Below are positions 1 through 64,000 of a DNA stretch of 64,000 nt, in pieces. The DNA comes from an uncultured Pseudomonadota bacterium (GTDB taxonomy: Bacteria > Pseudomonadota > Alphaproteobacteria > Rs-D84). How positions within the stretch are numbered: position 1 is the first letter of the stretch; each line of letters starts with the position of its first letter. A model generated the notes under the pieces. The model had not been told where the DNA came from and made no database searches. It saw nothing but the letters and a program-made list of their open reading frames with translations. The DNA is taken from assembly GCA_902802115.1 (NCBI GenBank), contig CADCKW010000001.1:216700-280699 (forward strand), written 5' to 3'. The translations under genes were made by a program, and so were the position numbers.

Positions 1-1
1 C

Positions 2-1066
2 GGAATTGTTGGTTTGCCAAATGTGGGTAAATCGACGCTATTTAATGCTTTGACACAAAGTGCGGCGGCTGACGCACAAAATTATCCATTTTGCACAATC
101 GAACCAAATACCGGTCGTGTTGTTGTGCCTGATGAAACATTATTAAAATTGGCGGCTGTTGATAATTCTGAAAAGATTATACCAACACAACTGGAAATTG
201 TTGATATTGCAGGCCTGGTCAAAGGTGCATCAACTGGCGAAGGTCTGGGAAATAAATTTTTGGGAAATATCCTTGAAACAGACGCGATTATTCATGTTGT
301 TCGTTGTTTTGAAAACGATGATATTGTCCATGTAAATGGAAAAATAGACCCGATTGCTGATATTGATACGATTGAAACAGAATTGGCTTTGGCTGATTTG
401 GAAAGTATTGAAAAACAGATAAAAAACCTGGAAAAGAAAGCACGCGGGCTGGATAAAGACGCGGCAAAATTATTGGCGGACGCAACAATTATTCGTGAAA
501 ATTTAACAAATGGTATTCCGGCCAGAAATTTAGATATTGATGCAAAACCGTTTAATTTATTGACGGCAAAACCTGTTATTTATGTGTGTAATGTTGATGA
601 AAAATCCGCGGCAACTGGAAATGAATTTTCGCGTGCGGTTATTGATAAATTTGGTGAAAAAAATCCAGTTTTAATTATTTCATCTAAAATAGAAATGGAA
701 ATTGCACAAATCGCAGATATCGATGAGAGAAAAATGTTCTTGGACGATTTGGGATTAAAACAATCGGGTTTGGAACAGGTTATTAAAACAGGTTATAAAA
801 CATTGGGGTTGCAAACATTTTATACGGTTGGACCACGTGAGGCACACGCCTGGACTATTACCGCGGGTATGACCGCCCCCCAGGCCGCCGGCAAAATTCA
901 TACGGATTTTGAACGCGGATTTATTCGTGCCGAAATTATAACACCCAGCGATTACATAGAATATGGTGGCGAGGTCAAAGTCCGCGAGGCTGGAAAAATG
1001 CGAACCGTCGGTCGTGATTATGTAATGCAACCCGGCGATATTTGCCATTTCTTATTTAACGTATAA
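2..1066 (+). CDS. ychF: Ribosome-binding ATPase YchF (5' end outside window)
   Basis: Obg-family P-loop ATPase that binds ribosomes and prefers ATP over GTP. The reading frame is open from base 2 and reads GIVGLPNVGKST, the family's N-terminal Walker A (G1), so only about four residues lie beyond the window edge. The switch region VDIAGLVKGAS and the C-terminal TGS-like segment ending in YVMQPGDICHFLFNV are both present, giving essentially the full family length of about 360 residues. NVDE, in the place of the guanine-specificity NKxD, fits the YchF subfamily. An intrinsic terminator follows directly. The neighbour on the far side is unknown. Confidence 0.97.
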   Translation, partial: GIVGLPNVGKSTLFNALTQSAAADAQNYPFCTIEPNTGRVVVPDETLLKLAAVDNSEKIIPTQLEIVDIAGLVKGASTGEGLGNKFLGNILETDAIIHVVRCFENDDIVHVNGKIDPIADIDTIETELALADLESIEKQIKNLEKKARGLDKDAAKLLADATIIRENLTNGIPARNLDIDAKPFNLLTAKPVIYVCNVDEKSAATGNEFSRAVIDKFGEKNPVLIISSKIEMEIAQIADIDERKMFLDDLGLKQSGLEQVIKTGYKTLGLQTFYTVGPREAHAWTITAGMTAPQAAGKIHTDFERGFIRAEIITPSDYIEYGGEVKVREAGKMRTVGRDYVMQPGDICHFLFNV

Positions 1067-1085
1067 AATAAAACTGTTAAAAATT

Positions 1086-1130
1086 ACCGGTGTTTTTGAT
1101 AAAAATTATTAAAAATGCCGGTATTTTTTT
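1086..1130 (+). terminator. Intrinsic terminator after ychF
   Basis: The arms ACCGGTGTTTTT and AAAAATGCCGGT pair with two wobbles and are followed by seven T. The hairpin lies 20 bases after the ychF stop and belongs to the CCGG-stem terminator family seen repeatedly in this window. Confidence 0.75.
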
Positions 1131-1175
1131 ATTCCGCCCAAATCGGGCCAAAAACACAAAATTTTGATATAAATT

Positions 1176-1213
1176 CCCGGCTTTTTTAATCAAAATGTTA
1201 AAAAAAGCCGGGG
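1176..1213 (-). terminator. Probable terminator hairpin after dnaG
   Basis: A CCCGGCTTTTTTAA / TTAAAAAAAGCCGGG inverted repeat lies just past the dnaG stop on the minus strand. The T-tract beyond it is weak, but the U-rich arm itself could release polymerase. It separates the convergent ychF and dnaG transcripts. Confidence 0.55.
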
Positions 1214-1221
1214 TATAAATC

Positions 1222-2838
1222 TTATTCCATATATAATAATTTTTCTAATTTTTGATTTATATCGGTAATTTTTTTCTTTATATCGGCCAAATCTTCATTT
1301 GTGATATTTTCACCATTTATCATAGCCTGGGTTTTTGTTTTTAATTCTTGTTCCAACGCCATACGATATCTTTGCAGTTTTAATGATACGATAAATTTTT
1401 CAGCCTGTTTTTCGTTCCAAGATAAATCAGGTGCGTTTCCATCAAAAGAAATATTCAAACTTGCCAAAAAATCTGCGTATTGCGTGGCGATATTTTCAAA
1501 ATTATTCACAATATAAATCAGTGTGTTTTTCGTCACCAAATCTGTATCGGGTAATTTTATTGCGGGTTTATCATCTTTTTTCCAAGAACGCCACTCCTGA
1601 AATTCGCGTTTTTTGTATTCTTGTTCATATTCAAATTGTAATTTTTTATCTGTGATTTTTTTAATTTCTGTATCTAAAAATTTTTCAGCCTGCACACGTC
1701 CCCCTGGGGTTTTTACCAAATAATTTTGATTCACCCAATTCCACAAAAAATCAATTAATGGCGTTGCATCATCAATAATTTTTTTCATCGCGGAAACACC
1801 CCCAGTTTTTAAAACTTCATCTGGGTCTTTACCGCCCGTCACAAATGCAAAACGCACATTTGAATTATCTTTGACAAACGGTAAAACAATAGATGCCGCA
1901 CGTGATGCCGCCTTTTGTCCGGCTGAATCCCCATCAAAGCAAAAAATTATATTACGATTTGATTTGCATAAAATTGCAATATGGTCTTCGGTTAATGCGG
2001 TGCCCAGTGGCGCGACTGTTTCGCCAAAACCATGACATTGCATTTGTATAGCATCAATTTGACCTTCGACAATAATACTACGATTATTTTTATAAATTTC
2101 TTCGCGTGCAAAATTAAAACCAAATATAGTGTGTCTTTTATGAAACAATTCTGTATCGGTTGTATTGATATATTTAGGCTCACTGCCGTCCAGACTGCGT
2201 CCTGAAAAAGCGATAACTTTTCCTTTTGGGTCAAATATAGGAAACATTAATTTATGACGGAAAAAATCAAATAAACCATAATCACCATGCCGAACCAAAC
2301 CTGTTGCTAATAAATTAGATTGTTTTAAATTTCCAAATTTATTTGTAATCAAATTGTTTTTTGGGGCATAACCCAAACGATATTTTTTTATCATATCGTC
2401 CGTAAAACCACGCCCACGAATATACGCCAACGCATCAGCCCCAACCGGTTCAAATAATAATTTTTGATATTCTTTTGTGGCGCGTTCGCATATATCAAAG
2501 TAAGAATCTTCTAAACGCACTCTTTCTGGGGATTTTTCTTTAACTGTTGGCATTTTTAATCCCGCCATATCTGCCAATTCTTGCAAAGCGGTTTTAAATT
2601 CAACATGTTCAATATTCATTATAAAAGAAACAATATCGCCATGTGCGCCACAACCAAAACAATGATAAAAACCTTTTTCTTCATTGACCGAAAAAGATGG
2701 TGTTTTTTCATTATGAAACGGGCAACAACCCCAATAATTTTGACCTTTTTTGGTCAAAGGGACATGTCGTCCAACCACATCAACAATTGACAAGCGTGTG
2801 CGTAATTCATCAACAAAATTATTATCATATTTTGCCAA
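1222..2838 (-). CDS. dnaG: DNA primase DnaG
   Basis: Synthesises RNA primers at the replication fork. The N-terminal CHC2 zinc ribbon is intact: Cys39, His42, Cys60 and Cys63 in a C-x2-H-x17-C-x2-C array. The Toprim catalytic residues are Glu259 (VEGQID) and Asp302/Asp304 (FDGDSAG). At 538 residues it is shorter than the usual 580-640, with the deficit in the C-terminal helicase-binding part. The start is TTG, immediately after the topA stop (TAATTG), with AAAGGA upstream inside topA, so translation is probably coupled. The N-terminus MAKYDNNFVDELRTR aligns with normal DnaG starts, which supports the TTG. rpoD, a frequent downstream partner of dnaG, is not here. Confidence 0.97.
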   Translation of the reverse strand: MAKYDNNFVDELRTRLSIVDVVGRHVPLTKKGQNYWGCCPFHNEKTPSFSVNEEKGFYHCFGCGAHGDIVSFIMNIEHVEFKTALQELADMAGLKMPTVKEKSPERVRLEDSYFDICERATKEYQKLLFEPVGADALAYIRGRGFTDDMIKKYRLGYAPKNNLITNKFGNLKQSNLLATGLVRHGDYGLFDFFRHKLMFPIFDPKGKVIAFSGRSLDGSEPKYINTTDTELFHKRHTIFGFNFAREEIYKNNRSIIVEGQIDAIQMQCHGFGETVAPLGTALTEDHIAILCKSNRNIIFCFDGDSAGQKAASRAASIVLPFVKDNSNVRFAFVTGGKDPDEVLKTGGVSAMKKIIDDATPLIDFLWNWVNQNYLVKTPGGRVQAEKFLDTEIKKITDKKLQFEYEQEYKKREFQEWRSWKKDDKPAIKLPDTDLVTKNTLIYIVNNFENIATQYADFLASLNISFDGNAPDLSWNEKQAEKFIVSLKLQRYRMALEQELKTKTQAMINGENITNEDLADIKKKITDINQKLEKLLYME

Positions 2839-5115
2839 TTATTTTTTTCCTTTTTTTGCCGGAATCGGTGCGTTGCCAGACGATTTTTTATTGTTTATTA
2901 AATTGATTGCCGTTTCCAAATCAGGTTGTGATTTAACCGAAACATTTACTTTATTACTGGAAATATATGGGCCATATCGTCCGGTCGCAAAATATAAAAT
3001 CGGTTGTTTTGTTGCCGGGTTTATTCCCAATTCAACTGATGTTTTTGCAGACGTTTTTTTATCTAATAATTCTTTGGCTATTTCCAGTGTAATTGTATCC
3101 GCGGTATAATTTTTTGCCGCCGCATTTTGTTTGCCATTTGAAACATACGGACCAAATTTACCACGTGGATAAAAAGTAATACCTTCGTCTAAATCAATTG
3201 GTTCATCGGGTTTTTTTGTCGTATTATCATCGGTTGGTATTTCCGCAGATTCTGTGGTTCCAATTTTCAAAGTATAATCACAATCTGGATATTTATTGCA
3301 ACCAATAAACGCGCCATATTTTGACAGTTTTATTCCCAACACACCGCCGCATTTTGGGCATTTTGTATTTGCATCTGGGAATAAATGATGTTCCATAAAT
3401 TTATTTATAACATCGATAATTTCACTAGTTTTAACACCACGCGCGGCTTCAATTGTGGCCTCGGTCGGTTTCCAGAAATCTTGCAAAGCGGTAATTTTAT
3501 CATTTTTACCATTTGAAACATCGTCCAAAGTATCTTCTGTTTTTGCGGTAAAATTAACATCAACCAAATCGGTAAAATATTTAGATAAATATGCAGAAAT
3601 AATCCAACCTGCACTTGTTGGGTGAAATCTGTGTTGTTTATCTTGTTCAACATAACTTCTATCAACAATAGTCGACATAATTGTTGCATATGTTGATGGT
3701 CGCCCTATTCCCAATTCTTCCAGTTTTTTAACCAAAGATGCTTCGGTAAATCTGGGTGGTGGTGTTGTCCAATGTTGTTCAGGTAAAAATTTACTTATTG
3801 TGATTTTATCACCAATATTTAAAGGTGGTAATTTTACAACATCTTCATCTGTATCATCATCGCGTGTTTCATTATAAACATGCATAAATCCGTCAAAAGT
3901 GCATGTTGTTCCAACACTGTGGAAAATTGCATTTGTGTTATCTGGTTTAATATCAACGGCCACAGAATCAAATTCTGCATTTACCATTTGACACGCGATT
4001 GTTCGTTTCCAAATCAAATCGTATAATTTTTGTTCATCTGTATCCAAGTTTTTTGCCGGCGCATCAAAATGGGTTGGACGTATAGCTTCGTGTGCTTCCT
4101 GGGCATTTTTAGATTTAGTGATATAAACATTTGGTGATTTTGGAACGAAATTATCACCATATGTTTTTGCGATATATTTACGAATATCTGCAACCGCCTC
4201 TGCTGACAAATTTGTTGCATCGGTTCGCATATATGTAATTAAACCTTGTTCGTATAAATGTTGTGCAACCGACATTGTCCGCTTTGATGAAAAATATAAT
4301 TTACGCGCGGCTTCTTGCTGCAAAGTACTGGTTGTAAATGGTGCAAATGCTCTACGCGATGTTTTTTTCTTTTCAATATTTACAACAGATGCCGAAACAA
4401 CCGGTTCACCCAAAGTATTTAATATTTCATCAATTTCATCTTTACTTTTAATGGTTTGTTTATCAATTTTTTTATTTTTATATTTTGATAAAATTCCACT
4501 GAACTCTGAACTCTGAACTCTGAACTCTGATTTCAATGACCAATATTCTTGTGGGTGGAAAGCCTCTATTTCGCGTTCCCTATCAACAACCAATTTAACA
4601 GCAACCGATTGCACACGACCCGCCGACCGTCCCAAATTGCGCCGCCATAACAAAGGCGAAACACTAAAACCAATTAAATAATCCAGGGCGCGTCGCACAA
4701 TATATGCATCAACCAAATTAGAATCTATTTCCCTGGGCTCCTTTATAGCCGCCATAACCGCGTTTTTAGTGATTTCATGAAAAGCCACACGATAAACCGG
4801 TGTTTTACCCAATACGCGTTTAGATTTTAATATATCCAAAATATGCCATGCAATAGCCTCGCCCTCGCGGTCAGGGTCCGATGCCAAATACACTGCGTCT
4901 GCCTGTTTTACCAAATCGGTAATTAGTTTAATTTGTTTTTCTTTACCCGGCATAATTTGCCAACGCATTTTGAAATTATTTTTTGTATCAACACTGCCGT
5001 TTTCAGGCACCAAATCACGTACATGACCAACAGACGCGATAACACGCCATGGCGCGCCCAAGTATTTTTCTATTGTTTTCGCTTTTGATGGTGATTCCAC
5101 AATCAGTAAATTCAT
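2839..5115 (-). CDS. topA: DNA topoisomerase I
   Basis: Type IA topoisomerase that relaxes negative supercoils. The Toprim domain starts at residue 1 (LLIVESPSKAKT, Glu7) and carries the DPDREGE acidic triad around residues 80-86. The active-site tyrosine is Tyr295 in ITYMRTDAT. A C4 zinc finger (CPKCGG...CNKYPDC) and two glycine-rich C-terminal repeats (RGKFGPYVS, TGRYGPYIS) follow, ending in a lysine-rich tail. Length is 758 residues, within family range. An oddity is that residues 196-205 are encoded by four tandem GAACTCT heptamers (plus strand), in a segment that is variable in other TopA proteins. It is the likely lead gene of topA-dnaG and sits three bases after rodA. Confidence 0.97.
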   Translation of the reverse strand: MNLLIVESPSKAKTIEKYLGAPWRVIASVGHVRDLVPENGSVDTKNNFKMRWQIMPGKEKQIKLITDLVKQADAVYLASDPDREGEAIAWHILDILKSKRVLGKTPVYRVAFHEITKNAVMAAIKEPREIDSNLVDAYIVRRALDYLIGFSVSPLLWRRNLGRSAGRVQSVAVKLVVDREREIEAFHPQEYWSLKSEFRVQSSEFSGILSKYKNKKIDKQTIKSKDEIDEILNTLGEPVVSASVVNIEKKKTSRRAFAPFTTSTLQQEAARKLYFSSKRTMSVAQHLYEQGLITYMRTDATNLSAEAVADIRKYIAKTYGDNFVPKSPNVYITKSKNAQEAHEAIRPTHFDAPAKNLDTDEQKLYDLIWKRTIACQMVNAEFDSVAVDIKPDNTNAIFHSVGTTCTFDGFMHVYNETRDDDTDEDVVKLPPLNIGDKITISKFLPEQHWTTPPPRFTEASLVKKLEELGIGRPSTYATIMSTIVDRSYVEQDKQHRFHPTSAGWIISAYLSKYFTDLVDVNFTAKTEDTLDDVSNGKNDKITALQDFWKPTEATIEAARGVKTSEIIDVINKFMEHHLFPDANTKCPKCGGVLGIKLSKYGAFIGCNKYPDCDYTLKIGTTESAEIPTDDNTTKKPDEPIDLDEGITFYPRGKFGPYVSNGKQNAAAKNYTADTITLEIAKELLDKKTSAKTSVELGINPATKQPILYFATGRYGPYISSNKVNVSVKSQPDLETAINLINNKKSSGNAPIPAKKGKK
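4501..4530. repeat. Heptanucleotide tandem repeat (GAACTCT x4) inside topA
   Basis: Four perfect tandem copies of GAACTCT plus two further bases lie in the coding part of topA. On the coding strand they read CAGAGTT repeated. Seven is not a multiple of three, so gain or loss of one unit would shift the frame, while the present copy number keeps topA open. The same CAGAGTT unit recurs in the palindromic spacer between mnmG and fabG. Confidence 0.9.
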
Positions 5116-5118
5116 AAT

Positions 5119-6267
5119 TTAACTTCCTTTTGCAGATAATTGTTGATCTTTATTTATATACGCGTTTTGGCACAGTCCAAACCCAAACATCAATGATAGC
5201 AAACTGCTGCCACCAAAAGACATCAGCGGCAACGGCACACCAACGGTTGGCAATAAACCCAATACCATTGAAATATTTATAAAATAATAAACAAAAAAGT
5301 TCAACATAAAACCAAAACACACTAATTGCCCAAATCGATTCTTGCATGTTTTTGCGCACCAAAACAGAACCAAAATAATCCATGTATAAATAGCCAATAA
5401 AATAAACGCACCAATAAATCCAAACTCTTCACCCAACATAGTAAAAATAAAATCTGTTTGTTTTTCTGGCAAAAACGATTGTTGTGATTGGGTCCCAGAC
5501 ATATAACCTTTGCCAAAAACACCCCCAGACCCAAATGCAATTTTTGCCTGGTTTATTTGATAACCGGTTCCCTTGGCATCGTGTTCAGGGTTTATAAAAG
5601 TAATAATTCTGTCGCGTTGATAATCGTGCATACCACCAAACCAAACAACCGGCGCCGCCATAACACCCAAAATAGCCACAATGATAAACCATTTTTTTTG
5701 CGCGCCAACAATATAAAACATACCAAACATAATCATCAACATTGATAATGCGGTTCCTAAATCAGGTTGCACAACAATCAATGCAAATGGCACAAATGTC
5801 ATCAATACAGGTGCAACATAGTTTTTCGCCTGGGTTAATTCCACAGAATTCATCCATGCAAAATAACGCGACAAAGCCAACACCAGTGCAATTTTAATAA
5901 ATTCGGACGGTTGAATATTTATAACCCCCAGATTTAACCATCGTTGCGCCCCCATACCAACATCACCAATAAATGTCACCAAAACTATCAAAATAAACGC
6001 AACAGCATAAATTAAATATGCAGATTTTAACCATGTTTTAATATTAGAAAACGCAACAATAAAAAATACAACAAACCCCAATAATATTTTGAATAATTGT
6101 GGTGCGGCAAATGGTTGCCAATTACCACCACCGGCAGAAAACAATACCATAACCGAAATAGCCAAAACCGCGCACATAGGCAAAAACAAACCCCATAAAA
6201 ACCGCGATAACTTTTCAGGTATCGTCATCATGTTTGCATTAGAAACGCGTGTTTGGTGAATTATCAT
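5119..6267 (-). CDS. rodA: Rod-shape peptidoglycan polymerase RodA
   Basis: SEDS-family glycosyltransferase that polymerises lateral-wall peptidoglycan with its partner PBP2 in the inner membrane. The 382 residues are dominated by about ten hydrophobic segments. SEDS signatures are visible: QPSEFIKIALVLALSRYF, VVQPDLGTALSM (with the catalytic aspartate), and near the C-terminus LPTVGVPLPLMSFGGSS. Its start overlaps the mrdA stop by four bases (ATGA), so it is the last gene of the mreC-mreD-mrdA-rodA operon. An internal MMTIPEKL at residue 13 is an alternative start. Confidence 0.96.
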   Translation of the reverse strand: MIIHQTRVSNANMMTIPEKLSRFLWGLFLPMCAVLAISVMVLFSAGGGNWQPFAAPQLFKILLGFVVFFIVAFSNIKTWLKSAYLIYAVAFILIVLVTFIGDVGMGAQRWLNLGVINIQPSEFIKIALVLALSRYFAWMNSVELTQAKNYVAPVLMTFVPFALIVVQPDLGTALSMLMIMFGMFYIVGAQKKWFIIVAILGVMAAPVVWFGGMHDYQRDRIITFINPEHDAKGTGYQINQAKIAFGSGGVFGKGYMSGTQSQQSFLPEKQTDFIFTMLGEEFGFIGAFILLAIYTWIILVLFWCAKTCKNRFGQLVCFGFMLNFFVYYFINISMVLGLLPTVGVPLPLMSFGGSSLLSLMFGFGLCQNAYINKDQQLSAKGS

Positions 6268-8039
6268 TTATCGCCCTCTAATAAAGTTTTCATAACCGCG
6301 GCACATGTTCGCGCGGCGGGACCACTGCCCCCTGAATGTTCTGTAATTATACAAACCGCATAACGTGGATTATCGGTTGGTGCATATCCAACAAACAAAC
6401 CATGATTTCGTTTATTCCACTCTAATTGTGATGCCGCCAACACCCCTGTGGCGCGTTCTTTTTTTGAAATATTACGCACCTGGGAAGTTCCTGTTTTTCC
6501 ACCCATTTTTGCGCCATCAACATTTATCGCACTGCCACTGGCGGTACCACCAGGCTGGGTCACCATTTCCAAACCGCGCAAAACATAATTTATGTTTTTT
6601 CTGTCCAGTCCCAGATTTTTAAATTTTTGTTTTTTATTTGAATAAATCAATCGTGGCATAACAATCTTGTTTGATGTCACGCGCGCCAACATCAATGCCA
6701 ATTGCAGACAGTTTGTTAAAATAAATCCCTGACCAATTCCAGAAATTATTGTATCACCATGAACCCAATTGGCACCCACATGTTTTTCCTTCCAATATTT
6801 ATCAGGTATCACCCCAGCCATTTCTTTTGGGAAAATATCACTCAAATATTTTTCACCCAAACCCAAACGCAATGCCATTTTTCGTATTGCATCAATACCA
6901 ATCTTTAACGCCAATTTATAAAAATAAATATCGCAAGAATGTGCCAATGCCCCCGCCAGATTCATATGACCATGACCTTTGGCTTCCCAACAATGATATC
7001 GCCTATCGCCATAATCCCAATAACCCGGACAATAAACCTGTTCATCTGGGGTGACCGCCCCAGATTCCAATGCCGCCAAAGCCACAATAATTTTAAAAGT
7101 TGAACCTGGTGGAAACAAACCTTCAACGGTTTTATTTACAAAAGGTTTCATATAATCATTACGCAGTTTTTCCATATATTCTTCGGCATCATCGCCCGAA
7201 AATAAATTTGGGTCAAAACCTGGGGCCGATGTCATTGCCAAAATATCACCAGATTCAATATCAATTGCAACACCACAACCGGCATTGTGTTGTTTTAACG
7301 CATCGTGCATAACCCGTTGTGCATCATAACGCAGAGTTGTTTGAATATCGTGTCCGGGTTCTGGTTTTATAAATTGGTCTTCATCTTCCCCGGTAATACG
7401 CCCCACCGCATTAGACAACATAACGGTTTGCCCGGGGGTTCCCGCCATTTCGTCGTTATACATTTTTTCCAAACCCAAAACACCAGTTGTGAAAAACGGT
7501 GCATTTGGTTTTGGTGTTTTTGGCGCACCAACATAACCCAATATATGTGCCCCAGATTCATGTAATTCATACACACGCGCATAGCCACTGTTAATATGAA
7601 CACCGGGTAAATTTTTTGCACTTACGCGGGCCAATACAGTCCAATCTGTATGTTCGGAAATCAGCACAGGTTGAAATTTTTGTTGTTTTTTGATTTGTTT
7701 ATCAATTCGTTTTAATGTCTTGGGTTTTAAATTCAAATCATTTGTTAATGTTTTCAACAAAGAATCCAAATCATCGGTTTCTTCGGGAACAATATAAATA
7801 CGATAAATTGGTGTATCGCGTGATACAGGAATACCTTCGGCTGATAAAATTTTTCCGCGTTCAGGCATATTGATTTGAATACGAAAAGAATTATTTTCGG
7901 ACTTCTTTTTATAATCGCGATAATTAAACACCTGCATCTGCAACATACGCAAAATCAATACAGATGTAAGAACTGCGCCTGTTGTTAAAAACAAAGCACT
8001 ACGACGGTTAAAGGTATTTCCAACTTCTATATCAATCAT
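6264..8039 (-). CDS. mrdA: Penicillin-binding protein 2 (transpeptidase)
   Basis: Class B PBP that cross-links peptidoglycan for the elongasome. One N-terminal membrane anchor lies at residues 15-31, then a PBP dimerisation region, then the transpeptidase domain. Catalytic motifs are complete: Ser313 in STFK, the SxN-type motif S368-C369-D370 as in other PBP2 proteins, and K515-T516-G517 in GGKTGTSQ. Length (591) is normal. The start overlaps the end of mreD by eight bases and the stop overlaps rodA, so the four genes are tightly coupled. Confidence 0.96.
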   Translation of the reverse strand: MIDIEVGNTFNRRSALFLTTGAVLTSVLILRMLQMQVFNYRDYKKKSENNSFRIQINMPERGKILSAEGIPVSRDTPIYRIYIVPEETDDLDSLLKTLTNDLNLKPKTLKRIDKQIKKQQKFQPVLISEHTDWTVLARVSAKNLPGVHINSGYARVYELHESGAHILGYVGAPKTPKPNAPFFTTGVLGLEKMYNDEMAGTPGQTVMLSNAVGRITGEDEDQFIKPEPGHDIQTTLRYDAQRVMHDALKQHNAGCGVAIDIESGDILAMTSAPGFDPNLFSGDDAEEYMEKLRNDYMKPFVNKTVEGLFPPGSTFKIIVALAALESGAVTPDEQVYCPGYWDYGDRRYHCWEAKGHGHMNLAGALAHSCDIYFYKLALKIGIDAIRKMALRLGLGEKYLSDIFPKEMAGVIPDKYWKEKHVGANWVHGDTIISGIGQGFILTNCLQLALMLARVTSNKIVMPRLIYSNKKQKFKNLGLDRKNINYVLRGLEMVTQPGGTASGSAINVDGAKMGGKTGTSQVRNISKKERATGVLAASQLEWNKRNHGLFVGYAPTDNPRYAVCIITEHSGGSGPAARTCAAVMKTLLEGDK

Positions 8040-8490
8040 GTGGCAACACCTTGGTTAATAAATTTGTAAAAGGAACATATAATACCGAAACCCATATAAA
8101 CAACCATAACGCGCGACCAACCGTTGTCCAAGACAAATCTGCAAACATTAATATAAAACAAGACGCACCAAAAAATATTACAAATGGAACAATTGCGTTT
8201 TTATCAGCCCTGTGTAAATCGATAAAATATTGAAATCCGTTAATTGCATATGCAATTAAATAACAACATGTCCAAAACAATTTTGTATCGCCGTTATAAT
8301 CAATCAAAAAACAAAATAAAATTGAAAACAAAGGCATCCAATCAACCACACGAACAAACGAAAAGAAAAATATAGGAATAATTGCCAAAATCCCAGCCGG
8401 ATTCCACCAATGCAACTGTAATCGCCATAAAATAATCACAGCCAAAAAAGGCGATATTTTGCGCAAGAAAAAGAAAAAATTCCTAATCAT
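8032..8490 (-). CDS. mreD: Rod-shape membrane protein MreD
   Basis: Small integral membrane protein of the elongasome. The 152-residue product has about five hydrophobic segments and little conserved sequence, as is usual for MreD. The call rests on size, topology and position between mreC and mrdA. The start overlaps the mreC stop by four bases. An N-terminal basic patch (MIRNFFFFLRK) fits the family. Confidence 0.85.
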   Translation of the reverse strand: MIRNFFFFLRKISPFLAVIILWRLQLHWWNPAGILAIIPIFFFSFVRVVDWMPLFSILFCFLIDYNGDTKLFWTCCYLIAYAINGFQYFIDLHRADKNAIVPFVIFFGASCFILMFADLSWTTVGRALWLFIWVSVLYVPFTNLLTKVLPHD

Positions 8491-9308
8491 TTATATTCGT
8501 TGTTATTGTTAAATTCTAAAACTTTGACACGCGATACAGAATCAGGTTGCAACACCTTGACATCGCGACCGTTTTTTAATGTTCCAACCAAAATACCATT
8601 TGGTAAAACACCGCTAATATTACTGGTTATAACCGTCATGCCGCGTTCAGCTTTGAATTCAGGTCTGCTGAAAAAACCAATTTCTGGGGATGCCGACCCA
8701 TCGCCTTGCAAAAAACCATAAACTTCATCACCTGCAATACGCACAGCAATATTACTGTCGGCATCATTTAATGCACGAACACGTGAAAATTCACCACCAA
8801 CATCGATAACCATACCAGCCATAACACCATCAACCGATGTCACAACCATACCTTTTTTTATGCCGTCAAATACACCTTTGTTTATTAAAAAGTTGCTGTG
8901 GTGTAATGCGACAGTATCATGAACGACATCAGCCATAATGACATTTTGTGGTGTTGCATGCACAATATCCAATTCATTTGATAACCGTTTATTTTCAGCA
9001 ATAGCCACCTTGCACTCGTTTTTATCGGCCAATGCGGCATCTAATTCGCGCGCCAAACGTTCATTTTCAGCCCGCAAATTCGATAAATCATAAATATTAG
9101 ATATGGCCTCGCCTGTGGCACGAACAGGCCAAGTGACAACATTTCCAACAAAATGTGCAACTGGTAATATAACATGTCCCGCCCAATTTATCAGGTAAAA
9201 GTCAGGTTTTGACACCAATATATATATAAACACCAACGGAACAGCCGCCGCGGCTGCTGCGGATTTAATCAATTTAACTGCCCGCCAAGATAAAGAGTGC
9301 TGATTCAT
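8487..9308 (-). CDS. mreC: Rod-shape determining protein MreC
   Basis: Bitopic periplasmic scaffold that links MreB, PBP2 and RodA. One N-terminal membrane helix (AAAAAAVPLVFIYILV) is followed by a coiled coil (LRAENERLARELDAALADKNE) and the beta-barrel domain ending in VSRVKVLEF. I chose the ATG at 9308 (MNQHSLSW), giving 273 residues. The open frame continues upstream to 9494 but would overlap rpmI on the other strand and has no family-like sequence. An ATG at 9332 is possible. Neither start has a convincing Shine-Dalgarno. First gene of the shape operon, divergent from rpmI. mreB is not in the window. Confidence 0.92.
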   Translation of the reverse strand: MNQHSLSWRAVKLIKSAAAAAAVPLVFIYILVSKPDFYLINWAGHVILPVAHFVGNVVTWPVRATGEAISNIYDLSNLRAENERLARELDAALADKNECKVAIAENKRLSNELDIVHATPQNVIMADVVHDTVALHHSNFLINKGVFDGIKKGMVVTSVDGVMAGMVIDVGGEFSRVRALNDADSNIAVRIAGDEVYGFLQGDGSASPEIGFFSRPEFKAERGMTVITSNISGVLPNGILVGTLKNGRDVKVLQPDSVSRVKVLEFNNNNEYK

Positions 9309-9451
9309 GTTTTTCAGCCACAGTTTAAACATGAATTTTTTAATATTCAATAAAAACTTGATTTTTTGTTTATTTCTGGCAAAATATGGGTCGTAACGGT
9401 CCAAAATGGCAAAGGCATTGCCATCAGGACATAAAATCAAGAGGTGAAAAA

Positions 9452-9655
9452 ATGCCAAAATTAAAAACCAAGTCATACTTGAAAAAACGTGCATCTATGA
9501 CTGCAACTGGAAAAATCCGTGTTGCCAGAAATGCTCACAAAAAATTACTGCGTCACAAATCAAAACGCGCGAATAACGCGGGGTCTAAGGCACAGTATTT
9601 GAACGATAACATGATGGGCCAGGCTAAAATCTTGGCGCCATACGGTTTGAAATAA
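9452..9655 (+). CDS. rpmI: 50S ribosomal protein L35
   Basis: A 67-residue basic ribosomal protein beginning MPKLKTKSYLKKRASMTATGK, the standard L35 N-terminus. The ATG at 9452 has an AGAGGTG Shine-Dalgarno. The longer open frame from 9386 lacks family sequence. It is followed after 12 bases by rplT. infC, which normally precedes rpmI, is some 43 kb away at 53.0 kb, so translation of L35 and L20 is uncoupled from IF3 here. Confidence 0.97.
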   Translation: MPKLKTKSYLKKRASMTATGKIRVARNAHKKLLRHKSKRANNAGSKAQYLNDNMMGQAKILAPYGLK

Positions 9656-9667
9656 TAGGGGGCAATC

Positions 9668-10036
9668 ATGGCAAGAGTAAAACGTGGAACAACAGTTAAA
9701 CAAAAACACAATAAAATCTTGGCGCGTGCCAAGGGTTATTTGGGCCGTCATCATTCGACATATCGTGCTGCACGTGAAAAGTCTGAAAAGGCGGGTCAGT
9801 ATGCATATCGCGACAGACGCGTTAAAAAACGCGAATTTCGTGGTTTGTGGATTGTCCGTATTAACGCCGCTGTGCGTAATAATGGTTTAACATACTCTCA
9901 ATTTATGAACGGCTTGAAAAAGGCTGGTGTTGCCCTGGACCGCAAGGTTTTGGCTGAAATGGCTTTTGCGGGTGACGAAAACTTCACAAAATTGATTGAT
10001 GTTGCAAAACGATTTATTGCCGGGGACGCAAAATAA
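9668..10036 (+). CDS. rplT: 50S ribosomal protein L20
   Basis: A 122-residue basic protein starting MARVKRGTTVKQKHNKILARAKGY, typical L20. It binds 23S rRNA early in assembly. In bacteria with infC-rpmI-rplT it also represses its own operon. The usual infC-linked control region is absent here, so any autoregulation would have to use the rpmI leader. A GGGGGCAATC ribosome-binding region lies in the 12-base gap after rpmI. Confidence 0.98.
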   Translation: MARVKRGTTVKQKHNKILARAKGYLGRHHSTYRAAREKSEKAGQYAYRDRRVKKREFRGLWIVRINAAVRNNGLTYSQFMNGLKKAGVALDRKVLAEMAFAGDENFTKLIDVAKRFIAGDAK

Positions 10037-10068
10037 TCCTTGGCGGTGGGTCATTTGTTTTGTATTAT

Positions 10069-10103
10069 AACAGCCGTCAGGTATTTGGCGGCTGTTATTT
10101 ATT
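10069..10103 (+). terminator. Hairpin between rplT and pheS
   Basis: A stem AACAGCCG / CGGCTGTT is followed by the weakly T-rich ATTTATT. It may be a partial terminator separating the ribosomal pair from pheST, or an mRNA-processing hairpin. Confidence 0.5.
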
Positions 10104-10150
10104 GTCGCCGATATACAGACAAATAAATAAAAATTTATAAGGTATCAGTT

Positions 10151-11104
10151 ATGCAGGAAAAAATTAAAAATACAGATTCTTTGGAAGAATTACAATCGTT
10201 ATATACATCGGTATTTGGTAAAAACGGCACAATGACGGCGCGGTTGCGTGAAATGTCTAAAATGGCACCCGATGCCCGCGCGGAATTAAACAAAGAAAAT
10301 GCTGCGCTGCGCGAAGCGTTTAAAGTTCGCCAAACAGAATTAGAAACAGCAGCGTTAAATCAAAAATTAAAGACTGAATATGTCGATGTCACATTGGATA
10401 CTGAATATAAAAATCATGGAACATTACATCCATTGACTGAAACATTGTCGCAAATTGGAACGATTTTGGAATCTTTGGGATACACAATGTGGGTTGGACC
10501 CGAAATCGAAGATGATTGGCATAACTTTACCGCATTAAACACACCGTCATATCACCCTGCCCGCGATATGCAGGATTCGTTCTTTTTAGATAATGGAAAT
10601 GTATTGCGCACACAAACATCTGCAATTCAAATTCGTGCAATGGAAGAAAACGGTGTGCCAATTAAAATGTTTGGTGTCGGTCGCACATATCGCAAAGAAA
10701 TGGACGCAACACACAGTCCTATGTTTGGTCAAATCGAAGGTTTATATGTTGATAAAATTGACGCACATATAACAATGGACGATTTGGTTGCGACAATTCG
10801 AACAATGTTGGAAAAATATTTTGAAAGAAAACTGGAAATGCGAATTCGCCCATCTTACTTTCCATTTACCGAACCATCGATTGAAATAGATATTAAATGG
10901 AACGGTGATAAATGGCTGGAAATTGCAGGTGCCGGAATGGTTCATCCAAATGTATTGCGTAATTGTGGAATAAATCCTGATGAATACCAAGGTTTTGCAT
11001 TTGGTTTTGGTTGGGACAGAATTGCGATGTTAAAATTTGGATTAAACGATATTCGTAAATTCTATGATGGTGATATACGTTGGTTAAAAAATACAGGTTT
11101 TTAA
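10151..11104 (+). CDS. pheS: Phenylalanyl-tRNA synthetase alpha subunit
   Basis: Catalytic subunit of the alpha2-beta2 PheRS. An N-terminal coiled coil (residues 1-80) is followed by the class II core with motif 2 (GRTYRKEMDATHSPMFGQIEG) and motif 3 (GFAFGFGWDRIAMLKFG). At 317 residues it is slightly shorter than the E. coli protein (327), mainly at the N-terminus. pheT follows after 15 bases, which indicates cotranslation. Confidence 0.97.
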   Translation: MQEKIKNTDSLEELQSLYTSVFGKNGTMTARLREMSKMAPDARAELNKENAALREAFKVRQTELETAALNQKLKTEYVDVTLDTEYKNHGTLHPLTETLSQIGTILESLGYTMWVGPEIEDDWHNFTALNTPSYHPARDMQDSFFLDNGNVLRTQTSAIQIRAMEENGVPIKMFGVGRTYRKEMDATHSPMFGQIEGLYVDKIDAHITMDDLVATIRTMLEKYFERKLEMRIRPSYFPFTEPSIEIDIKWNGDKWLEIAGAGMVHPNVLRNCGINPDEYQGFAFGFGWDRIAMLKFGLNDIRKFYDGDIRWLKNTGF

Positions 11105-11119
11105 TATAGGGGAATAAAA

Positions 11120-13438
11120 ATGAAATGGTCTTATGAATGGTTGCGTGAATATTTAGATACAGAAAATTCGCCTGAACAAATTGCTGAAACATTAAATCGC
11201 ACCGGTTTAGAGGTCGAAGATTTTATCGCCCCTGTTCCACCGATTGCGGCGCGCATTATATCGGTTAAACCACATGAAAACAGTGACCATTTACATGTGT
11301 TGATGGTCGATGATGGCACAGACACACCGCGCCAGGTTGTATGTGGTGCGCCAAATGTTCGCGTTGGTTTAATTTCTGCGTTGGCGCGTCCGGGGTGCAT
11401 AATTGGTGGCGAAACAATTAAATCTGGCAAATTGCGTGGTGTATTGAGTGACGGCATGATGTGCAGTGAAAAAGAATTAGGTTTAGGCCCCGACCACAGT
11501 GGAATTATGGAATTGCCAGACGATACAAAAATTGGTTCTGCGATTCCTGGGTTTAATGCTAGTCCTATTTTCGATACAGGCATAACACCAAATCGTCCAG
11601 ACTTTTTGGCGGTTCGTGGAATTGCGCTGGATTTATCGGCATGTGGCTCTGGTCATTATATTGCAAAAACACCCGAGATTTTAAAAGATATGCCTGGCGA
11701 CAGAATTGTGCAAATTATGTCAGACCGTTGCCAAACATATCGTATGGCGGAAATTCATGGAATTAAAAACGCGCCATCAAAACCAAAGATTGCAAATCGA
11801 TTGATTGCGGCAGGTATAAATCCCAAAAACGCATGTGTCGATGCAACAAATTACATATGTTATGACATGGGCCAACCTTTGCATTGTTTTGATGCAGACA
11901 AGGTCAATGGTTCTATCATAGTTCGTACTGCACAAAACGGTGAAAAATTCTGTGATTTGTTCGGCAACGAATATGTTTTGACCGATAAAGATTTGGTTAT
12001 TGCCGACCTGTCAGGTATTTTGGCATTGGCCGGGATTGTTGGTGGTGCGCGTGCGATGACAACCGATGAAACAACAAATATCATTTTGGAATCTGCATAT
12101 TTTGAACCGGTTGGTATTCGTAAGACTGCAAAAAGATTAGGTTTATCCACCGATGCTTCATACAGATATGAACGCGGAATTGATCCAAATGTTAATGGTG
12201 TTGCATTGGCGTATGCGGCACAAATTATTATGGACGCATGTGGTGGAAAATTGGTAAATGTTTCAACCGCAGGTATGGATTATGTCACACCAAATAAAAT
12301 CGCATATAATCCGGCATTTTGCCTGCAAAGAACCGGTATAAATATTGCACCCGCGACACAACGCGAAATTTTGGAATCTTTGCAATTTAATGTCAGTGAA
12401 GGCAAAGGCGGTATTTGGACAGTCACACCACGCAGTGCGCGTGTTGATATGACGGCGCCAGAAAACATAGTTTCGGATTTAATCCGTATTTATGGTTATG
12501 ACAAGGTTGGTTTATCGGGTGTTGTGGAAACAGTAAATGAAAGTGCGACACGCATGGCGGAAAAATCATGCCTAATATTAAAACAACGTTTGGCGAATTT
12601 GGGATTAAATGAAAACATTTCGTTTGGTTTTGGAAATTCGAAAATAGAATCTATGCTGACCACAAAACCTGTTATCAAAGTATCTAATCCAATTACAGTT
12701 GATTTTGATTGTATGCGTAATTGCTTGCTGGGGAATCAATTGATTGCGTTATCGCAAAATATCAAACGCGGTTTTCCAGATATGGCGATATTTGAATTGG
12801 GCACAGTTTTTGATGGCGATATGCCTGGCAACCAACATACGCAAGTTTGCATTGTGCGTTCTGGGGCGACATCGCCAAAACATTGGATGCACCGCAATCG
12901 CAATGTTGATGTATTTGATGTCAAAAACGATATATTGGAATTGATAGGTAATCAAAAATACACTGTTGAAAAAAGTGATGCACCAAAATGGGCGCACCCA
13001 TATAAATATGGACGCATTATGCAGGGTCAAAAACAAATTGCTGAATTTGGTGAATTGCACCCGACGGTTGCGCATGCTTTGCATATCAAGGCCCCAACGG
13101 TTATTGCAATTATCGATGATATAAATGCGTTGCCAAAAACACCAAAATATGCAAAAACACCAATCACAGAATTTCAACCAATCACACGTGATTTTGCATT
13201 TGTTGTTGAATCAAAATTTGCGGCGGAACGTTTGGTTGCGACGGCGCGTGCGGCAGATAGTCGTATTGGTGATGTGGTAATATTTGACTCGTTCGACATG
13301 GGTGGCGGAAATAAATCTGTGGCATTTACAATCACGATTTATCCAACCGAAAACATGGGTGATGCCGAATTGACTGAATTACAAAACAAAGTGATATCTG
13401 CGGTTGAAACCAAATGCCACGCAACATTAAGAGCATAA
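11120..13438 (+). CDS. pheT: Phenylalanyl-tRNA synthetase beta subunit
   Basis: Editing and tRNA-binding subunit of PheRS, 772 residues. The order is an N-terminal OB-fold tRNA-binding domain (residues about 40-150, with QVVCGAPNVR and GMMCSEKELGLG), the B3/B4 editing region (VDATNYICYDMGQPLHCFD), B5, a catalytic-like domain, and a C-terminal ferredoxin-fold anticodon-binding domain (FQPITRDFAFVV...). GGGGAATAAAAATG gives a good ribosome-binding site. Its OB-fold is strikingly similar to the C-terminal domain of MetRS encoded at 25.4 kb. Confidence 0.98.
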   Translation: MKWSYEWLREYLDTENSPEQIAETLNRTGLEVEDFIAPVPPIAARIISVKPHENSDHLHVLMVDDGTDTPRQVVCGAPNVRVGLISALARPGCIIGGETIKSGKLRGVLSDGMMCSEKELGLGPDHSGIMELPDDTKIGSAIPGFNASPIFDTGITPNRPDFLAVRGIALDLSACGSGHYIAKTPEILKDMPGDRIVQIMSDRCQTYRMAEIHGIKNAPSKPKIANRLIAAGINPKNACVDATNYICYDMGQPLHCFDADKVNGSIIVRTAQNGEKFCDLFGNEYVLTDKDLVIADLSGILALAGIVGGARAMTTDETTNIILESAYFEPVGIRKTAKRLGLSTDASYRYERGIDPNVNGVALAYAAQIIMDACGGKLVNVSTAGMDYVTPNKIAYNPAFCLQRTGINIAPATQREILESLQFNVSEGKGGIWTVTPRSARVDMTAPENIVSDLIRIYGYDKVGLSGVVETVNESATRMAEKSCLILKQRLANLGLNENISFGFGNSKIESMLTTKPVIKVSNPITVDFDCMRNCLLGNQLIALSQNIKRGFPDMAIFELGTVFDGDMPGNQHTQVCIVRSGATSPKHWMHRNRNVDVFDVKNDILELIGNQKYTVEKSDAPKWAHPYKYGRIMQGQKQIAEFGELHPTVAHALHIKAPTVIAIIDDINALPKTPKYAKTPITEFQPITRDFAFVVESKFAAERLVATARAADSRIGDVVIFDSFDMGGGNKSVAFTITIYPTENMGDAELTELQNKVISAVETKCHATLRA

Positions 13439-13444
13439 AGAAAA

Positions 13445-13473
13445 AATCGCACTTTTTTAAAGTGCGATTTTTT
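13445..13473 (+). terminator. Intrinsic terminator after pheT
   Basis: AATCGCAC / GTGCGATT stem followed by a run of T, seven bases after the pheT stop. Confidence 0.85.
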
Positions 13474-13498
13474 AATTAAATATAAAAAAGGATAGAAA

Positions 13499-13720
13499 AT
13501 GTCAGTTATAGTTTTGATTTTATTTATCATAATAAATATTTATTTAGTTGTTGCTGGTCGTCGTCAATTAAACAAAGTTCTAGAATCATCTACATCAAAA
13601 ACAGAAATAGAAGAATTAACAAAAAGCATTTTTGCTTCTCAAACAATGATTCTAGAAGAAATACACATAATGTTCATCGTTCTTTTTATCTGTATGATAT
13701 TAATTGTATTAGGGTTATGA
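13499..13720 (+). CDS. Small membrane protein, unknown function
   Basis: A 73-residue ORF with AAGGATAGAAAATG as ribosome-binding site. Two hydrophobic helices (residues 2-20 and 56-73) flank a charged amphipathic linker with Lys/Glu and Ser/Thr residues that could form a short helical hairpin on one face of the membrane. I do not recognise a family. It lies alone between the pheT terminator and a lipoprotein gene. Its codon use is A/T-rich but not out of place. It could be one subunit of a small membrane complex or a stress peptide; nothing in the sequence decides. Confidence 0.6.
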   Translation: MSVIVLILFIIINIYLVVAGRRQLNKVLESSTSKTEIEELTKSIFASQTMILEEIHIMFIVLFICMILIVLGL

Positions 13721-13794
13721 ATTTTTACCTTCATAATTCTTGAAGTTAAACAAATAGTAAGATATGATGTTTATATATTAAAAGAGGTTATAAA

Positions 13795-14148
13795 ATGAAA
13801 AAACAAAATTTATTGTGGTTATTAACCGTTGCGATGATGATGGGCGGTTGTGGTAAAAGGACACACAAAAATATCAATGAATATAAAAATATCAATGATA
13901 CTTTGTTTGTTGTTGGTGTGTTGAACCAACCTGCCGCGTATGGTGAAACTGCTTGCAAATATTTATCTTGTGTAAATAAAACTGGTGTAAATTACGAGAT
14001 TGTGAATAAATTAACGCCCATTGGCACAAATCGCGACCCGATTGCTTCATATATTGAACGTGGTGACACAATTGTGGTGCAAAATGGTAAAATCGTAAAA
14101 AATATAACCATGGAAAATTTAAAATCCAGGTATGTAAATGGCAGATAA
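13795..14148 (+). CDS. Small lipoprotein, unknown function
   Basis: A 117-residue protein with a signal sequence (MKKQNLLWLLTVAMMMGGC) ending in a lipobox, so Cys19 should be lipidated. AAAGAGGTTATAAAATG supplies the ribosome-binding site. The mature part is about 99 residues, contains two near-identical YKNIND/INEYKNIND turns and two further cysteines (CKYLSC), and looks like a small beta-rich domain. I recognise no family. It ends at a strong bidirectional terminator shared with nth. Confidence 0.65.
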   Translation: MKKQNLLWLLTVAMMMGGCGKRTHKNINEYKNINDTLFVVGVLNQPAAYGETACKYLSCVNKTGVNYEIVNKLTPIGTNRDPIASYIERGDTIVVQNGKIVKNITMENLKSRYVNGR

Positions 14149-14178
14149 AAAATACCGGCGTTTGCCGGTGTTTTTTTA
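14147..14178. terminator. Bidirectional terminator between lipoprotein gene and nth
   Basis: AATACCGGC-GTTT-GCCGGTGTT with A-tract before and T-tract after, so it can work on both convergent transcripts. Member of the CCGGC terminator family. Confidence 0.85.
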
Positions 14179-14826
14179 TATGTTTTTGTCTTTCGCATCG
14201 CACCATTTTGCAACGGGGCATAATTCGCATTTTGGGCGCAATGCGCGGCAAGTATATCGACCATGCAAAACCATGACATGATTTACAATATCATGATATT
14301 TTGCCGGTATTTTTTTACGCAATTTCTCTTCCACTTTTTCAGGTGTGTTGTCGGCATCACTAACCCAACCATACCGATGCGCGTTGCGGAAAACATGCGT
14401 ATCCACACCAATATTGGGTGCGCCCCACAAAACATTTGTTATAACATTTGCGGTCTTTTGCCCGATGCCTGGCAATTTCATCAGTTCATCGCGTGCGTGA
14501 TATTTTGCTGGAAATTTCCAATTTGTCCCCTGCCCGTCTGCCAATTTTTCAGCCAGTTTGATAATATTGTTTGCCTTGTTATTAAAAAAAGAAATAACTT
14601 TGATGTGTTGCTTTAACCTATCAATCCCCAGTTCCAACATTTTATTTGGTGTTGGTGCAACGCGGAACAATTCGGGTGTCACCTCATTTACTTTTTTATC
14701 TGTTGCCTGGGCAGACAGTATTACCGCAACCGCAAAAGTAAATTCATTCACCGAATACAATTCAGACCGGATATTCATATCCAATGTTTTTGGAACATTT
14801 TCAAAATAAATATCCGGTGTAATCAT
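14176..14826 (-). CDS. nth: Endonuclease III (DNA glycosylase/AP lyase)
   Basis: Bifunctional base-excision repair enzyme for oxidised pyrimidines. The helix-hairpin-helix LPGIGQKTANVI carries catalytic Lys124, and VDTHVFR carries Asp142. The C-terminal 4Fe-4S loop is complete: Cys193-x6-Cys200-x2-Cys203-x5-Cys209. Length is 216 residues, normal for the family. It follows ileS after eight bases and probably shares its transcript. Confidence 0.97.
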   Translation of the reverse strand: MITPDIYFENVPKTLDMNIRSELYSVNEFTFAVAVILSAQATDKKVNEVTPELFRVAPTPNKMLELGIDRLKQHIKVISFFNNKANNIIKLAEKLADGQGTNWKFPAKYHARDELMKLPGIGQKTANVITNVLWGAPNIGVDTHVFRNAHRYGWVSDADNTPEKVEEKLRKKIPAKYHDIVNHVMVLHGRYTCRALRPKCELCPVAKWCDAKDKNI

Positions 14827-14834
14827 ATTTTTTA

Positions 14835-17800
14835 TTAAGCCTTTTGAATATCGATTGCGAATTTATGTCCGTCGATTTCTGTTTCAAATTGTGATGCATT
14901 TCCCGCAACCAATTCCACAATCAACGCATTACGCACAATCATATCTCGGTGTGTTTTGATGGCTGTTTCAACATCGTTATCGGCACTATACACCAATTTT
15001 ATTCTGTCAGACACGTCCAGATTTGCGGCTTTGCGTGAATCTTGGATAAAACGCAATACATTGTTTGCCAAACCTTCGACCAATAAATCCTGGGTGACAT
15101 TTGTGTTTAATACCACGACGGCGGTGCTGTCTGGTAATGCGGCACCTGTGATACCAGGTTTTACAGTCAAACGACTTTCAAATTCGTCACTGTTCAATGT
15201 GTAATCACCAACCAATAATTTATCGCCATCGATTTTGTAATTACCCTGTTTTACCATTGGGATAATTTCACGCAACGCACCCCCCAGGCGCGCACCAATC
15301 TTTGGTGTGATTAAATACACAAATGAATCAGCGACCGTTGCAATATCATCAACAAATTTTACAGACTTTACATTTAATTCATCGCGGATAATATCGGCAT
15401 ATTGTTGTGCGTTTCCACCAGCAATAGTTATATCTGCCAATGGCAAACGATTTGGCAATTTGTATTGTTCGCGCAACTGTTTTCCAACCGAAACAATTGA
15501 TTGGACGCGACGCATATCATCGACAATTTGATTGTTTGTATCCGTCGTTGTTGGCCAATCTGTCAAATGCACAGATTCCGCCCCGGTTAAATTTTTGTAA
15601 ATATATTCAGTAATAAATGGTGCAAATGGTGCCATCAATTTACACAAATTCACCAATACATAATACAAAGTATTAAATGCGTCTTTTTCTTCGTCCCAGA
15701 AACGTGTGCGTCCGCGGCGAATGTACCAGTTGTTTAATACGTCCAAGAAACGAACAAATTCTTTGATTGCGACATCTGGTTTGTATTCGTCCAAAGCATT
15801 TGTTGTAATGCGAATAACTTCGTTTAATTCAGCAATTATATATTTATCCAAAACATTTTGAGATGTTGTTTTTAATTCTGCTGTAATATTTCCAGCATTC
15901 GCATACAAAGTCCAAAAATGATATGCGTTCCAAAGAGGTGTTAAAATAGTTTTGATAGTATCACCAAAAACTTTTCCTTCTTTATCAACACCAACTGGTT
16001 CGGCCTTCATAAAATTACTGCCCAAGATAAATAAACGGATTGCATCTGCGCCGTATGTTTCTAATTGTTCTGTTGGATCAACAAAGTTATGTAATGATTT
16101 AGAAAACTTGTGTTTGTTTTCATCAACAATCATACCGTTTGCCGATACAACGCGGAACGCAGGTTTGTCAAATAACGCGACCGCCATAACCATCAAAGCA
16201 TAGAACCAACCACGTGTTTGGTCTTGACCTTCGATAATATAATCAGCCGGGAAAGTTTTTTCAAATACATCTTGGTTTTCAAATGGGTAATGTAATGACG
16301 CAAATGGCATAGACCCAGATTCCACCCAACAATCCAAAACATCGGTTATGCGTTTCCAACCGTCGCGTTCCAACGCGTCTAATGTTGGACGATGCAAATC
16401 ATTTATTTGAACACCAAAGAATTCTTCCAGTTCGGCAATTGAACCAAATATTTTATATTCACCATTTTTTTCCCAAATTGGCAATGGCACACCCCAGAAA
16501 CGATTGCGTGAAATACCCCATGGACGCGCATTTTCAATCCATGACATAAAACGATTTCCGGCCGATGTCCAGGTTGTATCGTTTTTGGTTATCTCAACCA
16601 ATCTGTCGCGAATCTTTGGCACATCAATATACCAAGAATCTGTTGCACGATAAATCAGTTTTTCGTGACTGCGCGGACCAAATGGATAACTGTGTTTGTG
16701 TTGTGATTTTTGAACCAAACGACCATTTTCGCGCAACCAATCGATAATTTTTGGATTTGCGACGAAAATATTTTCGCCCGCCCACTCTGTGACCGTTGAA
16801 TCAAAATTACCATAATCATCAACATTTAAAATCACAGGAAATTGTGGGTCGATTGCCTTGGCAACAAAATAGTCGTCTTCACCATACGCCGGTGCGATAT
16901 GCACGATACCGGTTCCGTCACTGTCACTGACATAATCGCCAGAAATAATTGTGTATAAACCATGACCGTCTTGTGTCAAATCTGTATAGTATGGGAATAT
17001 AGGTTTATAATGTAATCCAACCAATTCAGCCCCCATAACAGTTCCTAAATTTTGGGAATTTGCAAAAATCTTTTCATATGCTTTAACGCGACTTTCTGCC
17101 AAAACATAAACATGCCCATCATCGTGCTTCATACGAACATAGCGCATATTGTTATTTACCGCCAACGCAGAATTTGCCGGCAATGTCCATGGTGTTGTTG
17201 TCCATGCAATTGCGCGGTCGCCATTTTCTAATTCGAACCATACCGTCACAGTATCATCAACGATATCTTGATATTCGCTTGATGCTTCACTGTTAGATAA
17301 AACGGTTCCTAATTTCCAATCGTATGGATTAACTTTGAAATCTTTATATAATAAACCTTTGTCATATAATTGTTTTAAACCCCAAATCACAGATTCCATA
17401 AAGTTTCTGTCCATTGTGCGATAACCAAGTGTGTCACCACCATCGACCCAACGACCAATGCGTTCAAAATATCTCAACCACTCGTTTGAAAAAGTCATAA
17501 CATCATTGCGACATAAATCACAGAATACATTAATACCCTCTGTTGCAACGATATCTTTGGCATTGCGTTTTTGCTTTTTTTCAACAGAATTTTCTGCGGG
17601 TAATCCATGGCAATCCCAACCCAATGCGCGTTCTACATATTCACCACGCATGGTGTGATAACGACAAACCATATCTTTGACAGCCGATACCCCCAAATGC
17701 CCCCAGTGTGGCAAACCATTGGCAAACGGTGGCCCATCATAGAAAGAAAACGGGTGTCCTTGTTTTGTTTTATTTAAAGATTTATGGAAAGTATCATCGT

Positions 17801-17873
17801 CCCGCCAGAATTCCATGATTTTGTGTTCCAACGCGGTAAAGTCTGCTTTTGGTTCTGTTTTTGGGTATGCCAT
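14835..17873 (-). CDS. ileS: Isoleucyl-tRNA synthetase, eukaryote-like type 2
   Basis: Class I synthetase charging tRNA-Ile, with CP1 editing domain. The HIGH motif is HWGH (residues 56-59) in GPPFANGLPHWGHLG and the KMSKS loop is KFSKS near residue 588. The sequence following HIGH (VKDMVCRYHTMRGEYVERALGWDCHGLPAE) and the C-terminal half are those of the eukaryote-like IleS2 branch found in Rickettsiales and some other bacteria, not the E. coli type. The usual C-terminal zinc finger of bacterial type 1 IleRS is absent. Length is 1012 residues, on the short side for type 2. It is preceded by a terminator-like leader hairpin (17.90-17.94 kb). Confidence 0.95.
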   Translation of the reverse strand: MAYPKTEPKADFTALEHKIMEFWRDDDTFHKSLNKTKQGHPFSFYDGPPFANGLPHWGHLGVSAVKDMVCRYHTMRGEYVERALGWDCHGLPAENSVEKKQKRNAKDIVATEGINVFCDLCRNDVMTFSNEWLRYFERIGRWVDGGDTLGYRTMDRNFMESVIWGLKQLYDKGLLYKDFKVNPYDWKLGTVLSNSEASSEYQDIVDDTVTVWFELENGDRAIAWTTTPWTLPANSALAVNNNMRYVRMKHDDGHVYVLAESRVKAYEKIFANSQNLGTVMGAELVGLHYKPIFPYYTDLTQDGHGLYTIISGDYVSDSDGTGIVHIAPAYGEDDYFVAKAIDPQFPVILNVDDYGNFDSTVTEWAGENIFVANPKIIDWLRENGRLVQKSQHKHSYPFGPRSHEKLIYRATDSWYIDVPKIRDRLVEITKNDTTWTSAGNRFMSWIENARPWGISRNRFWGVPLPIWEKNGEYKIFGSIAELEEFFGVQINDLHRPTLDALERDGWKRITDVLDCWVESGSMPFASLHYPFENQDVFEKTFPADYIIEGQDQTRGWFYALMVMAVALFDKPAFRVVSANGMIVDENKHKFSKSLHNFVDPTEQLETYGADAIRLFILGSNFMKAEPVGVDKEGKVFGDTIKTILTPLWNAYHFWTLYANAGNITAELKTTSQNVLDKYIIAELNEVIRITTNALDEYKPDVAIKEFVRFLDVLNNWYIRRGRTRFWDEEKDAFNTLYYVLVNLCKLMAPFAPFITEYIYKNLTGAESVHLTDWPTTTDTNNQIVDDMRRVQSIVSVGKQLREQYKLPNRLPLADITIAGGNAQQYADIIRDELNVKSVKFVDDIATVADSFVYLITPKIGARLGGALREIIPMVKQGNYKIDGDKLLVGDYTLNSDEFESRLTVKPGITGAALPDSTAVVVLNTNVTQDLLVEGLANNVLRFIQDSRKAANLDVSDRIKLVYSADNDVETAIKTHRDMIVRNALIVELVAGNASQFETEIDGHKFAIDIQKA

Positions 17874-17898
17874 TGTTTTTTTACCTTTTTCTGTATAT

Positions 17899-17938
17899 TA
17901 AAAAAAGCGCTTACGCGCCCCAGCCACCGCCAAAGCGC
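17899..17938 (-). promoter_or_regulatory. Terminator-like leader hairpin before ileS
   Basis: On the minus strand, about 25 bases before the ileS start codon, GCGCTT and AAGCGC can pair across a GC-rich 20-base loop, or GCGC-GTAA-GCGC can form a smaller hairpin. Both end in a run of about seven T. A terminator inside an aminoacyl-tRNA synthetase leader suggests attenuation. I see no T-box and no obvious isoleucine-rich leader peptide. It could instead be the 3' end of an independent short RNA. Confidence 0.5.
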
Positions 17939-18083
17939 AGTGTGGTTTATTTAATAATAATTATCTCTTTTTTGTTCATAACCAGAATACTAGTATATGT
18001 TTTTGATTTTTTCCAGTTTTTTTTATAAAAAATTGACATGTAATAAAAAAATGCTATTTTTATGTAAAACTGGATAATTAGAT

Positions 18084-18395
18084 ATGAATAAAGATAGAGA
18101 ATTACAAAAATTAAAGATTAAAAATTTCGCGTTGATTTGTGGTGGAACGGCGGCTGGTACATCATTGGCATTTATACTGTGTTGGACTGTTCCAATTATA
18201 TGTTTGTTTTCTGCAAAAAAACCATTTTGTTCTGCCCAAAAAGATATAGATAAAACAACATATTGGGACAGATATGCCAAGGATTATAATGAAAAAATCA
18301 CCGATTTATCCCAAATACCATTTTTGACATATCACGCGTGTAAATCGCGCGCCGATGCCAGATTAAATGAATATAAAACCAAACAAAGAAGTTAA
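18084..18395 (+). CDS. Small single-pass membrane protein, unknown function
   Basis: A 103-residue ORF, transcribed away from ileS. A charged N-terminus (MNKDRELQKLKIKN) precedes one hydrophobic segment (residues 15-40, small residues then CWTVPIICLF). After it comes a hydrophilic tail with three cysteines and Tyr/Lys-rich sequence. There is no strong Shine-Dalgarno. An intrinsic terminator follows immediately, which supports it as a real unit. No family recognised. Confidence 0.5.
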   Translation: MNKDRELQKLKIKNFALICGGTAAGTSLAFILCWTVPIICLFSAKKPFCSAQKDIDKTTYWDRYAKDYNEKITDLSQIPFLTYHACKSRADARLNEYKTKQRS

Positions 18396-18422
18396 AAAAA
18401 TGCCGGCAAATGCCGGTTTTTT
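18394..18422 (+). terminator. Intrinsic terminator (CCGGCAAATGCCGG stem)
   Basis: AAAAAAATG-CCGGCAAATGCCGG-TTTTTT overlaps the stop of the preceding small gene. It is symmetrical enough to work in both directions, including for tRNA-Thr on the minus strand. Confidence 0.8.
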
Positions 18423-18455
18423 ATATAAAACAAATATTTCTGTTTAGGTGGCCTG

Positions 18456-18486
18456 CCACACATAGCGTTAAAGACGCGAAGTGTGG
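18456..18486. repeat. Hairpin-forming inverted repeat abutting tRNA-Thr
   Basis: CCACAC and GTGTGG arms, with GCG/CGC inner pairing, lie directly at the 3' end of tRNA-Thr and include its encoded CCA. The layout resembles the GAAGCC-TTGGCGAAG hairpin at 31.25 kb. It may be a tRNA 3' trailer stem or a dispersed palindrome that ends on the tRNA. Confidence 0.5.
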
Positions 18487-18559
18487 TGCCGGAAACAGGA
18501 TTCGAACCTGCGACCCCCTCATTACGAATGAGATGCTCTACCAACTGAGCTATTCCGGC
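18484..18559 (-). tRNA. tRNA-Thr (CGT)
   Basis: A complete cloverleaf on the minus strand: acceptor GCCGGAA/TTCCGGC, D-arm GCTC/GAGC, anticodon loop TTCGTAA (anticodon CGT), T-arm GCAGG TTCGAAT CCTGT, discriminator A and encoded CCA. G1-C72, C2-G71 and anticodon positions 35-36 fit threonine identity. Confidence 0.96.
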
Positions 18560-18606
18560 GTATGCGCGTATAATATACCCGACAAAATAGCAATTTTCAA
18601 GCGCTT

Positions 18607-19068
18607 TTATTTTGTGTAATACTCTTTTAATTGTCGGTTTAATTGTTGTTTTAATTTGACAATTGTTCGTAATGCTTGATATTTTGACATATCAACTGGC
18701 AAAAAATCGTCAGCGGTTTTCAATAATTCTTTGCCAAATGATTTTGTTAAATCGCGTATTTCATCATTTGCTGTGCGGTCTTTGTACGGGTCATCATATT
18801 CTTTACCTTTGGCTTTATAAGACACCGCAGTACATATATCATACGCATCGTTTCGTTCAATAGATTCGTCCCATTCGCCACCTTTTACACGAATAAAAGT
18901 TTTACCAAAATCTGGATTGACATGTGTTTGTCTTATATCTATACAACCATAATAATCACAAACCAGATAACGACCAAACGCATATTTTGTGTAAGTAGTT
19001 TGTTTATCTACCTGAACATCATTATTGCGCAAATCGTAATAAATTCTTTTTTTATCAGATTCCTTCAT
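18607..19068 (-). CDS. Hypothetical protein downstream of mnmG
   Basis: A 153-residue protein. I chose the ATG at 19068 (MKESDKKRIYY) because AAGGTG lies six bases upstream; the longer frame to 19110 overlaps mnmG. It has no signal peptide or membrane segment. It is rich in Tyr, Asp and Lys, with a central strand-rich part (GRYLVCDYYGCIDIRQ) and a C-terminal amphipathic helix (RTIVKLKQQLNRQLKEYYTK). The ten-base gap suggests cotranscription with mnmG. No family recognised. Confidence 0.7.
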   Translation of the reverse strand: MKESDKKRIYYDLRNNDVQVDKQTTYTKYAFGRYLVCDYYGCIDIRQTHVNPDFGKTFIRVKGGEWDESIERNDAYDICTAVSYKAKGKEYDDPYKDRTANDEIRDLTKSFGKELLKTADDFLPVDMSKYQALRTIVKLKQQLNRQLKEYYTK

Positions 19069-19078
19069 GATACACCTT

Positions 19079-20728
19079 TTACTTATTTGATTTAATTTTG
19101 CGTAATACAACCATTACACCCGCCGGGGTCATGCCAGGTATGCGTGATAATGCCGCAATATTTTCAGGTCGCGTGCGATTTAATTTTTCAATCAATTCGT
19201 TGGTCAGTCCCGGCAACCCAGAATAATCCATGTGTGCTGGGATTTTTAAATTTATATCGCGTTTCACAGATTCTATTTCGCGTTCATTTCTTGCGATATA
19301 CCCCGCATACATTTTATCGTTTTCATCAATTTCGTTTTTGCGTAAATTATATAATTTTTCAAAATCATCATTTGATATTAAATTCAATTCAACACCAGTT
19401 TTTCCCAACCGTTTGATTGCATTATCTGCGCGCAATAATAATCTGTATTCGGCGCGTGAAGAAAACATACGATATGGTTCATCAACCCCCAATGTTGTGA
19501 TGTCATCAATCAAAACCCCAATCATAGAATTTATGCGTGTCAATTCTAAAAATCCCAGATTTAATGCATATGCGGCGGCATTTGCACCGGCGACGATTCC
19601 TTGGGCGGCGGCCTCTTCGTATCCAGATGTTCCGTTTATTTGACCCGCAAAGAAAAGTCCCGCAATATCTTTGGATTCCAATGTGTTTTTTAATTTTCGC
19701 GCATCAATCGCGTCATATTCAATCGCATATCCATACCGCGCAATGCGTGCGGTTGTGAGGCCTGGGATTGTTCGAATCCATTTATCTTGGATATCGGCGC
19801 CAAACGAAGTTGAAATACCATTAGGATAAATTAAATCACTATTTAAACCTTCGGGTTCTAAAAAAACATGATGCGATGTATGTTCTGGAAATCGCATAAC
19901 TTTATCTTCCAAACTGGGACAATAACGTGGCCCCGTCCCAACAATATCACCGTTATACATTGGGGCAAATTTTATATTGTCGCGAATAATTTGATGTGTT
20001 TCACCGGTGGTATGTGTAATAAAACATTTTTCGTTATAATTGTTATTTTCATCGCCGAACATAAACCAATCATGCGGCGCGTCACCCGGTTGTTCTTCCA
20101 GACCCGAAAAATCAATAGAATCACGATAAATACGCGCCGGTGTTCCAGTTTTTAATCGCATTAAATCAAAACCGTTTTCACGCAACACAGATGAAATACC
20201 GGAATCATTTTCTTGGTATTCGCCATTGTCCATCAATCTACCTGATGGAATTTTTTCGCCACCGCGCGTCACCAGTCCGCCTAAAAAAGTTCCTGTGGTT
20301 AAAATAATCGCATGCGCGCTATACGCATTATTTACGGCCTTTTTTTGTAAATCTAATGATGTGACCTTATCAAATAAAATTGTTAAATTTTTCGTGTTTT
20401 TTAAAATACGCATAACAGATTTATGATATAAATCTCGGTCAATCTGTGCACGGAGCGCCTGCGTTGCCGCCCCATGTGATGCGTTTAATGTTCTAAAATG
20501 AATTCCGGCATTGTCCGCCGCACGCGGCATAATACCCCCCAGTGCAGCAATTTCTGCAACCATTTGTGATTTTCCGGGTCCGCCAATCGACGGATTGCAA
20601 GACATTGCGCCAATATCGCTTTCACGCATTGTAATCAGTAAAGTTTTTGCGCCGCGCCGCGCTGCAGCACCTGCAGCCTCAACCCCGGCATGCCCCCCAC
20701 CAATAACAATTACATCATAATCAGTCAC
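19079..20728 (-). CDS. mnmG: tRNA U34 carboxymethylaminomethyl-modification enzyme MnmG (GidA), compact form
   Basis: FAD-dependent partner of MnmE (TrmE) that modifies wobble U34. The N-terminal dinucleotide-binding motif VIGGGHAGVEAA, the conserved CNPSIGGPGKSQMVAE, and IDARKLKNTLESKDIAGLFFAGQINGTSGYEEAAAQG are present, as is GVLIDDITTLGVDEPYRMFSSRAEYRL. At 549 residues it is about 70-80 shorter than the E. coli protein. The missing stretch lies between the RLG..GVELNLIS helix and the YAGYIARNEREI segment; the C-terminal PGLTNELIEKL...IPGMTPAGVMVVL end is intact. In many alphaproteobacteria mnmG precedes rsmG-parA-parB, but here those are 28 kb away. Confidence 0.96.
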   Translation of the reverse strand: MTDYDVIVIGGGHAGVEAAGAAARRGAKTLLITMRESDIGAMSCNPSIGGPGKSQMVAEIAALGGIMPRAADNAGIHFRTLNASHGAATQALRAQIDRDLYHKSVMRILKNTKNLTILFDKVTSLDLQKKAVNNAYSAHAIILTTGTFLGGLVTRGGEKIPSGRLMDNGEYQENDSGISSVLRENGFDLMRLKTGTPARIYRDSIDFSGLEEQPGDAPHDWFMFGDENNNYNEKCFITHTTGETHQIIRDNIKFAPMYNGDIVGTGPRYCPSLEDKVMRFPEHTSHHVFLEPEGLNSDLIYPNGISTSFGADIQDKWIRTIPGLTTARIARYGYAIEYDAIDARKLKNTLESKDIAGLFFAGQINGTSGYEEAAAQGIVAGANAAAYALNLGFLELTRINSMIGVLIDDITTLGVDEPYRMFSSRAEYRLLLRADNAIKRLGKTGVELNLISNDDFEKLYNLRKNEIDENDKMYAGYIARNEREIESVKRDINLKIPAHMDYSGLPGLTNELIEKLNRTRPENIAALSRIPGMTPAGVMVVLRKIKSNK

Positions 20729-20744
20729 TTTGTTCCTTTTTAAA

Positions 20745-20830
20745 TTTCAAAGTTCAGAGTTCAAAGTTCAATTTTTGTGTGTGGCTCTGCCACACTACAT
20801 TATTTGCACTTTGAACTTTGCAAATTGCGC
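20745..20830. repeat. Palindromic spacer with CAAAGTT/CAGAGTT heptamers
   Basis: Three head-to-tail heptamers (CAAAGTT, CAGAGTT, CAAAGTT) are followed by an inner hairpin GTGTGGC-TCT-GCCACAC. Then comes an inverted copy TGAACTTTG that pairs with the first arm. The whole can form a cruciform or a two-tier RNA hairpin. The CAGAGTT unit is identical to that tandemly repeated inside topA. Confidence 0.75.
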
Positions 20831-20835
20831 TTTAA

Positions 20836-21564
20836 TTAAAACCGTCCCATACCACCATTTACATGAATCGTTTGGCCGTTGATATATGATGCTTCGTCAC
20901 TTGCCAAAAATACACATGTGGCCGCAATATCATCAGGTTTTCCAAAACGACCGGCTGGGATTTGTTCCAGATATTTTTTCTTTAATTCGTCACTTAAAAC
21001 ATCAGTCATCGGTGTTTCGATAAATCCAGGTGCGATTGCGTTTGCGGTAATTCCGCGTGATGCGACCTCTGCGGCGATTGATTTTGTCATTGCAATCAAT
21101 GCGCCTTTTGATGCCGCATAATTTGCCTGACCGGCACCGCCAACCACACCAACAATAGATGCCATATTTATAATACGACCCCATTTTTGTTTCATCATTG
21201 GCAATATGCACGCGCGACAAGTCTTGAATGCCGCACGCAAATTAGTATTTATAACATTATCAAATTGTTCATCGGTCATACGCATCAACAAAGTGTCTGC
21301 GGTAATACCGGCATTGTTAATCAATACATCAATGCGTCCGCATTTTTCAATTGTTGCCATAACCAATTCCACTGCGGCACCATCGGTTGCCAAATCCGCA
21401 GGGATTTTAATATATTCGTCATTAAATTCTTGTTCTAATTTTGCCACATTGCGTCCAGATACAACAACTGTCGCACCCGCGTTTTTCATATGTTTTGCGA
21501 TTGCGCCACCAATGCCACCGGTTGCCCCAGTTATCAAAACAACTTTATCTTTTAATTCGAACAT
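20836..21564 (-). CDS. fabG: 3-oxoacyl-[ACP] reductase FabG
   Basis: NADPH-dependent ketoreductase of type II fatty-acid synthesis. A 242-residue short-chain dehydrogenase: cofactor motif TGATGGIG (13-20), NNAG (83-86), and the catalytic triad Ser136, Tyr149 and Lys153. It ends in the canonical YINGQTIHVNGGM. It lies 20 bases after an unknown gene that separates it from fabD on the same strand. acpP and fabF, its usual followers, are not here. Confidence 0.97.
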   Translation of the reverse strand: MFELKDKVVLITGATGGIGGAIAKHMKNAGATVVVSGRNVAKLEQEFNDEYIKIPADLATDGAAVELVMATIEKCGRIDVLINNAGITADTLLMRMTDEQFDNVINTNLRAAFKTCRACILPMMKQKWGRIINMASIVGVVGGAGQANYAASKGALIAMTKSIAAEVASRGITANAIAPGFIETPMTDVLSDELKKKYLEQIPAGRFGKPDDIAATCVFLASDEASYINGQTIHVNGGMGRF

Positions 21565-21584
21565 GTCGTATTCTCCGTATGGTT

Positions 21585-22511
21585 TTAATATTGTTTTTGC
21601 AATTCTCTGGATAAATGTTTTAATCTTGCTGCACGAATTTTATCAACACTTTGTGGATAAATATTGCATACAAATTTACCGTTTTTATCCAACAGTTTAA
21701 CACAAACATATTGTAAATTTGCCATGATTTGTGCGCGTTCTCGTGCAGATTCTATGGTTTGTTTTTGATTCATTGTCAGTGTTAATGTTTTTGATAAAAC
21801 AACAGGGTCAATATGTTCTGGAATTTTTTGTATATCGTTTTGTGCCGCAGATTCTTGTTCAACAATTTTTGAATCTGGGTTTTGCGACATTGTTTCAACA
21901 TATTTTGTATCGCTGAAATGTTTTTCTGTTGTTTCTTGGTTCGATAACAATATTGATAACACCATGGCTTTGATATCTTTATCACCCAAAGACTTTTTAA
22001 AATCCACAGGATTTTTTGAATGTTGTGTGATAGTCAATCTAACCACAGAATATTTTTTCAAAAATTCTTTGATTGCAAAAATTGCGTCTTTTTGATTAAT
22101 AACTTTCTTTAACACCAATTCCACACAAGGTTGATTTTTATCGTTATATTCACGATATTTTCCCATGTATTTATTCACAAAATCATAATATCGTTTCCAC
22201 TGAGATTTTTGTTGTGTTTTTGATGAATTTGTTGGTTTTGAAAATAATTTTTCTTTTCCTTGTTTATTTACAAACAAAATATCACGATGAAATTTTTTAA
22301 AAGTTTCGTTTAAAATTCTGGTTTTAAGATAATGGTTATTAAAATCATCTTCAAACAAAATATTTAAAACAAATTTGGTGTCATTTGGTACCACCAGTTT
22401 TCCAGCAACCATATCACCCACATTAATAGAATATATTTTATCTGTGGTGCTGTATCCATCTGATGACACAATTTCTTGAAATGAAATATTAAAAATATTT
22501 TTACCAGCCAT
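21585..22511 (-). CDS. Hypothetical protein between fabD and fabG
   Basis: A 308-residue soluble, lysine-rich protein without signal peptide or membrane helix. It starts three bases after the fabD stop, so it is embedded in the fatty-acid operon. The N-terminal part looks beta-rich (NIFNISFQEIVSSDGYSTTDKIYSINVGDMVAGKLVVPNDTKFVLN is written here only as a description of residues 5 onward in fragments: GYSTTDK, VAGKLVV, KFVLNILF). Next comes a basic helical middle, then a low-complexity linker with SNQETTEKHF. The C-terminal ~80 residues (LQYVCVKLLDKNGKFVCNIYPQ) are likely a separate small domain. I recognise no family. The AT-rich codon choice and lysine bias differ from fabD and fabG, which suggests a later arrival. 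Confidence 0.75.
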   Translation of the reverse strand: MAGKNIFNISFQEIVSSDGYSTTDKIYSINVGDMVAGKLVVPNDTKFVLNILFEDDFNNHYLKTRILNETFKKFHRDILFVNKQGKEKLFSKPTNSSKTQQKSQWKRYYDFVNKYMGKYREYNDKNQPCVELVLKKVINQKDAIFAIKEFLKKYSVVRLTITQHSKNPVDFKKSLGDKDIKAMVLSILLSNQETTEKHFSDTKYVETMSQNPDSKIVEQESAAQNDIQKIPEHIDPVVLSKTLTLTMNQKQTIESARERAQIMANLQYVCVKLLDKNGKFVCNIYPQSVDKIRAARLKHLSRELQKQY

Positions 22512-22514
22512 AAA

Positions 22515-23390
22515 TTAAACCTCTAATTTTTGAACATTTATTTTATCAGTTGTGCGTGAAATTAAACCAGACAGGACATTTCCTGGGCCTATTTCTGTGG
22601 CGGAATTTATTCCCAAATTAACCATTTCCAACACAGATTCGCGCCACCGCACAGTATTGGTCATTTGATAAATTAACGCATCGCGAATTTCGTCAGGGTT
22701 TGAAATAACATTTGCAGTTTTGTTTGAAATCCATTTTGCGCTTGGTGTTGAAATTTTGACATTTTCGAAAACTTTGCGCATTTCATCAGCCGCAGGTGCC
22801 TGAACACGACAATGTACCGGTGCCGACAAAGCCAAAGGCATAACCCTGCGTGCGCCGGCATCTTTTAATTTTTCACTTGCTGCCTCGACTGATTCTTTTA
22901 ATCCAGAAATTACGACCTGACCTGGACAATTATCATTTGCCATGTCGCAATCGGTTGATTCACAAATCTCCCGAACGATATCAGCATCTAAACCCAACAC
23001 AACCGATGTTAAACCGCGTCCAACCGGCACCGCAGTCTGCATTGCGTTCCCGCGTGCGCGCAACAGGCGTGCTGTATCCGCCAACGATATTGCACCCGCC
23101 ACCGTCAGCGCAGTGTATTCGCCCAAACTGTGTCCTGCGACAAAATCAGGTAATGGCAACCCAGACGCGCGATACATTGCGACAGATGTCGCCATAATTG
23201 CCGGTTGCACATTGCGTGTTAATGTCAAATCTTCCATGGGGCCATTGAAAATAATATTTGATAAATTTTCGCCCAAGGCCTCATCAACCTCGTCAAAAAC
23301 GGCGCGTGCCGCGGCATTAGTTTTATAGAGTTCCGCACCCATACCAACGATTTGCGCACCTTGACCTGGAAATACAAATATCGACGACAT
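22515..23390 (-). CDS. fabD: Malonyl-CoA:ACP transacylase FabD
   Basis: Loads malonate onto ACP for fatty-acid synthesis. The nucleophile is Ser88 in GHSLGEYTAL. The oxyanion glutamine lies in FPGQGAQ (residues 7-13). The catalytic histidine falls in the ALSAPVHCRVQ segment. 291 residues. AAGGAATAAAATT is the ribosome-binding region, and a good sigma70 promoter sits about 30 bases upstream, making fabD the probable start of the fabD-unknown-fabG operon. Confidence 0.97.
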   Translation of the reverse strand: MSSIFVFPGQGAQIVGMGAELYKTNAAARAVFDEVDEALGENLSNIIFNGPMEDLTLTRNVQPAIMATSVAMYRASGLPLPDFVAGHSLGEYTALTVAGAISLADTARLLRARGNAMQTAVPVGRGLTSVVLGLDADIVREICESTDCDMANDNCPGQVVISGLKESVEAASEKLKDAGARRVMPLALSAPVHCRVQAPAADEMRKVFENVKISTPSAKWISNKTANVISNPDEIRDALIYQMTNTVRWRESVLEMVNLGINSATEIGPGNVLSGLISRTTDKINVQKLEV

Positions 23391-23418
23391 AATTTTATTC
23401 CTTGTTTTATATACGCAA

Positions 23419-23446
23419 ATTATAGAAAAAATATAGCAAAAATCAA
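23419..23446 (-). promoter_or_regulatory. Sigma70-type promoter upstream of fabD
   Basis: Minus strand TTGATT, a 16-base spacer, then TATAAT, ending about 28 bases before the fabD start. It lies in the 63-base gap after queH. Confidence 0.65.
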
Positions 23447-23453
23447 ATTTTTA

Positions 23454-23993
23454 TTACTTGCGCATGGAAAATTCACAGCCGCAATATTTTTGACGATAAA
23501 AATCAGTTGCACGATTTATTTGAATCCGTAAATCTTCGTTCCATTTAACAGGAATATATTTTATCTCGCCACATACAGATTCTGCCGCTGCATCTACTTG
23601 GTTTTGGTCTTTGAAACGCGATACACCAAACACAGACGCGATGGCATTAAATCCGTTTTTAATTGCAAATTCACGCGCAAAGCAAAACCGATACGCAAAA
23701 CATTTACTGCACCGCGCACCGCGTTCAGGTTCGTTTTCCAGACCGCGCACCGCCATCAACCACGCATCATGGTTATAATCACCAACCGCGTATTTAACAC
23801 CCAAAGATTCACAATATTTAATCTGTTCGGCGAGTCTTTTTTGATATTCGGTATCTGGGTAAATATTTGGATTAAAAAATAAAACGATAAAATCATCAAT
23901 GCCCGGGATTTGTTTGTCCGCCAACTGTTTAATTGCGCCAGCGCTGCATGGCGCACAACAAGACATTAAAACTAATTTAATTTTATTTTCCAT
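23454..23993 (-). CDS. queH: Epoxyqueuosine reductase QueH
   Basis: Non-cobalamin enzyme that performs the last step of queuosine synthesis on tRNA (DUF208 family). The N-terminal thiol motif is SCCAPCS (Cys12, Cys13, Cys16). A second pair is Cys95-x2-Cys98 in GARCSKCFAYR, and Cys171-x-Cys173 lies near the end. These are ligands for the iron-sulfur cluster and the adjacent metal. 179 residues, normal for QueH. Its start lies two bases after the preceding unknown gene, so the two are cotranslated. QueG is not seen in the window. Confidence 0.93.
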   Translation of the reverse strand: MENKIKLVLMSCCAPCSAGAIKQLADKQIPGIDDFIVLFFNPNIYPDTEYQKRLAEQIKYCESLGVKYAVGDYNHDAWLMAVRGLENEPERGARCSKCFAYRFCFAREFAIKNGFNAIASVFGVSRFKDQNQVDAAAESVCGEIKYIPVKWNEDLRIQINRATDFYRQKYCGCEFSMRK

Positions 23994-23995
23994 AT

Positions 23996-24712
23996 TTATT
24001 TAGATTTTTGTTTGCGACCGCGATTATATTTTGCAATTTCGTTTATAACTTGGTTAATACCATTTTGGACTTCTTGAATATTTCCAAAGCGTATTTTTTT
24101 ACCACTAATGCCTGTATGGATTTTGTTGTTAAACCGAACAGGTGTGCAACGTTCTTTTTTATCGGTATTTCCTCTCAATCTAACACCGGTTCCTGTCAAA
24201 TCCGGTACTACATAGGATTCTGGATAAAACACATGTGAATAAACTTTTGTTTCTGTTTCAATATCTGGATTTTCAATGTTTGATTGAACACGCACAATAT
24301 ATAATACTGTGGCACGCATGCCAGATTGCAATTCAAACATTTTGTCAAAAACATAATCTGTAAATGCATCACCAGAATTTAATACGGTACCTTGTGAAAA
24401 ATCGATACTAAATACCGGGGTAAGATTCTTTTTATAAATTTCACAACTGACATAATAAGAATATGTGTTTTTGAATTTTCTGTTTAATTTAAAAGTGTCT
24501 GCAAATGCACTAATCCAGTCGCCCTTAACATTTCTGGTCACTTTCAAAGTGTCTTTCAATCGTTCAACAGAAATTTGTTTAAATTTGGTTTCGATATCAT
24601 TTTTTTTGTTGTTTAAAAATTTAATTAAATTTTTGCTGGGAACATTATTATCCAACACAAATTTATTGCCATCGCTTGAAATACCAACAATTTTAAAATT
24701 TACATCTGGCAT
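23996..24712 (-). CDS. Hypothetical protein upstream of queH
   Basis: A 238-residue protein. I chose the ATG at 24712 (MPDVNFKIVG) because AAGGA lies seven bases upstream; the longer frame to 24781 overlaps the previous gene. It is soluble, without signal peptide. Residues 20-60 are helical and basic, the middle is strand-rich (YSYYVSCEIYKKNLTPVFSIDFSQG), and the C-terminus is a basic helix ending KYNRGRKQKSK, possibly nucleic-acid binding. No family recognised. It is two bases from queH, but the known Q pathway has no such member, so the link may be only transcriptional. Confidence 0.72.
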   Translation of the reverse strand: MPDVNFKIVGISSDGNKFVLDNNVPSKNLIKFLNNKKNDIETKFKQISVERLKDTLKVTRNVKGDWISAFADTFKLNRKFKNTYSYYVSCEIYKKNLTPVFSIDFSQGTVLNSGDAFTDYVFDKMFELQSGMRATVLYIVRVQSNIENPDIETETKVYSHVFYPESYVVPDLTGTGVRLRGNTDKKERCTPVRFNNKIHTGISGKKIRFGNIQEVQNGINQVINEIAKYNRGRKQKSK

Positions 24713-24770
24713 GTTTGATTCCTTGATTTTTTTTAAATAAAAGGGGAAATTAAATTTCCCCGATATAAAA

Positions 24771-25259
24771 CTATTTTCCAATCACGCGTTCTTGTTGCAT
24801 ACGTGCAAAAACAACAGGCAACGCATCACCTTGATTTACCACAGGTTTTCCAAAATTCCCAATAGAATAAATTGGGTGTTTGGTTTGACCAAATGTCAGT
24901 GTTGTCTGGCGTTCCACAGGCATATTTGCATGATCACTTCTTTTCAAAGAACGAGGATAATTTTCGATAATCATATAATTTCCACGACCTGTGCATGTGA
25001 CAGATTTTGCATATTTGTTATGACTGGCCAAATCCAAAATATCGCGTTCAGTTTGTTTTGCATTACCGCGTTTTACACCGAAAATAAAAGTTGCAGATTT
25101 TTGTGGTTCAACCATAGTAAATTGCATATTTAAAACTTCTATATCTGTCAAATTTGCAATTTGTTCTTTTATGGATTTTTCAACTTCTTCAAATGTACGC
25201 ACATAAACAGCCTTGTTATTTCTGTGATTTAATGGACTGTATGTAATTAATTGAATCAT
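24771..25259 (-). CDS. Hypothetical protein, first gene of the queH unit
   Basis: A 162-residue soluble protein with GGAG ten bases before its ATG and a recognisable promoter upstream. An N-terminal helix-rich part (residues 20-45, FEEVEKSIKEQIANLTDIEV) is followed by strands (MQFTMVEPQKSATFIFGVKRG) and a conserved-looking glycine/arginine segment (TCTGRGNYMIIENYPRSLKR). No family recognised. It is followed after 58 bases by the second unknown gene and then queH. It may act with those neighbours, but nothing in the sequence shows how. Confidence 0.7.
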   Translation of the reverse strand: MIQLITYSPLNHRNNKAVYVRTFEEVEKSIKEQIANLTDIEVLNMQFTMVEPQKSATFIFGVKRGNAKQTERDILDLASHNKYAKSVTCTGRGNYMIIENYPRSLKRSDHANMPVERQTTLTFGQTKHPIYSIGNFGKPVVNQGDALPVVFARMQQERVIGK

Positions 25260-25305
25260 AATGCTAATACTCCTTTTTTAACTCTATTTTTAACAGTGTG
25301 CTTAC

Positions 25306-25335
25306 ACATGTTATCAAAATAATACATGTTGTCAA
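25306..25335 (-). promoter_or_regulatory. Promoter with paired ACATGT sites
   Basis: Minus strand TTGACA, 16 bases, TAACAT. This is the only consensus TTGACA noticed among the promoters called here. Two identical palindromic hexamers ACATGT (25306-25311 and 25324-25329) lie 18 bases apart, one on the -10 and one just inside the -35. That geometry would suit a dimeric repressor. Confidence 0.5.
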
Positions 25336-25355
25336 TGGCGGATTTTCTGGTTTTT

Positions 25356-27332
25356 TTATTTATATTCGCCACCAATAACGGTATTTTTATCCAATTCGAT
25401 AATTTTATCGCCATCTGTGCCTGTTTCTAATTCGCGCGCACTGCACATCATGCCGTTTGATTTTACACCACCGACATTGCGTGCCACCAAAGGCTTGGTT
25501 TGACCGGGCAATATGCACCCCACCGGCGCAAATACACCAATTAAACCAATACGAACATTTGGTGCGCCACAAACGACCTGTAATTTATCAGTTCCGGTAT
25601 CAACCGTCAAAATATGCAAATCATCGCGTGATGTATGTGGTTTTACATCAATAATTTTTGCGACGATTGGCGCAACAGATTTTGGTTTTGCTGAATATTT
25701 TTCGGTAATTTCTGCAACCATTTCATCGTCAATTCTTTCGAATAAATTATCAGGAATATTAAATTCCTCGCCGTCGGCAATTCTGCGTTCAAAAGATGTT
25801 GGCCATGTTAAATCATGTTTTGTTGCAAAAATATTTTGCATCTTTGTCGCGGTATCTGGCATAAACGGTTGCACAACGCGTGCGTATAAATCAATCAGTT
25901 GAAAACATTCGTTCAATACATCGCGTGCTTCATCAATCTTACCGTCTTTGATTAACGCCCAAGGTGCCGTTTCGGTCATATATTCATTACCAATTGCGAA
26001 CAGACCGCGCAAAGCCATAATCGCCGCACGAAATTCGCAAGATTCCAACGCGTTGGTCAATTCGTTCAACTTTTCATTTATGCGATTTGCTAAATCTGTA
26101 TCGAATTTAATATCCCCAGGAACGCGTGTTCCAAAATTTTTCGCCGATAATTTGCATACGCGGGAAACGAAATTGCCCAACATACCGTTCAAATCTTTAT
26201 TAACAATTTCCGCAAATCTTTGCACAGTAAAATCAGTATCATCTGTTTCGGGTGCCGATGCAATCAACGCATAACGCCAAACATCGGCTGGGGCGATATT
26301 AACGGCCTCGTCCAAGAATATTCCATTACCGGTTGATTTTGACACCTTGGCACCATTGAAATTCAAAAAGTTTAAACCCTTTAACATATCAACAGTTTTC
26401 CAACCATCGTCCATCGCCAATTCTTGCGCTGGGAAAAATACAGAATGAAAAGATACATTATCCTTACCCATAAATTCCACGTATTTACAATCAGGATTTT
26501 TCCACCAAGATGCCCAATCGTCTGTTGCCGCCTGGGATATAGAAACATAACCCCATGGTGCATCAAACCAAACATAGAAAACCTTGTCTTCGAAACCGGG
26601 TTTATTAACCGGAATTCCCCATTTTAAATCGCGAGTAATTGGGTTGTCGCGCAATCCTTCGTCCAGCCATTTGTTTGCAATAGCAATTGCAGTTTTAGAC
26701 CAACCAACACGCGAATTAATCCACTCGCGTAATTTATCCTGCATAGCACTTAATTTAAAATACAAATGTTTTGTTTCGCGCATTTCAACCGGTGAATTTG
26801 GATCTGTTGCACTGTGTGGATTAATCAATTCATCTGGATTTAATGTTGCAAAACATTTACCACATTCGTTCCCGTATGCGCGTTCATATCCGCATCGCGG
26901 GCAAGTCCCAATAACATAACGGTCCGCCAAGAATTTCTTTTCATTTACAGAATACGGTTGCTGTGACGGTTTTTCTATGACCAACCCCTTAGAATCCAAC
27001 CGTTCGAACAATTCATGAATTAATTTTTCGTGTAATTTGGTATGTGTCCGCCCATAAAAATCAAAAGACAGATTAAAATTATTTATGCCCGCCAATTGAA
27101 TGTCACGGTACTTATTCACATAATCCAAAACAGGCAAACCTTCTTTTTCTGCACCCATTTCAGATGCAGTTCCATGTTCGTCGGTTCCACATACATATAA
27201 AACATCACGACCCATGGCGCGACAAAAACGTGCATAAACATCACTTGGCAACAAACAGCCAATTAAATGTCCAATATGCAGTTGATTATTCACATATGGT
27301 AAAGCCGATGTAATCAAATATTTTTGTGCCAT
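25356..27332 (-). CDS. metG: Methionyl-tRNA synthetase with PheT-like C-terminal OB domain
   Basis: Charges tRNA-Met, including initiator. HIGH motif at residues 19-22 (LHIGH), KMSKS loop KVSKS at 329-333, and the knuckle zinc site Cys144, Cys147, Cys157, Cys160. The C-terminal ~105 residues form an OB-fold tRNA-binding domain. Its VKPHTSRDDLHILTVDTG, QVVCGAPNVRIGL and GMMCSARELETG are far closer to the PheT N-terminal domain at 11.1 kb than to the usual MetG tail. Length 658. Two tRNA-Val genes lie upstream on the same strand, each with its own terminator. Confidence 0.97.
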   Translation of the reverse strand: MAQKYLITSALPYVNNQLHIGHLIGCLLPSDVYARFCRAMGRDVLYVCGTDEHGTASEMGAEKEGLPVLDYVNKYRDIQLAGINNFNLSFDFYGRTHTKLHEKLIHELFERLDSKGLVIEKPSQQPYSVNEKKFLADRYVIGTCPRCGYERAYGNECGKCFATLNPDELINPHSATDPNSPVEMRETKHLYFKLSAMQDKLREWINSRVGWSKTAIAIANKWLDEGLRDNPITRDLKWGIPVNKPGFEDKVFYVWFDAPWGYVSISQAATDDWASWWKNPDCKYVEFMGKDNVSFHSVFFPAQELAMDDGWKTVDMLKGLNFLNFNGAKVSKSTGNGIFLDEAVNIAPADVWRYALIASAPETDDTDFTVQRFAEIVNKDLNGMLGNFVSRVCKLSAKNFGTRVPGDIKFDTDLANRINEKLNELTNALESCEFRAAIMALRGLFAIGNEYMTETAPWALIKDGKIDEARDVLNECFQLIDLYARVVQPFMPDTATKMQNIFATKHDLTWPTSFERRIADGEEFNIPDNLFERIDDEMVAEITEKYSAKPKSVAPIVAKIIDVKPHTSRDDLHILTVDTGTDKLQVVCGAPNVRIGLIGVFAPVGCILPGQTKPLVARNVGGVKSNGMMCSARELETGTDGDKIIELDKNTVIGGEYK

Positions 27333-27349
27333 ATTTGCCCCCTGGGTCT

Positions 27350-27385
27350 TAATAAAAAAACGACCAAAACTTTGGTCGTCTTTCT
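27350..27385 (-). terminator. Terminator after tRNA-Val (GAC)
   Basis: Minus strand AAGACGACCAAAGTTTTGGTCGTTTTTTT: an 8-9 base stem with T-tract between tRNA-Val and metG. Confidence 0.85.
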
Positions 27386-27393
27386 TAAAATTC

Positions 27394-27470
27394 TGGTGGG
27401 TGGTATTGGGCTCGAACCAACGACCTCCACGATGTCAACGTGACGCTCTAGCCAACTGAGCTAACCACCC
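27394..27470 (-). tRNA. tRNA-Val (GAC)
   Basis: Minus-strand cloverleaf: acceptor GGGTGGT/ACCACCC, D-arm GCTC/GAGC, anticodon loop TTGACAT (anticodon GAC), T-arm GTTGG TTCGAGC CCAAT, discriminator A, encoded CCA. Confidence 0.96.
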
Positions 27471-27515
27471 AAAGCCAAAGCATTATAACAATAAATTTTT
27501 GTTTTGCAAATAAAA

Positions 27516-27538
27516 ATTGCCCGCGGGGGCGGGCAATT
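27516..27538 (-). terminator. Terminator between the two tRNA-Val genes
   Basis: Minus strand ATTGCCCGC-CCCC-GCGGGCAAT followed by T-rich TTTTATTT. Confidence 0.8.
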
Positions 27539-27554
27539 ACAAACAACCAAACGA

Positions 27555-27631
27555 TGGTGGATGTTAAGGGACTCGAACCCCTGACCCTCTGCGTGTAAAG
27601 CAGATGCTCTAGCCAACTGAGCTAAACATCC
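27555..27631 (-). tRNA. tRNA-Val (TAC)
   Basis: Minus-strand cloverleaf: acceptor GGATGTT/AACATCC, D-arm GCTC/GAGC, anticodon loop TTTACAC (anticodon TAC), T-arm AGGGG TTCGAGT CCCTT, discriminator A, encoded CCA. With the GAC gene downstream it completes the usual valine pair. Confidence 0.96.
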
Positions 27632-27734
27632 AACAAAGGTAATTTGATTATAGATGAAAAATTCGCATTGTCTAGTTTTTTATAAAAACACCAAAATACC
27701 GGTGCTTTTTACACAAAAACCGATTCATTTTTTG

Positions 27735-27768
27735 CAAAAAAACAACCGGCAAATGCCGGCGTTTTTTT
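27735..27768 (-). terminator. Terminator after the SIMPL gene
   Basis: CCGGCAAATGCCGG stem flanked by A- and T-tracts, eight bases past the SIMPL-gene stop. A second, weaker hairpin (CACCAAAATACCGGTG) lies at 27.685-27.712 kb. Nothing else is seen in the spacer up to tRNA-Val. Confidence 0.8.
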
Positions 27769-27775
27769 CAAATGA

Positions 27776-28492
27776 TTATTCCAAAAAGTATTCCACTGTT
27801 GCAACAACACGAACGCGTTTGTTTATTTGTTGTGATTCGGGTGCGTTTGCATTATCGCGTGGCAAAATTGAAATTACACCTTGGTTTGCGCTGTGTATCT
27901 TGCCAACCTTGCTGTCGCTGGATTTTGCGAATTCCAATGCGGCCTGACGCGCGTTTTTGGTTGCTGTTTCCAACAATTGTGGTTTGATTTCATTTAAATT
28001 TGTAAATATATATGAAATTGGCGAATCGTAACGATTTTCAAATACAACACCATGACTGATTAAATCACCTGTTTTTGTATAAGTTTCTGCGACATTATGC
28101 ACCTGGTTTGAACGCAGGGTCATCGTGCGTGTTAAAATGAACCGCGATGTAATGGTTTCATTTCCGCGATATGGGTTTGTCATCAAATCATTTGTTTCGG
28201 TTCCGCCCATTTCTATTTCATTATCATTAAATCCATTATCGTGCAAGAAATTCACAATCGCATCAGTTTGCTTTTCCAAATCGTTTTTAGTTTTTACAAC
28301 ATCGTTTCCTGTTGCGACAAATTTAATTTCCCAAATTGCCAGGTTGGCCTCCACATCGGTTTCCGCCAAACCTTTGACGGTGACGGCATTGTAATTAAAT
28401 TTAGATTTGTAATAATAATACCCCGGGAAAAATCCCACAAATAACAAACCAACCGCTACAATCACAACATACCAATAAGAAATCTTTTTCAA
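27776..28492 (-). CDS. SIMPL-domain (DUF541) periplasmic protein
   Basis: A 238-residue protein with one N-terminal hydrophobic segment (residues 5-26) that is either an uncleaved anchor or a signal sequence. The SIMPL/DUF541 hallmarks follow: VTVKGLAETDVEANLAIWEIKF, then a long helix with paired strands, then ATKNARQAALEFAKSSDSKVGKI and the end INKRVRVVATVEYFLE. Family members (for example BP26/YggE) are envelope proteins of unclear biochemical role, some linked to oxidative stress. It stands alone, with its own terminator. Confidence 0.9.
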   Translation of the reverse strand: MKKISYWYVVIVAVGLLFVGFFPGYYYYKSKFNYNAVTVKGLAETDVEANLAIWEIKFVATGNDVVKTKNDLEKQTDAIVNFLHDNGFNDNEIEMGGTETNDLMTNPYRGNETITSRFILTRTMTLRSNQVHNVAETYTKTGDLISHGVVFENRYDSPISYIFTNLNEIKPQLLETATKNARQAALEFAKSSDSKVGKIHSANQGVISILPRDNANAPESQQINKRVRVVATVEYFLE

Positions 28493-28552
28493 TTTAACTC
28501 TCCTTTCCTTGTCTTTATTCTAAACACGTTGCAAAATTTAAACAAGTTATTT

Positions 28553-29320
28553 TTAACGATGTTTTTGTTCCCAACGCAAAGCATTTTGAATATATTGTTT
28601 TGCGCGCGCTACATCGAATTTATCATCTGTTTTTAATTTACCTTCGGCATCAATCCAAATGTCGTGCGCGCCGGCAACCCGCGATATTTTTGTTAAATTA
28701 TCTGCGACATTTTCCGGCGACATACCACCTGAATAACCTTGGTAGTGAAAATATGGATATACCGGCGCACGCCATACACCCGCATCACGCCCCGTTCCAC
28801 CTGATTCATCAAACAATAAACTAAAATTTGCGCCAATTTTATGTAATTGTTGAACAGCATTTACAGTTGTCGGTTTGTATTGAATAATAAATTCTTTATC
28901 TTCATAATATTCAATCAAGTTTTTCAATTTTTGTGGATTAAATTTTTCGGCGGTTTTTTGTGGCATATTTAATTGAATGCGTTTAACAACTGGTTGCAAA
29001 CAAGTTATATGTTGCAATATGAATCTATCTGCATTAAACAGTGGTTGTAATGCAACTGGCACTGTTCCATTACAAATATCATCGCACCAATCATTATTCA
29101 CATGAATTGCAAGGTTACATACATCTTTTGTTGTAACATCATCAGACATCTTATCCACCAATTGTTTTATCCATTTATATCTTTCTGTATCTGGTGAAAC
29201 TTTGCCTGGGTGCATTTGAACCGCAATTTCAACGCGCGGGTCCATTTTACACAAATCAAACATTTCATCATGTGTGTTATGATTGCGTGGGTCAGAACAT
29301 GTTATATACCGTATATCCAT
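28553..29320 (-). CDS. TrpF-like TIM-barrel protein
   Basis: A 255-residue protein. I chose the ATG at 29320 (MDIRYITCSDPR), which has AAGGA seven bases upstream and lies two bases after the rlmN stop. The C-terminal half resembles phosphoribosylanthranilate isomerases: LLFDESGGTGRDAG (compare the family's LLDS..GGTG) and YSGGMSPENVADNL (compare AGGL.PENV). It lacks the family's normal N-terminal KICG strand and is longer than TrpF. No other trp gene is nearby, so its substrate may differ. Whether it is an orphan TrpF or a repurposed barrel cannot be told from sequence alone. Confidence 0.75.
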   Translation of the reverse strand: MDIRYITCSDPRNHNTHDEMFDLCKMDPRVEIAVQMHPGKVSPDTERYKWIKQLVDKMSDDVTTKDVCNLAIHVNNDWCDDICNGTVPVALQPLFNADRFILQHITCLQPVVKRIQLNMPQKTAEKFNPQKLKNLIEYYEDKEFIIQYKPTTVNAVQQLHKIGANFSLLFDESGGTGRDAGVWRAPVYPYFHYQGYSGGMSPENVADNLTKISRVAGAHDIWIDAEGKLKTDDKFDVARAKQYIQNALRWEQKHR

Positions 29321-29322
29321 AT

Positions 29323-30414
29323 TTAATCCTTTTTGTTGTTCAATCGCAGTTGCCCACATGCAGAACCAATATCGGTCCCTCTCTCTCGCCGTATGCGTGT
29401 ATGTATTCCGTTTTTAATTAAAATATCTTGGAAACGATGAACGGCGTTGCCCGATGGCGCGGCAAAATCGCGTTCATCAACCGCGTTCCATGGAATTAAA
29501 TTTACCATACAATTTTTACCAGTCAATAAATTTGATAACATTTCGGCATATTCTGGTGTGCAGTTGTATAATATTGTGTCGCCATTTTTATCTTTTTTAC
29601 CCAATAAAATATATTCAATCATTAACTGACGATTGTGCAGATTCGTAAATTCATCTGCCGCCGTTAAAACCTCTGCAATTTTATATTTGTTGTTGATTGG
29701 CATTATTGTTGAACGTAATTCATCGTCTGGTGCATGCAAAGATATCGCCAAATTTATTGGCCGTCCCCACTTTATTAAATCATAAATTCCCGGGACAATT
29801 CCGCATGTTGAAACCGTCATGCGTCGCCAAGAAATATTTAATTCGCTATTTGCGCGTTCCAGAAATCCAATAACATTTTCGGTATTTTGCAGTGGTTCGC
29901 CTGTTCCCATAACAACGATATGTGAAACATCATTATTGTTTGCATCACCATTTGCACGAATTTTTACATTGCCATTTCGTAATTCCCATTGCGCAACCAG
30001 AATTTGAGAATATATTTCATCAACGCTTAAATTGCGTTTTAATCCTAATAAAGTGCTGGCACAAAATTTACAACCCATCGCGCAACCGGCCTGGGAACTG
30101 ACACATACAGAATTTCCGTATGTTGTGCGCATTAACACACACTCAATTTGTTCGTTATCATGTAATTCCAATAAAAATTTAGTTGTTTCCCCGTCGGCTG
30201 ATTGCAGTTTTTTTACAATTTTTACAGGTAAAGTTTGTGCAATCAAATCCAATTTTTTGCGTAAATCCACCGGCAAATTTTTCATAGATTCTGCATCAGG
30301 TGCCCCGCGTTGCAACCAATCGCGAATTTGCGCAGCGCGAAATTTGGGCTCGCCCATGTCCATAACGAATTTTTGCAATTCGCTGTCTGTCAAAGAAAAT
30401 AAAACAGGTTTCAT
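29323..30414 (-). CDS. rlmN: Dual-specificity rRNA/tRNA methyltransferase RlmN
   Basis: Radical-SAM enzyme that methylates C2 of A2503 in 23S rRNA and A37 in some tRNAs. The cluster motif is Cys111-x3-Cys115-x2-Cys118 in QAGCAMGCKFCAS. The methyl-carrying cysteine is Cys353 in IGSACGQLR. GTGEPLQN and the SLHAPDDELRSTIMP segment are typical. 363 residues. Its start overlaps the stop of the SurA-like gene (ATGA) and it is two bases from the TrpF-like gene, so it sits inside the LPS-assembly operon. Confidence 0.97.
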   Translation of the reverse strand: MKPVLFSLTDSELQKFVMDMGEPKFRAAQIRDWLQRGAPDAESMKNLPVDLRKKLDLIAQTLPVKIVKKLQSADGETTKFLLELHDNEQIECVLMRTTYGNSVCVSSQAGCAMGCKFCASTLLGLKRNLSVDEIYSQILVAQWELRNGNVKIRANGDANNNDVSHIVVMGTGEPLQNTENVIGFLERANSELNISWRRMTVSTCGIVPGIYDLIKWGRPINLAISLHAPDDELRSTIMPINNKYKIAEVLTAADEFTNLHNRQLMIEYILLGKKDKNGDTILYNCTPEYAEMLSNLLTGKNCMVNLIPWNAVDERDFAAPSGNAVHRFQDILIKNGIHTRIRRERGTDIGSACGQLRLNNKKD

Positions 30415-31232
30415 AATTTATATCTTTCGTCTTTGATAACAATCATAGCACGACGCCGTAATTGTTTTAATTGTTGGTCTGCCATAAACATAGCCTGTTT
30501 GTATTCGGCATTTTGTTTAATGATTTTATCCAGGTTTTTATATTCATCTGTTTTTGTTGTATCGCATACCAAAAACACAGACGAATTTACCGGTTTTGAC
30601 CATGTTAATTTTGGTAGTTCGGCGATTGCGTCCCTGACATCTGGGGATAATTCATATTGTTTTGCGGTAATTTTTTGTGGTGCGCCACCAAAGTTTTCAG
30701 CCATACGCATTGCATCATCACAATTTTTTGGCGAACTTAACTTTGCGCGCACAGATTCCGGCACATCAACCAATCGCACCAATGTCACATTTAAAGGCAA
30801 ACCGCGGTCGCGTGCCAATTCGGCGCGTTCTGCGGCAATATCTGCATCGGTCACATCAACCATTGGCAATACAGTTTTTGCAACAACAACCTGCCATGCA
30901 ATTCCGGCGCGCACTGCATCACGCGCGATATTTTTTTCATTTGTGGAAAGTTCTGGCAAATTCATGCGTTTTATTTCGGCATCAACATCTTTGTCTGGGA
31001 TATTTACACCAAAATTACTGGCATAGTTTAATTTAACGGCATCATCAATAATATTTTGCAATGCAACGCGTCTATTGTCTGTTGATATTTTACCTTGGTA
31101 TGACATCAGTTTTGTTCGTGCTGTAATATCTGCATCTGTAATAACTTTGCCATTAACGGTTGCGACAACGGTTGTGGCATTTGCCGGAAAAACACAAAAC
31201 AAACATAACATCGCAATAATATATTTTTTCAT
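30411..31232 (-). CDS. SurA-like periplasmic chaperone
   Basis: A 273-residue secreted protein. I chose the ATG at 31232, preceded by AAGGAGG, rather than the longer frame to 31250. A cleavable signal peptide (MKKYIIAMLCLFCVFPANA) is followed by the SurA N-terminal pattern: VVATVNGKVITDADITART, then NIIDDAVKLNYASNFGVNI. A parvulin-type PPIase domain is not recognisable. The C-terminal half (residues 150-230) is degenerate. It lies directly downstream of lptD, the standard alphaproteobacterial place for surA, which supports a role in outer-membrane protein folding. Confidence 0.82.
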   Translation of the reverse strand: MKKYIIAMLCLFCVFPANATTVVATVNGKVITDADITARTKLMSYQGKISTDNRRVALQNIIDDAVKLNYASNFGVNIPDKDVDAEIKRMNLPELSTNEKNIARDAVRAGIAWQVVVAKTVLPMVDVTDADIAAERAELARDRGLPLNVTLVRLVDVPESVRAKLSSPKNCDDAMRMAENFGGAPQKITAKQYELSPDVRDAIAELPKLTWSKPVNSSVFLVCDTTKTDEYKNLDKIIKQNAEYKQAMFMADQQLKQLRRRAMIVIKDERYKL

Positions 31233-31244
31233 ATTTCCTCCTTG

Positions 31245-31270
31245 TCCCACGAAGCCTTGGCGAAGTGGGA
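31245..31270. repeat. Palindrome TCCCACGAAGCC-TTGGCGAAGTGGGA
   Basis: A TCCCAC / GTGGGA stem with an inner GAAGCC-TTGGCGAAG loop occupies the gap between lptD and the surA-like gene. The same core (CCAC-GAGCC-CTTGGCGA-GTGG) reappears in the complex palindrome at 59.4 kb, which marks it as a dispersed element. Confidence 0.7.
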
Positions 31271-31278
31271 TCCTTTAA

Positions 31279-33294
31279 TTAATAATCTAAACCAAACCTG
31301 AACTGGAAAGTTGTATTTCCTGTATAATCATCGCGAATTGCATAATCGCGATGATATCCCAATGACAAGAAATAACATGGGTGTTTATAATATAACCGTC
31401 CAGAATGTCTTTGGAATTGGTTGTATGTGTTATTATATATCGCATCAAAATTAAAAGACAACCGTTCTGTTAATTGAATCCTGATACCACCAGCGGTTTC
31501 GTTTATATCTTGACCTAAAAATGCTTCATCTAATTGTTCTGACCAAATGTGACCAACATATATGTAATTATGTGATGTTCCAATTCTGCCATCTGTTTCA
31601 ATATGACGCAAAGCCAAGGAATCGCGGTCCAGGCGAAAACGGGAATTTAATCCTAGCCAAGAACCATTATCCAAACTAACCCGTCCAACATAATCGGACG
31701 CGTCTTTGTGGAATCCACTGTTTGGGTCGGTTTTTGCGCGCGCACTTAAATCATAACTTTGACCTAAAAATACTTCTGCGGATTCACCGTCATTACTAAA
31801 TGTAGCCCAACGAACCCCGTAATCGGCAAATGTTCCGTTTTCCCACAAATCGTATCCAGCAAACCGATTGTTTGAAAACAAAGTTGTGTCAGATAATAAT
31901 GCCCCCGCAGAATCACTGGATTCGCGTGTTGCAAATAATTCTTGTGTTTCTGTATGGCGCATAACTGTAATTCTGGCGCGTGGTTCAATAATGTGTGTCC
32001 AATTTTTTCCAGGACGGAATAACGGCAAAGACCATTCTGCATAACCCGATGGTAAAAATCTGTTTTTCATACCGGTATATTCTGGGGTATCTGTTAAATC
32101 GTAATTCCTGAAATTATAAACATCGTATCGTGCGTCCAAACTGAGTGTAAATCTGTTTCCGCCCCACAAAGTCCATGGCGAAACAATTCGTGCGTCACCA
32201 ATTACGCGTTGCATTGATGTATTATCATGTCCATCGACCGCCAAAATATCACTGGCGAATGTTGCATATGTTTCTTGGAATATTGGCGATGTTTGAAAAA
32301 CACCGCGTATGTTTGGCAAAATGTTTCCATTAACGGTTGCCTCGTTTGAATTAGAATCACGCAGTTCCTGGAATATGTGCGTATCTGCAACAATATAACC
32401 TGATTGCCCAAATAATTCTATTTCTGCCCCAGAATCCAAATACGGTTGGTCATCATAAAATCCGTATTTTTGCAAATATGTTTTATCAGACACGCGTTCC
32501 AAAGCAACCTTCATACGCGTATATTCGCCAAATTCGATAACATCATTATTGAATATATGCCACCGATTTTCGCCATTGCGATTTTGTGTAAAAGACCCAC
32601 GCGTTCTGTATTCACTGTGTTCGCCATTTAACCGATGTTCCACCTGAATCAGCGGGTTTTCTGCGGTTAAATAAGACAATGTCACCGTTGCATCATGATA
32701 ATCACTGAAATTTAAATACAGCGGAATATTTATTTGTGTTCCCATATTATTTGTGGAACTGAAATCAGGTATTAATAATCCAGACCGATATTTAACACCC
32801 GGGTCCGGCATAGAATAATACGGAAACCAAAATACCGGCAATTCATATACCCACAACACAGGGTTATAAAAATACAAATCGCGCTTTGTGGAATTATGCT
32901 TTATTTTTGATGCCGAAATTTCCCATGCATTACCAAATGAATCACAACCATCACATGCGGTAAATACCGCATGCTTTGCAACGGTTATGTCATTATCGCG
33001 ACTGACAGATTCTGCACTGATATAAACATGGTCGCCCAACCATAATTCTACATCTTTGCCATCAATTTTTGTTCCGCGATTAGAAAAACTGGAATCAGTT
33101 AATTTTAATGTTTGTCCTGATTGATTTGTAATTGTTGTTTTGCCAACGGTTTTTATTTCGGCACTGTGTATATCGTATTCAATTTTGTCGGCAACAATAG
33201 TTTTGGGTTCATCAATATTAACCGCCCCCGGCAACGCATTTGCGGTTGCGCAATATAAAAAGACCAACCAAAAATTTATAATACACTTTTTCAT
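31279..33294 (-). CDS. lptD: LPS-assembly outer-membrane protein LptD
   Basis: Inserts lipopolysaccharide into the outer leaflet with LptE. A signal peptide (residues 1-20) is followed by an OstA/LptA-like N-terminal domain (IVADKIEYDIHSAEIKTVG) and a long C-terminal beta-barrel of alternating aromatic strands that ends in TTFQFRFGLDY, a terminal outer-membrane signature. 671 residues, at the short end for the family. The start overlaps lptG by four bases. It implies that this organism makes LPS or LOS, unlike many Rickettsiales. Confidence 0.94.
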   Translation of the reverse strand: MKKCIINFWLVFLYCATANALPGAVNIDEPKTIVADKIEYDIHSAEIKTVGKTTITNQSGQTLKLTDSSFSNRGTKIDGKDVELWLGDHVYISAESVSRDNDITVAKHAVFTACDGCDSFGNAWEISASKIKHNSTKRDLYFYNPVLWVYELPVFWFPYYSMPDPGVKYRSGLLIPDFSSTNNMGTQINIPLYLNFSDYHDATVTLSYLTAENPLIQVEHRLNGEHSEYRTRGSFTQNRNGENRWHIFNNDVIEFGEYTRMKVALERVSDKTYLQKYGFYDDQPYLDSGAEIELFGQSGYIVADTHIFQELRDSNSNEATVNGNILPNIRGVFQTSPIFQETYATFASDILAVDGHDNTSMQRVIGDARIVSPWTLWGGNRFTLSLDARYDVYNFRNYDLTDTPEYTGMKNRFLPSGYAEWSLPLFRPGKNWTHIIEPRARITVMRHTETQELFATRESSDSAGALLSDTTLFSNNRFAGYDLWENGTFADYGVRWATFSNDGESAEVFLGQSYDLSARAKTDPNSGFHKDASDYVGRVSLDNGSWLGLNSRFRLDRDSLALRHIETDGRIGTSHNYIYVGHIWSEQLDEAFLGQDINETAGGIRIQLTERLSFNFDAIYNNTYNQFQRHSGRLYYKHPCYFLSLGYHRDYAIRDDYTGNTTFQFRFGLDY

Positions 33295-34352
33295 TTTTTG
33301 CGTAATACCATTATTGATACACCCAACACCAAAAATACCCCAAATGCCAGTATGTAAAAATCAGTTAATGATACCAACATGTTTGCAGATGTCATATATA
33401 ATGTCATCAAAATCGCCATAGACAATACCGCCATCGCAGGTGAAAAACTGGCGCGACGACGCAACAAAGATGTTTTTAATAATATTGTTGCACACACAAT
33501 CGTCAAAATTAAATTCATAAATGGCATCAAAACCCGATTGCTTAATTCACTCAAAACAGCCTTTTGTTGTTTGGCATCGCCAACAGGATTGCGAACATAT
33601 TTTAATAAATTACCAGATGAAATTCTGCGCACACGAAAAGCCCCAGAGTTTTCTTGTTCTGCCAACCCCAAATCCATATCAAATGTATCAAATGTTCCAG
33701 TCACCATTGCGCGACCATGTGATTGCAAAGATCCGTTTTCCATAACAATTGATAAACCGCGTGGTGTTGTCACCAATTTTCCAGTTTCTGCAAAAACAAC
33801 CATATTATTTTTTTCGTTTCGTGTATCAGACAACATAACCTGGGACATATCATGTCCAGAAACTTTATCAACATAAACAACCAATCCATCGGTAATATTT
33901 GTAAATGCAGATTCTTGGACCTTTAAATGTGCCAAACCATAACGCAGATTCCATTGTGTATCATAAAAATAACTTTGACTGATTGGTACCAACCAAATAT
34001 TTAAAATCAAATTTAATATGGTTAAAATTGTTGCAAATCTAATTGCCGGCCGGGCCAGTTGCCATGGCGACAGGCCGGACGCCATCATAACCGACACTTC
34101 GTTATCAGCGATTGTTTTATTATACACGAAAATAACCGCAATAAATGTCACAAACGGAATAATAATAGAAATTATAAAAGGAATTAAAAACGCGACCAGA
34201 CCAATAAAACTGCCGAAATTTATACCATAATTTAATAAAAATTTCATCATGGCCATAATCTGCATGGTCCATGCCAACCCCGTCAATATCAGCAACAGCA
34301 TAACAAAAATCGCAATCAGTTGCCGGGAAAGATACCTATTTATAATTCTCAT
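33291..34352 (-). CDS. lptG: LPS export permease LptF/LptG family
   Basis: Inner-membrane permease of the Lpt bridge. The ATG at 34352 (MRIINRYLSRQL) matches family N-termini; the extra ten codons to 34382 do not. Six hydrophobic segments are visible, three on each side of a periplasmic beta-jellyroll (residues about 130-260). Only one such permease gene is present before lptD. The usual lptF partner is missing from this operon and must be elsewhere, so the LptG rather than LptF label rests on adjacency to lptD. Confidence 0.88.
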   Translation of the reverse strand: MRIINRYLSRQLIAIFVMLLLILTGLAWTMQIMAMMKFLLNYGINFGSFIGLVAFLIPFIISIIIPFVTFIAVIFVYNKTIADNEVSVMMASGLSPWQLARPAIRFATILTILNLILNIWLVPISQSYFYDTQWNLRYGLAHLKVQESAFTNITDGLVVYVDKVSGHDMSQVMLSDTRNEKNNMVVFAETGKLVTTPRGLSIVMENGSLQSHGRAMVTGTFDTFDMDLGLAEQENSGAFRVRRISSGNLLKYVRNPVGDAKQQKAVLSELSNRVLMPFMNLILTIVCATILLKTSLLRRRASFSPAMAVLSMAILMTLYMTSANMLVSLTDFYILAFGVFLVLGVSIMVLRKK

Positions 34353-34407
34353 GATAACATAAGTATAGAGCCCAAAAACCACACCGTCAAATTATTTATA
34401 ATTTTTC

Positions 34408-34437
34408 TTGCAATTACAAAAAAGCATGTCATAATAC
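34408..34437 (+). promoter_or_regulatory. Promoter of the nusA operon
   Basis: TTGCAA (34408-34413) is followed 16 bases later by CATAAT or 18 bases later by TAATAC. Transcription would begin near 34.445 kb, upstream of the leader terminator. Confidence 0.6.
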
Positions 34438-34463
34438 AAATGTTCTTAAAAAATAGTTTTTTT

Positions 34464-34493
34464 AAGGGCGGGGCATAAAAACCCCGCCCTTTT
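34464..34493 (+). terminator. Intrinsic terminator inside the nusA leader
   Basis: A perfect ten-base stem AAGGGCGGGG / CCCCGCCCTT is followed by TTTTAAT. It is 37 bases upstream of the nusA ATG and downstream of the apparent promoter. No other gene on the plus strand could use it, so it most likely attenuates nusA. Confidence 0.75.
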
Positions 34494-34529
34494 AATAAAA
34501 TTAAAAATATAAAACAACAGGAGTAAAAA

Positions 34530-36062
34530 ATGGCGTTTGTTTCTATGCCTCGTCAGGATTTATTAGAAGGTATTAAATCTTTGGCTGCTGAAAAAAACAT
34601 AGACAAAGAAATTGTGTTTGAATCTTTGGAATTGGCTATTGCAAAAATTGCAAAGCATAAATACGGTGAAGAATTCAACATAACTGCATCTATTGACCGC
34701 AAAAACGGTGCGATTCATACCCAGCGTTTATTTACAGTCATTGAATCACCTGAATCCATGGGCGATGAATATGACCCAAATACAATGCTGACTGTGGCCC
34801 AGGCAAAGAAATATGCCGAAAATCCGGTTGTTGGCGATGTTGTGTCCGACCCATTACCAGAACCTGATTTTGGTCGTGTTGCGTTTCAAACCGCGCGTCA
34901 AATTATGATTGGTCGTGTGCGCGATGCCGAAAAAGGTCATCAATACGAAGATTTCAAAGACGAAATTGGCACAATTGTCAGCGGTGTTGTTAAACGTTTG
35001 GAATTTGGTAATGTGTATGTTGATATCAACGGCAAAGCCGAAGGTTATATTAAAAGCACAGAATTAATACCTGGGGAACGTTTGGCTGTCGGTGATCGTG
35101 TGCGTGCATTGATTATGAATGTGGAACGTTCAAATTCTGGGCCACAAATTTATTTGACGCGTACGCACCCATCGTTTATGGAAAAATTATTCACCCAAGA
35201 AGTTCCAGAAATTTACGAAGGTATTATTAAAATTAAATCTGTATCACGCGCACCTGGCTCGCATGCGAAAATCGCAGTCGAAGCAACTGACCCATCTATT
35301 GACGCGGTTGGTATGACTGTTGGTATCAAAGGAACGCGTATTCAACCTGTTATAAACGAATGCAATGGTGAAAAAATCGATGTGATTTTGTATTCCGAAG
35401 ATCCTGCGGTTTATATTGTCAATGCGATGCAGCCTGCAAAAGTTGCAAAAATCATTATTGATGAAGACAATCATCGTGCGGCAATTGTTGTAAATCCAGA
35501 CCAACAATCTTTGGCAATTGGTCGTCGTGGTCAAAATGTTCGCCTTGCTTCTCAATTAACAGGTTGGGAAATCGATGTGTTAAGTGAAGAAGAAGAACAA
35601 GAACGCAGGGCGCGCGAAACAAAAGAAAAAACAGAATTGTTTATTCGTGGGCTTGATGTCGATGAAATGATTGCGCAAATTTTAATCAACGAAGGATTCC
35701 GCACAATCGAAGAAATTGCATTTGTTGATATCCAAGAATTAGAATCTATCGAAAGTTTCAATGCTGAATTGGCGGCAGAATTACAAAAACGCGCCAAAGA
35801 ATATTTGAACAAACAAGAACAAGAATACATTGAATCTGGTCATGCAATCGGCATGAGTGACGATTTGTTAAACTTTTCATTTGTTCAACGTCCAATTTTG
35901 ATGAAATTGGGAAATGCTGGTATTAAAACTTTGACTGATTTGGCTGATTTGTCTGCGGACGAATTGGTTGAAATATTGGGCGAAGATACAATGTCATCGC
36001 GTTTGGCTGGTCGTGTAATTATGAAGGCACGCGAATTGGCATATAATATCAAACAAGACTAA
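34530..36062 (+). CDS. nusA: Transcription elongation/termination factor NusA
   Basis: Binds RNA polymerase and nascent RNA. The N-terminal domain is followed by S1 (residues about 135-200, GTIVSGVVKRLEFGNVYVDING), KH1 and KH2 (VGIKGTRIQPVINECNGEKIDV, then AIGRRGQNVRLASQLTGWEIDV) and two C-terminal acidic-repeat helix-hairpin-helix modules. 510 residues. AACAGGAGTAAAAAATG gives a strong ribosome-binding site. infB follows after 29 bases. rimP, almost always the gene before nusA, is not present: the neighbour is divergent lptG. Confidence 0.98.
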   Translation: MAFVSMPRQDLLEGIKSLAAEKNIDKEIVFESLELAIAKIAKHKYGEEFNITASIDRKNGAIHTQRLFTVIESPESMGDEYDPNTMLTVAQAKKYAENPVVGDVVSDPLPEPDFGRVAFQTARQIMIGRVRDAEKGHQYEDFKDEIGTIVSGVVKRLEFGNVYVDINGKAEGYIKSTELIPGERLAVGDRVRALIMNVERSNSGPQIYLTRTHPSFMEKLFTQEVPEIYEGIIKIKSVSRAPGSHAKIAVEATDPSIDAVGMTVGIKGTRIQPVINECNGEKIDVILYSEDPAVYIVNAMQPAKVAKIIIDEDNHRAAIVVNPDQQSLAIGRRGQNVRLASQLTGWEIDVLSEEEEQERRARETKEKTELFIRGLDVDEMIAQILINEGFRTIEEIAFVDIQELESIESFNAELAAELQKRAKEYLNKQEQEYIESGHAIGMSDDLLNFSFVQRPILMKLGNAGIKTLTDLADLSADELVEILGEDTMSSRLAGRVIMKARELAYNIKQD

Positions 36063-36091
36063 AAACAAAATAATTTAAGGGAACAAAATTA

Positions 36092-38485
36092 ATGGCAACA
36101 TTAACACTTGGAAAATCTGTGACTTTGGACGCGGTGCATAGCAAAAAAGGTGATTCCGTTTTTGTGGAACGCCGCCGTCGTATCGTCGCACCCGGCAATC
36201 ACGAATTGCGTGACGAACCCGAAAAGGTTGTGCAACATAATGCAGCAGACGAAAAATTGCGTGCCGTTTTAGAGGCCGCCAAGGCTCGTGAAGAAGAACA
36301 GAAAAAACGTCAGGCCGCCGAGGCTGCGGCTGCCGCCGCGCGCGAGGCTGAAATTGCGCGCGAGGCCGCAGAATACGAACAGGTTAAATCCCAGTTGTCT
36401 GCGCGTGAAAATGAATTAAACGCGGAACCTGATGTGACCCCTGAACCCGATGTTGCGCCTGTTCGTGATGAACGCAATAAAAAACAGCAATTTACATCGC
36501 ATCAACGTCCAAATCGTAATAATGATGATGAAGATTCTACACCAAAAAACAATACAAAATCGTTTAAAAAAGATTTTAAAAAATCTGGAAAAATCTCTAT
36601 TCATGACATTATTATCAGCAACGATGACGACGATGATGAAATTGAATTGCGTGGTGCCAATCGTCGCCGCAGCGAGGCATCGTTAAAACGTTTTCGTGAA
36701 AAGGCACGTGCGGTATTTTCTGCACCACAAAAGGTTGAACGCGTCGTAAATCTGGGCGAAACAATTGTTGTCAAAGATTTGGCAAATGCGCTGGCGGAAA
36801 AGGTTGGCAATGTTATCAAAAAATTGATGGAAATGGGTATGATGGTATCTGTTAATCAATCTATTGATGCCGATACAGCCGAACTGATTGCGGGCGAATT
36901 TGGTGCAACGGTAAAACGTGTTGTTGTTAAACCGTATGCCGACCAATTAGAACGCGAACCAAACCCAGAAAATTTAACACCGCGTGCGCCAATTGTGACC
37001 GTTGTGGGACATGTTGATCATGGTAAAACATCTTTGCTGGACGCATTCCGTAATGCAAATGTCGTTGCTGGCGAGGCTGGCGGAATTACCCAGCATATTT
37101 CATCGTACGAGGTTAAAACATCGTCTGGTCAAATGATTACATTTTTGGATACACCGGGTCATGAAACATTTACGGCTATGCGTGCGCGTGGCGCCCAAAT
37201 GGCAGATATTGTTGTGTTGGTTGTTGCGGCAAACGATTCAATTATGCCACAAACCATAGAGGCAATAAACCATATTCGTGCGGCAAATGTTCCATTTATT
37301 GTTGCAATAAATAAATGCGACCTGCCCGAAGCCAATCCTGAAAAGGTTAAAATTGACTTACTGCAACAAGAAGTCCAGGTTGAATCAATGGGTGGTGATG
37401 TTCAATGTGTTGAAATTTCTGCCAAGAAAAGAACTAATTTGGATAAACTAGAAGAGGCGATTTTGTTGCAAGCGGCCATGATGGATTTGCGTGCGGACGC
37501 TGATATGCCTGCGGTTGCCAATGTTGTAGAGGCAAAAATGGAACGGGGGCTTGGTGCGGTTGCAACAATGATTATCCGCCAGGGAACATTAAAGATTGGC
37601 GATGTTTTTGTTGTTGGTGAAACATTTGGACGTGTTCGTGGATTGATAAATTCTTTTGGCGAACGTGTAAAATCTGTAAAGCCTGGGCAACCAGTTATGG
37701 TGTTGGGTTTGGATTCTGTGCCTTCTGCGGGTGATGAATTGCGTGTTATGGAAACCGAGGCCCAAACGCGTGAGGTTGCCGCATATCGTGTGCAACAGGC
37801 CAAAGATAAAGCCAATGCGGTAAAACGTTCATCATTGCAAGATTTGTTTGCGGCGCGTGACGAATCTAAAAAATTGATGTTGCCGGTTATTTTGCGTGCC
37901 GATGTGCAGGGTTCTGTCGAGGCTATTACCGACATGTTGCGTGGAATCAATACTGACAAAGTTGGTGTTGATATATTGTCGTCTGGTGTTGGTCAAATTA
38001 CCGAAGGCGATATTCGACTTGCAACGGCATCTGGTGCGGTTATTATTGCGTTTAATGTTCGTGCCGACAGTGCTGTTCGTGATATGGCACGCGCGGGCGG
38101 TGTTGATATACGTTATCACAGTGTTGTATATCGTATCACCGATGAAATCAAAGAAATATTGTCTGGTAAATTGGCACCTGAAAAACGCGAAACATTTATT
38201 GGTTATGCCGATGTTATTGCCTTATTTACCGTTGGCAAAGGCACGCGTGTTGCTGGTTGTCGTATGACCGAAGGTGTAATTAAAAAAGATGCTTTTGTTC
38301 GATTATTGCGCGACAATGTTGTGATATATGACGGTAAAATTGGCGAATTGCGTCGTGAAAAAAATGAAGTCAAAGAAGTATCGGGTGGTGTTGAATTCGG
38401 TATGAGTTTCGACAAATATAACGACCTGAAAGAAGGCGACCGCGTTGAATGTTATGAGGTCACCGAGGTTCGTGCCGAAATTTAA
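36092..38485 (+). CDS. infB: Translation initiation factor IF-2
   Basis: GTPase that places initiator tRNA on the 30S subunit. A short Ala/Glu/Arg-rich helical N-terminal region (about residues 55-115) and an acidic stretch precede the IF2-N-like domain. The G domain begins near residue 305 with GHVDHGKTSLLDAF; DTPGHE and NKCD follow. Domains II-IV end in VECYEVTEVRAEI. 797 residues. A terminator follows, so rbfA and truB, usual partners, are not in this operon. Confidence 0.98.
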   Translation: MATLTLGKSVTLDAVHSKKGDSVFVERRRRIVAPGNHELRDEPEKVVQHNAADEKLRAVLEAAKAREEEQKKRQAAEAAAAAAREAEIAREAAEYEQVKSQLSARENELNAEPDVTPEPDVAPVRDERNKKQQFTSHQRPNRNNDDEDSTPKNNTKSFKKDFKKSGKISIHDIIISNDDDDDEIELRGANRRRSEASLKRFREKARAVFSAPQKVERVVNLGETIVVKDLANALAEKVGNVIKKLMEMGMMVSVNQSIDADTAELIAGEFGATVKRVVVKPYADQLEREPNPENLTPRAPIVTVVGHVDHGKTSLLDAFRNANVVAGEAGGITQHISSYEVKTSSGQMITFLDTPGHETFTAMRARGAQMADIVVLVVAANDSIMPQTIEAINHIRAANVPFIVAINKCDLPEANPEKVKIDLLQQEVQVESMGGDVQCVEISAKKRTNLDKLEEAILLQAAMMDLRADADMPAVANVVEAKMERGLGAVATMIIRQGTLKIGDVFVVGETFGRVRGLINSFGERVKSVKPGQPVMVLGLDSVPSAGDELRVMETEAQTREVAAYRVQQAKDKANAVKRSSLQDLFAARDESKKLMLPVILRADVQGSVEAITDMLRGINTDKVGVDILSSGVGQITEGDIRLATASGAVIIAFNVRADSAVRDMARAGGVDIRYHSVVYRITDEIKEILSGKLAPEKRETFIGYADVIALFTVGKGTRVAGCRMTEGVIKKDAFVRLLRDNVVIYDGKIGELRREKNEVKEVSGGVEFGMSFDKYNDLKEGDRVECYEVTEVRAEI

Positions 38486-38507
38486 TTGATTTTGTAAAAA
38501 AATAGTG

Positions 38508-38532
38508 GGGGCAATTAAACGCCCCTTTTTTT
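38508..38532 (+). terminator. Intrinsic terminator after infB
   Basis: GGGGC-AATTAAAC-GCCCC stem followed by seven T. Confidence 0.85.
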
Positions 38533-38564
38533 ATATTTATTTTTGTGATATAATATAAAATACG

Positions 38565-39089
38565 ATGAAAAATTTATTTACGATTTTTTTATGTTTGATT
38601 TGTATGCCGGCATTTGCAACAGACGGTTATGTTGAATATGTTGATGTTGATACAAATCCAATTCCTGAAAATGTCGCATTGTTGGAACAATTAAATGCGC
38701 CTGGGTATGTTGATGATACTGGCATTGCATGGCGCGAATTTGCGTCTGGATATTTTGAATTGGACGGAACCGCGCAAAGTCATGCGACCGGATTAAATCC
38801 TGGGGATTGGCGTGCATTTAACGGCGAAACCCAGGTTCTGGGGACCGCCACATGTAATTCGTATTCCAAAAATACGGATACATATTTTGCGGCGGGCGAA
38901 ACGCGTGGTGCAAATTGTTGGTGTAAAATTATCGCAACAACCAATAATATCCATAAATCCAGCCCCAGTAAATGGGTTTATCGTGGTGAATATGAAAATC
39001 CTGGACAGTGTGCAAATCTTTGTACATATCGTTGTTCGTATAATTTCTTGGACGACCCAGAATTTCGTGGCGAAATATTGAATAAATAA
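38565..39089 (+). CDS. Secreted cysteine-rich protein, unknown function
   Basis: A 174-residue protein with a cleavable signal peptide (residues 1-18, ending PAFA). The mature part contains eight cysteines clustered towards the C-terminus: ATCNSY, GANCWCKI, and GQCANLCTYRC, a spacing that suggests several disulfides in a small domain. It is aromatic-rich, which is usual for surface or exported domains. It stands alone between two terminators, without a clear Shine-Dalgarno. I recognise no named family, but the WCK...KWVYRGEY...CANLC pattern looks like a domain and not random sequence. Confidence 0.72.
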   Translation: MKNLFTIFLCLICMPAFATDGYVEYVDVDTNPIPENVALLEQLNAPGYVDDTGIAWREFASGYFELDGTAQSHATGLNPGDWRAFNGETQVLGTATCNSYSKNTDTYFAAGETRGANCWCKIIATTNNIHKSSPSKWVYRGEYENPGQCANLCTYRCSYNFLDDPEFRGEILNK

Positions 39090-39092
39090 AAA

Positions 39093-39120
39093 TCCCGCAT
39101 AAATTGCGGGTAATTTTTTT
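39093..39120 (+). terminator. Intrinsic terminator after the secreted protein gene
   Basis: TCCCGCATAAATTGCGGG hairpin followed by TAATTTTTTT, four bases after the stop. Confidence 0.8.
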
Positions 39121-39137
39121 ATCAAAATCATTTATAT

Positions 39138-39602
39138 TTAACTGTTTTTGCGTTTTCTAAATTCGTCCAATGATACAACGCGTGCATCATCTTGCACACC
39201 TTTTTCACCGTCCAAAGGCAATTCCATATCATTATCGGCGGCATCTGGTGATGATTTATGTTGAAAAGTTAAAATAAAATCAACGGACGGGTCTTTGAAT
39301 TCAACCAATGCCGAAAAAGGCACGCGAATAAAAAATGGTCGTCCATCAAAAGTCAGTTGCACACCAAACTCTTTATCGGAAACATGCAAATTATTATAAG
39401 AATATTGCAACACGATTGTCATAACATCAGGATACCGCATACGCAAAAAATCAGGTAATTGAACACCGGCATCGCGTGTCTTGAAAGTAATGAAAAAATG
39501 CGACCCATCGCCCAAACCGTTTATTTGTGCATGAATCAAAGCATCTTTGACCACAGATTTTAATGCGTTATCCAACAATAATTGATAATCAATTCGTGCC
39601 AT
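39138..39602 (-). CDS. sspB: ClpXP adaptor SspB, alphaproteobacterial type
   Basis: Delivers ssrA-tagged substrates to ClpXP. The ATG at 39602 (MARIDYQLLL) has GAAGGATA just upstream. The folded domain carries HFFITFKTRDAGVQLPDFLRMRYPDVMTIVLQ, and a flexible acidic linker leads to the C-terminal ClpX-binding motif VVSLDEFRKRKNS. Both features are characteristic of alphaproteobacterial SspB. 154 residues. The start is one base from the recF stop, so it is cotranscribed with recF. Confidence 0.94.
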   Translation of the reverse strand: MARIDYQLLLDNALKSVVKDALIHAQINGLGDGSHFFITFKTRDAGVQLPDFLRMRYPDVMTIVLQYSYNNLHVSDKEFGVQLTFDGRPFFIRVPFSALVEFKDPSVDFILTFQHKSSPDAADNDMELPLDGEKGVQDDARVVSLDEFRKRKNS

Positions 39603-39603
39603 A

Positions 39604-40689
39604 TTATCCTTCTTTGGCATACAGTATATTATTTATTTCGCCATTGTTGCAAGTGACAAATATTGCGTCATCGATATCGATAAAAGAATTTTTATCCAGA
39701 CCTGTTGCCCAAACCTGGGTATGTGTTTGTTTTAACGAACCAAAAATTTTTGCACGCGCACCCGCGTCCAGATGTGCGGCGGCCTCGTCAAACAAAACGA
39801 TACATTTGCGCTTGGTTTTTGTATGTAATAAATTTGTGTGTGCCAAAATTAAATCAAACAAAGCCATTTTTTGCTGACCGGTACTGGTTAATTTCACAGG
39901 TAATTTTAATTCATTGTTAAACATACCAAAATCTGCCTTGTGTGGTCCGTCCAGAACCATTTTGTCGCCAACCAATATTCTGTTTTGTTCCAAATATTTT
40001 CTGTATTCGCGTTCGACCGCCGCAACGGGCATACCACTGATAATCATTTTTTCGGTTAAACCATCAACTGATACAGAAAATTTATCCAAAAAATAATTTA
40101 ATTCACCGGCATATTGCACGCGTGTTGCCGATATAGCCACCGCGGCGGCGGCCAATTGGTCATCTAATGCGTCCAACCATTTTGGGTCTGCGCCATTTTT
40201 TAGTGCAAATGCGCGTGATGTTAATATTTTTGAAAAATTTGCACACCGTCCATTATGGTTTGTATCAAATGTGCTGGCCAATCTGTCAAAAAAAGCGCGT
40301 CTGTCGGCACCAGAATCCACAAACAATCTGTCTTCTTTTGGGGAAATCCAAACGATTTGTAATAACTTTCCCAGATTACTTAAATTTGCGGATTCATCGT
40401 TTATCTTGGCATGTCGATTATTGTCCCCAGAATTAAAATATACAGATATCGAATCCCCGTCATCTGTTTCGGCATATACCGAAAAACCGCCAGAACCATC
40501 AAATCGTGCAATTTCGCCCATGTCTGCGCCACGCATGCCGCGGTCGCCCGCCAACATAGAAATTGCTTCCAGTATTGCGGTTTTTCCCGCGCCATTTTCG
40601 CCAACAATAATAATGTTTTTTGCATCACGCACATTTATGCGTGAAATTTTATGATTACGAAAATCGTTCAAAGTCAAACAGTTAATCAT
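39604..40689 (-). CDS. recF: DNA replication and repair protein RecF
   Basis: SMC-like ATPase that loads RecA at gaps with RecO and RecR. I chose the ATG at 40689 (MINCLTLNDFRNH), which matches RecF N-termini; the longer frame to 40761 runs into tRNA-Cys. Walker A is GENGAGKT (residues 30-37) and Walker B is CIVLFDEAAAHLD. The signature LTSTGQQKMALFDLILA precedes it. About 361 residues. recF is away from its classical dnaA-dnaN-recF setting. Confidence 0.95.
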   Translation of the reverse strand: MINCLTLNDFRNHKISRINVRDAKNIIIVGENGAGKTAILEAISMLAGDRGMRGADMGEIARFDGSGGFSVYAETDDGDSISVYFNSGDNNRHAKINDESANLSNLGKLLQIVWISPKEDRLFVDSGADRRAFFDRLASTFDTNHNGRCANFSKILTSRAFALKNGADPKWLDALDDQLAAAAVAISATRVQYAGELNYFLDKFSVSVDGLTEKMIISGMPVAAVEREYRKYLEQNRILVGDKMVLDGPHKADFGMFNNELKLPVKLTSTGQQKMALFDLILAHTNLLHTKTKRKCIVLFDEAAAHLDAGARAKIFGSLKQTHTQVWATGLDKNSFIDIDDAIFVTCNNGEINNILYAKEG

Positions 40690-40701
40690 AATGGAAAAAA
40701 T

Positions 40702-40775
40702 TGGAGGCCAGGGTCGGAATCGAACCGGCATACAAGGATTTGCAGTCCTCTGCATAACCACTCTGCCACCTGGCC
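40702..40775 (-). tRNA. tRNA-Cys (GCA)
   Basis: Minus-strand cloverleaf: acceptor GGCCAGG/CCTGGCC, anticodon loop CTGCAAA (anticodon GCA), T-arm GCCGG TTCGATT CCGAC, discriminator T as required for cysteine, encoded CCA. It lies 12 bases upstream of recF on the same strand. Confidence 0.96.
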
Positions 40776-40873
40776 ATCACTTACAATGTGTGCAGTCATA
40801 TTAAACGAAAAAATATGCCATTGCAACCATAAAATTTGTGATAAAAATCGGTAATATAAATAACGGTTTTTTG

Positions 40874-40903
40874 TTGCAATAACTTGTTGATTTACCGTAT
40901 AAT
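40874..40903 (+). promoter_or_regulatory. Promoter of the tolC efflux operon
   Basis: TTGCAA, an 18-base spacer, then a perfect TATAAT, ending 29 bases before the tolC ATG. Confidence 0.75.
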
Positions 40904-40932
40904 ATCAAAGATAAATATTGCGAGAGAGATTA

Positions 40933-42288
40933 ATGAAAAAATACATTTTACCTATTGTTTTGGTGCCGTTTTCCGCGTTTGGTGCGGACGATTGCGCGAC
41001 AATCCGCAGGGTCCCAGATACTGTTTTAACATTACAACAAGTTGTTGATTATGGTTTGTGTCGCAATCCACAAACGGCGGCGGCATACGCATCGTATCGT
41101 GCGTCACATTTTAATAAAAATGCTGGCTATGCGGCATATTTACCATCTGTGTCGGCGGGATTGTCGGCTGGAAAAAATTATGTCAGTAAAAATACAACCG
41201 GTCCAAATGTTAAAACTGGCTGGCAAGATTGGAATTACAGTGCATCTTTATCGGCATCGTATTTAATATTTGATTTTGGAAAACGCAGTGCAGATTTTGC
41301 GGCGACTTTGGCACAATATCGTGCGGCTGGGTTTGATTATGATGAATCAATTCAAAATTATGTCTATTCTGTCATTGGTGCATACTATGAATTGTTGAAT
41401 GCAGACGCATCTGTCGAGGCGGCAAAAATGACATTAAAGGTTGCACAAACCGCCAAAGACACAGCGGATAAAAAATTCAAGGCCGGTGCGGTTGCCAAGG
41501 CTGATGTTTATCGTGCGGACACAACTTTGGCGTCGGCGGAATTAAAATTGGAACGTGCAAAAAACAATCGTGAAATTGCCAAGGGAACACTTCTTACGAA
41601 ATTATCGTTTCCCGCCGACCAAGAAATTATAATTGCTGATATGCCGGCTTCGTTTGGCAGCGATGCCGAAAGTGAAAATATTGATAAACTGATAGAGGTT
41701 GCGCGTAAAAAACGCCCTGACCTGTTGAAAGCATCGGCGAACAAAGATGCGGCATGGAATCGTCGTGCCAGTGCGTTTTTGAAAAATTTACCGTCTATTT
41801 CTGCGTCTGCATCGCTTGGTTGGGGCGATGATAATTTTAGCGATACTTTCAGTCCCAGCAGTAATGATTTAAACGGTTCTATTGGTATTCGTGCGTCTAT
41901 GCCGATATTTGCGGGTTTTGCGAATATGTACGGGCTTCGTGCGGCGAATTCAAATTATGAAACAGCGGTTGAAAACGAACGTGCGGTTAAAAATAATGCG
42001 ATGATGGACGTTTTTACAGCATATCAAAATTATAAAACTGCAAAAACAGTATTGGAACAAACGGATGCGTTGTTGAAATCTGCAACCGAAACAGAACGCG
42101 TCACATCTGGTATGTACAAGGTCGGGCGCAGCACCATGTTGGATTGGCAACAGGCGCAAAGTGATTTGGCAGATGCCCGCAATCAAAACAATGCGGCAAA
42201 ATATGATTTGTATGTAAAACGCGCGGCGGTTGCGCTGGCGATTGGTGATATACAATCACAAATAGATGGGGGAACAAATGTTAAGTAA
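40933..42288 (+). CDS. tolC: TolC-family outer-membrane efflux protein
   Basis: Trimeric outer-membrane channel. A signal peptide (MKKYILPIVLVPFSAFGA) is followed by two outer-membrane efflux repeats of long helices (for example AAKMTLKVAQTAKDTADKKFKAGAVAKADVYRA and the equivalent late in the protein, VTSGMYKVGRSTMLDWQQAQSDL). I chose the ATG at 40933 rather than the TTG at 40918 because the signal peptide starts there and GAGAGA lies upstream. 451 residues. Its end overlaps the adaptor gene by 11 bases. Confidence 0.93.
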   Translation: MKKYILPIVLVPFSAFGADDCATIRRVPDTVLTLQQVVDYGLCRNPQTAAAYASYRASHFNKNAGYAAYLPSVSAGLSAGKNYVSKNTTGPNVKTGWQDWNYSASLSASYLIFDFGKRSADFAATLAQYRAAGFDYDESIQNYVYSVIGAYYELLNADASVEAAKMTLKVAQTAKDTADKKFKAGAVAKADVYRADTTLASAELKLERAKNNREIAKGTLLTKLSFPADQEIIIADMPASFGSDAESENIDKLIEVARKKRPDLLKASANKDAAWNRRASAFLKNLPSISASASLGWGDDNFSDTFSPSSNDLNGSIGIRASMPIFAGFANMYGLRAANSNYETAVENERAVKNNAMMDVFTAYQNYKTAKTVLEQTDALLKSATETERVTSGMYKVGRSTMLDWQQAQSDLADARNQNNAAKYDLYVKRAAVALAIGDIQSQIDGGTNVK

Positions 42289-43459
42289 AATAAAAAATAT
42301 TTTATCATGGCCATTGCGTCATAAATGGTGGTCTTTGATAATAATTATTGTTGTGATTGCATTGTTTTTGATATTTGGTGGTACATCAAAAAAATCAAAC
42401 AAAGGCGATTTTGTGACGGTAAAAATCACGCGTGGCGATATGGAACAGGTTGTCAGTGCGACTGGCGAAATCAGTCCTGTAAATACGGTCAGTGTTGGTT
42501 CCCAGGTGTCTGGCACAATCGAAGATATTTTTGTTGATTTTAATTCCCAAGTTAAACAAGGCGAAGTTTTATTAAAAATTGAACCATCGGTATTACAGGC
42601 TTCTGTGACCGAGGCCAAGGCATCATTGGATTCTGCAAAATCACAACGTAATTTGGCAAAAAGTGATTATATTCGAGACCGTTCTTTGTATAACGATGGT
42701 TTTATCGCGCGTGCCGAAATGGAAAAATCCCAGGCTCAATATGAACAGGCCGAGGCCGCCGTTGTTCGTGCGCAATCACAATATGACAAAGCCGTCACAA
42801 ATTTGGGTTATGCAACAATTACATCGCCTGTAAATGGAACTGTGATTTCGCGCAAGGTTGATAAAGGTCAAACTGTCGCGGCATCTTTCCAAACCCCAGA
42901 TTTATTTGAAATCGCCGAAGATTTAACGAAAATGCAAATTGAAACCGCTGTTAGCGAGGCTGATATTGGTATGATTCAAACAGGTCAATCGGTTAATTTT
43001 ACTGTCGATGCATACTCTGGCGATAAATTCAAAGGTGTTGTGCGTCAAATTCGCCTGTCGCCAACAATGACATCTAATGTGGTTGTTTATACGGTTGTGA
43101 TTGATGTTGATAACGCAGATTTAAAATTGATGCCTGGAATGACCGCGTTTGTGACGATTGTTGTTAATCGTGCCGAAGATGTTTGGAAGGCACAAAATTC
43201 TGCATTTTTATTAAAATCATTTGCGAACATAGACCCGGCGGCTGCAAATGTATCAACGGCAAATCATCTGGCTGTGTTGCGTGATAAAAATGTGGTTATT
43301 ATTGATTATGAAAAAGGTTTGGTCACCGCAACCGAAACAGAAATTATTTCAAACGATGTAAAATCTGGCGACAGAATAATCGTTGGTCGTGTTGGCCAAG
43401 AATCCACAACAAAAAAATCTACAATGCGTGGCGGACCAATGGGCGGTGGCCCCAGATAA
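42278..43459 (+). CDS. macA: MacA-like periplasmic adaptor (HlyD/RND family)
   Basis: Links the inner-membrane ABC permease to TolC. An N-terminal membrane anchor (residues 15-37, WWSLIIIIVVIALFLIF) is followed by a barrel-sandwich hybrid (VSATGEISPVNTVSVGSQVSG), a helical hairpin (TEAKASLDSAKSQRNLAKSDY...) and the C-terminal barrel. The start at 42278 (MLSKIKN) has a GGGGGAAC ribosome-binding site; an in-frame ATG at 42266 is possible. 393 residues, ending in a glycine/methionine-rich GGPMGGGPR tail. Confidence 0.9.
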   Translation: MLSKIKNILSWPLRHKWWSLIIIIVVIALFLIFGGTSKKSNKGDFVTVKITRGDMEQVVSATGEISPVNTVSVGSQVSGTIEDIFVDFNSQVKQGEVLLKIEPSVLQASVTEAKASLDSAKSQRNLAKSDYIRDRSLYNDGFIARAEMEKSQAQYEQAEAAVVRAQSQYDKAVTNLGYATITSPVNGTVISRKVDKGQTVAASFQTPDLFEIAEDLTKMQIETAVSEADIGMIQTGQSVNFTVDAYSGDKFKGVVRQIRLSPTMTSNVVVYTVVIDVDNADLKLMPGMTAFVTIVVNRAEDVWKAQNSAFLLKSFANIDPAAANVSTANHLAVLRDKNVVIIDYEKGLVTATETEIISNDVKSGDRIIVGRVGQESTTKKSTMRGGPMGGGPR

Positions 43460-43475
43460 TAATAACGGTTTAAAA

Positions 43476-44225
43476 ATGGCAACAACGCAACCTGATGTAA
43501 TATCGATGGATAAAATCTGCAAAAGTTTTCCGCTGGAAATCGGCGGTGTTCAACAGGTTTTGTTTGATATAACATTTAATATAAAATCTGGTGAATTTGT
43601 ATCAATAATGGGACCATCGGGGTCTGGGAAATCAACATGTATGAATATTGTGGGTGCGCTGGACAGTGCGACATCTGGGGTGTATAAATTATATGGTCGT
43701 GATATATCAACAATGACGGCTGATGAATTGGCAGTGGTGCGAAATGAATATATCGGCTTTGTTTTTCAAAACTTTAATTTATTATCCAAAAGAAATATTC
43801 TGGACAATGTCATGTTGCCTTTGATGTATCGTGGTTTGCCAATGGACGAAAGGATTCGTCGTGCCCGCGAAATGTTAAAATTGGTTGGTTTGGAAAACTT
43901 TGAAACATATTTGCCGACACAATTATCCGGTGGAATGAAACAACGTGTTGCGATTGCGCGTGCATTGGCGGGTGACCCAAAATTGATTTTGGCGGACGAA
44001 CCAACCGGTGCATTAGATTCCAAAATGGGAAATGAAATTTTGCAGTTTTTTAAAAAATTAAACAAAGATATGGGTATAACAATCGTGATGATAACGCACG
44101 AATTTGATATTGCAAAATATTCAGACCGACTGATTCACATTTACGATGGTCGCATAACATACGATGGAAAAATTCCACGCAGTGAAGCCGATTTAATGCC
44201 AAAACATAAAAAGGACACAAAATGA
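43476..44225 (+). CDS. MacB-type ABC transporter ATPase
   Basis: Cytoplasmic ATPase of the MacB/LolD/FtsE class. Walker A is GPSGSGKST, the signature is LSGGMKQRVAIARAL, and Walker B is LILADEPTGALD with the class-typical PTGALD. I chose the ATG at 43476 (MATTQPDV), 17 bases after the adaptor stop; the longer open frame overlaps macA. 249 residues. E. coli MacB is one fused polypeptide, whereas here ATPase and permease are separate genes, as in YknXYZ-type systems. Confidence 0.95.
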   Translation: MATTQPDVISMDKICKSFPLEIGGVQQVLFDITFNIKSGEFVSIMGPSGSGKSTCMNIVGALDSATSGVYKLYGRDISTMTADELAVVRNEYIGFVFQNFNLLSKRNILDNVMLPLMYRGLPMDERIRRAREMLKLVGLENFETYLPTQLSGGMKQRVAIARALAGDPKLILADEPTGALDSKMGNEILQFFKKLNKDMGITIVMITHEFDIAKYSDRLIHIYDGRITYDGKIPRSEADLMPKHKKDTK

Positions 44226-45439
44226 CCTTTAACGATATAATGAAAGAATCTTGGCTGTCAATCAGTGGCAATAAATTGCGTTCTTTTTTGACCGTATTGG
44301 GTATTATTATTGGTGTTATGGCGGTGGTTATAATGGTTGCGGTTGGCGAAACAGTGCAACAATCAATCACAGACCAATTTTCGTCCCTGGGGACAAATAC
44401 AATTGTTATTCGTGCGGGTGCGGCGCGTGTTGGTGGTGTTCGCACCGGCAGTCGTCAAACATTAACCACCGATGATGCTGAATATTTGGCAAAAATGCCC
44501 GATGTTGCGGCGGTCAGTCCTATGCAAAATTCTGCCGCCCAGGTTGTATTTGGAAATAAAAATTGGGGGACATCATTGGTTGGTGTTTATCCTGATTATC
44601 AAACTGTTCAAAATATTGATATAGAATATGGAACATTTTTTGATATGGACGCGGTAAAAAGTGCATCTACATACGCGGTAATTGGTCCCGATACAGCCAA
44701 AGAATTAGAATTGCCATCAAATCCAGTTGGACAAATAATTCGAATTATGAATACACCGTTTGTAATTATCGGTGTCACCAAGGCCAAGGGCGATTCCGGT
44801 TTGGGCAGTCCTGATGACATGGTTTTAATTCCAATTACGACATTAAAAAAACGCCTATCCGGCAGTCGTTTTCCCAATGCGGTCCAAGCAATAGTATTAA
44901 AATTATATCAAGATGCTGATAATAATATTGCAACCGAACAAATTACGGCAATTTTGCGTTCGCGTCACAGGTTAAAAGATGGCGATGATGACGATTTTCA
45001 AATTACAGATATGAAACAGGTAATGGAAACAATGAATACTGTGACGGGATACATTAAATTGCTTCTTGTTGCGATTGCGGCGGTATCGTTGTTGGTTGGT
45101 TCAATTGGTATTATGAATATGATGTTGGTGTCTGTTGCGGAAAGAACGCGTGAAATCGGTGTGCGCAAGGCAATTGGTGCGCGCGAAAAAAACATTATTA
45201 TTCAATTTTTGTCGGAATCTGTTTTGATTTCGTTCATAGGTTCCATGACGGGTTTGGTTCTGGGCGAAGGTTTGGCCCAAGGTGTTGGTCGTTTTGCACT
45301 GGGATATAATGTTCCGTTGAGTATTTGGCCTGTTGTGGTATCTGTGACGGTTGCGATTGTGGTTGGTTTGGCGTCTGGGGTGTTTCCTGCGATTAAGGCG
45401 GCAAAATTAAACCCAATTGACAGTTTGCGTTATGAATAA
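44222..45439 (+). CDS. MacB-type ABC transporter permease (FtsX family)
   Basis: Inner-membrane mechanotransmission permease. Four transmembrane helices: one near residues 20-42 (LRSFLTVLGIIIGVMAVVIMVAVGE), then a large periplasmic MacB_PCD domain, then three C-terminal ones starting at SLLVGSIGIMNMMLVSVAERTREIGVRKAIGA, the FtsX signature. The start overlaps the ATPase stop by four bases (ATGA). 405 residues. Substrate unknown: MacAB systems export macrolides, peptides or siderophores. Confidence 0.95.
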   Translation: MTFNDIMKESWLSISGNKLRSFLTVLGIIIGVMAVVIMVAVGETVQQSITDQFSSLGTNTIVIRAGAARVGGVRTGSRQTLTTDDAEYLAKMPDVAAVSPMQNSAAQVVFGNKNWGTSLVGVYPDYQTVQNIDIEYGTFFDMDAVKSASTYAVIGPDTAKELELPSNPVGQIIRIMNTPFVIIGVTKAKGDSGLGSPDDMVLIPITTLKKRLSGSRFPNAVQAIVLKLYQDADNNIATEQITAILRSRHRLKDGDDDDFQITDMKQVMETMNTVTGYIKLLLVAIAAVSLLVGSIGIMNMMLVSVAERTREIGVRKAIGAREKNIIIQFLSESVLISFIGSMTGLVLGEGLAQGVGRFALGYNVPLSIWPVVVSVTVAIVVGLASGVFPAIKAAKLNPIDSLRYE

Positions 45440-45453
45440 TAGAAAGGAAACAT

Positions 45454-46368
45454 GTGACATACTTTTTATTTGCTCTTGGATTGGCTTTGTTGGTTGGTGG
45501 TGGTGAATTATTGGTGCAATCTGGCATGGCGTTGGCACATAAATTGCGCCTGAATCCGCTAATCATAGGTATTGTTTTAATGGGTGTTGGAACATCATTG
45601 CCTGAATTATCGGCATCTTTGACCGCAATTGTGGCAAATCCCCCTACCCCTGGGATTGCATTTGGTAATATTATTGGGTCAAATATCACAAATATTTTAT
45701 TTATATTGGGTGTTGCGTCTTGTATCAATCCTATTGGTATAAATCGCACAGGTTTTCGTCGCGATGGTCTGTTTATACTATTATCTGTTATAATGTTGTA
45801 TATGATAATGGCATTTGGATATTTGGACCAAGTAATTGGTATGTTTTTATTGCTGTTTATTGCTGGGTATTTTGTTGTATGCTATGGTAATAATTCACCC
45901 CCAGAAAATTCACAACATCACATAAAATTTACCAAATCCGCATGGGTGTTGGGGATATTTTCTGCTGTTGGCATTGGTGCGATTGTATATGGTGCAGATT
46001 TATTGGTTGATAACGCATCAAAAATAGCAACTGCGCTGGGGGTGTCAAAATCAGTCATAGGTTTAACATTGATTGCGTTTGGAACATCTTTGCCAGAAAT
46101 AACCGTATCCACAGTTGCTGCAATCCATAAACAAAGTGCAATTGCATTTGGTAATATCGTGGGCAGTAATATTGCAAACATATTTTTGATTTTGGGAACA
46201 ATTGGTGTGGTAAAACCAACGCATGTTCCGCAAATGTGGCAAAGTTTTTGGATAATGGCAACAGCGACATTGTTGTTATTAATTTGTGGTGTGCGTGGTA
46301 AAATTCCGCGTTGGATTGGATTGTTATTTGTGATTTTGTATGGAATTTATGTGTGCTCGTTGTTTTAA
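45454..46368 (+). CDS. Calcium/sodium antiporter (CaCA family, YrbG-like)
   Basis: Inner-membrane cation exchanger. Two homologous halves carry the alpha repeats VGTSLPELSASLTAI with GNIIGSNITNILFILG, and FGTSLPEITVSTVAAI with GNIVGSNIANIFLILG. About ten membrane helices in 304 residues. Translation starts at GTG (45454) after GAAAGGAAAC. An ATG two bases earlier is followed at once by TGA and cannot be used. It is probably the last gene of the efflux operon. Confidence 0.95.
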   Translation: MTYFLFALGLALLVGGGELLVQSGMALAHKLRLNPLIIGIVLMGVGTSLPELSASLTAIVANPPTPGIAFGNIIGSNITNILFILGVASCINPIGINRTGFRRDGLFILLSVIMLYMIMAFGYLDQVIGMFLLLFIAGYFVVCYGNNSPPENSQHHIKFTKSAWVLGIFSAVGIGAIVYGADLLVDNASKIATALGVSKSVIGLTLIAFGTSLPEITVSTVAAIHKQSAIAFGNIVGSNIANIFLILGTIGVVKPTHVPQMWQSFWIMATATLLLLICGVRGKIPRWIGLLFVILYGIYVCSLF

Positions 46369-46399
46369 AAAAATACCACCATTTTGGCGGTGTTTTTTT
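46367..46399. terminator. Bidirectional terminator between the antiporter and gpsA
   Basis: AAAAAAATACCACC-ATTTT-GGCGGTGTTTTTTT, serving both convergent operons. Confidence 0.85.
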
Positions 46400-47270
46400 A
46401 TAATCCCAATTTTGATTTCATATCGGTTAAAATTGGGGTTTTTATTCCTAAATCTTGTGCGCGTTTTAATACGGTTTCAAATGCGAATATACCCTCAATC
46501 GTGCCAACCAAAGGTGTGCCATTTGCAATTGCGACACCGCCGGCATAATTGCGACTGGTTGATGATGTTGCTGACAAAAACAAATCGCCCAATCCACAAA
46601 GCCCGACAAATGTTTCTATTTTTGCACCCATTGCCAAACCTATTTTAATAATTTCATCACAGCACAATGTAAATATCATCGCCCTTTCGTTTTCGTATGG
46701 GACTTTCACAGATATAAACCCAGAAATCAAAGCAATAACATTTTTTCCAACCCCTGAAATCTGTGTGCCGATAATATCATCTGTTTCGTTGATATATGCC
46801 AGATTCAAAACCGCCCTGCCCGCGTCCAACACGCGTTGTGTTCCTGCCAAAGTTGAACCAGTTGGTGCGCCAATTGCGACCTCGGTAGCAAATTGTGGTC
46901 CTGATAAAACGCCAATATCTGTGCAATTTGGTAATTCTTGGGTTAAAATTTCAGTCATAAACTCGTGAGTTTTACTGTCTGCGCCCTTGGTACAGATAAT
47001 AATTGGCTGATTTTTATATACGCCAACAAATTTGCGCAGTGTTTCACGAAAAAATGCCGCCGGTGTGACATTTAACCATACATCTGTATTTGCCAAAGAA
47101 TCAACATCACGAACAATTGATAAATTGGTTGGTATATCCACACCGTCAAACCGTTTGTATTCGCCGTCAAATGACCACAGAACGACATTTGCCCCGCCCC
47201 GCGCGATATTTATCGCCAATGCTGTTCCCCACGCGCCTGCGCCGATAATACCAACGGTTTTATATAACAT
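46398..47270 (-). CDS. gpsA: Glycerol-3-phosphate dehydrogenase [NAD(P)+]
   Basis: Makes sn-glycerol-3-phosphate for phospholipids. Rossmann motif GIIGAGAWGTALA at the N-terminus, then LSGPQFATEVAIGAPT and a central lysine-bearing GVGKNVIALISG. The C-terminal domain carries GLCGLGDLFLSATSSTSRN. I use the ATG at 47270, which overlaps the stop of the TPR gene by one base (TGATG); a GTG one codon earlier is possible. 290 residues, slightly short for the family. Confidence 0.95.
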   Translation of the reverse strand: MLYKTVGIIGAGAWGTALAINIARGGANVVLWSFDGEYKRFDGVDIPTNLSIVRDVDSLANTDVWLNVTPAAFFRETLRKFVGVYKNQPIIICTKGADSKTHEFMTEILTQELPNCTDIGVLSGPQFATEVAIGAPTGSTLAGTQRVLDAGRAVLNLAYINETDDIIGTQISGVGKNVIALISGFISVKVPYENERAMIFTLCCDEIIKIGLAMGAKIETFVGLCGLGDLFLSATSSTSRNYAGGVAIANGTPLVGTIEGIFAFETVLKRAQDLGIKTPILTDMKSKLGL

Positions 47271-48889
47271 CACTTAATCCTTTTTAATTTCTTTTCCAAA
47301 ACAGGTTTTACAGACAATCCATCATCGGATAATTCTATTGCGCGCAAATACGCATCGCGTGCCAGTTTGTTATCACCGCTTTCAATATACATATCGCCCA
47401 AATGTTCGAACAAAGCCGAACAAGAATTTGCGAATTCGCCAACGCGTTGCATTACATCTAATGCGGCGTCCAGACCTTCGCGGGCGCGCATAACATAACC
47501 CAAAGTATCCCATGTGCATGTGTCGGTTGGTGCAAATTGAACCAAACTCAAACTATACGCGTATGCTTTGTCCAGATTTTCACCACGTGCCGCCCACAGA
47601 CGCGCTTGGATACTGAATACATCTGGGTCTGGTTTTTGAATCAATATAAATGCAGAATCCAAATCTTTTTGTGATGCGTCTAAATCTTCAAAAATAAAGT
47701 TGGTTTCCGCACGCATTTTATACAGGTATGCACGCGCACCAGTTGAAATATCTGCGTTTGATAATGCTTTATCTATTGTCTTTAATGCGCCAGATTTATC
47801 GCCAGATTGAATTTGCCAACCGACATATAAATTGGTCGCCGGCATAAACAAAGGCTGGGCATCAATCGCGCGTTTTACGGCATGTTCGTTATGTGTTAAT
47901 TCTGCCAGACGCAAATTTACAAAAGGATAATATGGACTGGTTGATGAAATTTTTGAAAAATATTTATCATAATTTCCCATATTTGAAATCATATACAATC
48001 CAGAATGATAATTTATTGCGTCTAACTGTACAGAATTTTCATCGCCGACATTTTTTGCAAAATGCAATAACAACAAAGACAAATCAGAATGCGACATAGA
48101 TTGTGTATGTGCAATCGTTTGAACAAAATTAAAAGCCAACTGATTTTTATACCCGGCATATTTTGACCAATCTGGAATGTCTGTATAATTAATCATAAAC
48201 ATACTGCCAGGTTTTGTTGTAAATGCGGTGCGCAATTTATTTGCATTTGCGTCCAAACCATTGTGTTTATAGAAAGACATTAAATACAAATAATCGTTTA
48301 TATTCATGAATTCTGGGCGAACTTTATCAAATTCACCTGCGGCTTTTTGGATTTTGCCCTGCTCTGCAAATATTTGACCGCGCAAAAATGATTGCCATGA
48401 TGGGTTTGTGTCCAAAGAATCTATGAATTTCAAAGTTTCTGTAATATGATTGATTGCGACCCCAGACCAAATACGAAATGGTGCCATCATACGCATTTTA
48501 TCAGTTTTATGTTTGTTGTAAATCTCAATCCATTTACCATCATTTACCAATTTTGCATTTAAAACAATACGCGAAACAATGTTTTTTTGTTTCGCCAAAT
48601 TGTCGGTGTTTTCCGGTATTTTTCCATTTAAAAAGTCTGTTAAAATACGCATCTCTTGCACAGATTTATAATCGCGTGCATTTTCATCGATATTGGCGAT
48701 AAACTCATCAGCCTTGTCGAAATTATTTGTATAAAGCGCGTGTTGTGCCGCCAAAAATGCGCCATAACTGGTTGTTGGAATTGTGCCACGTGTTTGCACT
48801 GTGGCGGTTTTGGTGCCCAGCAAATGAACGGCCACCAATCCGGCAACCAATCCCCCCGACACCCACAAAAATGTTTTTATTGGTTTCAT
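47270..48889 (-). CDS. TPR-repeat protein, membrane-anchored
   Basis: A 539-residue protein with an N-terminal hydrophobic segment (residues 6-25, TFLWVSGGLVAGLVAVHLLG), so probably anchored facing the periplasm. The rest is helical. Repeats of TPR type are clearest at the C-terminus: PTDTCTWDTLGYVMRAREGLDAALDVMQRVGEF and CSALFEHLGDMYIESGDNKLARDAYLRAIEL. Alphaproteobacteria often carry such a TPR protein of unknown role near envelope genes. It is translationally coupled to gpsA (TGATG). Confidence 0.85.
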   Translation of the reverse strand: MKPIKTFLWVSGGLVAGLVAVHLLGTKTATVQTRGTIPTTSYGAFLAAQHALYTNNFDKADEFIANIDENARDYKSVQEMRILTDFLNGKIPENTDNLAKQKNIVSRIVLNAKLVNDGKWIEIYNKHKTDKMRMMAPFRIWSGVAINHITETLKFIDSLDTNPSWQSFLRGQIFAEQGKIQKAAGEFDKVRPEFMNINDYLYLMSFYKHNGLDANANKLRTAFTTKPGSMFMINYTDIPDWSKYAGYKNQLAFNFVQTIAHTQSMSHSDLSLLLLHFAKNVGDENSVQLDAINYHSGLYMISNMGNYDKYFSKISSTSPYYPFVNLRLAELTHNEHAVKRAIDAQPLFMPATNLYVGWQIQSGDKSGALKTIDKALSNADISTGARAYLYKMRAETNFIFEDLDASQKDLDSAFILIQKPDPDVFSIQARLWAARGENLDKAYAYSLSLVQFAPTDTCTWDTLGYVMRAREGLDAALDVMQRVGEFANSCSALFEHLGDMYIESGDNKLARDAYLRAIELSDDGLSVKPVLEKKLKRIK

Positions 48890-48915
48890 GATTTTTATAT
48901 GTTAGAATAATCTTT

Positions 48916-49470
48916 ATGGAAAACCAAGATAAATTTAATTTATATAAAAATATTTTACGCGATTGGTCATCAAAAATGAACCTGGTTGCGCCCAGTACAT
49001 TAAACGATATTGATACGCGTCATATTGCTGATTCTGCCCAGTTGGCGGATTATTTACCACGCGATATTGATATTATTGATTTGGGGTCTGGGGCGGGTTT
49101 TCCGGCGGTTGTTTTGGCTGTTTTGGGTTGGCGTGTGACGGCAACAGAATCTATTGGTAAAAAGGTTTCTTTTTTAAATGCGGTAAAGCAAGAATTAGAC
49201 TTAGATAATTTGGTTGTATATCATGGTCGCATAGAAGATTTTATTGCAAAATTACCGCGTAATAAAAAATATGTATTTACGGCGCGCGCGTTTGCGCCAC
49301 TGATAAAGATTTTGGATTATGTGGGCAAAACAAATTATGAATTATTTTTGTTAAAGGGCAGGGATATTTTAAATGAAATTGCAACAGCCAAACAAAAATA
49401 TAGATTTGATTATGAATTGTTTCCGTCCAAAACAGGTGATGGGTTTGTTGTGCATATAATAAAAAAGTAA
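48916..49470 (+). CDS. rsmG: 16S rRNA m7G527 methyltransferase RsmG (GidB)
   Basis: SAM-dependent methyltransferase acting on 16S rRNA. SAM motif DLGSGAGFPAVVLAV at residues 55-69; the preceding MNLVAPSTLNDIDTRHIADSAQL is the family signature. 184 residues, a little short. No clear Shine-Dalgarno: the gene starts 26 bases from the divergent TPR gene. It heads the rsmG-parA-parB block often found near the replication origin. Confidence 0.95.
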   Translation: MENQDKFNLYKNILRDWSSKMNLVAPSTLNDIDTRHIADSAQLADYLPRDIDIIDLGSGAGFPAVVLAVLGWRVTATESIGKKVSFLNAVKQELDLDNLVVYHGRIEDFIAKLPRNKKYVFTARAFAPLIKILDYVGKTNYELFLLKGRDILNEIATAKQKYRFDYELFPSKTGDGFVVHIIKK

Positions 49471-49500
49471 AAAAACACCGGCAAAAGCCGGCATTTTTTT
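49471..49500 (+). terminator. Intrinsic terminator after rsmG
   Basis: AAAAACACCGGC-AAAA-GCCGGCATTTTTTT immediately after the stop; CCGGC family. Confidence 0.85.
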
Positions 49501-49504
49501 GCGT

Positions 49505-49520
49505 TATTTCATGTGAAATA
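49505..49520. promoter_or_regulatory. parS-like centromere site 1
   Basis: TATTTCATGTGAAATA, a perfect 16-base palindrome, differs from the bacterial parS consensus TGTTTCACGTGAAACA at three positions and keeps the TTTCA...TGAAA core. Found in the rsmG-parA gap where ParB-binding sites are often located. Confidence 0.75.
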
Positions 49521-49552
49521 AAATATAACATATTGAAAATGCGTAAAAACAG

Positions 49553-49631
49553 AAAAAAAGACCGGCGAATACCGGTCTTTTTTGTTATAAATATATTTGT
49601 TAAAAAATTAACGGCTTTTGCCGGTGTTTTT
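49553..49631 (+). terminator. Two more CCGG-stem hairpins in the rsmG-parA gap
   Basis: GACCGGCGAATACCGGTC followed by TTTTTT (to 49581), and AACGGCTTTTGCCGGTG followed by TTTTT (to 49631). Three terminators in succession between rsmG and parA insulate the two genes. I see no other gene in this 343-base gap. Confidence 0.65.
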
Positions 49632-49685
49632 GATGATTAATTGTTAAAAATACCGGTTATAAATAAATATGTGTAAAATGATTGT

Positions 49686-49701
49686 TGTTTCATATGAAAT
49701 A
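49686..49701. promoter_or_regulatory. parS-like centromere site 2
   Basis: TGTTTCATATGAAATA keeps the left half of parS exactly (TGTTTCA) and the TGAAA of the right half; three mismatches overall. It lies 166 bases from site 1 and 113 bases before parA. Confidence 0.7.
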
Positions 49702-49752
49702 AAAAATAATATTTTGATTCTGCGCGATTTTTGTATTGTGGTTTTATATTCC

Positions 49753-49781
49753 TTGACCGAATCGAAACGAATAAATATCAT
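49753..49781 (+). promoter_or_regulatory. Promoter of parAB
   Basis: TTGACC, a 17-base spacer, TATCAT, with the predicted start about 25 bases before the parA ATG. Confidence 0.65.
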
Positions 49782-49813
49782 TTGTTGTGATAAAAAAAGG
49801 AAGTGAATTTACA

Positions 49814-50587
49814 ATGGTCAGGATAATAGCATTTGCAAATCAAAAGGGCGGTGTTGGTAAAACCACAACTGCAATAAATATTGGTGCATCTTTGGCGGCG
49901 ATAAAAAAACGCGTATTGTTAATAGATTTAGACCAACAGGGAAATGCCGGTACAGGTTTGGGATTTGTTCGTGCCGAACATCCACAAAGTGTTTATGGTG
50001 TTATAATGGGGACTGATAATATTGTTGATAATATTTTATCAACTGCGGTTCCTGGATTGCATTTATTGCCTTCGGGTATTGAGCTTGCCGGGGCCGAGGT
50101 TGATTTGCTGGACGTGGAAAATCGCGAATATCGTTTGCGTGATGCGTTGCAACCGATTTTGGATTATTACGATTTTATATTATTGGATTGCCCACCTGCA
50201 TTGGGGCATTTGACATTAAATGCTTTAAATGCCGCCGATAGTGTGATTATCCCGCTGCAATGCGAATTTTTTGCATTGGAAGGTATTCGTCAGTTGGTTA
50301 ATACAATCAATGTAGTCCAGCAAAAATGGAATCCTGATTTGCGTATATTGGGTGTATTGCTGACAATGTATGATAAACGTTATTCTGTGACGCGCGATGT
50401 TGAAAATGATGTGCGCAAAACATTTGGTGATACAGTGTTTAAAACGGTTATTCCGCGTAATGTTCGTGTGTCCGAGGCGCCCAGCCATGGCAAACCGGCA
50501 TTGTTTTATGATTTTAATTCAACCGGTGCCCAGGCTTATTTGCGTGTCGCCACAGAAATTGTAAATAAATTGGAACAAGAGGGTTAA
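49814..50587 (+). CDS. parA: Chromosome-partitioning ATPase ParA
   Basis: Walker-type ATPase that moves the origin region by interacting with ParB-parS. Deviant Walker A KGGVGKTT at residues 11-18, LIDLDQQGNAGTGLG, and LLDCPPALGHLT. I chose the ATG at 49814 (MVRIIAFANQ), which fits Soj/ParA N-termini; the GTG at 49787 would add nine residues, and AAGGAAG lies between them. 257 residues. parB follows after two bases. Confidence 0.97.
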   Translation: MVRIIAFANQKGGVGKTTTAINIGASLAAIKKRVLLIDLDQQGNAGTGLGFVRAEHPQSVYGVIMGTDNIVDNILSTAVPGLHLLPSGIELAGAEVDLLDVENREYRLRDALQPILDYYDFILLDCPPALGHLTLNALNAADSVIIPLQCEFFALEGIRQLVNTINVVQQKWNPDLRILGVLLTMYDKRYSVTRDVENDVRKTFGDTVFKTVIPRNVRVSEAPSHGKPALFYDFNSTGAQAYLRVATEIVNKLEQEG

Positions 50588-50589
50588 AA

Positions 50590-51468
50590 ATGGCATCTAA
50601 ATTTGGATTGGGACGCGGTCTTGCTGATATTCAAATGGCACAGGGGGCTTTGCCAGATATTTCAATTTTGACTGGTGGCGAACGTGTTGTTATAAAACAA
50701 ATACCACTGGTGCAAATTGGTGCAAATCCAGACCAGCCGCGTAAAACATTTCGTGATGCCGAATTAAATGATTTGGCGGCATCAATCAAAGAAAAAGGTG
50801 TTTTACAGCCGATTTTATTGCGTGCGGTTGCTGGACGCCCGTATAATTATGAAATTGTTGCTGGCGAACGTCGTTTTCGTGCATCTAAATTGGCGGGCTT
50901 GACCGAAATTCCGGCTGTTATTAAAAAGTTAGATGATAATAATGCAATGGAAATTGCACTAATTGAAAATGTGCAACGCGAAAATCTGGACCCAGTGGAA
51001 GAGGCCGCCGCATACAAAAATTTGATAGAAAAATGTAATTATGAAATGGACGATGTGTCGCGTTTGATTGGTAAATCTGCCAGTTATATTCGTAATTCAA
51101 TGCGGATTTTGGAATTGCCAGAATCTGTGCGTTTAATGGTTTCAAATGGCGAATTATCGGCATCACACGCACGTACAATCGCGGTCGCCGAAAACCCCGA
51201 AAAATTGGCCCAAGAAATTGTAAATAAAAAAATGTCTGTGGCGGATACATCTGCTTTGGTAAAAAATACAAAAAGAACCGGCAAAGCCCGGCAGTTTGTA
51301 AGCAAAACAATTGCCGCCGCTGATATAAAACGCATGGAAAATGATATTCAAAAATCGTTAAATGTTTCTGCAAAAATTCTTGAAAAACGGGGCGGGGCGG
51401 GGCAAATAGTTTTGAAATTCAACACCCGCGTTGAAATGAACGAATTGATTTCAAAACTAATCAAATAA
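50590..51468 (+). CDS. parB: Chromosome-partitioning CTPase/DNA-binding protein ParB
   Basis: Binds parS and spreads along DNA as a CTP-dependent clamp. Box I/II motifs NPDQPRKTF and GERRFRASKLAGL are intact, and ALIENVQRENLDPVEEAAAY leads into the helix-turn-helix (VSRLIGKSASYIRNSMRILELP, then LSASHART). A C-terminal dimerisation segment ends KFNTRVEMNELISKLIK. 292 residues. The presence of two parS-like sites upstream of parA supports a working system. Confidence 0.97.
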   Translation: MASKFGLGRGLADIQMAQGALPDISILTGGERVVIKQIPLVQIGANPDQPRKTFRDAELNDLAASIKEKGVLQPILLRAVAGRPYNYEIVAGERRFRASKLAGLTEIPAVIKKLDDNNAMEIALIENVQRENLDPVEEAAAYKNLIEKCNYEMDDVSRLIGKSASYIRNSMRILELPESVRLMVSNGELSASHARTIAVAENPEKLAQEIVNKKMSVADTSALVKNTKRTGKARQFVSKTIAAADIKRMENDIQKSLNVSAKILEKRGGAGQIVLKFNTRVEMNELISKLIK

Positions 51469-51485
51469 AAATGTTAAAAAATAGC

Positions 51486-51517
51486 AAAAAATACCGGCAA
51501 ATGCCGGTATTTTTTTA
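51486..51517 (+). terminator. Intrinsic terminator after parB
   Basis: AAAAATACCGGCAAATGCCGGTATTTTTTT, a near-perfect symmetrical hairpin. Confidence 0.9.
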
Positions 51518-51551
51518 TGCCATAACCGAACTTTGTGTGTTGAACACAGAT

Positions 51552-51655
51552 TTCTAAAAAAACACCGGCAATCGCCGGTGGAATTATACCCACAAAATTT
51601 TGCAATTTCGCGGGACCCCAAGAAAAAAACACCGACAATCGCCGGTGTTTTTTTT
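51552..51655. repeat. Duplicated ACACCGgCAATCGCCGGTG hairpins
   Basis: Two copies of ACACCG(G/A)CAATCGCCGGTG lie about 75 bases apart. Both are preceded by A-tracts; the second is also followed by eight T and serves as the pal terminator on the minus strand. The first has lost its downstream T-tract, as expected of a decaying duplicate. Confidence 0.7.
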
Positions 51656-51673
51656 GAATTTTTCAACAAACTA

Positions 51674-52090
51674 TTATTTAACAGTTGTTGTTGCGTTACG
51701 GTTCCATTGCCATACAGATTCGCCAGTTCCTTTAACCAAAGGACGTTCTTTACCGTATGAAATTGTAGAAATACGTTTTGCATCGATACCGTCATTGACT
51801 AACACTGATTTAGCAGCGTTTGCACGACGTGCGCCCAATGCCAAGTTGTATTCTGTGGAACCACGTTCGTCGCAATTACCAGCAATCTGGACTTTAACAT
51901 CTTCGTGATTTTTCATATACAAAGATTGTGCCAACAAATTGTCATTGGCTTCTTTGGAAATTTCAGAAGAATTAAACGCGAAGAACACACGTTGATTATT
52001 CAAGTCAGCAGGTTCGACGACATTTGAACCACCGCAGGCGGCCAACATGCCAGCAACACCAGCCAACAAAGCAAAGTTTCTTACTTTCAT
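51674..52090 (-). CDS. pal: Peptidoglycan-associated lipoprotein Pal
   Basis: Outer-membrane lipoprotein of the Tol-Pal system. A signal peptide with lipobox LAAC puts the lipidated cysteine at residue 19. The OmpA-like domain follows: VFFAFNSSEIS, IAGNCDERGSTEYNLALGARRANA, and ISYGKERP, with the diaminopimelate-binding Asp and Arg retained. 138 residues is short: the linker between lipid and domain is only about 15 residues. tolB, normally adjacent, is not here. It has its own promoter and terminator. Confidence 0.95.
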   Translation of the reverse strand: MKVRNFALLAGVAGMLAACGGSNVVEPADLNNQRVFFAFNSSEISKEANDNLLAQSLYMKNHEDVKVQIAGNCDERGSTEYNLALGARRANAAKSVLVNDGIDAKRISTISYGKERPLVKGTGESVWQWNRNATTTVK

Positions 52091-52126
52091 GAAAATACTC
52101 CCTTGAGTTTTTGTTACTCGTGGTCT

Positions 52127-52155
52127 ATTTTATACTAAAATAAGTCTAAAAGCAA
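52127..52155 (-). promoter_or_regulatory. Promoter of pal
   Basis: Minus strand TTGCTT, 17 bases, TAAAAT, about 37 bases before the pal start; AAGGGAG is the ribosome-binding site. Confidence 0.6.
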
Positions 52156-52172
52156 GTGGGAAAACATAAAAA

Positions 52173-52943
52173 ATGAACGACTATAATATACTTGATTTGG
52201 AATTGGCTGGGGTTAAATGGGAAATAGCAGATGTTCCGTTTGTATTGCGTGCAAAATGGAACAGTACGCAACCGCAACAAAACACCACAACAAAACCCAA
52301 TGTGGCTGTGGGCGTGGGTTCTGTGACGGTTGTGCCGCCAATTGCGCCGATTGAAACCGTATCGGTTGATACAGCGATTTCAATGGCATCTCGTCCTGGG
52401 GATTTGGATAATTTGATTCGCATGATTGGGGAATTTAATCATCCTTTGCGTTCTGTTGCAACCAAGACAGTTTTCCCAAACATTGCAAAAAATCCAAACG
52501 GATTGGTTGTAATAACCGATGTGCCGGGTGCCGATGATGATGCGTCTGGTTGTGTTTTATCAGGTGGGGCAGGGGAATTATTTGATAAAATGTTATCTGC
52601 GATTGGCATGTCGCGTGACAATGTTTCGATTGTGCCGATTGTATTTTGGCGCACCCCGGGTGGTCGCACGCCGACGGCGGACGAATTATCTTTGACGCGT
52701 CCATTTTTAAACAGAATATTAGAATTTTTATCACCAAAAATGATTTTAACACTTGGTGCAACACCGGCAATGGAAATTGCGGGAATTCAACTGGCGCACG
52801 CGCATGGACGCGTATCAACCACAGAAAGCGGCACAACGGTAATGTCGATTTATCACCCGAATTATTTACTGTTAAAACCATCGGCGAAACGCGATGCATG
52901 GACGGCATTACAAGAATTGCAAAAAATGTTGAAAAACCAATAA
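52173..52943 (+). CDS. Uracil-DNA glycosylase family 4-like protein lacking the iron-sulfur cysteines
   Basis: A 256-residue protein with the fold pattern of family 4/5 uracil-DNA glycosylases: SGGAGELFDKMLSAIGMSRDNV, VFWRTPGGRTPTADE, LTLGATPAMEIAG and the late motif HPNYLLLKP (228-236). Unusual points: only one cysteine (Cys127) in the whole protein, so the four ligands of the 4Fe-4S cluster are gone (the normal C-x-LK and C.PF positions read HPLRS and LTRPF). Also, the first catalytic motif GEAPG is TDVPG. The N-terminal ~70 residues are a Gln/Thr/Val-rich linker. It may be a structural or inactive homologue. infC follows after 52 bases. Confidence 0.85.
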   Translation: MNDYNILDLELAGVKWEIADVPFVLRAKWNSTQPQQNTTTKPNVAVGVGSVTVVPPIAPIETVSVDTAISMASRPGDLDNLIRMIGEFNHPLRSVATKTVFPNIAKNPNGLVVITDVPGADDDASGCVLSGGAGELFDKMLSAIGMSRDNVSIVPIVFWRTPGGRTPTADELSLTRPFLNRILEFLSPKMILTLGATPAMEIAGIQLAHAHGRVSTTESGTTVMSIYHPNYLLLKPSAKRDAWTALQELQKMLKNQ

Positions 52944-52995
52944 ATATATTTAATAATTTGATTACAGGTAAAAAAATAAAGGAGCCTAAAAACAC

Positions 52996-53538
52996 ATGAA
53001 TAACCGTGACAATCGCCGCGATATGGGTCCGCGTATAAACAACCGGATTTTTGCAAAATCTGTCCAGGTAATCAATGCTGACGGACAAAATATGGGCGTA
53101 ATGCCAACAACCGCTGCCTTGGAAATGGCGGCAAATGCCGGGTTAGATTTGGTTGAAATCAACAGTAATGGTGATGCGCCAATCGTAAAAATAATGGATT
53201 ATGGCAAATATAAATATGACCAGAAAAAACGTGCGGCCGAGGCTCGCAAAAACCAAAAAACAACCAGTTTGCGTGATGTATGGGTGAAACCATTTATCGA
53301 AGAAAACGATTTGCAAATTAAAATGAAAAAGGTTTTTGAATTTTTGGGTGATGGCGACAAAGTAAAAATCTCTGTTATGACCAAGGGTAATAAAAGGGTT
53401 TTGGGTCAGGGTCGTGACGCGATTCCTGAATTATTCGCACACATTATGGAAATAATTGGTGACAAGGGGACTTTGGAATCAAAATCCAAACCAGATGAAA
53501 GAACAAAATCAATCATCGTTGCGCCCGCCAAAAAATAA
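52996..53538 (+). CDS. infC: Translation initiation factor IF-3
   Basis: Keeps 30S subunits free and proofreads initiation. N-terminal domain with RDMGPRINNRIFAKSVQVINADGQNMGVM, a lysine-rich linker helix (KYDQKKRAAEARKNQK) and a C-terminal domain (LRDVWVKPFIEENDLQIKMKKVFEFL). 180 residues. It begins with ATG after AAGGAGCC, not with the AUU used for autoregulation in enterobacteria, and is separated from rpmI-rplT, so the classical control circuit is not present in that form. Confidence 0.97.
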   Translation: MNNRDNRRDMGPRINNRIFAKSVQVINADGQNMGVMPTTAALEMAANAGLDLVEINSNGDAPIVKIMDYGKYKYDQKKRAAEARKNQKTTSLRDVWVKPFIEENDLQIKMKKVFEFLGDGDKVKISVMTKGNKRVLGQGRDAIPELFAHIMEIIGDKGTLESKSKPDERTKSIIVAPAKK

Positions 53539-53540
53539 AA

Positions 53541-53564
53541 AACCGCCCAAATGGGCGGTATTTT
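53541..53564 (+). terminator. Intrinsic terminator after infC
   Basis: ACCGCCCAAATGGGCGGT stem followed by ATTTT, two bases after the stop. Confidence 0.8.
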
Positions 53565-53644
53565 GATGTCAAAAATAAATAAAAGATTTGCAAATTTATA
53601 ACATATCGGTTAAAATATTTCTGCATTGATGTGTTGTCAGTGTG

Positions 53645-53775
53645 GGTCAAGAAAACCCTTTGTTAAGAAAAAAACTCCAATCAGGTTGGAGGGCTGCGAA
53701 TATTTGAATAAGCAGCACTATCCTTAACAATAGTTTTCTTGCCTCCAACCGCACATTTTTTGCGGTATTTTTTTT
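53645..53775 (+). ncRNA. Riboswitch-like structured RNA ending in a terminator
   Basis: A closed junction is visible. P1 is AAGAAAAC (53649-53656) with GTTTTCTT (53733-53740); P2 is TTGTTAAG (53660-53667) with CTTAACAA (53723-53730). Inside are P3 CTCCAA/TTGGAG (53675-53691) and P4 GCTGC/GCAGC (53693-53716). Directly 3' is a terminator, ACCGCA/TGCGGT plus eight T (53748-53775). A nine-base alternative helix pairs GGTTGGAGG (53684-53692, one arm of P3) with CCTCCAACC (53742-53750), overlapping the foot of the terminator. I match it to no known family; it is not SRP RNA, tmRNA or RNase P RNA. A 28-codon ORF follows. Confidence 0.6.
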
Positions 53776-53796
53776 AAATCAAGGGGAGGAAAGAAA

Positions 53797-53883
53797 ATGT
53801 CTATCGTTTTAATTGATGCGCGCCATGTTGGCGAACAATTACAGCGTGCCCGTCGTGGATTGCATACCATACGCATTTATTGA
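53797..53883 (+). CDS. Small ORF (28 codons) behind the structured RNA
   Basis: Begins seven bases after AGGGGAGGA, the strongest Shine-Dalgarno in this part of the window, and ends in TGA, followed by a terminator 12 bases later. The peptide starts MSIVLIDARHVGEQLQRARR and ends GLHTIRIY: basic, helical in the middle, not membrane-like. The GEQLQRARRGL part recalls the first helix of XRE-type helix-turn-helix proteins, so it may be a truncated regulator. Alternatively it is a genuine peptide or leader whose expression depends on the upstream terminator. Confidence 0.5.
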   Translation: MSIVLIDARHVGEQLQRARRGLHTIRIY

Positions 53884-53895
53884 ACCCTGTAATCT

Positions 53896-53921
53896 AAAAA
53901 AATGCCCAATCGGGCATTTTT
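53896..53921. terminator. Bidirectional terminator between the small ORF and ybaB
   Basis: AAAAAAATGCCC-AAT-CGGGCATTTTT, usable from both sides. It closes the small transcription unit on the plus strand. Confidence 0.85.
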
Positions 53922-53922
53922 G

Positions 53923-54222
53923 CTAGAACGGTAAATTAACGCCATTTGTCGCCGCAGACATCTTTTTGTTGATTATGGCATCTGCCTTTGCTTTTGCGTC
54001 TTTAAACGCGTCTGCGACGATTTTAGATAGGTTATCGGCGGTGTTTTGCATTGCGCTCTCTGCGATTGTCACATTAACCAAATCGTATTTCCCGGTTAAT
54101 TCAACAATGCACGCGCCATTTCCAGCCAAACCTTTGACGGTAATATTGTCCAAAGAGTTTTGAACATCTGCCACACGCGCCTGTAAATCTTTGGCCTGGG
54201 CCAACATTTCATTTAAATCCAT
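53923..54222 (-). CDS. ybaB: Nucleoid-associated protein, YbaB/EbfC family
   Basis: A 99-residue dimeric DNA-binding protein. N-terminal helix MDLNEMLAQAKDLQARVADVQ, then VKGLAGNGACIVELTGKYDLVNVTI, then the C-terminal helix with AFKDAKAKADAIINKKMSAAT. The start overlaps the preceding gene's stop by one base (TAATG) and has AAAGGAT upstream. The usual dnaX and recR neighbours are absent; an unknown gene takes the upstream place. Confidence 0.94.
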   Translation of the reverse strand: MDLNEMLAQAKDLQARVADVQNSLDNITVKGLAGNGACIVELTGKYDLVNVTIAESAMQNTADNLSKIVADAFKDAKAKADAIINKKMSAATNGVNLPF

Positions 54223-54629
54223 TATTTTATCCTTTGTTTATTTATGCGTAATAATTGTAATGCGTTTGCTGGGACATTATACACCTTGGCCCAATAATCA
54301 TTTAGTTGTATTTTGGGTAAAATATAGGTGTTTGCATATTCTATGGCATCGTTTTCTGTATAGCAACAATGCCAATCATCTGTCAAAGCCAGTTGTAATC
54401 TTTTGAAACCACTGGGGGCAGTATCCCATTTATACATTGCGAATTTAAATGTTGTTAGGTATCTGTCCATTGGATTTGACGAATTGTTAATCTCGCGTTC
54501 TTGGCGCAAAATTCCTGGTATAAAATATTGTTTTAACCGATTGCGATAAATTATTGCTTGGTGTGTATTAAATCCATTATCGGCCGCCCAGCGACCCGCA
54601 ACAGTATTTCTCACAGGTTTGTTTTTCAT
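54222..54629 (-). CDS. Hypothetical protein upstream of ybaB
   Basis: A 135-residue soluble basic protein. I use the ATG at 54629 (MKNKPVRNTV) with AGGATT upstream; a TTG at 54644 is possible. Arginine, tyrosine and tryptophan are frequent. FKFAMYKWDTAPSGFKRLQLALTDDWHCCYTENDAIEY looks like an alpha/beta core and LLRINKQRIK a basic end. No family recognised. Coupled to ybaB by TAATG. A GC-rich hairpin (CAGCCCTGG/CCAGGGCTG, 54.656-54.680 kb) separates it from pnp, which may partly terminate or stabilise that message. Confidence 0.68.
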   Translation of the reverse strand: MKNKPVRNTVAGRWAADNGFNTHQAIIYRNRLKQYFIPGILRQEREINNSSNPMDRYLTTFKFAMYKWDTAPSGFKRLQLALTDDWHCCYTENDAIEYANTYILPKIQLNDYWAKVYNVPANALQLLRINKQRIK

Positions 54630-54691
54630 ATATAAAATCCTCAACTGTTATGATTCAGCCCTGGAAAATCCCAGGGCTGAATATTGTTTTT

Positions 54692-56875
54692 TTATTGTTC
54701 GACTTCTTCGCCTGTTTCTTGATTGATACCCAGCATAGACAAATGGGTCTTACCGCGTGCATCGATACCGGTGTATCTTACATATACGGTGTCGCCTTCT
54801 TTGATGCCGGCGTCTTCAATCTTTTTCAAGCGTTTTTTGGACATTTCGGAAATATGAACCATGGATTCAAAATTGTTCATAATTTTAACGAAAATACCAA
54901 AGTCTTTTACGCCAGTGACGGTCCCTTTGTAAATATGGCCAACCTCTGGTTCTGCGCAGATTTCTTTGATGCGTGCGATTGCAGCGTCTGCGTCTTCTTT
55001 GGTTGTTGCCAAAATCTTGACGGTTCCGTCGTCTTCCAAATCAATGGTTGTGTTTGTTTCTCTAACCAAAGCCTGGATAACAATGCCGCCTTTACCGATA
55101 ACATCGCGCACTTTTTCAGGATTGATATTGATTGTATAAACCTGTGGTGCGTATTTAGAAACTTCTCTGCGAGGTTCTGCAATGGCATCGGTAATTTTGC
55201 CCAAAATGTGCATACGACCAGCCTTTGCCTGTTCCAACGCATGTTTCATAATATCAAATGTGATAGATGTGATTTTGATATCCATTTGCAATGCAGTAAT
55301 ACCGTCTTTGGTTCCAGTCACTTTAAAGTCCATATCGCCCAAGTGGTCTTCGTCGCCCAAAATATCGGTCAATATTGCATAATCATCGCCTTCTTTAATC
55401 AATCCCATTGCGATACCTGCAACCGGACGGGTAATAGGCACACCACCGTCCATCATTGCCAATGTTGCACCACATGTCGTCGCCATTGATGATGAACCAT
55501 TGGATTCCAAAATATCACTGCAAACACGCACGACATAATCGAATTTTTCACGACTTGGCATCATTGGGTGCAACGCGCGCCATGCCAAATTACCATGTCC
55601 CAATTCGCGACGACCTGGGGATTTTAAACCCTTGGCTTCGCCAACGGAATAACCTGGGAAATTATAGTTCAAAATGAAATCGCGTTCATCTGCACCGTCC
55701 AAGTTTTCGATTGGTAATGCGTCTTTGCCGCCACCCAATGTCAATGAAACCAAAGCCTGGGTTTCGCCGCGTGTAAATAATGCCGAACCATGTGCGCGTG
55801 GCAATACACCCAATTCAATTTCAATTGGACGCACAGTTTTTGTATCGCGACCGTCAATACGTGGTTTTCCAGCCAAGATGTTTCCGCGCATAATTTTTGC
55901 AGTTAAATTTTCAATAATTTCATCAGCCCATGATTCCAAAGTTGATGTTGCAGTTGTTGTGTCGTTGAACAATTCTGGAATTCGTGCCTTGGCCGCGGCG
56001 TGAATTTCCGCCAATGTTTCTAATCTGTGCAGTTTTTCTTTGATTAACAAAGCATCACTAATTTGTGGTTCAAATTGAGCAAAATCTGCAACCATTGCAT
56101 CATATTCAGCGGTGTTTTGTGGAATTTCCCAACGTTCCTTACCTGCCTTTTGAACCAATTCATTGATGGCATCAATCACAGTTTGTTGTGCATCAAAACC
56201 GAATTTGACCGCACCCAAAGTTGTTTCTTCGTCTAATTCGCCGATTTCGGATTCGACCATTAAAACACCATCATGTGTTGCGGCAACAACCAAATCCATT
56301 TCGGATTGTGTATCGACATCGCGTTTCGAAGGATTCAATACATATTTGCCATCGATATAACCCACGCGTGCCGCACCAATTGGACCTTGGAAAGGAACCC
56401 CAGACAAAGCCAATGCCGCACTTGATGCAATCATAGCCAAAATATCAGGTTGATTTTTTTTGTCGTATGAAAACACCTGGGCAATAATTTGAACTTTGTT
56501 TTTAAATGTTTCTGGGAACAACGGACGAATAGGGCGGTCAATCAAACGCGCAATCAGTGTTTCAGATGTAGATGGTTTGCCTTCACGTCTGTCGCGGGAA
56601 CCCGGGATACGACCCGATGACGCAAATTTTTCTTGATAATCAACCGTCAGTGGAAAGAAATCTTGACCTTCGACCGCGGTTTTTTCGGCGCACACAGTTG
56701 CCAATACCATTGTTCCGCCCATTGTTGCCAAAACGGCACCATTTGCCTGTTTTGCCATACGGCCAGTTTCCAAACGCAATGTTTCATCGCCATATTTGAT
56801 TTCAACTGCGATTGGGTGATTCAAAGGATGCGCATCTGCATCTTTGTTATTTTTATTTAATAAACCAAATAACAT
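54692..56875 (-). CDS. pnp: Polynucleotide phosphorylase
   Basis: 3'-5' phosphorolytic exoribonuclease and degradosome enzyme. Two RNase PH domains (FFPLTVDYQEKFASSGRIPGSRDRREGKP; later RGETQALVSLTLG and TCGATLAMMDGGVP with catalytic aspartates), then KH (VIGKGGIVIQALVRETN) and S1 (YKGTVTGVKDFGIFVKI...HISEMS). 727 residues, full length. rpsO, its classical partner, is not upstream. The leader has a promoter and an SD-sequestering hairpin. Confidence 0.98.
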   Translation of the reverse strand: MLFGLLNKNNKDADAHPLNHPIAVEIKYGDETLRLETGRMAKQANGAVLATMGGTMVLATVCAEKTAVEGQDFFPLTVDYQEKFASSGRIPGSRDRREGKPSTSETLIARLIDRPIRPLFPETFKNKVQIIAQVFSYDKKNQPDILAMIASSAALALSGVPFQGPIGAARVGYIDGKYVLNPSKRDVDTQSEMDLVVAATHDGVLMVESEIGELDEETTLGAVKFGFDAQQTVIDAINELVQKAGKERWEIPQNTAEYDAMVADFAQFEPQISDALLIKEKLHRLETLAEIHAAAKARIPELFNDTTTATSTLESWADEIIENLTAKIMRGNILAGKPRIDGRDTKTVRPIEIELGVLPRAHGSALFTRGETQALVSLTLGGGKDALPIENLDGADERDFILNYNFPGYSVGEAKGLKSPGRRELGHGNLAWRALHPMMPSREKFDYVVRVCSDILESNGSSSMATTCGATLAMMDGGVPITRPVAGIAMGLIKEGDDYAILTDILGDEDHLGDMDFKVTGTKDGITALQMDIKITSITFDIMKHALEQAKAGRMHILGKITDAIAEPRREVSKYAPQVYTININPEKVRDVIGKGGIVIQALVRETNTTIDLEDDGTVKILATTKEDADAAIARIKEICAEPEVGHIYKGTVTGVKDFGIFVKIMNNFESMVHISEMSKKRLKKIEDAGIKEGDTVYVRYTGIDARGKTHLSMLGINQETGEEVEQ

Positions 56876-56878
56876 CAG

Positions 56879-56927
56879 TTTTCTCCATTTTTTATTGTTA
56901 AATTAAAGTTTATTTTTGCGGAGAAAA
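56879..56927 (-). promoter_or_regulatory. SD-sequestering hairpin in the pnp leader
   Basis: On the minus strand TTTTCTCC (56927-56920) pairs perfectly with GGAGAAAA (56886-56879), which is the pnp Shine-Dalgarno, across a 33-base AU-rich loop. Cleavage or opening of the stem would control pnp translation. E. coli pnp is autoregulated through an RNase III-cut leader stem, so a comparable role is plausible. Confidence 0.6.
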
Positions 56928-57010
56928 TCATTCGTTTTTACACTCGGGCTAAAACCAAAAAAATGATAAAAGTGCAAAAATGAACAATTACCCTCCGCCA
57001 AGCCTGAAAC

Positions 57011-57039
57011 ATTATATAGATAAAAATCTACATTTGCAA
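57011..57039 (-). promoter_or_regulatory. Promoter of pnp
   Basis: Minus strand TTGCAA, exactly 17 bases, TATAAT. The predicted leader is about 130 bases. Confidence 0.75.
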
Positions 57040-57071
57040 ATTTTTATTATTGCCCGATATATGTCATGGAA

Positions 57072-57096
57072 TAAAAAAAACGGGCATTGCCCGTTT
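57072..57096 (-). terminator. Intrinsic terminator after the Yip1 gene
   Basis: Minus strand AAACGGGCAATGCCCGTTTTTTTT, two bases after the stop. Confidence 0.85.
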
Positions 57097-57098
57097 GA

Positions 57099-57695
57099 TT
57101 ATAACAAACACGAAAGTGTTGCGCCGGCATTTTTCATCATCAACCAGCTGATTCTGTAATCACTGATATATACTGTCAAAATAAATACAGCCAAAATACC
57201 AATTACCAACAACACATTAAATCGTGCGCCACGCATGCAATAAACAGACAGACAATACAGTATATATAAAACCCACGCATCAACCAACAAACTGATAACC
57301 CATATTGACCAACAGTTAAATGCGCAAGAATTTAATAACAATATTACAGGATACATAAAAAATACAGATGCCAAACCTTTGATTGCGATTTCCCAATCGC
57401 GTTCGCCACCGGTAATTTCGGAAATCAGCATCAGTAATCCGCCCATGATAAATAACAAAGCCACCGCCAACACAGGAACGATAATCAATTGTGAAAATAC
57501 GGTTCCAATAGTAATTGTTGCGCCACCGATTAAGCGGAACAATAAAACCAATGCGCCACCAATCAATCCGTATATAAACGCCATCAGCATAGAATCTTCC
57601 AGATTACCATCGGCGACAATTGTTTTGAAAAAATTTTTGGGATTAACAATTGCGTCGCGAATATTATTCAGCAATTTTTTTGTTTTATAGTGCAT
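57099..57695 (-). CDS. Yip1-domain membrane protein
   Basis: A 198-residue integral membrane protein with five hydrophobic helices. The N-terminal cytoplasmic part VNPKNFFKTIVADGNLEDSM followed by helix bundle matches the Yip1 pattern (IL.nP...f). Glycine-rich helices (GLIGGALVLLFRLIGGATITIG) are typical. Bacterial members have no defined function. Divergent from der, with about 70 bases between. Confidence 0.8.
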   Translation of the reverse strand: MHYKTKKLLNNIRDAIVNPKNFFKTIVADGNLEDSMLMAFIYGLIGGALVLLFRLIGGATITIGTVFSQLIIVPVLAVALLFIMGGLLMLISEITGGERDWEIAIKGLASVFFMYPVILLLNSCAFNCWSIWVISLLVDAWVLYILYCLSVYCMRGARFNVLLVIGILAVFILTVYISDYRISWLMMKNAGATLSCLL

Positions 57696-57766
57696 ATTTT
57701 ACCTCTCCTTTATTTGCTTATTTCTATTTTTGCTTTATAATAACAAAAAATCAACGAGAAAAACAA

Positions 57767-59104
57767 ATGATGAAAGTAATAATAGCAGGTCGCCCCAATA
57801 CGGGAAAATCAACTTTGTTTAACGCGCTGACTGGGTCGCGCGATGCGCTGGTGCATGACCGTCCGGGTGTGACGCGTGATATGGTGTCTGGTCAAATCAA
57901 AAATCGTCCGTATGAATTATTTGATACGGCGGGGTTGGAAAATGCCAAAACCGGTATAGCCGCAGATTCTACAAATATTGCGATAAATGCGATTGCATCG
58001 GCTGACGCGGTATTGTTTGTTGTTGATGGACGCGCGGGATTAAATGCGATGGATATAGAATGGGCGAAACTGATTCATCGTAAAACAAAGGCACCAATTT
58101 TACTGTTGGCGAATAAAACAGAATCTAACAAAAAAATTGCCGATTTGCACGAGTTTTTAAAACTGGGTTGTGGCGCGGCGGTAAAGGTTTCTGCGGAACA
58201 TAAACGCGGTTTTGATGAAATTTTTGAATTTTTGGATAAAATTGCATTGGAAAAAAACATTGATATAAATGCCATCGAACCCGAACCAGATACGCGTATA
58301 AAAATTGCTGTTTTGGGTCAGCCAAATGTTGGTAAATCGACATTTGTAAATCGTGTATTGGGTGAAAATCGGCAAATTGTGATGGACGCACCTGGAATCA
58401 CGCGTGATACAGTAAAAATCCCAACGCGTTTTTATGGTCGTGATATATTACTGATGGATACGGCGGGATTGCGCCGTAAATCCGGGGTGACCGACGATGT
58501 TGAAACTTTGTCTGCGTTAAAGGCATTGGATTCAATTGACCGCGCCGATATAGTAATTTTGGTTATTGATGCAACAAAAAATATAGAAAACCAGGCGATG
58601 TCAATAGCGGCGCGTGTTTATGATGCGGGCAAGATTTTATGTGTTGCATTAAACAAATGGGATTTGATAGAACCTGAAATTCGTGATGAAAAATTATTAA
58701 AATTAAAACATCAATTTACAAATTCGTTTCATCAAATAATAAAGCCGATGATATTGGCAATATCTGCGGAAAAAGGGACAGGTGTTCAAAATATGTTTAA
58801 ACGCATTTATGAACAATATGATATATCCATGGCGAATGTCCCGACCAGTTTATTAAATCGAATTGTTGAAAAATTGGTTGCTGAACGCCAACCACCAATG
58901 TCGCGATTGAAACGTGCAATGCGGATAAAGTTTGCGCGCCAAACAGGCCGTCACCCAATGAGAATATTGATAAATGTTGGTGGTGCATCGGATATTCCTG
59001 AATCATATACGCGTTATTTACGACGTGGAATTGCGACAGCATTGCATTGGGAACACTTGCCAATTGTAATTGAATACGAAAAAGCGGAAAATCCATTTGA
59101 TTGA
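57767..59104 (+). CDS. der: Ribosome-assembly GTPase Der (EngA)
   Basis: Two tandem GTPase domains and a KH-like C-terminus needed for 50S maturation. G1 motifs: GRPNTGKST (about residue 9) and GQPNVGKST (about residue 185); DTAGLE and DTAGLRR; NKTE and NKWD. The C-terminal PMSRLKRAMRIKFARQTGRHPMRI is typical. I use the ATG at 57767 (a second ATG follows directly). The upstream open frame to 57650 overlaps the Yip1 gene and lacks family sequence. 445 residues. Confidence 0.97.
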   Translation: MMKVIIAGRPNTGKSTLFNALTGSRDALVHDRPGVTRDMVSGQIKNRPYELFDTAGLENAKTGIAADSTNIAINAIASADAVLFVVDGRAGLNAMDIEWAKLIHRKTKAPILLLANKTESNKKIADLHEFLKLGCGAAVKVSAEHKRGFDEIFEFLDKIALEKNIDINAIEPEPDTRIKIAVLGQPNVGKSTFVNRVLGENRQIVMDAPGITRDTVKIPTRFYGRDILLMDTAGLRRKSGVTDDVETLSALKALDSIDRADIVILVIDATKNIENQAMSIAARVYDAGKILCVALNKWDLIEPEIRDEKLLKLKHQFTNSFHQIIKPMILAISAEKGTGVQNMFKRIYEQYDISMANVPTSLLNRIVEKLVAERQPPMSRLKRAMRIKFARQTGRHPMRILINVGGASDIPESYTRYLRRGIATALHWEHLPIVIEYEKAENPFD

Positions 59105-59137
59105 TGGCAACATTAATCAAAATCTATCCGTCACAAA

Positions 59138-59163
59138 AAAACACCCCGAATTTTCGGGGTGTC
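59138..59163. terminator. Terminator hairpin after der
   Basis: ACACCCCGAA-TTTTCGGGGTGT. On the plus strand the T-tract is weak; on the minus strand it is followed by seven T, so it also stops transcripts coming from the repeat region. Confidence 0.7.
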
Positions 59164-59171
59164 ATTTATTT

Positions 59172-59396
59172 GGAACCAAGCCTTTTTAAGTTTAATGGGA
59201 CTACGAGTAAAAGAGCCGTCAGGCGATTTGTCACGAGTGCCGCGTAGGGAAAGTGCCGCGCAGGAAAGCGACAGCGAACCGAGCGAGTTGTTCGGGGCCA
59301 ACAAAAAACACCTGATTTTCATCAGGTGTTTCTTGATTTAGAAACAAAAGCCTCTTGTTTTTTAATGGGAGTTGAATTCGGGGCTTTCTAAATCAA
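59172..59396. repeat. Degenerate direct repeats and 12-base inverted repeat, non-coding
   Basis: Two diverged copies of a ~35-base unit (AACCAAGCCTTTTTAAG...TTTAATGGGA at 59.172 and AACAAAAGCCTCTTG...TTTAATGGGA at 59.342) flank a GC-richer segment and a symmetrical hairpin (ACACCTGATTTTCATCAGGTGT, 59.304-59.334). A perfect 12-base inverted repeat TTGATTTAGAAA / TTTCTAAATCAA (59333-59344 and 59385-59396) encloses the second copy. No convincing gene is present. Looks like the remains of small mobile or palindromic elements. Confidence 0.65.
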
Positions 59397-59409
59397 AACT
59401 TTTTTAATT

Positions 59410-59506
59410 CCGCCCCTTTGGGGAGGGGGACCACGGAGCCGTCTTGGCGAGTGGTGGAGGGGGTAGTTCCCCTCTATGGAGGGGTGGCGCGAAGCGACGG
59501 GGTGGT
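59410..59506. repeat. GC-rich complex palindromic element
   Basis: A chain of hairpins: CCCCTTTGGGG; CCAC-GGAGCCGTCTTGGCGA-GTGG; CCCCTCTATGGAGGGG; then GCGCGAAGCGAC. Base composition is far above the surroundings. It ends exactly at the stop codon of the LamG-like gene. Its second hairpin shares the GAGCC-TTGGCGA-GTGG core with the palindrome at 31.25 kb. Behaves like a REP/MITE-type intergenic element; no transposase is present. Confidence 0.75.
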
Positions 59507-60414
59507 CACTGTACCACCGGACTTTCAATAATCTCGTACCAATGCGGTTGGCCGGCATCATCTTCGACGAGTAAGCACTTTTTGCCGGCGGGGCAGGTTT
59601 CGTCCGGTCGGGTTTGTTTGGTCGCCTGCAAATCCGCAATGGCTTTGGTTTGGTTAATTGTGTTTGTCACGACCGACCGAATTGTCGCGATAGTGTCGTT
59701 CAATTCAGTCACCACCGGGCTAAACCGCGCGCTGTTATACACCGTCGTGGCAATTTTGATTGGGTTTTCTGGAACAACTGGACCCGCAATCAAATTACCT
59801 TGTGTATTTGTGATAAAGCGGTCACCTGCCAAATCATACATGCCGATTTTACCATCGCTGTCGCGTTGGGCTGGGACCAAATTAACCTTTAATTCATTGT
59901 TATCTGTTATCTTAAAATATTTCAACGATACATTATTTGCATATTGTCCTCTGGAATGATTAGAAAAAATATATATCGACAACTCTTTTTGGACGGGAAC
60001 GCTAACAAATTTATTTGCAGCCTTCACGACGCCATCTTCATATAAACTTGCCTTGCCGGCGCTTGTGATATCCAACACCCATGAATGAAAAGATGTTGCG
60101 TCTGTTATATAACCAACACTTGAACTACCAGTACCAATATACAAAGTTCTAGACGATGAGGAGCCATACAAAATTCCAGAATATTTTGGATTATTATTAG
60201 TTTCTGAACCAAATAAACTGGAAGGACTAGTCGCGCCATCGATGGCTTCCCACTCGTATTTTATATTATCCGATTGTAAAATATACCCTGTATCAAGAAA
60301 TGTGTCATTCGCAGATTTTATATACTCTAACTCTGTATAACCGGCGGGCAAATTTGTCGCGACAGCCGGCACAGCGAACAATAATCCGATTAACCCCAAT
60401 AATAACTTTCTCAT
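59506..60414 (-). CDS. Secreted LamG/jelly-roll-like surface protein
   Basis: A 302-residue protein. The ATG at 60414 has GGGGAG seven bases upstream. A signal peptide (MRKLLLGLIGLLFAVPAVA) is followed by LPAGYTELEYIKS...FLDTGY, a widespread opening of concanavalin/LamG-like sandwich domains in gut bacteria and their phages. That domain runs to about residue 190. A helical stretch (PVVTELNDTIATIRSVVTNTINQTKAIADLQATK) and a short domain with CPAGKKC close the protein. Probably exported and adhesive or scaffolding, with no enzyme motif. It is preceded by a highly structured leader and followed by a palindromic element. Confidence 0.78.
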   Translation of the reverse strand: MRKLLLGLIGLLFAVPAVATNLPAGYTELEYIKSANDTFLDTGYILQSDNIKYEWEAIDGATSPSSLFGSETNNNPKYSGILYGSSSSRTLYIGTGSSSVGYITDATSFHSWVLDITSAGKASLYEDGVVKAANKFVSVPVQKELSIYIFSNHSRGQYANNVSLKYFKITDNNELKVNLVPAQRDSDGKIGMYDLAGDRFITNTQGNLIAGPVVPENPIKIATTVYNSARFSPVVTELNDTIATIRSVVTNTINQTKAIADLQATKQTRPDETCPAGKKCLLVEDDAGQPHWYEIIESPVVQ

Positions 60415-60424
60415 GTTTTTTCTC

Positions 60425-60600
60425 CCCTTTGTGTTTTTGGTATGTCGCGTGATTTTTATTTTTTGCAACGCAAAAAATAAAAATACCGCCTACAACGGAG
60501 AGCGGTCGGGGTGTTCGAAAAATCACAAAAGTCAATGATCCTGCACGTGTTGCCAGGCGCAGCCACCCCGCCAATAACGGCATGGGGTTAATCATTGGGA
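60425..60600 (-). promoter_or_regulatory. Structured leader upstream of the LamG-like gene
   Basis: On the minus strand several nested stems occur: a perfect 15-base arm pair (ATTTTTATTTTTTGC / GCAAAAAATAAAAAT, about 60.454-60.486 kb); an ACCGC/GCGGT hairpin followed by ATTTTTATTTTTT that looks like a terminator; and outer pairs CAATGAT/ATCATTG and GGGGTG/CACCCC. The terminator-like part lies ahead of the start codon, so conditional readthrough is possible. No conserved family recognised. Confidence 0.5.
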
Positions 60601-60654
60601 TAAAACACATGTGTAAAACATCATATCGATATCTTTGGGTAAGTATCGATTTAT

Positions 60655-60814
60655 ATAAAAAATGCACTGACGTTTTATACATGTCAGTGCAAAATTTGAA
60701 ACTGTTATTTTTTTACCGACCGAATCGACGCGCCGGATGGATAACAATGCAAATCTTGCACTGGACTTTTGTAAGGCTTTTCGAAGGCCCCGAATACAAT
60801 TCCCGTTGTATTCA
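60655..60814 (-). ncRNA. Candidate small RNA with own promoter and terminator
   Basis: A ~160-base unit on the minus strand. It begins near 60814 with hairpin GAATACAA-CGGGAA-TTGTATTC, has a palindromic TGCAAGATTTGCA, and ends in a strong terminator (TGCACTGAC/GTCAGTGCA, 60663-60691, then six T). A TTGCAA-18-TATGAT promoter fits the 5' end. The open frame over the same DNA has no ribosome-binding site and no family features, so RNA is the better reading. Identity unknown. Confidence 0.5.
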
Positions 60815-60820
60815 GTTGTT

Positions 60821-60850
60821 ATCATATAAAAAATTTTTTGTGATTTGCAA
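60821..60850 (-). promoter_or_regulatory. Promoter of the candidate small RNA
   Basis: Minus strand TTGCAA, 18 bases, TATGAT. The -10 overlaps GATAACAA, which has a perfect inverted copy at 60740-60747, a possible operator pair. Confidence 0.5.
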
Positions 60851-60857
60851 ATAAAAT

Positions 60858-60887
60858 AAAAAAAGACCGCAAAAACGGTCTTTTTTA
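60858..60887. terminator. Terminator after the LpoB-like gene
   Basis: AAAAAAAGACCG-CAAAAA-CGGTCTTTTTT, symmetrical, 16 bases past the stop on the minus strand. Confidence 0.85.
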
Positions 60888-60903
60888 CATTTGTATAAAT
60901 CGA

Positions 60904-61509
60904 TTACCATGTTGGCGCATGGGTGCCTTCTTTGACGATTGGTTGTTCGTCTTCCCATACGGCCAGTCCTGTTTTCAAATCGGTCAATGTTAATTGCAAA
61001 TAATATTCTACGCGTGTATCAACCGATGAAAACCAACCGGATTCTAACTTTAAATTGCGTTGAATCATTTTGCCAGAAAGCGACATATTCGGTGCAACCA
61101 ATGTTCCAGTATTGGCAAATGTCGATTGGTCATATTCGGTATTTCCGCGTGTGTTGCGCATTTTGTTTGACATTGTGTCTTCGCCGGTAAAGTTGGTTGA
61201 AATTTGTGCGCGCCCAGATTTCAAAATTGTTGTGCGAATTTTCTTTACCAAAATATCGCTGTCTAATCTTTGCATTGTATCGTTTTTAATATCACCGACC
61301 GCAATCACAGGTTTTGAAATTCCGGCAAATGCGTTGCTTTTCAACATGGATTCTGTCATTTTTGTTGCGGTTTTTTCCCAATCACGATATTCCAATTCCA
61401 TTACATCTTGCATGGTTTGGACATCGCGTTCGTTTTCCAAATCAACAACACGTGTTCCGCCACATGCCGCCAATACCGCACACAGTGCCAATGGTAATAT
61501 TTTTTTCAT
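60904..61509 (-). CDS. lpoB: LpoB-family lipoprotein (penicillin-binding protein activator)
   Basis: Outer-membrane lipoprotein that in E. coli reaches through the wall to activate PBP1b. The ATG at 61509 (MKKILPLALC) follows AAGGAGTATAAA. The lipobox AAC gives lipidated Cys16. The C-terminal domain carries PVIAVGDIKNDTMQRLDSDILVKKIRTTIL and the late VEYYLQLTLTDLKTGLAVWEDEQPIVK, the LpoB pattern. About 201 residues. The long disordered linker of E. coli LpoB is absent. It follows a COG3014-type lipoprotein after 16 bases, a known pairing. Confidence 0.87.
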   Translation of the reverse strand: MKKILPLALCAVLAACGGTRVVDLENERDVQTMQDVMELEYRDWEKTATKMTESMLKSNAFAGISKPVIAVGDIKNDTMQRLDSDILVKKIRTTILKSGRAQISTNFTGEDTMSNKMRNTRGNTEYDQSTFANTGTLVAPNMSLSGKMIQRNLKLESGWFSSVDTRVEYYLQLTLTDLKTGLAVWEDEQPIVKEGTHAPTW

Positions 61510-61525
61510 TTTATACTCCTTTGTT

Positions 61526-62785
61526 TTATAAATCGAATATATGCACAACTGGTTTTTTACTTAATTTACGCACATAAATTAAATGATTCCCAGATTTTGG
61601 TAATTTTATATCAGTGCCCAGTTTATCATTAAAATTGTTTGCAATCAAGTCGCCTGTTTTTACACGAATAACACTGATTTTTTCAGGCAAAGTCACCCAA
61701 GAACGCACCTCGGCATTGGTGGTTGATATTGAAAATAAAGTGGAACCCAAACCAATCAAACCAGCATATTTGCTGTTTGAATTATATGCGGTCGCCTGGG
61801 CGATTGTGCGTGCGACGGCGGCCCCCCATGCGCGCAAAGCATCATTTATTCTGTATTCGTTAAATTCGGTCATAAACATAGCATTTACATCTGCCAAATC
61901 TTGTGCACCAACGACAGAAAAATTACTGTTGTTAAATACAGGTTCTGCGATTGAAATTTCTGGAACGATAATACCGTTGCTGGTAATAACCGGCAAAGAT
62001 ACCGTTTGTTCATGTAATATTGGTGCAAACCCAGATTCAATAAAAATCCATGTTGTATTATTTGGACGCAATTTTGATTCTGCGGATTTTAAATCTGTTG
62101 CAATATATGTGTTTTTTGGCGCCATGCCAACCGCGCGTTTCAGGTAAGTTTCTGCGTCCGTATAATCACCAGAATTCAAAAACCATATTCCCGATAAATA
62201 CATTAACGCAGGATTCATTATGTCGGTATATGCACCCCATGTTGCATTTTCTTGTTGAATTTTATCAAATAAATCTTTGTTTTCATCTGTTATGCGCGAT
62301 TGATTTTTTTCAACCATATCTGCATAGGCGCGTGACATTTCTTGTTGGCGTGCATACGATTGATTGATAATTACACGCACATCGTTTTTGTGTCCCAATC
62401 CAATCGCGTCCCATATTTGATAATACGACACAAACAAAGAATCCATCATAGACGGTTTGTATTCAGCCGCCAATCCGCCGCCTAAAAACGTTTTTGCTTC
62501 GCGAATAATACTGCCCCCGGTGGTGTCATAATTGCGCCGGTTAAATTCTTCAAATGCGTCATCGCTGACTTGATAATTTTTACCTTGAAAATTGGCAAGT
62601 CCCGTCATCATTAATTGCAAACTATCTTGGGATTGAATATCGGTGCCATTTGAATATTTATCAGCCGCCACAACAAAATTGTCGTTTGCAAAACCATTGC
62701 GCAATTCGGTTAATTCGCTGGTGGCGATTGTTGCGCATCCGTTTAACATTATTACAGCAATAAAAGCAGACACAAAATTTTTCAT
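61526..62785 (-). CDS. COG3014-type TPR lipoprotein
   Basis: A 419-residue lipoprotein: signal with lipobox LNGC (Cys17), then a helical TPR-like part (residues 30-240, including NSGDYTDAETYLKRAVGMAPKNTYIATDL) and a beta-rich C-terminal part (TTWIFIESGFAPILHEQTVSLPVI, with a WGAAVARTIAQATAY helix). Family members occur next to LpoB homologues in several proteobacteria; their role is not established. The start is three bases after the VirD4-like stop, and lpoB follows, so these are one unit. Confidence 0.8.
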   Translation of the reverse strand: MKNFVSAFIAVIMLNGCATIATSELTELRNGFANDNFVVAADKYSNGTDIQSQDSLQLMMTGLANFQGKNYQVSDDAFEEFNRRNYDTTGGSIIREAKTFLGGGLAAEYKPSMMDSLFVSYYQIWDAIGLGHKNDVRVIINQSYARQQEMSRAYADMVEKNQSRITDENKDLFDKIQQENATWGAYTDIMNPALMYLSGIWFLNSGDYTDAETYLKRAVGMAPKNTYIATDLKSAESKLRPNNTTWIFIESGFAPILHEQTVSLPVITSNGIIVPEISIAEPVFNNSNFSVVGAQDLADVNAMFMTEFNEYRINDALRAWGAAVARTIAQATAYNSNSKYAGLIGLGSTLFSISTTNAEVRSWVTLPEKISVIRVKTGDLIANNFNDKLGTDIKLPKSGNHLIYVRKLSKKPVVHIFDL

Positions 62786-62788
62786 AAA

Positions 62789-64000
62789 TTATTCAGCCAA
62801 AACTTTAATTGTCTTTGTGGTTGGGTCCATAAATTTAATTGGCCCATTATATCCCATCGCACGATAGTGCGCCGGCACCAAGAATTCAGGCATAGGCGCA
62901 GATTCGCCCATTAACACTTTGGCATGCAACTTCTTTTGAATATCGTTTTTTTCCAAAAAGTGTCTTTCTTGGTCGGCCTCAATCGGTCTGTGATACCAAC
63001 CTTGGAACAAAACAATCTGCTTGCCTTCGGGCAGGGTCATAATATCCATTGGCGAGTATAAATCTTTTGGTGCCTTGGTTTCAATGGTTTCTTTTCCGTC
63101 TTTGTCTTTCTTTTTTTCTTTTTTGATTTCTTTGCCAATCATGTCGGAAAAGCGTTTTGCGGTATCTGGGTCATTTTGGCGCATAATAATTTTTGCCGCG
63201 GTTGTTGAAATAATGGTTGCCGCCGCGTCTGCGCCGTATTTTTCTTGGATTTGGTGTAAATCCTGACCGATAATCAGGTATGAAATTTGTTGTCCGCGTC
63301 CCAAATCTGGACCTTGGATAACCGCGTCCAGTTTTTGCATTTTTGGCATTTCGTCCAACACAAATAACACCGGATATGGCCCCAGTTTTTTACCAGATGT
63401 GCTGATAACATCTGGGGTATTTACCAACAGATAATTAGACATCAATTCAATGAAAATTCCAGTAATTGGATTTAAAGCCTGGGCATCAACCATGTTAATT
63501 GATAAATATACCGATACAGGCTTGATTTTGCCATCGCGTGGGTCTTTTAAACCTCTTAAATCTTCGAAATGGAAATCGGAATGTGATGTTCTGTTGCGCA
63601 CCGCGGCATTACGGAAAATACCCAACCCCGCCATAATTGTTGATAAAATAGACCCACGTTCTTTATCAGGTGTATTTGCCAGTTGTGTTAATTCCAATAC
63701 CGCACGATGCGAATATGCAAACTCTACGGCCTCATTTACGGCATCTTCTAAAACATCTTTCATTGGGTCGGCCAATGCAACCATTTGATCGCCTTGTTTG
63801 CGACGTTCTTCCATTTGTGCGGCGTTTGCCAACTGTGATGCGTTTAACCAATCCAAAATCATGGACAAAGATGCCTCTTTGCCCAACCACGCATCTGGGA
63901 TATTACGCCAAGACCCGACATGTACATAATTCATAGTATTTAATTCGCCGCGTTGCAATAAACCCAAAGCCGCATACGCGTTTTGATTGGACGACATAGA
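62789..64000 (-). CDS. VirD4/TraG-family type IV coupling protein (5' part outside window)
   Basis: The frame remains open at the right edge, so the N-terminal membrane anchor and Walker A lie beyond the window. Present are the all-alpha domain region (ILDWLNASQLANAAQMEER...), Walker B PVLFVLDEMPKM, the conserved LIIGQDLHQIQEKYG, and ISTTAAKIIMRQNDPDTAKRFSDMIG. The C-terminal tail holds GWYHRPIEADQERHFL. Coupling proteins bring substrates to type IV secretion channels. No other vir/tra gene is visible here; alphaproteobacteria often scatter them. The following lipoprotein genes are closely spaced. Confidence 0.9.
   Translation of the reverse strand, partial: SMSSNQNAYAALGLLQRGELNTMNYVHVGSWRNIPDAWLGKEASLSMILDWLNASQLANAAQMEERRKQGDQMVALADPMKDVLEDAVNEAVEFAYSHRAVLELTQLANTPDKERGSILSTIMAGLGIFRNAAVRNRTSHSDFHFEDLRGLKDPRDGKIKPVSVYLSINMVDAQALNPITGIFIELMSNYLLVNTPDVISTSGKKLGPYPVLFVLDEMPKMQKLDAVIQGPDLGRGQQISYLIIGQDLHQIQEKYGADAAATIISTTAAKIIMRQNDPDTAKRFSDMIGKEIKKEKKKDKDGKETIETKAPKDLYSPMDIMTLPEGKQIVLFQGWYHRPIEADQERHFLEKNDIQKKLHAKVLMGESAPMPEFLVPAHYRAMGYNGPIKFMDPTTKTIKVLAE

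Follow-up and report, generated by a model that had tools for sequence, protein, structure and literature searches.

Within the window, the whole 64,000-nucleotide stretch of DNA analysed here, a structured element ahead of a short open reading frame (ORF) is, with good confidence, a leader RNA that acts in cis on an intrinsic terminator and represents a new form of the sRNA-Xcc1/C4-like type. Promoter, leader, terminator, Shine-Dalgarno (SD) sequence and start codon are co-linear on the plus strand. The predicted sigma-70-type promoter (TTGCAA-17-TAAAAT, 53588–53616, 9/12 consensus matches) is followed by P0, a 5′ stabilising hairpin found by folding at the presumed RNA start (53623–53643). 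By eye, many other copies likewise have a −10-like box ahead of P0, and P0-equivalent hairpins of differing sequence occur in other copies.

The leader itself consists of overlapping pairing strands. Px (53644–53658, strands 53644–53647/53655–53658) is a local GGGU/ACCC hairpin of the antitermination fold, supported by swaps and folding, and its loop contains the P1 5′ strand. P1 (53648–53656/53733–53741, covariation) has a b1-like 5′ strand, while P2 (53660–53667/53723–53730, swap tests) joins a hypervariable a1-like 5′ strand to a 3′ strand that is the P5 loop. Strand A (GGUUGGAGG, 53684–53692; swap tests) forms either the 3′ side of hairpin P3 or, with 53742–53750, the antiterminator P6. 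P3 (53675–53691, stem 53675–53680/53686–53691; covariation and swap tests) has a 5′ strand that is a partial copy of strand B and rivals B for strand A. P4 (53693–53716, stem 53693–53697/53712–53716) is present in both folds and carries a conserved (G/A)AAUA...GAAUA(A/U) internal/terminal loop; P5 (53717–53734, stem 53717–53721/53730–53734) has an a′-like loop, and both hairpins are supported by covariation. Strand B (CCUCCAACC, 53742–53750; swap tests and folding), the 3′ strand of the antiterminator, overlaps the 5′ arm of the intrinsic terminator, which is recognised by sequence and folding (ACCGCA/UGCGGU plus U-run, 53748–53775; hairpin 53748–53766). Beyond it lie the SD sequence AGGGGAGG (53782–53789), the 28-codon ORF (53797–53883) and a second terminator of the AAATGCCCAATCGGGCATTT type (53900–53919), recognised by sequence and with many short genome matches. 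As a side observation, AAATGCCCAATCGGGCATTT (53897–53921) is a terminator sequence of standard type that recurs throughout the genus. An earlier sequence-only reading of this DNA had placed helices P1–P4, the terminators, the SD sequence and the ORF exactly where they are found; its hairpins were correct, yet it overlooked P0, Px, P5 and the multi-copy nature of the element.

At −44.7 kcal/mol, the window leader folds more stably than its dinucleotide shuffles (−26.8 ± 3.8 kcal/mol, z −4.75). Since the minus strand of the element folds equally well (z −5.9), the plus-strand orientation rests on the layout and on wobble pairs. G-U pairs and A-C mismatches on the sense strand number 79 vs 9 in 114 near copies and 95 vs 11 in 96 distant copies, in an alignment fitted to the structure, which biases the counts somewhat toward a G-U excess.

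Covariation supports each of the two competing folds, in P1/P2 and P3 for one and in P4/P5 and the antiterminator P6 for the other. Changes on both sides occur in 5/6 modelled pairs of P1 (99.2% paired), in 3/4 pairs of P5 (100% paired) and in 12/15 pairs of P1, P4 and P5 together; the entire structure is 97% paired, against 38–50% with slid partners. P2, in which the region behind the P1 5′ strand pairs with the P5 loop, is hypervariable but keeps its complementarity. An intramolecular P2 of at least 6 bp forms in 98/114 near copies (swapped partners: mean 20, max 33) and in 81/96 distant copies (swapped: mean 16.4, max 24). In one genome (G040), P2 sequences are distinct in 22/22 copies, the P5 stem being identical and strand B 90% identical, and P2 reaches 6 bp in 21/22 own pairings versus 69/462 cross pairings. 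Strands A and B are almost invariant in near copies; in distant copies A, B and the P3 5′ strand vary in concert. The pairing score of P6 in the 96 distant copies is 22.5 versus 16.1 ± 0.3 after swapping (max 17.05), and that of P3 in distant copies 17.8 versus 13.6 (max 14.3), with covarying P6/P3 examples at L180 (GGCGAGAGG/CCUCUCGCC), L212 (GGCGGGAG/CUCCCGCC) and L216 (GGCCAGAAG/CUUCUGGCC). Px scores 10.98 with its own partner and 9.91 with swapped ones (max of 300, 10.36). Strand A is thus selected for two alternative partners, which is strong evidence for a switch. The sequence-only reading had proposed just such a nine-base alternative helix (53684–53692/53742–53750) within a terminator/antiterminator layout; the helix is present, and its covariation in distant copies strongly supports that layout. 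It had also held that a lack of conservation and covariation in relatives would speak against the proposal, and the covariance-model search that it suggested found both.

A terminator-like hairpin accompanies 176/225 copies compared with 7/1,125 shuffles in a permissively scored search, and in most of those 176 the terminator with its U-run starts at base 5–6 of strand B; under the rule applied, 49/225 copies are without a terminator. In the window, the terminator fold (−50.9 kcal/mol) lies below the antiterminator fold (−42.4 kcal/mol), and forcing P6 by itself is enough to produce the whole alternative fold, with Px, P4 and P5. Across copies, the terminator fold is lower in 92/94, by a median of 10.1 kcal/mol. 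Because the terminator fold is lower in the window and in nearly all copies, the P1/P2 fold with termination is likely the default state in these folding models. A preference of 8–10 kcal/mol also means that the ON fold must be kinetic or triggered.

Computation shows the folds, their mutual exclusion, covariation, layout and distribution; the direction and efficiency of switching and the trigger are what we infer. Transcription would start at P0. In the OFF state, the 3′ domain (the P5 loop and the strand following it) would pair back with the 5′ strands of P2 and P1; strand A would be held in P3, and the ACC of the free strand B would join the terminator, stopping transcription. In the ON state, the 5′ strands would be occupied or held in Px, allowing the C4-like domain to fold on itself with P6 enclosing P4 and P5. 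Strand B would then be consumed, the terminator would lack half its stem, and RNA polymerase would read into the gene. P1 and Px, and likewise P2 and P5, could coexist as pseudoknots rather than alternate. As P2 is hypervariable and copy-specific, like the specificity loops of C4, the trigger is by analogy more likely an RNA or protein occupying the 5′ address strands or the P4 loop than a metabolite.

The arrangement resembles terminator/antiterminator riboswitches and attenuators in its mutually exclusive folds, in an antiterminator lying over the terminator 5′ arm (an overlap conserved by covariation) and in tandem copies, three of which stand before one gene at L097, L085 and L035 as in tandem riboswitches. 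It differs from such riboswitches in being without a known ligand and without a metabolic theme in the controlled genes. A metabolite-binding riboswitch, with the conserved P4 loop and the P1/P2 junction as binding site, would account for the orphan-riboswitch look: many copies per genome before functionally related genes, tandems, the conserved (G/A)AAUA...GAAUA loop and the terminator platform. Across lineages, however, the genes concerned are unrelated (symE cassettes, phage antirepressors, XRE-type genes, surface proteins) and show no theme of biosynthesis or transport, and both the relatives of the RNA and C4 use antisense pairing. The riboswitch explanation is distinctly unlikely; a small-molecule ligand is not evident for the leader, nor is sensing needed. 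Leader-peptide attenuation, considered for an SD-like GGAGG followed by TTG AAT AAG in the window, was rejected because the frame and start are not kept in copies (L008, L021).

The cis-acting leader is widespread in its lineage. A DNA search found one 77% copy in the own genome and copies in 34/59 relatives. The covariance model R1, built from 20 copies, matches 130/141 sampled genomes of the genus (Candidatus Enterousia-like, Alphaproteobacteria) at least 1,287 times, a lower bound summed over genomes with at most 24 matches counted in each, and one genome of ~0.9 Mb holds at least 28 copies. The window element, which had been thought isolated and the leader of no known gene, is in fact one of eight model-detected copies in its own genome and of more than 1,000 in the genus. 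R1 also matches 179/201 genomes of the order; in the class sample, 12 of the 15 R1-positive genomes fall outside the order and belong to other families, most with genomes of 0.9–2.1 Mb. Among about 297 other Pseudomonadota genomes there was no R1 match, and a weak one outside the class (E 0.16) coincides with a site of RF02221, the Rfam model of sRNA-Xcc1. A pattern scan of named genomes led to Candidatus Enterousia and other gut, rumen and termite alphaproteobacterial MAGs; Enterousia is placed in order Rs-D84, genome sizes being about 1 Mb or below (PMC12306168). The copy numbers are underestimates, because R1 misses a GC-richer sRNA-Xcc1-like subtype. In Enterousia, this subtype was observed with terminators at L310, L311 and L313 (G103, G105; GGUCGGGG/CCCCGACC). 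The window probably holds a second, divergent copy of sRNA-Xcc1-like type on the minus strand (60497–60572; RF02221 25.2 bits, E 0.018). Its match is weak alone, and the assignment draws support from its sequence layout: strand A/B-like GGCGGGGUG/CACCCCG, then a terminator, then a signal-peptide-type ORF from 60414 (minus strand).

Copies of the RNA also lie near pnp/ybaB in several species (L067, L041, L174, L007) at differing positions and orientations, which suggests an insertion-prone site. Such scatter is what a non-functional dispersed repeat or mobile cassette would produce, its structure being mere DNA-level inverted repeats, and relatives of the RNA do occur in integron cassettes and phages, while the window copy drives a broken gene. 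Against this, P2 stays complementary despite being hypervariable, the covariation involves three strands, the sense strand has about nine times as many G-U pairs as A-C mismatches, and the parts from promoter to start codon are co-linear; a functionless repeat is highly improbable. In IMG/VR, three matches to the element were found, none demonstrably from a phage.

The genes behind the leader are placed regularly. The first good start codon lies 25–65 nt beyond the RNA in 180/225 copies (median 48), in a search that was again scored permissively and whose choice of ORF rewards nearness and SD, somewhat favouring this result. By a crude rule, about 40% of the downstream proteins look exported, compared with 17% of other ORFs. 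The families include small XRE-type HTH proteins, outer-membrane barrels, opacity and surface antigens, Listeria-Bacteroides repeats and pilin-like proteins, with single KilA-N and Bro-N proteins as well. Among 68 small downstream proteins, Pfam finds HTH_31 in 31, HTH_19 in 25 and HTH_3 in 20. A structure model of the downstream XRE-type protein (pLDDT 93) matches XRE-type PDB entries with probability 1.00 but E > 0.03. The downstream family thus shows the XRE/Cro-type HTH fold and the Pfam domains HTH_3/19/31; the window ORF lacks most of the domain.

The 28-codon ORF had been read as a tiny peptide gene under the control of the device; it is instead a truncated XRE-type HTH gene copy, as comparison with the intact 72-codon paralogue at L002 shows. 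It keeps the first ~20 codons of this ~72-aa gene, the remainder being missing or replaced, and the intact paralogue (G000:C1 near 297 kb) carries the same RNA. In the window, the leader probably has only the remains of an XRE-type gene left to control, and the other option raised from the sequence, a small RNA plus a degenerate XRE-type gene, came close to the truth. A third copy in the own genome (L003, G000:C3:63857–63936) precedes an intact XRE-type gene but lacks an internal segment reaching from the P4 loop to the terminator 3′ arm. Because this deletion removed the switch and the terminator 5′ arm, the gene is probably no longer under the switch; such a natural mutant fits the model.

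The sequence-only reading could match the RNA to no family, which is right for the window copy but not for its relatives. With gathering and permissive thresholds (E up to 10), Rfam gives the window copy no convincing match; the best weak matches in the window fall on the infC terminator, not on the element. The relatives, by comparison, match RF02221 (sRNA-Xcc1), whose gathering cut-off is 53 bits. Among R1-recognised relatives, L227/G455 alone passes it (66.2 bits), and Enterousia relatives score 35–50 bits. As RF02221 gives no match to the window copy even at E up to 10, the element is filed as a variant within the superfamily and not as a member of RF02221. R1 and RF02221 matches coincide at about 20 sites in Enterousia and other families, with 3′ ends within about 4 nt, and the RF02221 consensus structure corresponds to the P6-P4-P5 domain, the 3′ half of the leader. 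The two RNAs share the outer stem (P6) enclosing P4 with its AAUA..GAAUA loop and P5, and sRNA-Xcc1 also has upstream P1/P2 strands, outside the Rfam model. They differ in that sRNA-Xcc1 is catalogued as a free trans-acting sRNA of 87 nt, whereas the Rs-D84 form has the extra P3, overlaps with an intrinsic terminator and in most cases stays under the Rfam cut-off.

Swap tests on 30 RF02221 loci of other Pseudomonadota show two partners for the P5/P1-3′ region, one upstream (21.3 vs 16.6 ± 0.6 swapped) and one in the ribosome-binding region (19.1 vs 15.8 ± 0.6 swapped); L298 (CUUCUGAUAAG/CUUAUCAGGAG) is an example. Given both pairings, sRNA-Xcc1 seems to be the 3′ portion of a leader that regulates in cis and has a translational platform. 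The same loci gave no significant signal for a P3-like strand competing for strand A from upstream (15.7 vs 15.1, max 15.97). Outside the Rs-D84 group, the pairing strands recur a third time behind RF02221 RNAs, at the ribosome-binding site, as they do in phage C4; in the Rs-D84 copies, this third occurrence is essentially missing and a terminator is found instead. sRNA-Xcc1 lies upstream of symE in Xanthomonas cassettes (PMC12444791), and in phages RF02221 RNA lies directly before antirepressor genes. A plasmid search with one RF02221 locus gave no match. In the open-access literature searched, there was no earlier description of the variant or of sRNA-Xcc1 as a leader.

C4 of phages P1/P7 resembles the Rs-D84 RNA in lying just upstream of the controlled gene, in its outer stem with two hairpins and in having a hypervariable a′ loop and a b′ strand with upstream copies. 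The C4 loci, used as a positive control, show the same three-strand layout with upstream and ribosome-binding-site copies, in agreement with the mechanism described for C4 (PMC5320573). P1/P2 correspond to the C4-type upstream a1/b1 copies complementary to the loop and the following strand. Unlike the Rs-D84 RNA, C4 represses by masking the ribosome-binding site, with a′/b′ copies at the target; in the Rs-D84 copies, complementarity to that site scores 14.64 vs 14.05 (max of 60 swaps 14.51). Masking of the SD by the P5 loop, considered as a candidate, is essentially absent from these copies. The C4 model RF01695 has no match in the window, in the own genome or in the distant copies scanned; RF01695 and RF02221 matched different places, and Rfam does not group C4 (RF01695, in a clan with c4-2) with RF02221. 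Homology of the leader RNA to C4 is not established.

These likenesses bear on the possibility of a C4-like antisense RNA acting in trans, in which the A-P4-P5-B domain would be freed by RNase P or by termination, the P5 loop and following strand would bind other RNAs, and the terminator would merely end the sRNA. In Xanthomonas, RACE and Northern analysis detected sRNA-Xcc1 as a transcript of 88 nt (PMC2996969), and a trans-acting role was published for it (Chen 2011, as cited in PMC12444791). The C4 RNA of P1/P7 undergoes processing and targets ant mRNA (PMC5320573), and P2 addresses within one genome are all different, as in G040. A plain small RNA, however, needs neither the bases shared by P6 and the terminator nor the competition of P3 for strand A, and the copies stand at a fixed distance before well-formed genes, with ribosome-binding-site complementarity barely above chance. 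Action in trans is a serious possibility that still falls short of probable, and the cis-acting leader is the preferred reading.

On the cis-acting reading, a broader and rather speculative suggestion, less probable than not by a good way, is that a phage-type antisense immunity RNA became a large set of self-addressed transcription switches in tiny gut genomes. Each copy would have an address of its own in P1/P2; once released, its C4-like domain might pair with the corresponding 5′ strands of newly made transcripts, liberate the antiterminator and so keep its own gene on. In that case, sRNA-Xcc1 would be the 3′ half of a leader acting in cis across the whole of Pseudomonadota. If true, surface proteins and XRE-type regulators would be governed by numerous switches, each independent and heritable.

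The leader is among the most repeated structured leaders known to us for such small genomes, and in these uncultured, symbiont-like gut bacteria it stands before genes for surface proteins and small regulators. sRNA-Xcc1, so far described solely as a free sRNA that acts in trans and is linked to virulence, gains a testable cis-regulatory role and its missing 5′ half. A single RNA architecture links the control of phage antirepressors with integron cassettes and with surface-protein genes on chromosomes.
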